From positions 1 through 33,057 of the forward strand of contig JAATFU010000006.1 in NCBI GenBank assembly GCA_015655045.1: a stretch of DNA of 33,057 bases, read 5' to 3'. Below are positions 1 through 33,057 of the stretch, one piece after another (position 1 is the stretch's first letter; the number at the start of each line of letters is the position of its first letter). The stretch comes from Candidatus Saccharimonadota bacterium. GTDB taxonomy: Bacteria > Patescibacteriota > Saccharimonadia > Saccharimonadales > Saccharimonadaceae. The notes under the pieces were generated by a model, which had not been told where the DNA came from, ran no database searches, and was given only the letters and a program-made list of their open reading frames with translations. Position numbers and translations under genes: made by a program.

Positions 1-276
1 AGCTACGGGGTAATTACCTGAATCTATTTGAGCGAGTTTGAGTTGCTTTGAAGCATTGTCAAGATCTGAAGAAAGAGAAGAAACAATGGCTCTTTGGGAG
101 ATACCCCGATAGGCTACGATAGTTATAGCTGCCAGGATGGCGATGACGACGATGACGACCAGGAGTTCGATGATGGTGAAACCAGAGGCACCTTTTGTTC
201 GTCCTAAGGAGGTAAAACTACCCAGCCGTAAACTACGAGAGAGCTGTAGGGAGCTTGTGGGTCGTATGATATGCAT
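1..276 (-). CDS. Type IV pilin-like protein, N-terminal part (runs off the left edge)
   Basis: The gene is read from ATG at 276 towards the window edge; 92 codons are visible without a stop, so the C-terminus is missing. A 32-residue basic leader ends in Gly32, followed by F-T-I-I-E and about 20 hydrophobic residues. This is the classic prepilin peptidase signal (G|F, Glu at mature position 5). The mature N-terminus is nearly the same as that of the next gene upstream (368-1591), so the two are tandem paralogues. The family anchors in the membrane by this helix and is assembled by type IV pilus or type II secretion-like machinery. The distal domain cannot be judged here. An extended -10 (TGC-TATACT) lies at 316-321. 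Confidence 0.85.
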   Translation of the reverse strand, partial: MHIIRPTSSLQLSRSLRLGSFTSLGRTKGASGFTIIELLVVIVVIAILAAITIVAYRGISQRAIVSSLSSDLDNASKQLKLAQIDSGNYPVA

Positions 277-315
277 GAGTAATTCCAGGTATCCTGACTT
301 ACGTTTCTAAGGGTT

Positions 316-324
316 AGTATAGCA
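316..324 (-). promoter_or_regulatory. Extended -10 promoter for the partial pilin gene
   Basis: On the minus strand TGC precedes TATACT (316-321), an extended -10 element. Transcription would start near 309 and give a leader of about 33 nt before ATG at 276. No good -35 is visible. Confidence 0.5.
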
Positions 325-367
325 TGAGCGGGATCGAAGCAGGTAGAAGCTAGGGGAGTGGTAATAG

Positions 368-1591
368 CTAACGCGCCACCCGAAAACCGACATTTGCATT
401 CACCGCACTGGCTGCATAATTTAAGTTGAGCGCGAGTACTCCCGTGCCACTTGCGCCACTCCAGGTGCCACTACGAAGAAGGCTTCGCGTGCCTGTTTCG
501 CCATAATAAGAATTAAGCTGGCCAATACCTTGAGTATGCGACCACGTGCTAGCGCCTGGATAGGCAGTTGCTGGTTGATCAATAGAAGAGAGACCATTCC
601 AAAGGAGTGAAGGATTATTATACTCTCTATAGGCATAGCCCGTATCTCCAGCCAAGCCAGGTTGCTGACCACCCAGGATGTTCGTACTCGTCCATTCGCC
701 CACATTCCCCGACAGATCCCAAATCACCTCACCGTTAGATAACGTAAGGGTACGACGCTGATTACTCGGACTACTGTTACCCGTCCCGCTGTAGCCATTC
801 GTATCGTCGGTGTCGGCGGCGAGAGCGTTATTCGGGCTACTGTCATTATGGCCCGAGTAGAGAGCACTTGAGCCGCCACCGATGGTACCACCAGTCCAGT
901 TAGAGGCAACCCCAATCACATTACTCGCAATGGTCATCCATTCCGCATCCGTTATGAGATGACACCCCGTGCAGCCAGCAACGTTGGAGCTATTAGTAAT
1001 AGCCGCTGTTTGCGTGATGCTTACCCAAGGAGTACCGCTTGCTTGACTAACGGGTACCGCAGTTGAGCCAACTTGTTTGGCCTCATACTTCATGACGCAA
1101 AAGTCGTTGGTATTAAAGGTGGGATTACCCGGTACCACGATGAAGCCAGTTGGACAGCTGTCACCTGAAGCTAAAATACCAGAGCACGTACCGGCCACCG
1201 GAGTTGAATCATTGGTAATGCGATAATTAATACCGCCCTTGAGGGCAGTCAGGCAGAAGGTTTGGGGAGTGCTCGTATTATTAATTTGAAAGGCTGCATA
1301 GCTCGCACCGTTACTGCTTTTGAGGCAGATAGTGTTTGCGGCCGGTGTCGCCGAACAGTCGTTGGCAGTAGGAAAGGCGCTATGATCTATTTGGTAGAGC
1401 TTTAGTTGCTTCGAGGCGTTATCGAGATCCGAGCTTAGTGACGAGGCAATGGCTTGTTGGGAGATACCCCTGTAGGCCACAATAGTAATAGCCGCCAGGA
1501 TGGCGATGACAACAATAACAACCAGGAGCTCGACGATCGTGAAACCGGAAAGAGGGCGAGACTGAGGGGTGTGTGCGTATGACGTATGCAT
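368..1591 (-). CDS. Pilin-anchored protein with C-terminal FGE/C-type-lectin-like domain
   Basis: The protein has 407 residues from ATG at 1591, with AGGA about 7 nt upstream. Residues 1-16 form a basic leader ending in Gly16, followed by FTIVE and a hydrophobic helix, so it is a prepilin-type membrane protein. Residues 17-70 closely match the adjacent partial gene. From about residue 145 the sequence resembles the formylglycine-generating-enzyme/C-type-lectin fold: MKYEAK at 167-172, DAEWM at 215-219, WDLSGNVGEW at 291-300, RSGTW at 373-377 and the terminal GFRVAR. No sulfatase is nearby and catalytic cysteines are not evident, so a binding role is more likely than catalysis. The Asn/Ala-rich tail before GFRVAR resembles variable regions of diversity-generating retroelement targets (inference). 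Its own promoter lies upstream, in the gap after the phosphoketolase gene. Confidence 0.85.
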   Translation of the reverse strand: MHTSYAHTPQSRPLSGFTIVELLVVIVVIAILAAITIVAYRGISQQAIASSLSSDLDNASKQLKLYQIDHSAFPTANDCSATPAANTICLKSSNGASYAAFQINNTSTPQTFCLTALKGGINYRITNDSTPVAGTCSGILASGDSCPTGFIVVPGNPTFNTNDFCVMKYEAKQVGSTAVPVSQASGTPWVSITQTAAITNSSNVAGCTGCHLITDAEWMTIASNVIGVASNWTGGTIGGGSSALYSGHNDSSPNNALAADTDDTNGYSGTGNSSPSNQRRTLTLSNGEVIWDLSGNVGEWTSTNILGGQQPGLAGDTGYAYREYNNPSLLWNGLSSIDQPATAYPGASTWSHTQGIGQLNSYYGETGTRSLLRSGTWSGASGTGVLALNLNYAASAVNANVGFRVAR

Positions 1592-1626
1592 GCCCAAATC
1601 CTGTTTAGTGTGTGTTGTTGCTTATG

Positions 1627-1655
1627 ATTATACCCTGTACAGCAGTATTCCACAA
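1627..1655 (-). promoter_or_regulatory. Sigma70-type promoter for the pilin/FGE-like gene
   Basis: On the minus strand TTGTGG (1650-1655) and TATAAT (1627-1632) are spaced by 17 nt. The predicted transcript starts near 1620, leaving a leader of about 30 nt with an AGGA Shine-Dalgarno before ATG at 1591. Confidence 0.65.
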
Positions 1656-1669
1656 AGCGAGCGGGCGGC

Positions 1670-4045
1670 TTATGATACGCTCCACTTCCAATCACGAATT
1701 TCGGGCATGTCGACGCCATATTGATGAATGTAGTTATTGTGCTCGATGAGTTTAACTTCCATGAGTTCACGAAGTTTATCGGCAGCCTCACCACTCGCAT
1801 GGGTCCGTTCGAGTACATCAAGTACAAGATGGAAGCGATCCATGTCATTTCGTACTGTCATGTCAAAGGCGGTGGTGATGGTACCTTCTTCTTTGTACCC
1901 ACGAACATGCATGTGACGGTTGGCTCGACGATAGGTCAGGCGGTGAATCAGCCATGGGTAGCCATGGAAGGCAAAGATAATCTCCTTATCTTGGGTAAAC
2001 AGCTCGTTATATTCAGGATCACTCATCCCATGCGGGTGCTCGGTGTCAGGTTCGAGACGCATGAGGTCAACTACATTAATGACCCGAATATGGAGCTCGG
2101 GCAGATACGTCCGAAGGAGCGACACCGCAGCCAGGATTTCAAGTGTCGGCACATCACCCGCACACGCCATAACGACATCCGGCTCACTGCCGTCTACTTC
2201 GTTGCTCGCCCAGTCCCATACACCAATACCCTTGGAACAGTGGGCGATTGCTTCTTCCATAGTAAGCCATTGAGGGCTGTCATGTTTACCGACAATGGTA
2301 AGGTTGATGTAATTACGGCTGCGTAGACAGTGGTCCATGACCGAGAGCAAGGTGTTCGCGTCGGGTGGTAGGTAGATACGCGCTACTTGAGCCTTCTTGT
2401 TCATTAAGTGGTCAATAAAGCCCGGATCTTGATGCGTAAAACCATTATGATCTTGGCGCCACACATGCGAGGTGAGCAAGTAGTTTAAGGAAGCAATTTC
2501 CTTGCGCCATGGCAGTTCCGATGACATCTTGAGCCATTTAGCATGTTGATTCACCATCGAGTCCACGATGCGAATGAAGGCTTCGTAACTATGGAAGATA
2601 CCGTGTCGTCCGGTGAGCAAGTACCCTTCGAGCCAGCCCTCAGACTGATGCTCGCTGAGCATCGAATCAAGCACGGCGCCTTCGGGTGCAAGAAATTCAT
2701 CGGAGTCCTTTATGCGCGCCGACCACTTGCGATCAGTTGTCTCGAAGACAGCTTCCAGGCGATTAGAGAGCGCTTCATCTGGACCAAATAGTCGGAAGTT
2801 ATGATGATCTTGGTTGAGTTTAATGGTATCACGCACAAATGGCCCAAAGGCATGGGTATTACCGACATTGGCAATACTACGAAACGGCACATCCACCGCA
2901 TAGTCACGAAAATCTGGCAGACGCAAATCAAGCAGAAGATTACCGCCATTGGCATGGACATTGGCACCCATCCGGTGATCCCCGGTGGGAGCCAGCTCAG
3001 CAAGCTCTGGAAGTAAGCGACCATGTTCATCGAATAGCTCTTCGGGCTTGTAACTTTTGAGCCACGCCTCTAAAAGATCGAGGTTACCTGGGTGGGCGGG
3101 ATCAACTAACAACGGTACTTGGTGCGAACGGAAACTATCCTCCACTTGGAGCCCATCGATCATTTTCGGTCCCGTCCAACCCTTAGGGGAACGTAAGATA
3201 ATCATTGGCCAACGAGGGCGTGTGGTGTCATCATTCTCCCGGGCATTACGCTGAATATCTTTAATAATGCGAACCGCCTCATCGAGCTTAGCGGCCATTA
3301 ACTGGTGCATCGTTTCCGGGTCATCACCTTCGACAAAGAGAGGGGTCCAGCCATAGCCACGAAAGAGTTGCTCCAGCTCCTCGGGTTCAATACGAGCAAG
3401 AAGCGTCGGGTTACTAATCTTGTAGCCATTCAGGTGAAGGATGGGTAGCACCGCCCCGTCAGTCTTCGGATTAAGAAACTTATTTGAGTGCCAAGCCGTG
3501 GCAAGGGGTCCTGTTTCAGCTTCACCATCACCAACCACGCAGGCAGTGATGAGATCTGGGTTATCAAACACGGCGCCAAAAGCGTGCGACAACGAGTAAC
3601 CGAGTTCACCACCCTCGTGAATCGAGCCAGGAACTTGGGGTGATACGTGGCTTGAAAGACCGCCAGGAAAGGAGAAAATCTGAAATAGGCGTTTAAGACC
3701 AGCTTCATCCTGTGTCACGTCAGGATAGTACTCGCTGAAAGTTCCCTCTAAGTAGACATTACCAACCACGGCTGGACCACCATGTCCAGGACCAGAGATA
3801 TAGACCATATTAAGGTTATTGGCTTTAATGATACGATTCAAGTGGACATAGATGAAATTCTGTCCTGGGGTGGTACCCCAATGGCCCAGCAAGAGTTGTT
3901 TGACATCCTTCATTTGAAGTGGTTCTTTGAGCAGCGGATTATCGGCTAAATAAATTTGACCAACGGAGACATAATTAGCGGCACGCCAATAGGCATTAAT
4001 CTTACGAAGCGCTTCGGTGGTCAGGGGGTTGTTAAAATCATTCAT
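1670..4045 (-). CDS. xfp: Xylulose-5-phosphate/fructose-6-phosphate phosphoketolase
   Basis: The protein has 791 residues, the normal length for this thiamine-diphosphate enzyme family. It cleaves xylulose-5-P (or fructose-6-P) with phosphate into acetyl-phosphate plus glyceraldehyde-3-P (or erythrose-4-P) in the cytoplasm. Family signatures are seen in order: GHWGTTPGQ (54-62), GPGHGG (85-90), the ThDP/Mg-binding stretch GDGEAETGP (172-180), and [10 protein letters not shown] further on. The rest stays collinear with the family to the C-terminus. It starts 10 nt after the stop of acetate kinase, which uses its product, so the two form one operon. The nearest purine-rich Shine-Dalgarno (AGAGGA) is unusually far, about 13 nt, from ATG at 4045. 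Substrate preference between Xu5P and F6P cannot be told from sequence. Confidence 0.97.
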
Positions 4046-4055
4046 CGTTTTGTGG

Positions 4056-5267
4056 TTATCCTCTCGTTAATTCTGGCTCAAAGGTGGCATATACTTGTCG
4101 ACTAATTTGCAGGGCTTCATCGGTCGGCAGCACGTGGACGCCGACCCGACTCGGGGAGGCCGAGATCAAAAAGGCATGATGCCGGTTGGCTTCTTCGTCC
4201 AGCTGAATACCCATGAATCCAAGTCCAGCGCAAATCCGGGTTCGAATACGATCAGCCTGTTCACCAATCCCGCCCGTGAAGATAAGGGAGTCAAGGCCGC
4301 CAATTGTCGTTGCAAGTGCCCCAATAGCTTTTTGGATCTGGTAACAGAACAATTCTACTGCCTCGGCCGCCTGTGGGTTCGTTGCCATAGCCTCGAGCAG
4401 GGTATACATATCGCTTGATAGGTCTGACACTCCTAGCAGCCCTGACTCAAAGTTGACCATATGATCATACTCTTGGAGACTCATGCCCGTTTGCTGCTGA
4501 AGAAAGGGTGCTACATTGGGATCGAGGTCGCCCGTTCGCGTGCTCATCATGACGCCAGAGGTTGGCGTCAAACCCATCGTCATATCGACTGGCCGACCGT
4601 CATTGAGGGCAGCCAGACTCACGCCACTGCCCATATGAGCCATAATGATGCGCCCGTGGGCTGCCACTATACCGGCCTGTTCTTCGAATGACGAAAGAAG
4701 GTAGCTATAGGATAAGCCATGAAACCCATAGCGACGCACCCCTTGAGCCTCAAAGCGACGGGGGATGGGTACGATTTGGGCGAGACGGGGAACATCATGA
4801 AAGAAAGCGGTATCAAAACAGGCCACGTGTAAAGCCGAGGGGAGAGCCTGACGCAAATGATGAATTAACTCAAGGGCAGCCGGCGTGTGTTGCTGATCAA
4901 GTTTGGTAAGGGTTGTCAGGTCATGCTCGACCGTGTCAGTAATCTGAACAGGACGTGTATAAACGGTACCGCCATGGACAATGCGATGCCCCACAGCCGT
5001 AATATTTTGTACAGGAATAATATCTGCCAGGCGCTCAAGCAGAAGAACGACCGCAGCCGCTTGATCCGCCACTGGGAGCTGCTCTTCTACCCACGGTTCA
5101 TCGCGGCCTCGAGTACGGATAGTTGCGAGTGGCTGACTAATATTCGTAAGGTTAATTTCAAAGAGACGAGTAGGCGACGTTGTGATAGATGAGACCATAA
5201 AAAGAACGAGTTTTAAACTCGACGATCCAGCATTGACCGATAGGATATTCCTCTCTTGTATAGGCAC
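4056..5267 (-). CDS. ackA: Acetate kinase
   Basis: The protein has 403 residues if started at GTG 5267. It converts acetyl-phosphate and ADP to acetate and ATP, the substrate-level phosphorylation step after phosphoketolase. NAGSSSLK lies at residues 12-19. The family stretches [37 protein letters not shown] and FTGGIGEQ follow in order, so phosphate- and nucleotide-binding elements appear intact. A longer reading from a TTG near 5319 would add about 17 residues not expected in the family and would cross the promoter. GTG at 5267 lies exactly 6 nt after TATCAT, the leaderless arrangement seen repeatedly in this window. It is the first gene of the ackA-xfp operon. Confidence 0.95.
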
Positions 5268-5273
5268 CTTCTT

Positions 5274-5315
5274 ATGATAGCATAAGCAGCATATAGATCT
5301 GTGATGTGGGTCACG
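5274..5315 (-). promoter_or_regulatory. ackA-xfp promoter with CRP/FNR-like palindrome
   Basis: On the minus strand TATCAT (5274-5279, preceded by TGC) lies 6 nt before the GTG start. A palindrome, TGTGA-N6-TCACG on the plus strand (5300-5315), matches 9 of 10 positions of the CRP half-sites TGTGA-N6-TCACA. Its centre is about 41 nt before the predicted transcription start, the class II activator position. No CRP/FNR-family gene is present in the window, so the regulator is unknown. Confidence 0.45.
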
Positions 5316-5321
5316 TATCAA

Positions 5322-5350
5322 TTGACAGAGCAGGGCGTATTGTAGATATT
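5322..5350 (+). promoter_or_regulatory. Promoter of the small membrane ORF
   Basis: A perfect TTGACA (5322-5327) is followed after 17 nt by GATATT (5345-5350). The next in-frame ATG (5357) is 6 nt further, fitting a leaderless mRNA. It is divergent from the ackA promoter and close to the palindrome at 5300-5315. Confidence 0.55.
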
Positions 5351-5356
5351 ATGCAT

Positions 5357-5560
5357 ATGATAAAAACACGAAAACATATAGCCTTCTTTGCTGCCAGCCT
5401 CAATATCGTTGCTTCGGCCTTTTTTGCCGATGCTACAATCCAGCGATATGCAGATCCAAACAATGTGAGTAGTGCACTCGGTATGTGGTTTGCCTCCATT
5501 TCGATTCTCCTATAGGGCATTTATATTGCTCTGTTGCTAATTGGTAGACACACAGCGTAA
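5357..5560 (+). pseudogene. Small two-helix membrane protein interrupted by an amber codon
   Basis: Reading from ATG 5357 gives 52 codons, then TAG at 5513-5515. The same frame continues for 14 more sense codons to TAA at 5558-5560. The first part has a basic start and a hydrophobic helix. The stretch GMWFASISILL before the stop and GIYIALLLIG after it together form one transmembrane helix broken exactly by the amber codon. This suggests a recent nonsense mutation in a protein of about 67 residues. A naturally truncated 52-residue protein, amber readthrough or a sequencing error are alternatives. The family is not recognised. A good promoter (5322-5350) is in place. Confidence 0.45.
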
Positions 5561-5592
5561 AGGAGTTCTCACTATAGACGCTCGTAAAGCCA

Positions 5593-6099
5593 TTACTCGT
5601 GTGTATCATCGTCGAGCATAGCAATATCTTCTCTCTCGCCGCGATCTTCACCTTGAGGATCATCAAACAAGAGGCAGTTCAGAATGCGCTGACCCACTTT
5701 GCCAAGTGTAGGCAGCCCTTCATTTGAGATGCGGCGTTCGCTCGCTTGGATTACCTCATAGGCGAGTTGTGTCGCAAGCAATAATCGATCTCGAGAACCT
5801 TCTTTGATCTTATCCGGATTATGCATCATATAAAAGATGCGCCAATATAAATCATATTGTTTTTCGCCGCGCATTATAAAGGATCGAGGGGCTTCAATCA
5901 TCACCGACTGCAAGGCAATGTTTGCCAGTACTCCACTGCCATAATTTGCCGATTTATGTGCGGCCTCACCCGCTCGAGCAAAGTCTTCACTCGTTAAAAA
6001 CGTTCCGCTCTCTAGTAGAGTTGGCGTAGGTGGCTTATTGGTAATAAAGATACCCCGAGCCACTTCTTCTATCTTTATAAACGGATTTGGTCTTGCCAT
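5593..6099 (-). CDS. Hypothetical protein, soluble, acidic C-terminus
   Basis: The protein has 168 residues if started at ATG 6099 (MARPNP). The frame is open for 13 more codons upstream, but TATGAT lies 9 nt before 6099 with TTGCTT 18 nt upstream of it, so the shorter near-leaderless form is preferred. I do not recognise the family. The middle is helix-rich (residues about 40-140) and the last 20 residues are strongly acidic (Asp/Glu). There is no signal peptide or membrane segment. It lies downstream of and parallel to the tetR-like gene, with its own promoter in the 61-nt gap, so a regulatory link is possible but unsupported. Confidence 0.6.
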   Translation of the reverse strand: MARPNPFIKIEEVARGIFITNKPPTPTLLESGTFLTSEDFARAGEAAHKSANYGSGVLANIALQSVMIEAPRSFIMRGEKQYDLYWRIFYMMHNPDKIKEGSRDRLLLATQLAYEVIQASERRISNEGLPTLGKVGQRILNCLLFDDPQGEDRGEREDIAMLDDDTHE

Positions 6100-6160
6100 A
6101 CGTATGTGATCATACGACAGCACCATAACCCAAAGCAACCATAAGCCCTAAGAGGTAAGT

Positions 6161-6916
6161 CTAAACAGTGGCACCGCGAATAATATACTCCAAGCCAATC
6201 ACAAAATTCTTATCAGCACCAGTAGACGGATCACCCATAACTTTAATCATTTCCCTCATATACGGGTATGATTCAAAGAGCGTAATCGTATCTACCTTTG
6301 CCAGATCGTCTGCACTAGGGGAGGCTTGCTCCTCAATCACATGCCCAAAAGTATAATGCGTGGCCGTGATCACAATGTGAGCCGCTGTGCGGAGCTCAAT
6401 ACCTGCACTAGCAAGTGAGGCGAGAGAGTATTCGAACGAACGAGCCAGAGTGATTGCGGGATAGATATGCGCACCCGCCACCACTCGAGCTCCATCCGGA
6501 TAGGCGAGCATGGCCCTGCGAAGTTGACTCATGTGTCCAATCAACCACTCTTGCCAGGATTCATCGTCCGCGCGAACTTTCAGGCTGTGCAATTCCTTCT
6601 GAAGGATGGCTTCAGCCATAAGATCAATCAAATTTTCTTTATTCCGAAAATACCAATAGAGCGCCGGCGCTTGCATGTTAAGTCGTCTGGCAATGTCGCG
6701 CAGTGAGAGGGCATCAAGACCACCCTCTTGAAGAAGTAGCAGGGCAGCTTCAATAATCTGATCCTGTTTGACGTTTTGCTTATCACGCAAATGAGCCTGT
6801 TTATGCTCGAAGCGGGCGTTGATGCGAGCCCGTTGGGCATCAAGTCGTCGATTAATAAGCTCCTGCTTGCGGGCTAACATATCTGCGCTTAGTTGGCGTC
6901 TACTCTTGTCGTGCAT
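6161..6916 (-). CDS. TetR-family regulator (Tet-class C-terminal domain) with long N-terminal extension
   Basis: The protein has 251 residues. The TetR DNA-binding helix-turn-helix lies at about 71-90 (SLRDIARRLN to LYWYF), followed by NKENLIDLMAEAIL as in tetracycline-repressor-type proteins, then a helical ligand/dimer domain. Residues 1-48 are an unusual highly charged, helical, Arg/Gln/Lys-rich extension that typical TetR proteins lack. ATG at 6916 is 6 nt after TATACT, so the extension is probably really translated from a leaderless mRNA. The gene is divergent from an ABC efflux pair. Two palindromes in the 81-nt gap overlap the promoters, so it very likely represses itself and the pump; the ligand is unknown. 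Confidence 0.9.
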   Translation of the reverse strand: MHDKSRRQLSADMLARKQELINRRLDAQRARINARFEHKQAHLRDKQNVKQDQIIEAALLLLQEGGLDALSLRDIARRLNMQAPALYWYFRNKENLIDLMAEAILQKELHSLKVRADDESWQEWLIGHMSQLRRAMLAYPDGARVVAGAHIYPAITLARSFEYSLASLASAGIELRTAAHIVITATHYTFGHVIEEQASPSADDLAKVDTITLFESYPYMREMIKVMGDPSTGADKNFVIGLEYIIRGATV

Positions 6917-6922
6917 AAAAAT

Positions 6923-6928
6923 AGTATA
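6923..6928 (-). promoter_or_regulatory. Extended -10 of the tetR-like gene (leaderless start)
   Basis: TGC-TATACT on the minus strand ends 6 nt before ATG at 6916, so transcription should begin at or next to the start codon. The -35 region lies within the operator at 6944-6960. Confidence 0.6.
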
Positions 6929-6932
6929 GCAC

Positions 6933-6961
6933 TTGACAGAAAAATTTAACAGTGTTAAATT
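6933..6961 (+). promoter_or_regulatory. Promoter of the ABC efflux operon
   Basis: TTGACA (6933-6938) is followed after 17 nt by TAAATT (6956-6961), which sits in the right half of the first operator. Repressor binding would therefore block the -10. Confidence 0.55.
6944..6960. promoter_or_regulatory. TetR-type operator O1
   Basis: Perfect 17-nt palindrome, ATTTAACA-G-TGTTAAAT, centred at 6952. It overlaps the -35 region of the tetR-like gene and the -10 of the ABC operon, as expected for an autoregulated divergent pair. Confidence 0.75.
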
Positions 6962-6972
6962 GAAGATACATT

Positions 6973-6989
6973 ATTTAACAATGTTAAGG
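6973..6989. promoter_or_regulatory. TetR-type operator O2
   Basis: Second copy of the O1 motif, ATTTAACA-A-TGTTAAGG, centred at 6981, 29 nt from O1. The left half is identical to O1 and the right half matches 6 of 8; its end overlaps the AAGGAG Shine-Dalgarno of the ABC ATPase gene. Confidence 0.65.
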
Positions 6990-6997
6990 AGAATAGG

Positions 6998-7966
6998 TTG
7001 AAGCACTCTTCACACACACCTTTTGCCATTGAAGCTCGAGGACTCGTCAAAGTATTTGGCGATAACCGAGCGGTTGACGGCGTTGATCTACACGTACCAA
7101 CAGGGAGTATTTATGGCGTCTTGGGACCAAACGGCGCAGGAAAAACAACAACTATTAATATGCTCGCCACGTTGCTTCGACCCGATAGCGGGACAGCAAC
7201 CATCTTTGGTCACGACATCCAAGAAGAGCCGCAAATTGTCCGTCAATTAATTGGCGTAACTGGACAATATGCTTCGGTTGATGAGAACCTCTCGGCGACT
7301 GAGAATCTTATCATCTTCGGCCGCTTACTTGGACTAGGCCGTGCCGAGGCGCGCCAAAAAGCAGTTGATCTGCTCGAAGAATTTGGCCTCAGCGATGCAG
7401 CGAAGCGACCAATCGCGAAGTATTCCGGTGGTATGCGTCGCCGGCTTGATCTTGCGGTTAGCTTGATTGCGCAACCGCCACTTATCTTTCTTGATGAGCC
7501 AACTACTGGACTTGATCCTCGAACCCGTACCCAAATGTGGGCCACGATTCGTCGGCTCGTTGCAAGCGGTTCAACTATTCTGCTAACCACTCAATACTTA
7601 GATGAAGCCGATCAATTAGCGGATCGCATTGCAGTCATTGATCATGGACACGTGGTAGCAGAGGGGACGCCGGATGAGCTCAAGGCCTCCGTTGGTGTGG
7701 CCGCCCTGAACATTACCCTCGATCACGAGAAAGACATAACCCAGGCAAAAGCAGTCATTGAAGCCGTGCTTCATACGACCGTGCAGTCACCGGCTCCACG
7801 TACCCTAACTGCCCCTATGGCAAAACCAGATGGAGTAACTGACGTACTCATTGAATTACGTAAAGCCCACATTGGCCTTGATGAAATTAGTGTCCAAAAG
7901 CCAACTCTTGATGAAGTCTTTTTAGCCCTGACCGGCACACCCGTTAAAGAAGGAGAGCAATCATGA
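6998..7966 (+). CDS. ABC transporter ATPase, DrrA-like multidrug efflux type
   Basis: The protein has 322 residues from TTG 6998, chosen because AAGGAG stands 6-10 nt before it and no better start is near. Walker A GPNGAGKT is at 43-50, the Q-loop glutamine at 90, signature YSGGM at 142-146, and Walker B with catalytic Glu (LIFLDEP) at 162-168. The C-terminal domain after about 230 is of the daunorubicin-resistance ATPase type. It powers the permease that follows, with a 4-nt ATGA overlap (7963-7966). The pair likely exports a hydrophobic compound and is controlled by the divergent TetR-like protein. Substrate unknown. Confidence 0.94.
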   Translation: MKHSSHTPFAIEARGLVKVFGDNRAVDGVDLHVPTGSIYGVLGPNGAGKTTTINMLATLLRPDSGTATIFGHDIQEEPQIVRQLIGVTGQYASVDENLSATENLIIFGRLLGLGRAEARQKAVDLLEEFGLSDAAKRPIAKYSGGMRRRLDLAVSLIAQPPLIFLDEPTTGLDPRTRTQMWATIRRLVASGSTILLTTQYLDEADQLADRIAVIDHGHVVAEGTPDELKASVGVAALNITLDHEKDITQAKAVIEAVLHTTVQSPAPRTLTAPMAKPDGVTDVLIELRKAHIGLDEISVQKPTLDEVFLALTGTPVKEGEQS

Positions 7967-8778
7967 CCAGTACCACTATCGTAGCCGGCGTTGATCGTCA
8001 GCTCAAAAATCACACCAGTTTCTATGCCACAGTGCGCCATTCGCTCACGATGGCATATCGAGGCTTACTAAAAGTTCGTCGCACCCCAGAACAACTTATT
8101 GACGTAACGATTCAGCCGATCCTGTTTACACTCATGTTTACCTATCTCTTCGGTGGGGCAATTGCCGGTAATATTGCCAGTTATTTGCTTCTTCTTATTC
8201 CCGGTATCTTGGTTCAGACAGTCATCACTACATCGACCGTTACTGGGGTACAACTTCGAGAAGATATGGATAAAGGGGTCTTTAATCGCTTTAAGTCACT
8301 TCCGATTGCTCGCATCGCACCACTGGCTGGCGCGTTACTCGCCGACACAATTCGCTATGCCATCGCGACCATTTTGACCTTTGCCACGGGCTACATGCTT
8401 GGCTATCGTCCCGACGCGGGACTTGGTGGTATCGTCGCTGGTGGTCTCCTCGTGATTGTGGTTTCGTGGTCACTCAGTTGGATCTTTGCATTCTTTGGTG
8501 TTATTGCCCGCAGTGCCTCTAGTGTCCAAGGGATATCTTTCTTGATCCTCTTCCCGCTGACGTTTCTCTCCAATGCTTTTGTGCCTGTTAGCACCTTACC
8601 GGGCTGGTTACAAACCTTCGTCAACGCCAATCCCATCTCGCACCTTATTAGTGCCGTCCGTCAATTTGCCAACCTTGGTACGATCGGCAGCGACTTCTGG
8701 CTCTCCCTTGCCGGCGCAGCTGTGGTGGTGGCAATCTTTGCTCCTCTGACAGTCCGTGCCTATATGCGTCGAGCTTAA
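7963..8778 (+). CDS. ABC-2 type permease, DrrB-like
   Basis: The protein has 271 residues with six predicted hydrophobic segments, the usual size of a DrrB/ABC-2 permease. After a polar N-terminus of about 30 residues, KVRRTPEQLIDVTIQPILF leads into the first helix. PLTFLSNAFVPVSTLPGWLQTF, split over a helix and loop, and NPISHLISAVR are typical of the ABC-2 C-terminal half. It forms the membrane channel for the ATPase encoded just upstream (4-nt overlap). Its TAA overlaps the stop codon of the convergent membrane-protein gene (TTAA at 8775-8778), leaving no room for a terminator. Confidence 0.92.
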   Translation: MTSTTIVAGVDRQLKNHTSFYATVRHSLTMAYRGLLKVRRTPEQLIDVTIQPILFTLMFTYLFGGAIAGNIASYLLLLIPGILVQTVITTSTVTGVQLREDMDKGVFNRFKSLPIARIAPLAGALLADTIRYAIATILTFATGYMLGYRPDAGLGGIVAGGLLVIVVSWSLSWIFAFFGVIARSASSVQGISFLILFPLTFLSNAFVPVSTLPGWLQTFVNANPISHLISAVRQFANLGTIGSDFWLSLAGAAVVVAIFAPLTVRAYMRRA

Positions 8779-9758
8779 CTTGTGACACCGAGTGCCTTTA
8801 TTCGCTGTTGCTCGGCTAAGTCCGTATAGAGCTCACCAAGATACGGATTGCGCTTCGTCTTAATGACTTTGTAAAGCATGTACCCGATGACGGCCACGTT
8901 CGCAGCTAATGCAAGGAAGCTCACAATAAATAGGGCAGTGGCATTATAGGACGACGTGACAGCGAAGGCGCCTTTGTCAATGAAGCTCGGCAGGGTCTGC
9001 GCAAACATACACCAGAGCGCCAGGGTCTGCGCGCGGTGCTGAAGCCATGCGCCCTTGCCAACCGTGAATGCACAGATGGTTGGCGCAATCAGCAGGGCGA
9101 GTCCTGCATACCACGCGTGTCCTGGCAAACAATTGTAGGTATACGCAAAGTTCCATAGGTCATAGGCAATAATCCAAAACCAAAGCATGTCGGGCCAAAG
9201 CATGTCGTGACTCCCGTCGTGTTTGGTTTTTTTGCGTATTACAATCCCGAGCCAACCGGTAATAGCAATGATATTGAGGATACCGGCAATGCCATTCATA
9301 AAGTTCCACGGACCCCCTAGTACGTACATAGCTTCGTCCACTAAGGTGCCACCACCCTGATACAATGAGCCTATCTGGAAGTCACGTACGACCGCCTCAA
9401 CGATATTAACAGCCAGAATAATTGGAGGGAAAAAGAGAGCCCATTTCATATCTGCCAAACGCCACGTGGTATTGGTTCGCTTGTTTCTTCCCTTGACGTA
9501 CCGGATACACCAAAAACCGATACAACCAGCTGTCGATGAGTATACTTTTGCCAAGTGAAACCAATCAGTATAGGTTGTATCCTTTAAAGCCGTGAACCAA
9601 ATAATCGAAAGGATGACTGGCAAGATAAAGAAGGCGAAGAAGCCAACATATTTCCATCGGCGAGTAATTTCATTGAGACCAAACAATGCAGCCAGAACCA
9701 GAACCCACACGGCACATACTCCCACAAGTGACATTCCTTCGGCATTAAAGACAAACAT
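8775..9758 (-). CDS. Multi-pass membrane protein, probably DUF5692 family
   Basis: The protein has 327 residues with about nine hydrophobic segments and polar loops. Conserved-looking stretches include NEITRRWKYVGFF (about 29-41), DTTYTDWFHLAKVYSSTAGC and DLWNFAYTYNCLPGHAWYAG, which I associate with the DUF5692 family (recalled, not searched). No catalytic function is known to me. Many Trp, Tyr, Asp and His lie in or next to helices. It is not a rhodopsin: the last helix has no Schiff-base lysine. AGAGGAG is about 13 nt before ATG 9758. It is a single gene, convergent with the efflux permease, about 2 kb from the carotenoid operon on the opposite strand. Confidence 0.75.
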   Translation of the reverse strand: MFVFNAEGMSLVGVCAVWVLVLAALFGLNEITRRWKYVGFFAFFILPVILSIIWFTALKDTTYTDWFHLAKVYSSTAGCIGFWCIRYVKGRNKRTNTTWRLADMKWALFFPPIILAVNIVEAVVRDFQIGSLYQGGGTLVDEAMYVLGGPWNFMNGIAGILNIIAITGWLGIVIRKKTKHDGSHDMLWPDMLWFWIIAYDLWNFAYTYNCLPGHAWYAGLALLIAPTICAFTVGKGAWLQHRAQTLALWCMFAQTLPSFIDKGAFAVTSSYNATALFIVSFLALAANVAVIGYMLYKVIKTKRNPYLGELYTDLAEQQRIKALGVTS

Positions 9759-9804
9759 ACTATTGCAAAAACTCCTCTGTTATTAATTGACTACGCTTAT
9801 GCTC

Positions 9805-9810
9805 ATTGTA
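9805..9810 (-). promoter_or_regulatory. Probable -10 of the DUF5692-like gene
   Basis: TACAAT on the minus strand, about 46 nt before ATG 9758; the -35 is weak. The rest of the 9759-9998 gap holds only this element and the DinB-like gene's promoter and leader. Confidence 0.35.
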
Positions 9811-9919
9811 CGACGAGTAGTATTGGTATGAAAGAGGGAAGTTTTGGCTCACCTGAAGATAATAAGTTTTCCCAACACTCTCAATATGCGTAACCAACAC
9901 TGCCCAATAATAGGTTAGT

Positions 9920-9925
9920 TATAAT
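9920..9925 (+). promoter_or_regulatory. -10 of the DinB-like gene
   Basis: TATAAT at 9920-9925 with no good -35. It predicts a leader of about 65 nt that ends in AAGGAG, 10 nt before ATG 9999. This gene is thus a Shine-Dalgarno-led first gene, unlike most in the window. Confidence 0.5.
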
Positions 9926-9998
9926 AAGAAGAGAAGGGGATACCTACCTATCTCTACGGCAACAATTTACATTAGACTATCAAAGGAGTTCTCTAACC

Positions 9999-10496
9999 AT
10001 GACAAATGACGTAATATGTGATGCATTTGATCGGATCAAACAGACTGTTCATGAGACGGTTACAGGATTATCGAGAGATAGTTTGTCATATCGTCCAAGC
10101 GAATCAGCCAACTCCATTGCCTGGCTCATTTGGCATCTAACCCGCATTCAAGATGATCATATTGCTGATTTGGCACGTAAGGAACAGCTCTGGATACGGC
10201 AAAACTGGTATAATCGGTTCGCCTTACCGTTTGCCCCAGAAGAGACAGGGTATGGTCACACCGCAGATGAGGTCGGGCACGTACAAGTCGGCGACGACTT
10301 GCTTCTTGGTTATTATGACGAGGTACATGATTCTACAATCGCCTACCTCAGTACGTTATCTCAATCTGACTATAGTAAGGTTATCGACACGCGCTGGAAC
10401 CCTCCTGTGACTGTAGCTGTTCGATTAGTGAGTGTTATCGCCGATGACCTTCAGCACGCTGGACAAGCTGCCTACGTACGGGGGTTGCTAGAATAG
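9999..10496 (+). CDS. DinB/DUF664-like four-helix metalloprotein
   Basis: The protein has 165 residues, typical for the DinB superfamily, four-helix bundles often binding a metal through a His triad. WLIWHLTRIQDDH (43-54) supplies His46 and His54, and DDLQHAGQAAYVRGL near the C-terminus supplies His153, the expected positions in helices 2 and 4. Actinobacterial relatives include mycothiol-dependent transferases and DNA-damage-inducible proteins; no specific reaction can be assigned. ATG 9999 has AGGAG 10 nt upstream. It is a single gene, convergent with the Gam-like cluster. Confidence 0.82.
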   Translation: MTNDVICDAFDRIKQTVHETVTGLSRDSLSYRPSESANSIAWLIWHLTRIQDDHIADLARKEQLWIRQNWYNRFALPFAPEETGYGHTADEVGHVQVGDDLLLGYYDEVHDSTIAYLSTLSQSDYSKVIDTRWNPPVTVAVRLVSVIADDLQHAGQAAYVRGLLE

Positions 10497-10564
10497 GCCT
10501 CTAGTAGCAGTGTCTTTTTACACCGGCATCTTAGAACCGATGATAATTTACTTAAAAGGGAATG

Positions 10565-10598
10565 CCCCGACCTCAGCGCACATGCACGAAGGTCGGGG
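10565..10598. terminator. Hairpin between the DinB-like and Gam-like genes
   Basis: CCCCGACCT (10565-10573) pairs perfectly with AGGTCGGGG (10590-10598) around a 16-nt loop. It lies 6 nt from the stop of the minus-strand Gam-like gene. A TTTT run follows on the minus strand after a few bases; the hairpin probably ends both convergent transcripts. Confidence 0.7.
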
Positions 10599-10603
10599 AG
10601 TTG

Positions 10604-11167
10604 CTATTCCACATCCGGTGCCTTTGGCTTAACTGTCTTGGTGACAGGGGCAGTTTCAATATTTGTTTCGTTGGGCGTTACGACAAACTCCTCACGGCGA
10701 GTGAAGGAAATACCCTCGACCGCCTCGGCCTGCATGCGGTTTTTACTCATTGCTTGCCTATCGATCGTCTCCTTAGTGCGGATGAACTGGGTAAGACCCA
10801 GCTTCTTGAGGCGCTGAATCACGACCTCGGTCTTACCGCGAATGGAGACTGCAAATGGCGTGAACCGCCATTGCAATGAGCCGTGCGCCAGAGAGACGAG
10901 CTTGGTACGGCCGTCGTTTGTTAGTTCTGCGCGATTATATTCTGCGTAGACCGACAAATTCTGGACCAGCTCTTTGATCTCATTGTCGATTGGCCCGACT
11001 GCTACACGAGCATCTTCGGTGAGTGCATCGATTTGCTGCCTTGTCACGTCAAGGATTGATGTCCGATCTCGCTGAAGTTGCGCAATGCGTGCAATCGCAC
11101 GATCAGCTTCTTCCTTGTCGTTATATATGGGTGCCGCGGGTATCTTTACCCGACGCGCTGTCGCCAT
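10604..11167 (-). CDS. Mu Gam-like host-nuclease inhibitor / DNA-end-binding protein
   Basis: The protein has 187 residues, close to the Gam family length. The N-terminal half is a long charged helix (about 17-75) of the kind that forms the dimeric coiled coil. The core contains LAHGSLQWRFTPFAVSIRG then VVIQRLKKLGLTQFIRTKE (about 93-133), matching the family pattern of an S/W-rich strand, a V-x-I/V-R-G turn and an L-G-L-x-x-F-I-R-T-K-E helix. Phage Mu Gam binds double-stranded DNA ends like Ku and shields them from exonucleases. No phage structural genes are seen nearby. The last 30 residues are Pro/Thr/Lys-rich and probably disordered. It is the third gene of a minus-strand cluster; the preceding stop is immediately before ATG 11167. 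Confidence 0.85.
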   Translation of the reverse strand: MATARRVKIPAAPIYNDKEEADRAIARIAQLQRDRTSILDVTRQQIDALTEDARVAVGPIDNEIKELVQNLSVYAEYNRAELTNDGRTKLVSLAHGSLQWRFTPFAVSIRGKTEVVIQRLKKLGLTQFIRTKETIDRQAMSKNRMQAEAVEGISFTRREEFVVTPNETNIETAPVTKTVKPKAPDVE

Positions 11168-11168
11168 T

Positions 11169-11360
11169 TCAACTCCTTACTCTTAAGGTCCGGCTGGTAT
11201 AGCCATATATATTATACAATGTAAAATGATATCTTGCATACTCTCCCTTAGAGTTGCGTATCGGCACATATTTCAAAAAACGGTTCGCATCAATTGAGAC
11301 TTGCACACAATGACACGCGCGTTGTGGATCAAAAGGCGAGGGAAATAAAGTTCCTACCAT
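11169..11360 (-). CDS. Small hypothetical protein
   Basis: 63 codons lie between the 82-residue gene and the Gam-like gene, ending 1 nt before the latter. The C-terminal half (YHFTLYNIYGYTSRTLRV) is Tyr/Phe-rich and beta-like; three Cys/His residues cluster near position 16-18. There is no strong Shine-Dalgarno before ATG 11360. The tight packing with the Gam-like start supports a real gene, but the family is not recognised. Confidence 0.45.
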   Translation of the reverse strand: MVGTLFPSPFDPQRACHCVQVSIDANRFLKYVPIRNSKGEYARYHFTLYNIYGYTSRTLRVRS

Positions 11361-11393
11361 ACAGACAGCGCTCCACGGGAATATTCACCCTGC

Positions 11394-11642
11394 CTATTCG
11401 ATAATGGGCAACGCTTCGAAAGGCACCTCGAGTGTTGCGGCCAGTCGTTCTATCTGCTGGAATTTGCAGTACTTGATAGGCATGTCATCACCATCATAAA
11501 TACGATAATAATGAGTAAAATGGACTGTCTCCCCCTTAAAGTTCTGTGCAGTCGTGGGTTTATTAATTCGCTTAATAACCCAGTCATTCTTTGAATAGTG
11601 GGCAAGAATGTGTTTCATTCTCGCATAGTGATTGAAGGTCAT
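11394..11642 (-). CDS. Small hypothetical protein, first gene of the Gam-like cluster
   Basis: 82 residues, basic N-terminus, Tyr/His/Lys-rich middle (HFTHYYRIYDGDD) and acidic end; soluble, family unknown. ATG 11642 lies exactly 6 nt after TATACT, a leaderless promoter, so this is the likely first gene of the three-gene minus-strand transcript ending with the Gam-like protein. The composition is consistent with a small phage-type accessory protein, but that is only a guess. Confidence 0.6.
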   Translation of the reverse strand: MTFNHYARMKHILAHYSKNDWVIKRINKPTTAQNFKGETVHFTHYYRIYDGDDMPIKYCKFQQIERLAATLEVPFEALPIIE

Positions 11643-11648
11643 AGGTCA

Positions 11649-11654
11649 AGTATA
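11649..11654 (-). promoter_or_regulatory. Extended -10 of the Gam-like cluster
   Basis: TGC-TATACT on the minus strand, then TGACCT and ATG: the 6-nt spacing predicts a leaderless mRNA. Confidence 0.6.
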
Positions 11655-11716
11655 GCAACGCGTAGACGATACTAAAAAGTTTGTATTTATTTAATGAAGT
11701 ATCGCTGACAATAAGC

Positions 11717-11722
11717 TATACT
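11717..11722 (+). promoter_or_regulatory. -10 of the carotenoid operon
   Basis: TATACT at 11717-11722 predicts a start near 11729. The leader to crtE is about 22 nt, has no Shine-Dalgarno, and contains a four-codon ORF (ATG 11733 to TAA 11745-11747) ending 3 nt before the crtE start. Confidence 0.5.
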
Positions 11723-11750
11723 CAGGCCCAGAATGTCACGGCTCTAAAAA

Positions 11751-12809
11751 ATGGGAACGAAGGTAGATCATACACTTGAACTCAACAAGGTTCTCGAAGC
11801 TTTTTTCGAGCACAACATCCATACGGCACAACTCATTAGCCCGCATTATGAAGCTTTGTGGACTGAGATGCGGCGACTGATACGATCAGGCGGAAAACGA
11901 CTCAGACCGAAGATGACACTACTAGCCTATGAGGCATTTGGCGGACATGACTGTACGGCAATCCTGCCTATTGCATCTGCTCAAGAACTACTTCATCTCA
12001 GTATGTTGATCCATGACGACATTATTGATCGCGACTACATTCGCTATGGCGTCGATAACATTGCCGGTGGATATAACACTATATATGAACCATTTGTCTC
12101 CGACACCACAGATAGGCTACACTACGCCCACAGCGCCGCCCTACTTGCTGGCGATTTGCTTATCTCTGGAGCATACGAGCTCATCACCCAAAGCACCGTG
12201 TCACTCCCGAAAGTCATCGAAATACAACGCTTGTTTGCACAAAGTATGTTTGAGGTTGCCGGTGGAGAATTACTCGATACCGAATCATCCTTTCGCGAAC
12301 TGGGAGCAATTAGCGCCGAGCTCGTTGCGCGCTATAAGACAGCGAGTTACACCTTTGTAGGCCCGCTCGTTATTGGAGCAACACTGGCTGATGCATCAGT
12401 GCGGGATGTAGCCTATGTTCGTTCTTTTGCCGAGAATATCGGTATTGCTTTTCAGCTCCGTGATGACATTATTGGCGTGTTCGGTGATGAGGAACAAACA
12501 GGGAAGTCAGTCACTGGTGATATTCGTGAGGGTAAACGAACTTATATGATTGAGCAATTTACCCAACACGCGACGACACAACAACGTCTTATTTTTGATC
12601 ATAGTTTCGGTGACCAATACATTAGCACGAACGAGCTTACAATACTAAAAGATCTCCTTATCTCTTCGGATGCTAAACGCAGGACCGAGCAGGCTATAGC
12701 CGCCTATGGCACGAAGGCTCGTCACGCCTTACGACACTTAACTATTGCCACTGAGTTTAAAGAACAACTTGAAGAGTTGATAGCGGTCGCAACGGAGCGC
12801 GAGAAGTAA
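11751..12809 (+). CDS. crtE: Polyprenyl (geranylgeranyl) diphosphate synthase, CrtE
   Basis: The protein has 352 residues and belongs to the trans-isoprenyl diphosphate synthases. GGKRLRP lies at 47-53, the first Asp-rich motif DDIID at 89-93 and the second (RDDIIG) at 237-242, so the catalytic Mg-binding sites are intact. It condenses IPP onto DMAPP/FPP to make GGPP, the C20 precursor for phytoene. It heads the carotenoid operon. ATG 11751 has no Shine-Dalgarno; a four-codon leader ORF stops 3 nt upstream and may feed ribosomes by reinitiation. The stop overlaps the crtB start (TAATG). Product chain length is inferred from context; no IPP-forming genes are in the window. Confidence 0.93.
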   Translation: MGTKVDHTLELNKVLEAFFEHNIHTAQLISPHYEALWTEMRRLIRSGGKRLRPKMTLLAYEAFGGHDCTAILPIASAQELLHLSMLIHDDIIDRDYIRYGVDNIAGGYNTIYEPFVSDTTDRLHYAHSAALLAGDLLISGAYELITQSTVSLPKVIEIQRLFAQSMFEVAGGELLDTESSFRELGAISAELVARYKTASYTFVGPLVIGATLADASVRDVAYVRSFAENIGIAFQLRDDIIGVFGDEEQTGKSVTGDIREGKRTYMIEQFTQHATTQQRLIFDHSFGDQYISTNELTILKDLLISSDAKRRTEQAIAAYGTKARHALRHLTIATEFKEQLEELIAVATEREK

Positions 12810-13642
12810 TGGAACTATATACAGAGACCTCGTATGCAATAGGGAAGTTTATTACAAAACGTTATTCAACTTCGTTTAGCGCGAGTAGTCGTCTCTTTGC
12901 GTCTCGCATTCGACCCCATATCTATGCTATTTATGGACTCGTTCGTATCGCCGATGAAGTGGTCGATACGTATGGCGGTAGCGATAAAGAGCAGATTCTT
13001 CGCGAACTACAACAGGAAGTTGTTACCGCCCTTCGACGAGGCTATAGTACTAATCCTGTCGTGGAGGCTTTTACCCTCACAGCGATACAATATAAGATCG
13101 ACGCATCCTTGCTCGAGCCATTTTTTAAGAGTATGATGATGGACCTTCAGCCTATAACCTATACCGACAAATTATATAAGGATTATATTTATGGGTCAGC
13201 AGAAGTTATTGGTCTAATGTGTTTGCGGGTATTTTGCCACGGAGATGAAAGACTGTATCGGAATCTCGAAAAGGGTGCTCGCGCCCTCGGATCGGCTTAC
13301 CAAAAAGTGAACTTTCTTCGCGACATGGCATCCGACTACCGAGACTTGGGACGAGTTTACTTTCCGCATGTAACCTTCGAGGGGTTCAATGACCAAGACA
13401 AGCAACGTATCATCGTCGGCATAGAGAAAGACCTTACGATTGCCAAACGAGCAGTTAGAGATTTACCGATGGGGAGTCGCCGCGCGGTTGAGATGAGTGT
13501 TGTCTATTACGAGGCACTATTACGCAAATTAAAGCTTACCCCGGCTAAAGTTCTTCAACAAAGACGTATACGTATCAACAATGCCCATAAGCTTATGCTG
13601 TTTGCGGCGTCTTTAAAACGAAAGTTAAGTCATGTCTCGTAA
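12809..13642 (+). CDS. crtB: Phytoene synthase CrtB
   Basis: The protein has 277 residues of the squalene/phytoene synthase family. Both Mg-diphosphate-binding motifs are present: DEVVD (49-53) and DMASD (172-176), the latter within the typical NFLRDMASDYRDLGRVYFP region. It condenses two GGPP to phytoene, the first committed carotenoid step. Its start overlaps the crtE stop and its end overlaps the crtI start by 11 nt, so the genes are translationally coupled. It is slightly shorter than many CrtB proteins but complete. Confidence 0.94.
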   Translation: MELYTETSYAIGKFITKRYSTSFSASSRLFASRIRPHIYAIYGLVRIADEVVDTYGGSDKEQILRELQQEVVTALRRGYSTNPVVEAFTLTAIQYKIDASLLEPFFKSMMMDLQPITYTDKLYKDYIYGSAEVIGLMCLRVFCHGDERLYRNLEKGARALGSAYQKVNFLRDMASDYRDLGRVYFPHVTFEGFNDQDKQRIIVGIEKDLTIAKRAVRDLPMGSRRAVEMSVVYYEALLRKLKLTPAKVLQQRRIRINNAHKLMLFAASLKRKLSHVS

Positions 13643-15149
13643 AAAGGTAGTGATTATTGGCGCAGGAATTGGCGGCTTAGGCGTTGCCAATCTCCTCGCA
13701 AAGGCAGGGTACGAAGTACATGTGTACGAAAAGGATACTCAACCCGGTGGGCGAGTAGGCAGGAAAGCCGAAAAAGGCTTTACGTTTGATACCGGACCAT
13801 CCTGGTATTTAATGCCTGAAGTGTTTTCGCATTACTACGATCTCTTAGATGAATCAGTTGACGCATCGCTCACACTCACTAAGTTAGTGCCAGCCTACAA
13901 AGTTTTCTTTGAACATACCGAGCCAATAACTATAACGAGTGAGCTCGAAAAGGACGCTGCGTCGTTTGAGATAGTCGAGAAGGGAGCGGGTGAGCGCCTT
14001 AAAAAGTATGTCGCCCGAAGTAAAGAGATATATCGTCTGTCACTAGATCATTTTCTCTATACAAACTTTGAATCCTTGACTGATTTTATGCATCAAGCAG
14101 TGCTCAAAAAAATTGGACTTTTGCCCAGATTACTTGCCCAATCAATTGACAGCTATATTGGTAGCTATGTGAAGAATCCTCGACTAAAACAAATTCTCGA
14201 ATACACTATGGTATTCTTAGGCACTTCGCCATTCACCGCACCGGCTATGTATAGCCTAATGAGTGCTCTAGACTTTGACGAAGGCGTGTATTATCCGCAG
14301 GGTGGTCTCTATACTATTATTGAAAGTCTCGTCTCGATCGGTGGTGCACTAGGCGTCACATACCATTTTAAGAGTCCCGTAAAGCGCATCATTACCATAG
14401 CTGGACACGCTTCGGGTGTCCTGCTTAGTGATGGCGTAGAAGTGAGGGCCGATATCGTTATCTCAAATGCCGACCTTCATTTTACGGAGACCTCTTTACT
14501 TCCATTACAATATCAAACGTACCCGCAACGCTATTGGAAGCATAGAGAACCCGGTCCAGGAGCTCTACTCATTTATCTTGGTATCAACAAAAAGCTTCCC
14601 CAGCTTGAACATCATAATCTTTTACTAGTTGATGCCTGGAAAGAGAATTTTGATGCCATTTATCGGACAAAATCAATTCCAAAACATGCTTCAGTCTACG
14701 TGTCGGTGACGAGTCGAACCGATCCATCGGTTGCTCCCACGGGTCATGAATGCGTTACCGTACTCGTGCCACTCCCGAGCGACCTCACCCTATCCACTCA
14801 TGAGATAGCGAAGCTGGTAGACCACTATATCAATCAAATTGAAGAGACCACGAAGTGTACTATAAAAGACCATATTGTCACTAAAAGTGTCTTTGAACCG
14901 AGTGACTTTAAAGATTTGTTTTATTCATGGCACTCATCAATGCTCGGCCAATCTCACATCTTAAAGCAAAGTGCTTTCTTTCGAACTTCTAATAAAAGTA
15001 AAAAGATAGATAACCTCTATTATGTCGGTGCGAACACGACACCGGGGATTGGCCTTCCGATGTGTTTGATTAGTGCTGAGCTTGTGTATAAGCGACTCAT
15101 TGGTGATAAAAAGGGTGGGCGCGTAGCCTATATACGGAAGCAGTGGTGA
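13632..15149 (+). CDS. crtI: Phytoene desaturase CrtI
   Basis: The protein has 505 residues, normal for bacterial CrtI. The N-terminal FAD-binding GxGxxG (10-15) is followed by the Glu of EK (33-34), GGRVGR (39-44) and DTGPSWYL (53-60). The C-terminal signature YYVGANTTPGIGLPM is at 463-477. It introduces four double bases-pairs of unsaturation into phytoene to give lycopene at the membrane. It overlaps crtB by 11 nt and its TGA overlaps the ATG of the next gene (15149). No truncation or frameshift is seen. Because it sits with C50-type cyclase and elongase genes, lycopene is likely an intermediate rather than the end product. Confidence 0.94.
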   Translation: MSRKKVVIIGAGIGGLGVANLLAKAGYEVHVYEKDTQPGGRVGRKAEKGFTFDTGPSWYLMPEVFSHYYDLLDESVDASLTLTKLVPAYKVFFEHTEPITITSELEKDAASFEIVEKGAGERLKKYVARSKEIYRLSLDHFLYTNFESLTDFMHQAVLKKIGLLPRLLAQSIDSYIGSYVKNPRLKQILEYTMVFLGTSPFTAPAMYSLMSALDFDEGVYYPQGGLYTIIESLVSIGGALGVTYHFKSPVKRIITIAGHASGVLLSDGVEVRADIVISNADLHFTETSLLPLQYQTYPQRYWKHREPGPGALLIYLGINKKLPQLEHHNLLLVDAWKENFDAIYRTKSIPKHASVYVSVTSRTDPSVAPTGHECVTVLVPLPSDLTLSTHEIAKLVDHYINQIEETTKCTIKDHIVTKSVFEPSDFKDLFYSWHSSMLGQSHILKQSAFFRTSNKSKKIDNLYYVGANTTPGIGLPMCLISAELVYKRLIGDKKGGRVAYIRKQW

Positions 15150-15451
15150 TGACTCATATCTTTTACTGTGCCGCCTTAGTGATCGCTATCTGTGGCTTAC
15201 TCGTGCTTGATGCTCAATATAAACTCGCATTTTGGTACGATCACTTACGAACGATAAAAGTTTTAGGGATTGGTATGACTGTGTTTATTATCTGGGATAT
15301 TCTCGGCATTCTCCTTGGCATTTTTTCACACGGCGACAGTCTCTATTCACTCCCTTTCGTGATTGCGCCTAATTTTCCCATTGAGGAGTTGCTGTTTCTA
15401 TTTGTATTCACATACACTACTCTGATTCTATATCGAGGCGTGAAAGCATGA
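15149..15451 (+). CDS. crtYe: Heterodimeric lycopene/C50 carotenoid cyclase subunit, CrtYe/CrtYc type
   Basis: 100 residues from ATG 15149 (GTG 15143 would add two). It has three transmembrane helices and the cyclase-domain signature FPIEELLFL at 76-84. In actinobacteria two such small proteins together cyclise lycopene (CrtYc/CrtYd) or C50 precursors (CrtYe/CrtYf). The start overlaps the crtI stop (TGATG) and its own stop overlaps the next start (ATGA). The C50 assignment depends on the prenyltransferase two genes downstream; ring type (beta, gamma or epsilon) cannot be read from sequence. Confidence 0.85.
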   Translation: MTHIFYCAALVIAICGLLVLDAQYKLAFWYDHLRTIKVLGIGMTVFIIWDILGILLGIFSHGDSLYSLPFVIAPNFPIEELLFLFVFTYTTLILYRGVKA

Positions 15452-15738
15452 GTACATACCTAATCCTAAATATTATTTTCGTTCTGACGATCTGTATTAT
15501 CTTTCGCATAAGAGGACAACGACCAACCAAACGCGCTTTTGTTATAGCTCTGTCGCTCCTGACGCTGACATTTATCTTTGATTCCTTACTGGTTTATTTT
15601 CACATTGTCGAGTATGCTCTGGATCGCACCATAGGACTACGGGTTGGACTGGCACCAATTGAAGACTATTTCTATCCCGTACTTGCACTAATATTAATAC
15701 CTTATTTATGGAAACGACTCGGTAAGAGGCATGCGTAA
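15448..15738 (+). CDS. crtYf: Heterodimeric lycopene/C50 carotenoid cyclase subunit, CrtYf/CrtYd type
   Basis: 96 residues, three transmembrane helices, with the signature GLAPIEDYFY at 67-76 that marks the second subunit of the heterodimeric cyclase. It should pair with the product of the preceding gene, which supplies the FPIEE motif. A 4-nt overlap on the 5' side and an 8-nt overlap on the 3' side keep the two subunits and the prenyltransferase in fixed proportion. The acidic pair in PIED is the presumed proton donor site in this family. Confidence 0.87.
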   Translation: MSTYLILNIIFVLTICIIFRIRGQRPTKRAFVIALSLLTLTFIFDSLLVYFHIVEYALDRTIGLRVGLAPIEDYFYPVLALILIPYLWKRLGKRHA

Positions 15739-16588
15739 CACAATGACAAAACTATTCTTTGTTTCTCGGCCTGTTTCTTGGGTCAACACCGCCTACCCGT
15801 TTGTAGCGGCGTACCTTATTTCGGGAGGTGAACTTTCCTTAACCTTTTTCGTCGCAGCAATTTACTTTCTCATTCCCTATAATCTTCTCATGTACGGCGT
15901 CAATGATGTGTACGATTACGAGTCCGACATTCGTAATCCGCGTAAGGGCGGCATTGAAGGCATGAAAGAACAACGTGCATTTCACCCAACCATTATCCGG
16001 GCAGTGTTTTATTCAAACGTACCATTTGTCTTGTATCTACTCCTACGGGGCACGGCGGTATCTAATACTATTCTCCTCGTGCTCCTTTTCTTTGTCGTAG
16101 CCTACTCGGTCGTCGGATTGCGCTTTAAAGAAAAGCCCTTTCTCGATTCTATTACGAGTAGTATCCACTTCGTTGGACCACTTATCTATGGCCTATCAAT
16201 CACGTCTATTACTGTCGCGGCATGGCCATTTGTGATTGCTTTCTTTTTATGGGGTATGGCAAGCCATGCCTTTGGGGCAGTTCAAGACATCATTCCCGAT
16301 AGGGCAGGTAAGCTATCGTCAATTGCTACCTTTTTAGGGGCACAAAAAACAATTATCATGTGCGTTTTGCTCTATCTTATAGCGTCGAGTATTGTTATCT
16401 TACAAGGCTTTCCTGTAGCTATTGCAGGTATAGCAGGACTCATCTATGCCATAAATGCCGCACTCTATATTCGCCTAGATGATAAGTACTCTTTTCAAGC
16501 GAATGCTGGCTGGCGACGCTTTATATGGCTTAATCTTGTAGTAGGCTTCCTTATAACTATGATCATAATAATAAAAGCAATCCAGTAG
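15731..16588 (+). CDS. crtEb: UbiA-family prenyltransferase, probable lycopene elongase CrtEb
   Basis: 285 residues with 7-9 transmembrane helices. The first Asp-rich motif NDVYDYESD (58-66) runs into IRNPRKGGIEG, a pairing I associate with lycopene elongases, and the second motif DIIPD is at 186-190. Such enzymes add DMAPP-derived C5 units to both ends of lycopene, giving C50 flavuxanthin-type carotenoids that CrtYe/CrtYf then cyclise. It is the last gene of the operon, overlapping crtYf by 8 nt, and the order equals that of the Corynebacterium glutamicum decaprenoxanthin operon without its transporter gene. A different UbiA role (quinone or archaeol-type lipid) is less likely given the operon. 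Confidence 0.87.
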   Translation: MRNTMTKLFFVSRPVSWVNTAYPFVAAYLISGGELSLTFFVAAIYFLIPYNLLMYGVNDVYDYESDIRNPRKGGIEGMKEQRAFHPTIIRAVFYSNVPFVLYLLLRGTAVSNTILLVLLFFVVAYSVVGLRFKEKPFLDSITSSIHFVGPLIYGLSITSITVAAWPFVIAFFLWGMASHAFGAVQDIIPDRAGKLSSIATFLGAQKTIIMCVLLYLIASSIVILQGFPVAIAGIAGLIYAINAALYIRLDDKYSFQANAGWRRFIWLNLVVGFLITMIIIIKAIQ

Positions 16589-16604
16589 GGTGACTGAATC
16601 ACAA

Positions 16605-16632
16605 AGACCTCCAATCTTAAGATTGGAGGTCT
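16605..16632. terminator. Hairpin ending the carotenoid operon and the tRNA-Gln transcript
   Basis: 12-bp perfect inverted repeat: AGACCTCCAATC, TTAA loop, GATTGGAGGTCT. There is no long T-run on either side. It lies between convergent transcripts. Confidence 0.65.
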
Positions 16633-16646
16633 AAATAAAGCATACT

Positions 16647-16721
16647 TGGCTGGGATGGAGGGATTCGAACCCCCGAATGCCAGAACCAGAACCTGGTGCC
16701 TTACCACTTGGCGACATCCCA
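16647..16721 (-). tRNA. tRNA-Gln (anticodon CUG), CCA encoded
   Basis: On the minus strand the 75-nt sequence folds into a full cloverleaf: 7-bp acceptor TGGGATG/CATCCCA, D arm GCC-AAGTGGTAA-GGC, 5-bp anticodon stem with a 7-nt loop TTCTGGT (CTG at 34-36), T arm GGGGG-TTCGAAT-CCCTC, discriminator G and encoded CCA. It begins with U1 paired to A72, a glutamine identity feature. It reads CAG codons. Confidence 0.93.
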
Positions 16722-16732
16722 AAACATAGGTG

Positions 16733-16757
16733 ATTATACCATGAGATCGGGTATACT
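16733..16757. promoter_or_regulatory. Divergent -10 boxes for tRNA-Gln (minus) and the RNA methyltransferase (plus)
   Basis: Minus strand TATAAT (16733-16738) lies about 12 nt before the tRNA. Plus strand TATACT (16752-16757) lies exactly 6 nt before ATG 16764, so the methyltransferase mRNA is probably leaderless. The two promoters overlap and may exclude each other. Confidence 0.6.
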
Positions 16758-16763
16758 GAATAG

Positions 16764-18080
16764 ATGAGCAAAAAAACTTTACCTATTGTCACCGTTACCC
16801 TCGATAAGATCGTCGGTGGGGGACAAAGCCTTGGCACCCTTGAGGGTGGCCGTAAAATCTTTGTCTGGGGTGGTCTCCCTGGCGAAACAGTCAACGTCCA
16901 AATGACTAAAAAGAAATCAAATCTTGCCGAAGGAACTGTCGTGGAAGTAGATATGCCAAGTTCAGAGCGTATTCCGGCTCGCGATGAGGATAGTTTCTTG
17001 TCAACCAGTCCGTGGCAAATTATGACTTTTGAGGCCGAACAGCACTATAAAGCAGCCCTCATCGAAGAAGCTTTTGAGCTTCACGACATCGTCCTTGATG
17101 ATACCATCACGGTCTATACCGATGAAAAACAATATGAGTATCGCAATAAAATTGAGTTTAGTTGGTATTGGGATAAAGAAAGTGATCAACTCGACCTATC
17201 ATTTTTTCGTCGCGGCACGCACGGGAAAATCCCTGTTGAGGGCACAAGCTTAGCTCACCCAGGTATTAATCGAGCCGCCCAGGCTATGCGCGATCTTCTG
17301 CGCACAAAGCCAGATTTACGAGCGTACATGCTAAAAACTCTTTTAGTACGCTGTGATGCGGCAGGGAATGTTGCCCTACAACTGTACGTCAAAGAACAGT
17401 CCTTCATTCAGCTAACTGGCCCAGAACTTGAAGGTCTACACGAGAATGGAAATATTATTGGTTTTGAACTTATTTTCTCAAATCCAAAAAGTCCTGCCAG
17501 CGTTATTACCGAACGCCTACAGGCCTGGGGCACTACCAATCTAACCGATACGATTCTGGATGTCCCTTTTACATACGCCGTTGAAGGATTCTTTCAGATT
17601 AACCTACCCGTATACGAACAAGCTTTGCGCGATATGCAACAATGGGTAAGTGATAAACCTGTTGTCGATCTGTATAGTGGAGTGGGTACAATTGGGTTAA
17701 CCATTGGCGGAGAAAACGTCACCATGGTCGAAATTAATGAGCACGCTGTTCGTGAAATGAAGCGCAATATTACTGCACTTGAACGCGAGAAGACAATCCA
17801 AGCAATTCTCGCTCCAAGCGAACAAGCTCTTGAGTATATCACGAGTGATCGTACTATTATCGTTGACCCACCACGCGCCGGTCTTCATGAAGATGTCACG
17901 ACCAAACTACTTGAAGCAGCTCCTAAGCGGATTATCTATCTTTCCTGTAATCCTGTCACTCAGGCTCGTGACGTTGCTCGTTTAAGTGAAAAATACGGTA
18001 TCCGAGCCCATCAAGGGTATAACTTTTTCCCACGTACACCGCATATTGAACACCTTGTCGTCCTTGATCTAAAGAGATAA
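16764..18080 (+). CDS. RNA uracil-5-methyltransferase (RlmD/RumA-TrmA family), TRAM domain, without Fe-S cysteines
   Basis: 438 residues. An N-terminal TRAM RNA-binding domain (about 5-62) is followed by the central domain and a class I SAM-methyltransferase: VVDLYSGVGTIGL for SAM binding, IIVDPPRAGL, and the catalytic cysteine in YLSCNP (Cys395). It forms 5-methyluridine in 23S rRNA or tRNA. The four cysteines that hold the 4Fe-4S cluster in E. coli RlmD are absent; the corresponding stretch after the TRAM domain (DSFLSTSPWQIMTFEAEQ) has Ser/Thr instead. This resembles cluster-free paralogues found in other bacteria. Substrate (rRNA or tRNA) is therefore left open. The start is leaderless. 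Confidence 0.9.
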   Translation: MSKKTLPIVTVTLDKIVGGGQSLGTLEGGRKIFVWGGLPGETVNVQMTKKKSNLAEGTVVEVDMPSSERIPARDEDSFLSTSPWQIMTFEAEQHYKAALIEEAFELHDIVLDDTITVYTDEKQYEYRNKIEFSWYWDKESDQLDLSFFRRGTHGKIPVEGTSLAHPGINRAAQAMRDLLRTKPDLRAYMLKTLLVRCDAAGNVALQLYVKEQSFIQLTGPELEGLHENGNIIGFELIFSNPKSPASVITERLQAWGTTNLTDTILDVPFTYAVEGFFQINLPVYEQALRDMQQWVSDKPVVDLYSGVGTIGLTIGGENVTMVEINEHAVREMKRNITALEREKTIQAILAPSEQALEYITSDRTIIVDPPRAGLHEDVTTKLLEAAPKRIIYLSCNPVTQARDVARLSEKYGIRAHQGYNFFPRTPHIEHLVVLDLKR

Positions 18081-18090
18081 TACCCATAAT

Positions 18091-18137
18091 CCATACTATA
18101 GCTAGTCAGCCTATACTATATTTGATACAGTATAGGC
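18091..18137 (+). promoter_or_regulatory. Pilin-FN3 promoter with direct and inverted TATACT repeats
   Basis: GCCTATACT (18109-18117) and AGTATAGGC (18129-18137) form a perfect 9-bp inverted repeat ending right at ATG 18138. A direct copy of the left arm (CATACTATA, 18092-18100) lies exactly 20 nt upstream. TACAGT (18126-18131) is 6 nt before the ATG, the leaderless spacing. The geometry looks like an operator over the core promoter. Confidence 0.5.
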
Positions 18138-19883
18138 ATGAACTATAGCGCAAGCAGAATCAGCCGTGGTTTTACCCTCGTTGAGATTCTAGTTGTGGTG
18201 GCCGTGATCGGCGTCTTAGCTACTATTGGTATTATGGGATTTTCAAAGGTCCAAGCAGGATCACGAGATGCTCAAAGATCAGCAAGTATGACAACTCTAG
18301 CTGAAGCACTCGAAAAATATTACGATCAAAATGGCGAGTATCCAAGCTGTGCAGCCCTCACGCCAAGTAACCCTGTCACTGTGACAACAACCGTACTAAA
18401 GGGTGCTGACCCAACCATTTTGACAGCCCCACATGGTGTTAGTGGAACAAACTCGTTAACCTGTTCTGATCTCTCTGCAGGATCAGGCCCTGATGCCTAC
18501 GCTTATATTGGGGATGGGAGTGCAAGCTGTAGCACCGGCACCTCTTGTTTGAAATATACTCTTAAATACCGCGAAGAGACCACGGGTAATATTATCTCAC
18601 TCGCCAGTCGGCACACCGCCGCAATTGCTACTTCTGGTGCCGCCACACTAAGCGCCACGGCTACAAGCTATACGGCTGTTAACCTCTCGTGGTCATTAGT
18701 CAGTAACGCTACAAGTTATATAATCCGAGCAGCCACTGATAGCAACTTTACAAATGCAGTTGGCACGCCGCTAACCACAACTCAAACATCCGCCGCCTAC
18801 ACCAACCTGACTGCTGCTACTACCTACTATTTCCAAGTTGCTGCCATCTCGAATGCAGGCGTACAAGGCGCATGGTCAAACATTGCCCGCGCTACTACGT
18901 ATACGCCTTTAGCTGCTCCAACAAACCTAGTTGCAACTGGAACATCTTCAAGCCAAATCAGCGTCACCTGGGCTACCGTGTCCGACGCTTCAACGTATAA
19001 CCTCGAATATGCCGCCAATACTAGCTTTACTAGCTCAACTACCATAACAGGAATAACAGGGACAAACAAAGTGATCACCGGACTTACATCGGGCCAAGCC
19101 TACTATTTCCGAGTGTACGCACTTTCAACAAGTCCCGTCCGAACAAGTCCGGCTTCAGCAACCGCCACCGGTATTACTTTAATTGATACGCCAAGTGCGC
19201 CAAGTGTTTCCTTGACCACGCCAAACTCTTCTTCGACCACCTATAACTGGACAGTCGTGACATGCTCGGTAGGAACAGTACGCTATCGCTACCAATATAC
19301 GATTGACTATAGCAGTCTTTATACCACCAACTGGTATTCAACTACGGCTTTGTCTTCCAGCTACAATACTTCAGATGAAGGGTATCAATATAGTGTCTAT
19401 GTCCAAGCACAATGTTATAACAGCGCCACCTCAAGCGCATGGAGCAACTCAGGTACTGCGAATTACATTCGACCCGTTCAACCGCCGAGCGCCATTAGTT
19501 ATAGTATCTCTCGTCGGGGTACCGATAACCAAGCTTGGGCTATGGCCACAATAACTTGCGGTATCGGAGCTAGTGTCTATGCTCGAGCTGATCTATATAC
19601 AGGCGACATGGTCTGGACCGACTCGGGTCAACTTGGATGGTGGTCAAATTCACATGGCGGTACCTGGTCTAGTCCGAATTGGCAGCTATGGGGGAGTAAA
19701 GTTAGCCTGGGTTCTCAGCGTGGCACGGCTGGGGCGACTATGACAACGGGGTGGCGCTGGGATATCGCTGTCGATGCTTATTGCGGCAATACTACAACAG
19801 GTCGCGCAAGTGCAACCATTGGCCGCCACGAGGGACCAGTCATGTCTCTTCCTGCAGACCCTAATCAGGAAGTATTTTATTAA
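18138..19883 (+). CDS. Pilin-like surface protein with fibronectin type III repeats
   Basis: 581 residues. A short basic leader ends in Gly11, followed by FTLVE (Glu at mature +5) and a hydrophobic helix: a prepilin signal. A pilin-type head (to about 165) contains EKYYDQNGEYPSC and conserved Cys pairs. Then come two clear fibronectin III-like repeats (about 165-260 and 262-350; NLSWSLVSNATSYIIRA, TTYYFQVAAIS) and two further Ser/Thr/Tyr/Trp-rich beta domains to the end. It is likely displayed outside the cell as a pilus-associated adhesin. Its paralogue lies at 20352-21944. It is coupled to the small membrane protein that follows. Confidence 0.9.
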   Translation: MNYSASRISRGFTLVEILVVVAVIGVLATIGIMGFSKVQAGSRDAQRSASMTTLAEALEKYYDQNGEYPSCAALTPSNPVTVTTTVLKGADPTILTAPHGVSGTNSLTCSDLSAGSGPDAYAYIGDGSASCSTGTSCLKYTLKYREETTGNIISLASRHTAAIATSGAATLSATATSYTAVNLSWSLVSNATSYIIRAATDSNFTNAVGTPLTTTQTSAAYTNLTAATTYYFQVAAISNAGVQGAWSNIARATTYTPLAAPTNLVATGTSSSQISVTWATVSDASTYNLEYAANTSFTSSTTITGITGTNKVITGLTSGQAYYFRVYALSTSPVRTSPASATATGITLIDTPSAPSVSLTTPNSSSTTYNWTVVTCSVGTVRYRYQYTIDYSSLYTTNWYSTTALSSSYNTSDEGYQYSVYVQAQCYNSATSSAWSNSGTANYIRPVQPPSAISYSISRRGTDNQAWAMATITCGIGASVYARADLYTGDMVWTDSGQLGWWSNSHGGTWSSPNWQLWGSKVSLGSQRGTAGATMTTGWRWDIAVDAYCGNTTTGRASATIGRHEGPVMSLPADPNQEVFY

Positions 19884-19894
19884 GGAGTGGGACT

Positions 19895-20278
19895 ATGAGA
19901 ACACAACACATCAATTTTAAAAAACCCTTCTATCTGACCCTTGGAGCCATTGTTCTTGTTATACTGGTTGGCCTTGCTTCTGTATTTGTTCTTAAAGCTC
20001 TCCAGGTAGCTACCCCAACACCTCAGAACACCTCATCTACGCCGAATGCTTCACCACCAACAAGTGCTCAAGCTGATAAACTTCAACTACAAGCAGCTCA
20101 GGCGATCAAAGATAAAGATTTCGTAAAAGCCAAAGCGCTCTACCAACAGGCCCGAGATGCATACGTTAAGCTCAATAACCTTGACGCAGTGGCAGATATT
20201 GATAATCAACTATATAAACTTGACCATCCGGAGCCAAGCCCAACTCCCGTCAAACCCGTTCTCCTTATCTCGGGCTAA
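19895..20278 (+). CDS. Membrane-anchored protein with TPR-like segment
   Basis: 127 residues. A basic N-terminus, one transmembrane helix (about 12-35), a Pro/Thr/Ser linker (36-58), then a helical hairpin (about 59-108: AIKDKDFVKAKALYQQARDAY) with TPR-like spacing, and a Pro-rich tail. The helical part should face outside. AAGGAG 7 nt before ATG 19895 and only 11 nt after the pilin stop show it is in the same operon, so it may help anchor or assemble the preceding pilin-FN3 protein. Family not recognised. Confidence 0.75.
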   Translation: MRTQHINFKKPFYLTLGAIVLVILVGLASVFVLKALQVATPTPQNTSSTPNASPPTSAQADKLQLQAAQAIKDKDFVKAKALYQQARDAYVKLNNLDAVADIDNQLYKLDHPEPSPTPVKPVLLISG

Positions 20279-20339
20279 CGATGGGGATAACTTTCATAAT
20301 TTCATAACAGATTGTGTGTCTTATTCGTCCGAATTTTGC

Positions 20340-20345
20340 TACAGT
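20340..20345 (+). promoter_or_regulatory. -10 of the second pilin-FN3 gene
   Basis: TGC-TACAGT ends 6 nt before ATG 20352. The same TACAGT-N6-ATG arrangement is found before the paralogue at 18138. Confidence 0.5.
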
Positions 20346-20351
20346 GGAAGG

Positions 20352-21944
20352 ATGAGGCATACCATAAGAAGAATAACGAGCGGCTTTACCCTCGTTGAAG
20401 TTTTAATTGTGGTTGCTATTATCGGTATCCTCGCCACCATTAGCATAATAGGGTACTCAAAGATACAGGCAGGCGCAAGGGATACCCAACGTTCGACAAG
20501 TATTACGGCTACCGCTGAGGCACTCGAAAAATACTATGACCAAAATGGGGAATATCCAAGTTGTGCTGCGCTTACAAAAAGTCCTTCTGTCGTTATCGCA
20601 ACGACACTGCTCGGACTTGACCCTACCGTACTTGCCGCACCCCGGACTACTGTTGGCACCAACTCGTTTACTTGTAATAGTCTAACAGCGAGTAGTGGAG
20701 ACGTCTTTGCCTACGTAGGTGATGGAAGTTCTACGTGCCTCACAGGAACTTCGTGTCTTCAATACACTCTTCAATACCGCGAGGAAACGACTGGTAATAT
20801 TATCAGTCTTCAGAGCCGCCATTCTACACAAATAGCCACTTCGGGGATCGCCGTGCTTCAAGCCGCCACGCTTGACTTTACCCAAATGAATCTTACCTGG
20901 ACGGCCGTTCCCAATGCCGCCAGTTATACTATCCAATATTCTCCTGCTGCTTCATTTGCAAGTGGTGTAGTCACACAAACAAACGTCGTTGGTCTCTCGA
21001 CCACTGTGCATGGTTTAACATCTGGAACAAAATATTACTTTCGAATTGCCGCCGTCTCACCGGGTAGCCAAGGCAATTGGTCAAACATTGCCAGTGATAC
21101 CTTATGGACATTATCCGCCCCAACTATTACAAGCACGAGTGCGACCGCAGTAAACTTTACGGCGACCTGGTCAACCATCTCACATGCCATAACCTATACC
21201 GCTCAATGTTCAACGGATAATAGTTCATGGACAGGGTGCAATAATCAGGGTCTTACTGCAACGACTTTTACCTTTCCAAACGCCATTCCTGGAACGCTAT
21301 ATTACATCCGTGTCCAAGCTGTTAATGGTAGTTTCTTGAGCCCCTGGTCAAGTTCAGTAACAGCCGTCACGACTATTCCTGCCCCAACGAATGTCCAAGT
21401 AGTGTCAAACTCAGCTACCCAGGTTACCGCCAGTTGGACTGCTGTTCCCAATGCCCAAACCTATAAAATTGAATACGCCTATACTACCAACTTTAGTCCT
21501 CTACTCGGTACCGCAAGTACAACGAGCCCAACCATTGTGTTTAGTTCTCTCGGTCAGGGACAATTAGTATCTGTTCGAGTCTACGCACTCATAGGCACCG
21601 CCTCAAGCCCCGCCTCCGTGCCGGGCAGTAGTGTGACACCTATTAATCAACCAGCAGCGCCAACGTATGCTGGGCCCGCTTCGTTTACAAATCGCGTCTA
21701 CGCCATCGTTAACTACCAATCATATTGTCCCGCCGGGACCAGCCTCTATAACGGTAACTTTACCAGTGAATTCACCTCTTCTGGCGCCTACTATGGACCA
21801 CATCCATTTGGTTACAATGACTGGTGGGATTTAGGGTCAACTACTGTGAATGTTTATTACTGGGGACGCTACCAGTGTCAAACAGCCAATACGACATCGC
21901 CTGTCTCGCCCGACTCCTTCACTACTATTAATGTTCACTTTTAG
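20352..21944 (+). CDS. Pilin-like surface protein with fibronectin type III repeats (paralogue)
   Basis: 530 residues from ATG 20352. The open frame extends far upstream, but the prepilin signal (basic leader, Gly11, FTLVE) fixes this start. The head is very similar to the 18138 protein (EALEKYYDQNGEYPSCAAL, YREETTGNIISL), with matching cysteines. Three FN3-like repeats follow (about 165-255, 256-345, 346-435; MNLTWTAVPNAASYTIQY, QVTASWTAVPNAQTYKIEY), then a Tyr/Trp-rich C-terminal beta domain unlike that of the paralogue. Conserved base and divergent tip suggest different targets for the two proteins. The mRNA seems leaderless. Confidence 0.9.
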   Translation: MRHTIRRITSGFTLVEVLIVVAIIGILATISIIGYSKIQAGARDTQRSTSITATAEALEKYYDQNGEYPSCAALTKSPSVVIATTLLGLDPTVLAAPRTTVGTNSFTCNSLTASSGDVFAYVGDGSSTCLTGTSCLQYTLQYREETTGNIISLQSRHSTQIATSGIAVLQAATLDFTQMNLTWTAVPNAASYTIQYSPAASFASGVVTQTNVVGLSTTVHGLTSGTKYYFRIAAVSPGSQGNWSNIASDTLWTLSAPTITSTSATAVNFTATWSTISHAITYTAQCSTDNSSWTGCNNQGLTATTFTFPNAIPGTLYYIRVQAVNGSFLSPWSSSVTAVTTIPAPTNVQVVSNSATQVTASWTAVPNAQTYKIEYAYTTNFSPLLGTASTTSPTIVFSSLGQGQLVSVRVYALIGTASSPASVPGSSVTPINQPAAPTYAGPASFTNRVYAIVNYQSYCPAGTSLYNGNFTSEFTSSGAYYGPHPFGYNDWWDLGSTTVNVYYWGRYQCQTANTTSPVSPDSFTTINVHF

Positions 21945-21970
21945 CCTGTAACGAGAAAGAAAAGAAGTAT

Positions 21971-22843
21971 ATGCAAAAACATTCCCCAGCTCACCCTAAA
22001 CTCCGCATTATCCTCATTGCGATCAGTGTTCTACTCGTCCTGCTTCTGATTAGCATCGGATCAATTCTTATCTTACGTGTGATGTATCCTCGGCCCTCCA
22101 CGTCTCAACACACCGACACCGCCCAATCAGCCGATTCAATCGTCACAAGTTTTAGTGCCGCCTCGTCTATCCCCGAATTCTCAACTGATGCCTACCAACT
22201 GTCAAAGGATACAGGAACCCACGTGTATATCTTCTCGAAGGATACAAGCCACGAATACGGCGTGAATGTCACCGCCAAGAGTAGCGTTATCTACTATGCC
22301 AAGACTGTAGCTCAGGTAGACCATGGTCAGCTGATCATTGATCAGACAACTAGCTTTCTCAAAGCTAAAGGCTTTACCCTCAGCCAACAACCAGTTCCTA
22401 AGGGAGAAGAGGGGACGAGTCGCACAGCCTATACAAGTTCCACTTTGGTGTGTCAGCTAAGCATTATTCTCCCCAATACAACCAGTGTCGCCTCCTATAC
22501 CTTTGCGTGCCAGGATCAGGCGGCTATTGCTCAGGAATATACCACTATTGAACAACTACTCAATTTATATAAGAAGACTAATACTATAAGCCCCTATAGT
22601 GAAGCGCTCCGCGTTGTCACCACCGACGGTAATAAGATAGCCTCGTTTGTCACATTGACCCATGCCGATGCTTCACGCTCACAGCTTCTCTTTATTACTG
22701 TCGATACAACAACCCACTATATTGCCAACCTAAGCGAGGGGGATGGCGGATCATCGAACGGCAAATACGTGCCGTCAAAGGCTCTGACTGCAGCTTTCCA
22801 AGACCCCACCTACGGAACATTTTTACAAACACTCTTTAAATAA
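21971..22843 (+). CDS. Membrane-anchored extracellular protein, unknown
   Basis: 290 residues. A basic N-terminus is followed by one long transmembrane helix (about 11-36), a Ser/Thr-rich linker (40-70) and a soluble domain of about 220 residues facing outside; two Cys (in LVCQLSI and FACQD) could form a disulfide. No family is recognised. AAGAAG just before ATG 21971 and the 26-nt gap to the pilin stop place it in the same operon. It takes the place that the TPR-like anchor has behind the first pilin-FN3 gene, so a partner role is inferred. No terminator is seen in the 24-nt gap to the convergent gene. Confidence 0.75.
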   Translation: MQKHSPAHPKLRIILIAISVLLVLLLISIGSILILRVMYPRPSTSQHTDTAQSADSIVTSFSAASSIPEFSTDAYQLSKDTGTHVYIFSKDTSHEYGVNVTAKSSVIYYAKTVAQVDHGQLIIDQTTSFLKAKGFTLSQQPVPKGEEGTSRTAYTSSTLVCQLSIILPNTTSVASYTFACQDQAAIAQEYTTIEQLLNLYKKTNTISPYSEALRVVTTDGNKIASFVTLTHADASRSQLLFITVDTTTHYIANLSEGDGGSSNGKYVPSKALTAAFQDPTYGTFLQTLFK

Positions 22844-22867
22844 TGAGGCTTCGATTACGCGGAGAGG

Positions 22868-23356
22868 CTAGCTCGTTCGGATACGACGATAGGCAAATTT
22901 AGCGATTAATCGCCAGTTGCTGCTTGCATCAGTATCAAACTGATAGATTTCACCATTCTTCACTTCGCTAATCAGTACAAGCGCTGGATTATAGGGAGCC
23001 AGTGTTCGATAGAAAATAAGATCATCTGTCGTAACGTGGGAGCGCCCCGGGAAGACTTCATGAAATTTCGTTTTACCAATCTCATCAAAGTATTGGGGCT
23101 GTCCCTTAGGAGGAAGATAAAGTTCAGCCTTTAATCCCATGCGAGATACTATTTTCTTTACATCACTCAGGAGTAGGTTTGATTGACCCTCGATATAAAC
23201 ATAGAGTTGTTTCTTGGGCGTTAGAAACAGAGTTGCGGTTGAGGTATGGTTGACTGGAGCGCTATTCACAATTACTTTACCGAGTTCGACGTCTACCCCA
23301 AAGCGTTCTTTGAGCTTACGCTCCAAAGCTAATTCCTCGTACATTGCGTGTATCAT
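22868..23356 (-). CDS. Hypothetical protein, possible nucleic-acid or thiol-associated adaptor
   Basis: 162 residues, soluble, basic; family not recognised. The N-terminal third (ERKLKERFGVDVELGKV) and the SNLLLSDVKKIVSRMGLKAELYLPP stretch suggest an alpha/beta fold. The C-terminal half has DDLIFYRTLAPYNPALVLIS and a basic end. ATG 23356 is exactly 6 nt after TACAAT, so it is leaderless; ATG 23344 is a second candidate. It is divergent from the helicase-nuclease gene with 77 nt between starts. I cannot assign a function. Confidence 0.65.
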   Translation of the reverse strand: MIHAMYEELALERKLKERFGVDVELGKVIVNSAPVNHTSTATLFLTPKKQLYVYIEGQSNLLLSDVKKIVSRMGLKAELYLPPKGQPQYFDEIGKTKFHEVFPGRSHVTTDDLIFYRTLAPYNPALVLISEVKNGEIYQFDTDASSNWRLIAKFAYRRIRTS

Positions 23357-23420
23357 GTGTTTATTGTACCATTACCCGACTTGACGGCGTACTATCCTCG
23401 ACGCTACGCGTCGAATCTAC

Positions 23421-23426
23421 TACAAT
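23421..23426 (+). promoter_or_regulatory. -10 of the helicase-nuclease gene
   Basis: TACAAT, then 7 nt and ATG 23434. AGGAG also precedes the ATG, but only 2 nt away, too close for a normal Shine-Dalgarno. Divergent TACAAT (23364-23369, minus) serves the neighbouring gene. Confidence 0.55.
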
Positions 23427-23433
23427 AGGAGTA

Positions 23434-26400
23434 ATGGAGTTCGATACACGATATAAGAGTCTTAATAGGGCCCAGCGGCAAGCGGTTGATACAATTGACG
23501 GGCCCGTTATGGTTGTAGCTGGGCCTGGCACGGGAAAAACTGAGCTACTCAGTGTACGAACGGCAAACATCCTAAAGCAAACCGACACTTTACCAGAGAA
23601 CATCCTCTGCCTTACCTTTACCGATAGTGGTGCCAATGCCATGCGCGAGCGCCTAACCAGTATTATCGGCAAAGATGCCTATAAGGTTGCGGTTCATACC
23701 TTCCATAGTTTTGGTACCGAGATTATTACGCAAAATGGTCAATATTTTTATCAAGGAGCTCATTTTCGCCCAGCCGATGAACTCAGTACCTACGAGATCT
23801 TACGTGCTCTTTTTAGTGACCTAAGCTATCGCAGCCCCATTGCGAGTAAAATCAACGACGACTACACCTATCTTTCGGATAGCGCCACGGTTATTTCAGA
23901 GTTAAAAAAGAGCGGACTTACAAGCGATGAACTCCTCATTATACTTGATCATAATGATGCCGTCATCGAGAAGACAGAACAGCTATTGAGTCCTATCTTC
24001 GCCCAGAAGATCACCAAACAAACGGGCGACCTGCTTGGATCCCATATTGATATGATTCGAGCAAGCGATGAGCCAATCCAGATTCCGGGCGTTGTTTCGC
24101 TGGCCACTGTCGTGGCAGATTCTCTTCTCGACGCAACCACCGAGGCGGCCAGTACGAATTCTACAAAGCCAGTAACAGCTTGGCGTAACCAATGGTTCAA
24201 GAAGAATGAAGCCGGTAAGTTTGTTATGAAATCAGCCGAGCGACAGACAAAACTCCGCGCCCTCAGTTCAATTTACGAACAATACCTGTCTCGCATGCAG
24301 GAGGGGGAGCTCTATGATTTTGATGATATGATTTTGCGTGTGGTGCACGCGATGGAAGTCTTTGACGACCTTCGCTTTAACCTACAAGAAAAATACCAGT
24401 ACATCATGGTGGATGAGTTTCAAGATACGAACCTAGCTCAGATGCGCATTCTACACAACCTGACAAATAACGAGGTTCAGGCCGAGACACCCAACATTCT
24501 TGTCGTGGGTGATGATGACCAGGCGATTTACAGCTTCCAAGGAGCTGATATCAGTAACATCCTGAACTTTCAATCGCTCTATCCTAAAGCCCAATTAATT
24601 ACCTTAACCGATAATTATCGTTCCACCAAGCCTATCCTTGCGACTGCTCGTGAAGTCATTATCCAAGGCCAGGATCGACTTGAAAATTCAATTACGGAGC
24701 TTGATAAACAATTAGTCGCTCATAACAGCGCAACAGCCACGGAGGTCACACTGTTTGAGGCTGAAACCATTGATGATGAGCGACAATGGCTTGTGCAAGA
24801 AATTAGTTCACGCATCAAGACCGGTACTCCACCCCAAGATATTGCCGTACTCACTCGTCGGCATTATGAAATTGCCGCTCTACTACCATATTTTTCTAAA
24901 GCAGGAATTGCAGTTAACTACGAGCGTCGAGATAATGTCCTCGAACTTCCACCGCTCGTTTTACTTGAGAAGATAGCCAACCTTCTTGTCGCCATGAGTG
25001 AAGGTGATCACGACGTCGTTAATGGGCTTCTACCCGAAGTGTTGGCCCATCCTATGTGGAATATTCCTCCTCATGAATTATGGAAACTGAGTCTTCAGGC
25101 CTACGAAAACCATATGCTTTGGCTTGAGCTTATGGCAACTACACCGTTATTTGTACCTCTGTATAATTGGCTGATTACCACCGCCTTGATGGTTAAACAT
25201 TCACCACTCGAACAAATCCTAGATGAGATTATTGGAAAAGTTGAAGAGCCGATTGATGATGACGAGGTCTCCGAACAAGAAGATCCCTTTGTTGAAACAG
25301 TACTCTCGACGGATTTTATTAGTCCCTTCTTTCGCTATTTCTTTTCAGATGCTATTTTACACGATAACCCTGATGACTATCTGACCTATCTTGAAGCCCT
25401 CCGCACAATCCGCACGAAGCTCCGCGAATATCGACCTACCGAAGTGCCCACGCTCCATACGTTCCTCGAATTTATTCAACTGCATCGTCAACTCGGTAGT
25501 ACAATCAGTAGCATTCGTCGACCAGCCGAAAACAGCCAGGCGATTAGCCTGATGACAGGTCATAAATCAAAGGGACTTGAGTTTGATACAGTCTATATTC
25601 TTAACGCAACCGATAACCTATGGGGAGAACGCGCCCGTAGTCGTGCTCGCTTAATTGGTTATCCCGAAAATCTTCCATTGGCACCAGCAGGGGAGAGTAG
25701 TGATGAGCGCTTGCGCCTCTTTTACGTGGCCATGACGCGCGCCAAGCGTCATCTCATACTCAGCTATAGTACTCGGGACGATAATGGGAAAAATACTCTG
25801 CGAGCTAGTTTCTTACTTGGAGATGACTGGCAGGCTCACCTAATTCGACATGCTTCCACAACAGCCCAAGCAATTGAAACAGCCGAGCTTGCCTGGTACC
25901 AGCCAATTATCCAGACCAAGAGTGACAGCCTTAAAACACTGCTCGAACCAACATTATCTCATTACAAGCTAAGTGTGACGCATCTCCATAACTTCTTAGA
26001 CGTGACAAGAGGAGGCCCGGCTATCTTCTTGCTCCATAACCTCTTACGTTTCCCTCAGGCTCTCAGTCCAAATGCTGCCTATGGCTCGGCGGTTCATGCC
26101 GCGTTGCAGCGTGCCCATGTCCACGTTTCCGCCCATGGTGAACGACAAGCGGTCGAGGACGTCCTACGTAACTTTGAATCATCACTCGAAGAGAAGCACC
26201 TATTTGAACATGATTATAACTATTTTCTCCAAAAGGGAAGTGATGCCCTTCAGAGCTTTCTAAAAGCACGCTACGATACTTTTACGGCCGACCAAAAAGC
26301 CGAGCTAAACTTCAGCGGACAGCATGCCTTCATCGGTGATGCCCATTTAACGGGTTCACTCGACCTTGTCGATATTACTCCCGATAAATCTGTTCGTGTG

Positions 26401-26763
26401 ACGGACTACAAAACGGGCCATCCGTCGGTGTCGTGGAACGGTAAGACAGAATATGAAAAGATTAAACTCCATAAGTATAGACAACAATTACTTTTCTATA
26501 AGTTACTCATTGAACATTCAAGGGATTATCGTGGCTATCATGTTGATCAAGGCTGCCTCCAATTTATTGAACCGACTAAACAAGGTGAGATCGTTGCGCT
26601 TGAAGCCGACTTTGATACTACCGAGCTTCAACGGTTCAGCCAACTTATTGAAGCAGCTTGGAAACGAATCTGCTCACTTGATTTACCAGATATTAGCCAC
26701 TACCCTCAAACACTTAAGGGCATCTTAGCATTCGAACAAGACCTCCTTGACAATACTATCTAA
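23434..26763 (+). CDS. UvrD/RecB-type ATP-dependent DNA helicase-nuclease
   Basis: 1109 residues from ATG 23434; an upstream reading would cross the promoter. Superfamily 1 helicase motifs: Walker A GPGTGKT (30-36), DEFQDTN starting at 327, DDDQAIYSFQGAD starting at 360, SLMTGHKSKGLEFDTVY and YVAMTRAKRHL. The C-terminal third carries a RecB-family PD-(D/E)XK nuclease: GSAVH with His888, GSLDLVD with Asp977 and DYKTG at 991-995, so the nuclease looks active. This single-chain layout resembles AddA/AdnA/AdnB-type end-resecting enzymes in double-strand-break repair. No second subunit gene is adjacent. It lies 12 kb from a Gam-like DNA-end protein that would be expected to oppose such an enzyme. 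Confidence 0.94.
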   Translation: MEFDTRYKSLNRAQRQAVDTIDGPVMVVAGPGTGKTELLSVRTANILKQTDTLPENILCLTFTDSGANAMRERLTSIIGKDAYKVAVHTFHSFGTEIITQNGQYFYQGAHFRPADELSTYEILRALFSDLSYRSPIASKINDDYTYLSDSATVISELKKSGLTSDELLIILDHNDAVIEKTEQLLSPIFAQKITKQTGDLLGSHIDMIRASDEPIQIPGVVSLATVVADSLLDATTEAASTNSTKPVTAWRNQWFKKNEAGKFVMKSAERQTKLRALSSIYEQYLSRMQEGELYDFDDMILRVVHAMEVFDDLRFNLQEKYQYIMVDEFQDTNLAQMRILHNLTNNEVQAETPNILVVGDDDQAIYSFQGADISNILNFQSLYPKAQLITLTDNYRSTKPILATAREVIIQGQDRLENSITELDKQLVAHNSATATEVTLFEAETIDDERQWLVQEISSRIKTGTPPQDIAVLTRRHYEIAALLPYFSKAGIAVNYERRDNVLELPPLVLLEKIANLLVAMSEGDHDVVNGLLPEVLAHPMWNIPPHELWKLSLQAYENHMLWLELMATTPLFVPLYNWLITTALMVKHSPLEQILDEIIGKVEEPIDDDEVSEQEDPFVETVLSTDFISPFFRYFFSDAILHDNPDDYLTYLEALRTIRTKLREYRPTEVPTLHTFLEFIQLHRQLGSTISSIRRPAENSQAISLMTGHKSKGLEFDTVYILNATDNLWGERARSRARLIGYPENLPLAPAGESSDERLRLFYVAMTRAKRHLILSYSTRDDNGKNTLRASFLLGDDWQAHLIRHASTTAQAIETAELAWYQPIIQTKSDSLKTLLEPTLSHYKLSVTHLHNFLDVTRGGPAIFLLHNLLRFPQALSPNAAYGSAVHAALQRAHVHVSAHGERQAVEDVLRNFESSLEEKHLFEHDYNYFLQKGSDALQSFLKARYDTFTADQKAELNFSGQHAFIGDAHLTGSLDLVDITPDKSVRVTDYKTGHPSVSWNGKTEYEKIKLHKYRQQLLFYKLLIEHSRDYRGYHVDQGCLQFIEPTKQGEIVALEADFDTTELQRFSQLIEAAWKRICSLDLPDISHYPQTLKGILAFEQDLLDNTI

Positions 26764-26766
26764 GTA

Positions 26767-26795
26767 TTGACATATAGTCCTACACTTGATAGGAT
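26767..26795 (+). promoter_or_regulatory. Strong consensus promoter for the structured RNA/48-codon ORF region
   Basis: TTGACA (26767-26772), 17 nt, TAGGAT (26790-26795); GATAAT overlaps at 26793-26798. It begins 4 nt after the helicase stop. It is the best -35 in this part of the window and is followed by structured sequence rather than by an ORF. Confidence 0.75.
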
Positions 26796-26801
26796 AATTA
26801 G

Positions 26802-26945
26802 TGCGCAAAGACTTGAGAGAATAGAAAATTGGTTATAACAATGTTGTTGCTGATTTTCTATTCTTTCGTCAATGCCGTTCATTGATAAAGGATAGTGCGA
26901 ACCTGAGTATCCCGGATATACATATCCTAATACTCAGATTATTTT
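26802..26945 (+). ncRNA. Candidate structured small RNA or leader with three hairpins and a terminator-like end
   Basis: About 144 nt after the promoter holds no ORF but three ordered inverted repeats. H1: 26815-26829 with 26853-26867, 15 bp with one G-U, loop 23 nt. H2: TCAATG (26869-26874) with CATTGA (26880-26885), loop 5 nt. H3: CTGAGTAT (26903-26910) with ATACTCAG (26930-26937), containing an inner GGATAT/ATATCC stem, and followed by ATTATTTT, an intrinsic-terminator look. It could be a free sRNA, or a leader in which H3 attenuates the downstream ORF and tRNA. H1 could also serve as terminator for the helicase gene. It does not show the SRP, 6S or tmRNA signatures I know. Confidence 0.5.
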
Positions 26946-26984
26946 GACCACCCAAAACCAGATTCACCCTAAGGAGGTGAAGAA

Positions 26985-27131
26985 GTGGCATCAAACGAAA
27001 TCCAAGCCATCCGCGATGCTCATGCCAAGGGAGACGCACAGGCAGAGCAAAAGGCGTATGACAAATACGCCGCGCAGCTGACGGCCAGCGGCCAGCAGGG
27101 GAGTATCAAACCACTCTCGGAACTCCGCTAA
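26985..27131 (+). CDS. Small (48-residue) hydrophilic protein with extreme Shine-Dalgarno
   Basis: GTG 26985 to TAA 27129-27131. It is preceded by TAAGGAGGTGA (26970-26980), 11 nt fully complementary to the canonical 3' end of bacterial 16S rRNA, with GGAGG 7 nt from the start. The protein is soluble, helical, Ala/Gln/Lys/Asp-rich (IRDAHAKGDAQAEQKAYDKY) and lacks Cys and Trp. Codons are visibly richer in G/C than in the neighbours. No family is recognised. The strong ribosome site, the consensus promoter upstream and a hairpin downstream suggest high expression. Confidence 0.65.
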   Translation: MASNEIQAIRDAHAKGDAQAEQKAYDKYAAQLTASGQQGSIKPLSELR

Positions 27132-27156
27132 ACGACTCGGGCCAGAAGCACTACCT

Positions 27157-27181
27157 CCAGGTGTCCTAAAAAAGCACCTGG
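27157..27181 (+). terminator. Hairpin after the 48-codon ORF
   Basis: CCAGGTG (27157-27163) pairs with CACCTGG (27175-27181) around an A-rich 11-nt loop. No T-run follows and the tRNA-like sequence starts 6 nt later, so it may be a processing element rather than a terminator. Confidence 0.4.
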
Positions 27182-27186
27182 ATCCC

Positions 27187-27260
27187 GACAATGTAGCTCA
27201 GTAGGTAGAGCAGTCTCTTCACTCAAGAGATAGTCGCAGGTTCAAGTCCTGTCATTGTCA
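27187..27260 (+). tRNA. tRNA-like gene with abnormal anticodon arm, isotype undetermined
   Basis: The 74-nt sequence has a perfect acceptor stem (GACAATG/CATTGTC, discriminator A), D arm GCTC-AGTAGGTA-GAGC and T arm GCAGG-TTCAAGT-CCTGT. The anticodon arm does not fit the standard: between A26 and the T stem there are 23 nt that pair as GTCTC/GAGAT with a 9-nt loop TTCACTCAA, or 6 bp with a 7-nt loop TCACTCA lacking U33, leaving only a 4-nt variable loop. Read with U33 the triplet would be CAC (Val), followed by an extra TC; other readings (CTC, Glu; ACT, Ser) are possible. CCA is not encoded, unlike in tRNA-Gln here. It may be a degenerate or unusual tRNA. It sits behind the 48-codon ORF and before a strong terminator. 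Confidence 0.6.
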
Positions 27261-27265
27261 CTCAC

Positions 27266-27305
27266 GCCCGCCATTATTTTGGTTTATGCCAAAGTAATGG
27301 CGGGC
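27266..27305 (+). terminator. Intrinsic terminator after the tRNA-like gene
   Basis: GCCCGCCATTA pairs with TAATGGCGGGC, with an inner TTTGG/CCAAA, and is followed by TCTATTACTTTT. It is a strong GC-rich hairpin that separates the upstream unit from dus. Confidence 0.8.
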
Positions 27306-27336
27306 TCTATTACTTTTATGAGATAATTATTAAACC

Positions 27337-28299
27337 ATGACTACATTCTGGAACAACCTCACCAAACCTTTCTTCATCCTTGCTCCAATGGAAGCAGTTA
27401 GTGATGTAGTTTTCCGTCATGTCATCGCAGAGGCAAGTCGACCCGATATTTTCTTCACCGAATTCACCAACGCCGCAAGTTTTGTTAGTGAGAAGGGCAC
27501 ACGCAGTACCCGTGGTCGACTGGCGTTTACAGACGATGAACAACCAATGGTTGCCCAAATCTGGGGTAATCAGCCCGAGCAGTTTATCCAGATGAGCCAA
27601 GGCCTCAAAGAACTTGGCTTTAGCGGGATTGATATTAATATGGGATGCCCAGATAAATCCGTGGTGCGTAATGGGTCAGGTAGCGGCCTAATTCGTACCC
27701 CAGAGCTCGCTGGTGAGCTGATCGCCGCCGCTAAGACAAGTGGCCTCCCCGTCAGTGTTAAGACCCGCCTTGGCGATATTAAGCCAGAAGAGTGGCGTAA
27801 TTGGCTAACGTATATTCTAAAACAAGATATTGTTAACCTCACGATTCACTTGCGAACGCGCTCGGAAATGAGCAAAGTACCCGCTCACTACGAGTTAATC
27901 AGTGACATTAAGAAGCTTCGTGATGAACTCGCTCCACACACTCTACTCACAATTAATGGTGATATTCGTGACCGTCAACACGGCGAAGAGTTAGCGAAAC
28001 AATACGGAGTTGATGGTATTATGATTGGCCGCGGCGTATTCCATAATCCATTCGCCTTTGAGAAAGAAGGCCGCGAACATACCCGCGAAGAACTACTTGG
28101 TTTATTACAGCTTCAACTTAATCTCCATGATAAATATTCGATCGAACTCGAACCACGAAAGTTCGATCCACTTAAACGATTCTTCAAGATTTACATCCGC
28201 GACTTCCCGGGAGCAAGTGAACTCCGCGAACAGCTTATGCATACAAAAAGCACCGATGAGGTGCGTCAAACAATAGCAACATTTTATAATAACAAGTAG
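27337..28299 (+). CDS. dus: tRNA-dihydrouridine synthase
   Basis: 320 residues of the FMN-dependent Dus family, which reduces uridine to dihydrouridine in tRNA D-loops. LAPMEAVSD (15-23) is the N-terminal FMN signature. The catalytic cysteine is in [18 protein letters not shown] (Cys104). Further on, SVKTRLG, the region around [13 protein letters not shown] (phosphate and tRNA contacts), and [18 protein letters not shown] are all in place, so the enzyme should be active. Which Dus subgroup and which uridine it modifies cannot be told. GATAAT lies 9 nt before ATG 27337, so the leader is very short. It follows a tRNA gene, but a strong terminator lies between. Confidence 0.95.
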
Positions 28300-28312
28300 A
28301 AGATAGGACCTC

Positions 28313-28354
28313 CCTAACGCGGCGCGAATTTATATAGACACGCGCCGCGTTAGG
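28313..28354. terminator. Bidirectional hairpin between dus and plsC
   Basis: 14-bp perfect stem (28313-28326 with 28341-28354), very GC-rich, with a 14-nt AT-rich loop, between convergent genes. No T-run on either side. Confidence 0.7.
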
Positions 28355-28365
28355 TAAGTAGCGGC

Positions 28366-29121
28366 TCATTCGCCCTCGATAGGAGTATATTCCGAATCAC
28401 TTTCCTGTCCCGAGAGTTCTTGAATTGCCTGCATAATTCTGCTTGTCGCGGCCTTATCTCGCGAAGTACCAAAGAGCGTCAATTGATGCTCGTGCTTCGG
28501 TACTTCGATCGGATCACCAATCCTGACGATAATGCGCCGACCCTTCAGCCAGAGCCGCCAGAACTTCCCAAAACTTAGCTCACCGCGCCGATATGGACCA
28601 AGTAAGCCCAACATTGTCGAGCCAATGGGATTAAAAGTATCCGTCCCTATCAGCCCAACCGGCAGAACATAGCCTCCAACACTGCGTAGCGTTCGAGCTA
28701 ATCCGGTGTGCCCTTTATGAAGCTTGCCATCACGAGACCGAGTTCCTTCCGGATAGACAGTCAGGGGGTCTCTGTGCTCAGCCAGAAGCATTACCCCCTG
28801 GTCAAGCGCTTTTTGAGACTTCTTGGCGTCCTTCCTCGGCATCGGAATCTGCCGAGTTTGGGTGAGAAACCATCGTATTGCAGCACCCCAGCGCCCTGGA
28901 AGCTCCATGTACGAGGACTTCATGTAGAAATGTACTGGCGAATGAAGAAACACTACCGCCAACACAAACGAATCAAACTCAGAGAGATGATTCGACGCGA
29001 TTGCCCATGAACTTCCACGAGGTATCTTTTTGCGATTTTTACGACCCTCGACTCGTATGTGAACCCGGAGCAGTACCAGCATGACGCGGAATGTATACCG
29101 CGCGAGGAAATGAACCCACAA
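28366..29121 (-). CDS. plsC: 1-acyl-glycerol-3-phosphate acyltransferase, PlsC family
   Basis: 251 residues from TTG 29121, with AAGGAAGG about 9 nt upstream. Motif I NHLSEFD gives the catalytic HX4D (His45, Asp50); motif III YPEGTRS (123-129) binds the glycerol-phosphate. An N-terminal hydrophobic stretch probably dips into the membrane. Family members transfer an acyl chain to lysophosphatidic acid. CPR bacteria often lack full lipid synthesis, so it may remodel lipids taken from a host (inference). It is parallel to and downstream of the ATP synthase genes, but a hairpin (29210-29228) and its own TATGAT suggest separate transcription. Confidence 0.9.
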   Translation of the reverse strand: MWVHFLARYTFRVMLVLLRVHIRVEGRKNRKKIPRGSSWAIASNHLSEFDSFVLAVVFLHSPVHFYMKSSYMELPGRWGAAIRWFLTQTRQIPMPRKDAKKSQKALDQGVMLLAEHRDPLTVYPEGTRSRDGKLHKGHTGLARTLRSVGGYVLPVGLIGTDTFNPIGSTMLGLLGPYRRGELSFGKFWRLWLKGRRIIVRIGDPIEVPKHEHQLTLFGTSRDKAATSRIMQAIQELSGQESDSEYTPIEGE

Positions 29122-29203
29122 CTTAAAGCACCTTCCTTATCTTCTACTTGTTAAGTATCCTCAGATCAAGACTACGACTGTAGCAATCCCGAAAGACTAT
29201 CGC

Positions 29204-29228
29204 TATCATACCCTTCTAGCTGAAGGGT
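29204..29228 (-). promoter_or_regulatory. Hairpin after atpC and -10 for plsC
   Basis: ACCCTTC (29210-29216) pairs with GAAGGGT (29222-29228) around 5 nt, soon after the atpC stop on the minus strand. TATGAT (29206-29211, minus) directly follows the stem. No T-run is seen, so termination may be partial. The 29122-29254 gap holds nothing else recognisable. Confidence 0.4.
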
Positions 29229-29254
29229 GGCAAACGTAAGCATGATGGACATAT

Positions 29255-29680
29255 CTACAAGTTACGACGACGGCGACGTAGGCCTGCAACTTTCAAGCGA
29301 ACTGCATGGCGATCGATCAGTTCACGGGCATGTTCAAGTTCAACTTGATCCTTAGCATTATCACGCAGCTCGATGGCTCGACCAAGTGCGGCTTTTGATT
29401 CAGCCTCGATAATATCATCACCACTATCAGCCTCATCAACAAGTACTTTCACATATTGTGGGGTTACCTCAATAATACCGCCACTGACCGCGTAGTAATC
29501 AAGATCCTCGTCTGCGTCAGCCTTATTATAGCGAACAACAATTGCGCCAGGCACGGCGAGTGATACGAGATGCTCATGACCCGGAAAGACAGCAATCTCA
29601 CCAGCAGCCGTAGGCATAATAAGCTCATACGCCATTCGATCGACTTTAATGCCAAGGAGGGTAATGAGCTGAAACTGCAT
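29255..29680 (-). CDS. atpC: ATP synthase epsilon subunit
   Basis: 141 residues, normal length. The N-terminal beta-sandwich domain is clear (MQFQLITLLGIKVDRMAYELIMPTAAGEI, here split over two strands; FPGHEHLVSLAVPGAIVV), with the expected AVSGGIIEV. The helical hairpin follows (residues about 90-130), and the end is very Arg-rich. It forms the central stalk of F1 with gamma and restrains ATP hydrolysis. The start is 2 nt after the atpD stop. Last gene of the operon. Confidence 0.93.
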   Translation of the reverse strand: MQFQLITLLGIKVDRMAYELIMPTAAGEIAVFPGHEHLVSLAVPGAIVVRYNKADADEDLDYYAVSGGIIEVTPQYVKVLVDEADSGDDIIEAESKAALGRAIELRDNAKDQVELEHARELIDRHAVRLKVAGLRRRRRNL

Positions 29681-29682
29681 AA

Positions 29683-31964
<2,282 letters not shown>

Positions 31965-31970
31965 CGAGAC

Positions 31971-33057
31971 TTACCCCTCAAAGCCTTTCGCAACAGCCCG
32001 AGCAGTTGTATCCATGGCCTTTAGCTGCTCGTCAGTGGGTGCGCCACCCTTATTCAGTTCGCGCATATCTGGCTTATGGTCACTCCAGAGACGAGTTAAG
32101 AAGGCTGCTTGTGCATCCTTTATCTGAGCAGGGGGGACACTATCAAAGAGTCCAGTCGAAACGGCGTGAATACTCGCAACTTGCTCCCAAATACTTGCTG
32201 GCTGATATTGTGGCTGTTTCAAAAGCTCAGTAAGGCGTTGTCCCTTATCAATTTGGGCTTTTGTTTCGGCATCGAGGTCACTACCAAACTGAGTAAAGCT
32301 GGCGAGTTCGCGGAATTGAGAAAGCCCAAGCTTTAAGTGAGAACCCACTGATTTGATAGCTTTTGTCTGAGCAGCTCCACCAACTCGGCTAACCGATAGG
32401 CCAGCGGAAATAGCCGGTCGTATACCTTGATAGAAGAGATCTGTCTCAAGGAAAATCTGCCCATCAGTAATAGAAATAACATTGGTTGGAATATAGGCAC
32501 TAATATCTCCAGCCTGCGTTTCAATGATCGGGAGAGCTGTGAGCGAACCAGAACCAAGCTCATCACTAAGTTTAGCGGAACGCTCAAGGAGGCGAGAGTG
32601 CAGATAAAAGACATCGCCCGGATATGCCTCACGTCCTGGCGGTCGACGCAACAGCAATGACATCTGGCGATAAGCGACAGCATGCTTTGTGAGGTCATCA
32701 TAAATCATCAGAGCATGCTGGCCATTATCTCGAAAATATTCGCCCATAGCTGTTCCCGCGTACGGTGCAAGGTAGAGAAGAGAGGCAGGATCGGCCGGAC
32801 TGGTCACAACAATAATAGTCTGCTCCATCACGCCCTCTTCCTTGAGGCGCTCCACAAGGCGAGCAACCTTAGAAAGTTTCTGTCCAATCGCAACGTAGAC
32901 ATTAACTACACCAGTCTTTTGTTTGGCTTGGTTAATCATAGTATCGATCACGAGAGCTGTTTTACCTGTTTGGCGGTCACCAATAATAAGCTCACGTTGA
33001 CCTCGGCCAATCGGAAACATCGCATCAATAGCCATTACACCCGTCATCAGTGGCTCA
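31971..33057 (-). CDS. atpA: ATP synthase alpha subunit, C-terminal about 362 residues (runs off the right edge)
   Basis: The frame is open through the window edge: residues E-P-L precede the first internal Met at 33047, so that Met is not the start. The visible part begins just before the nucleotide-binding domain: [20 protein letters not shown] contains Walker A (split here over GDRQTGKT). [22 protein letters not shown] and [20 protein letters not shown] follow, typical of alpha. The C-terminal helical domain is complete. The missing N-terminal beta-barrel is of about 140 residues. The order alpha-gamma-beta-epsilon is the standard atp operon order. Confidence 0.96.

Follow-up and report, generated by a model that had tools for sequence, protein, structure and literature searches.

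Gene content of the locus

The window, by which we mean the whole 33,057-nucleotide stretch analysed (contig JAATFU010000006.1 of a Candidatus Saccharimonadota bacterium), carries between positions 11751 and 16588 six contiguous, intact genes arranged head to tail, each overlapping its neighbour by 1–11 bases in the list of open reading frames. These are crtE, crtB, crtI, two lycopene-cyclase halves and a lycopene-elongase-type UbiA gene, followed by the features of the right border.

11751..12809, plus strand: crtE, trans-polyprenyl (geranylgeranyl) diphosphate synthase; PF00348, 157 bits; DDxxD in 34 of 34 Saccharimonadial copies checked
12809..13642, plus strand: crtB, phytoene synthase; PF00494, 142 bits; D(E/D)xxD in 33 of 34 and RDxxxD in 34 of 34 relatives
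13632..15149, plus strand: crtI, phytoene desaturase; TIGR02734 (CrtI family), 495 bits, cut-off 238
15143..15451, plus strand: crtYe-like, with a GTG start, encoding one half (the first) of a heterodimeric C50 cyclase of the lycopene-cyclase type; TIGR03462, 41.6 bits; PxE(E/D) in 42 of 42 relatives
15448..15738, plus strand: crtYf-like, encoding the heterodimer's second half; TIGR03462, 40.0 bits; PF18916, 31 bits, cut-off 27; PxE(E/D) in 44 of 44 relatives
15731..16588, plus strand: crtEb-like lycopene elongase, UbiA superfamily, PRK13105 family; NF009608, 390 bits, cut-off 217; NDxxDx(E/D)xD in 44 of 44 and QDxxxD in 43 of 44 relatives
16605..16632, no strand assigned: perfect hairpin of 12 bp in the gap separating the operon from tRNA-Gln, terminator-like by scan on the minus strand only
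16647..16721, minus strand: tRNA-Gln(CTG), bordering the site on the right; sequence on its other side varies among same-genus relatives
16764..18080, plus strand: RlmD-like rRNA methyltransferase, part of the conserved backbone and anchor of the right flank

An earlier note, made from the DNA letters, had described a complete six-gene operon with its key motifs, and the overlapping reading frames, the HMM matches and the retention of catalytic motifs across relatives bear this out; both small cyclase subunits of the window carry PxE(E/D). The genes are under purifying selection, with a dN/dS of 0.07–0.18 in the few pairs with unsaturated dS, most pairs being saturated. The arrangement is far beyond chance, as the identical full order recurs in 21 of the 24 loci fetched from the bacterium's own order, the remaining three being interrupted by contig ends, and again in Micrococcales actinobacteria. 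No seventh conserved operon gene was found among the own-order loci, and a promoter scan of the window gave fewer matches than shuffled sequence.

The last gene had been read as a lycopene elongase and not a quinone enzyme, an assignment that the family models confirm: only NF009608/PRK13105 scored over its cut-off, every other NCBIfam UbiA-type model falling under its own, and in the tree the protein groups with Micrococcales copies located in the same operon type. These scores and the tree rule out a quinone or lipid UbiA prenyltransferase. The locus likewise falls outside the bacterioruberin pathway, since the elongase is of the PRK13105 type (PRK12875, 138 bits against a cut-off of 205) and cyclase genes are present.

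Genome context

The genome belongs to the Patescibacteria (Saccharimonadia), the origin suggested in the earlier note, as judged from its size (848 kb, 99.2% complete, in 8 contigs), its family, shared with genomes deposited under the name ‘Candidatus Saccharibacteria’, and the synteny of the right flank (RlmD, pilin, hyp162 and UvrD) with same-genus genomes, in which RlmD is 68–86% identical. Actinobacterial contamination was ruled out by the 848-kb genome, the syntenic flank and the dozens of relatives. A second copy of the tRNA-Gln 3′ end, as an integrase-style repeat, is absent within the window.

Proposed pathway and product

The six genes quite probably constitute a single cyclic C50 carotenoid operon encoding a downstream-only pathway fed by imported isoprenoid diphosphates. 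We infer its chemistry, precursor uptake and physiological role as follows. CrtE would form GGPP, two molecules of which CrtB would condense to phytoene, and CrtI would desaturate phytoene to lycopene. The UbiA/CrtEb protein is predicted to add two C5 units to lycopene, giving a flavuxanthin-type C50 diol, and the CrtYe/CrtYf-type heterodimer to cyclise both ends, yielding a product like decaprenoxanthin, sarcinaxanthin or C.p.450. Prenyl diphosphates (IPP and DMAPP, or FPP/GPP) would have to be imported, presumably from the host cell, and the carotenoid precursors may draw on the same supply that feeds the genome's UppS. In the parasite's membrane the pigment may serve as an antioxidant and stiffener. 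C50 pigments of this type are rare and otherwise known from soil actinobacteria.

The pathway type is already known; the Saccharibacterial setting is new, and we found no prior report in the literature of a cyclic-C50 operon in Saccharibacteria. The decaprenoxanthin cluster of Corynebacterium glutamicum, crtE-cg0722-crtBIYeYfEb, whose function was established by deletion and reconstitution (PMC3598387) and whose genes have been expressed heterologously (PMC6393565), contains these six enzymes in identical order, the lycopene elongase again being last. The predicted match to this order minus one gene is thus correct: the window operon has six of the seven genes, lacking cg0722, and sits in a cell without the MEP pathway, which C. 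glutamicum possesses (PMC3598387). Micrococcales C50 operons (Arthrobacter, Glutamicibacter, Microbacteriaceae and Cellulomonas; loci among L086–L153) have exactly these six genes in identical order. They are the nearest non-Patescibacterial relatives of the window elongase, although their elongases are 49–55% identical to it and form a separate clade. Micrococcales carriers are free-living and in general have their own precursor pathway.

Two other systems in the same group of bacteria invite comparison. Bacterioruberin genes (lyeJ, crtD and cruF) have been reported in Lake Baikal Patescibacteria, one of them a Saccharibacterium (PMC9948471); these too serve C50 carotenoid synthesis and include a lycopene elongase of UbiA type, but the Baikal type is acyclic, with cruF, no cyclase and partly scattered genes, whereas the window combines a CrtEb-family elongase with a heterodimeric cyclase in a single operon. 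Two family-f9 genomes of our sample, G068 and G287, resemble the Baikal type, the former with a LyeJ-like PRK12875 elongase and a CrtID-like desaturase. Saccharibacterial rhodopsins need outside retinal (PMC9296517) and so also represent an isoprenoid-derived light-absorbing component dependent on another organism; in that case the finished cofactor is imported, whereas in the window bacterium the pigment would be built by the cell itself, starting from small precursors.

It is unlikely that the elongase and cyclase act differently from our scheme to give an acyclic C50, a C45 or a C40 product such as beta-carotene. The cyclase matches that leave room for this are generic, both halves lying barely above the TIGR03462 (lycopene cyclase domain) cut-off of 39.4 bits, with C40 and C50 cyclases not separated by score. 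Sequence reveals neither ring type (epsilon, gamma or beta) nor chain length, and related enzymes yield differing ring types and mixtures (PMC6393565). A cyclic C50 product is nevertheless favoured by the elongase gene, which adjoins both cyclase genes at every complete locus, and by rhodopsin, a user of beta-carotene-derived retinal, which scored over the cut-off in none of 47 carriers searched, a search lacking a positive control in that the control genomes likewise gave no match.

Precursor supply

The presence of the MEP and mevalonate pathways was judged by searches for IspH and for the GHMP kinases (MVK, PMK, MVD and IspE). IspH is absent from all 45 genomes searched, including that of the window; GHMP kinases are absent from it and from 45 of 46 genomes searched. 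Controls gave the expected results. Every carrier examined is without IspH, a single carrier alone having a GHMP kinase, and the genomes lacking both include several single-contig carriers of the operon. The window genome, having neither IspH nor a GHMP kinase, therefore lacks both pathways. IPP isomerase was also not found in it, so that IPP and DMAPP would both have to be supplied to the cell, unless it takes up longer prenyl diphosphates. The crtE product is its only PF00348 trans-prenyl synthase by genome search. These results agree with the earlier note's expectation that isoprenoid synthesis would be missing, and the statement that CPR classes other than Gracilibacteria have C10–C20 isoprenoid steps only (PMC9166423) is independent support for the missing precursor pathways. 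That the pathways exist and were merely missed by an assembly in 8 contigs is scarcely credible, given the 99.2% completeness, the same absences in several single-contig carriers and this independent statement.

The window bacterium thus probably builds its pigment from host-derived material, as prenyl diphosphates must come from outside a genome without the MEP and mevalonate pathways. The note's claim of outside precursors stands to the extent that no precursor pathway was found, but the dependence is not special to carriers. UppS is present in 42 of 45 genomes, including that of the window, and occurs without MEP or mevalonate genes in carriers and noncarriers alike, making reliance on outside isoprenoid diphosphates general in the group. 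IPP isomerase type 1 is more frequent among carriers (10 of 40 vs. 23 of 353 others; Fisher p about 6e-4, relatedness not corrected), and type 2 was detected in two carriers, one as a partial match; carriers with an IPP isomerase would be able to interconvert imported C5 units.

A reduced parasite with a five-step pigment pathway but without the two standard precursor routes implies that prenyl diphosphates are steadily imported from its host. We know of no uptake system for prenyl diphosphates, and to our knowledge such a transport step from host to parasite is undescribed. As the pigment would be coloured and distinctive by mass spectrometry, it could make host-to-parasite carbon flow directly measurable in co-culture.

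Distribution and evolutionary origin

Across the class Saccharimonadia, the elongase scored over the cut-off in 40 of the 393 sampled genomes, about one in ten, compared with 7 of 346 Actinomycetota; no other sampled member of the bacterium's genus has it. Operon proteins from the bacterium's own order are 36–63% identical to those of the window. The other orders have a UbiA-GT2 fusion. Actinobacterial copies form one clade (support 95/89 for UbiA, 99 for CrtI and 100 concatenated) placed next to or within the Saccharimonadial diversity, and the Saccharimonadial copies are not nested within it. This wide but patchy distribution, together with the single actinobacterial clade, makes the operon well suited to testing gene flow between Saccharibacteria and the organisms they live on. 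The exchange between Saccharimonadia and actinobacteria is old and could have run in either direction. The window's species most likely obtained the operon from another Saccharimonadial lineage; we envisage an operon exchanged within the Saccharimonadia and sharing one old ancestor with that of the Micrococcales.

One possible though not probable history, compatible with the functional reading above, has the Saccharimonadia as the older home and the Micrococcales receiving the operon from them, that is, from parasite to host. When distant elongases, haloarchaeal ones among them, serve as outgroup, a number of Saccharimonadial lineages diverge ahead of the group that unites every actinobacterial copy with the own-order operon (a 100/99 branch). 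In one order the cluster adjoins nusG/rplK, as expected for a long-resident locus, and the incidence of the elongase is higher in Saccharimonadia than in Actinomycetota. However, monophyly of the Saccharimonadial copies is not rejected by the AU test (UbiA, p 0.10), nor is that of the own-order copies (p 0.38 concatenated, 0.79 for CrtI), and with so distant an outgroup long-branch effects are possible. More speculatively still, the Saccharimonadia may be an old reservoir of cyclic-C50 operons, making the pigment wholly from host prenyl diphosphates, passing the genes among themselves and serving as the source for the Micrococcales, relatives of their likely hosts.

Transfer from a present-day actinobacterial host, as proposed in the earlier note, is not supported. 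In its favour, the known hosts of Saccharibacteria are Actinobacteria, Micrococcales share the gene order exactly, and the operon occupies a tRNA-Gln site with one variable side among same-genus relatives, the other sampled members of the genus lacking the elongase. A recent acquisition from an actinobacterial host of the window's lineage is nonetheless very improbable. The actinobacterial copies make up a single clade with no Saccharimonadial copy nested in it; the closest actinobacterial elongase is 55% identical to that of the window, compared with up to 66% for other Saccharibacterial copies; and the operon matches its genome in GC (44%) and GC3, and across carriers operon GC tracks the flanks (38–61%). 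Among the related copies is a 66% match titled ‘Chloroflexi bacterium PMG_070’ (L078), which we rejected as Chloroflexi and treat as Saccharibacterial because its genome is 1.1 Mb, it falls inside the Saccharimonadial clade and its neighbouring genes correspond to those in carriers L040 and L046. A search among phages gave no match, and a plasmid search returned one Arthrobacter plasmid and haloarchaeal elongases.

Operon Genes and Predicted Product

The six open reading frames recognized in the earlier note, crtE-crtB-crtI-crtYe-crtYf-crtEb, lie on the forward strand at 11751-16588, with neighbors overlapping by 1-11 bases. Pfam and NCBIfam assign the first three products to the trans-prenyl synthases, the phytoene synthases, and the CrtI-family desaturases, respectively, and recognize lycopene-cyclase domains in the next two, small proteins whose scores are barely above the family cut-off. 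The UbiA-superfamily protein belongs to the PRK13105 family (390 bits; cut-off 217), and every NCBIfam model for quinone or lipid prenyltransferases stays below its cut-off, bearing out its assignment as a lycopene elongase type. Nearly all examined relatives keep the Asp-rich motifs of the elongase, CrtE, and CrtB as well as PxE(E/D) in each cyclase half, and dN/dS values of 0.07-0.18 for crt gene pairs with unsaturated dS indicate that the genes are under purifying selection.

Deletion and reconstitution in Corynebacterium glutamicum established that CrtB, CrtI, CrtEb, and CrtYe/Yf convert GGPP via lycopene and flavuxanthin to decaprenoxanthin (PMC3598387), and this set of enzymes, taken from various bacteria and expressed in Escherichia coli, yields C50 carotenoids with epsilon, gamma, or beta rings (PMC6393565). 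Judging by homology and gene order, the operon should make a cyclic C50 carotenoid, the ring type of which is not predictable. C50 carotenoids usually serve in membrane stiffening or antioxidant protection, and the saccharibacterial pigment may do likewise; membrane adaptation has been proposed for bacterioruberin in Lake Baikal Patescibacteria (PMC9948471). No rhodopsin was found in 47 carrier genomes in a search that lacked a positive control, as no control genome matched, which argues against a retinal purpose.

The pathway itself is already known; its saccharibacterial setting is unexpected. The sole precedent found for carotenoid genes in Patescibacteria is the set of bacterioruberin genes (PMC9948471), and searches of the open-access literature (subscription journals and preprints being outside the scope) yielded no account of a saccharibacterial cyclic-C50 operon or of how widely the class carries it.

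Genomic Context

The contig is the sixth of eight in an 848-kb genome (G000) estimated to be 99.2% complete, which is placed in one family with genomes deposited as Candidatus Saccharibacteria, among them the carriers G117, G127, G052, G137, and G083. The right flank (tRNA-Gln, RlmD, and type IV pilin-like proteins) is syntenic in same-genus genomes, in several of which synteny extends to hyp162 and UvrD. This shared flank shows that the contig is not actinobacterial. On the far side of tRNA-Gln, content varies among same-genus genomes, and none of those fetched has the operon at this position. Because no att-like repeat was found there, we read it as a variable site rather than a proven island.

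A Mu Gam-like protein (10604-11167, reverse strand; 119 bits) adjoins the operon and is possibly the remnant of a mobile element at the variable site. At 368-1597 and 18138-21944, the N-terminal motif of type IV pilins marks large ORFs that may encode host-attachment pilins; fibronectin type III domains occur in one or more of them.

Distribution and Arrangement

Of 393 genomes sampled throughout the class Saccharimonadia, 40 (the carriers) have a PRK13105 elongase over cut-off, and these belong to several families and orders; G000 is the only carrier sampled in its genus. Comparison of 40 fetched carrier loci revealed the six-gene order in 21 of 24 genomes of its own order, Saccharimonadales, the other three being broken by contig ends; neighborhoods of these operons are mostly not conserved. 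Two distant versions in this order (G012 and G340; loci L068 and L069) have another arrangement. In four families of other orders (f30, f34, f35, and f36), the cluster comprises two divergent arms, crtYe-crtYf-elongase and crtI-crtE-crtB, several of these clusters adjoining nusG and rplK. In f30, f34, and f36 (L057-L061, L063-L067), the elongase carries an additional C-terminal domain, identified in both scanned members as a family-2 glycosyltransferase of CruG/HpnB kinship; this fusion suggests that C50 carotenoid elongation may be coupled to glycosylation. In family f9, a LyeJ-like elongase accompanies a CrtID-like desaturase, a set nearer the bacterioruberin type.

Origin of the Operon

Among the genomes of 84,980 named species, scanned at one genome per species, the nearest relatives of the elongase outside patescibacterial contigs are almost only Actinobacteria, mainly Micrococcales, with identical six-gene order. 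Copies from Actinobacteria group in a single clade in the UbiA (95/89), CrtI (99, excluding the aberrant long-branch sequence L173), and concatenated (100) trees. Rooted on distant elongases, the UbiA tree has several Saccharimonadial lineages splitting off before the group of own-order and actinobacterial operons; approximately unbiased (AU) tests reject neither a single Saccharimonadial clade (p 0.10) nor a single clade of own-order copies (p 0.38 and p 0.79). Together these results indicate one old transfer between the phyla, in one direction or the other, and disfavor a recent gift from a present-day actinobacterial host; the earlier note had raised transfer from the host as one testable idea. 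Operon GC tracks that of the carrier's own genome in every case.

L078 (SEAL01000015.1), from a 1.1-Mb genome deposited as a Chloroflexi MAG, has an operon grouping within Saccharimonadia and looks saccharibacterial. L126, a Bacillota contig (Sporosarcina beigongshangi), has a C50 operon of the actinobacterial type that groups inside the Micrococcales, reflecting either recent transfer or contamination.

Isoprenoid Precursor Supply

In line with the earlier note, which saw no isoprenoid synthesis in the window, neither IspH nor a GHMP kinase was found in G000. A single GHMP-kinase-fold search, covering MVK, PMK, and MVD of the mevalonate pathway as well as IspE, was negative in 45 of 46 genomes, the exception (G117) being a match of unidentified type, and IspH was found in none of 45; control genomes matched as expected in both searches. 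Carriers and non-carriers alike have UppS (42 of 45 genomes), so the need for outside prenyl diphosphates is general in the group rather than created by the operon. Five non-carriers (G050, G084, G018, G036, and G041) have UppS without any trans-prenyl synthase, IspH, or GHMP kinase found; unless UppS works in another way there, their supply has to contain a ready-made allylic diphosphate, for example FPP. CrtE is the only trans-prenyl synthase in G000. An independent report found that, Gracilibacteria apart, CPR classes have isoprenoid steps only in the C10-C20 range (PMC9166423).

Type 1 IPP isomerase occurs in 10 of 40 carriers, mostly f30, versus 23 of 353 other genomes (Fisher p ~6e-4, relatedness ignored), and type 2 in one carrier, a second matching it partially; neither was found in G000.

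Same-genus relatives without the crt operon have a different isoprenoid gene cluster (L195:6421-10601 in G140; L189:254-3420 in G266; IDI genes in G141, G205, G227, G314, and G384). The G140 cluster encodes a polyprenyl synthase, type 1 IPP isomerase, YjbQ, a small membrane protein, a UbiA enzyme matching no NCBIfam model at E 1e-8, and a CMAS/GPP-methyltransferase-like enzyme. In G060, G110, G116, G127, G158, G373, and G012, a divergent UppS-like protein (118-136 bits; usually ~250) replaces the normal UppS, and in G116 its gene adjoins a second trans-prenyl synthase.
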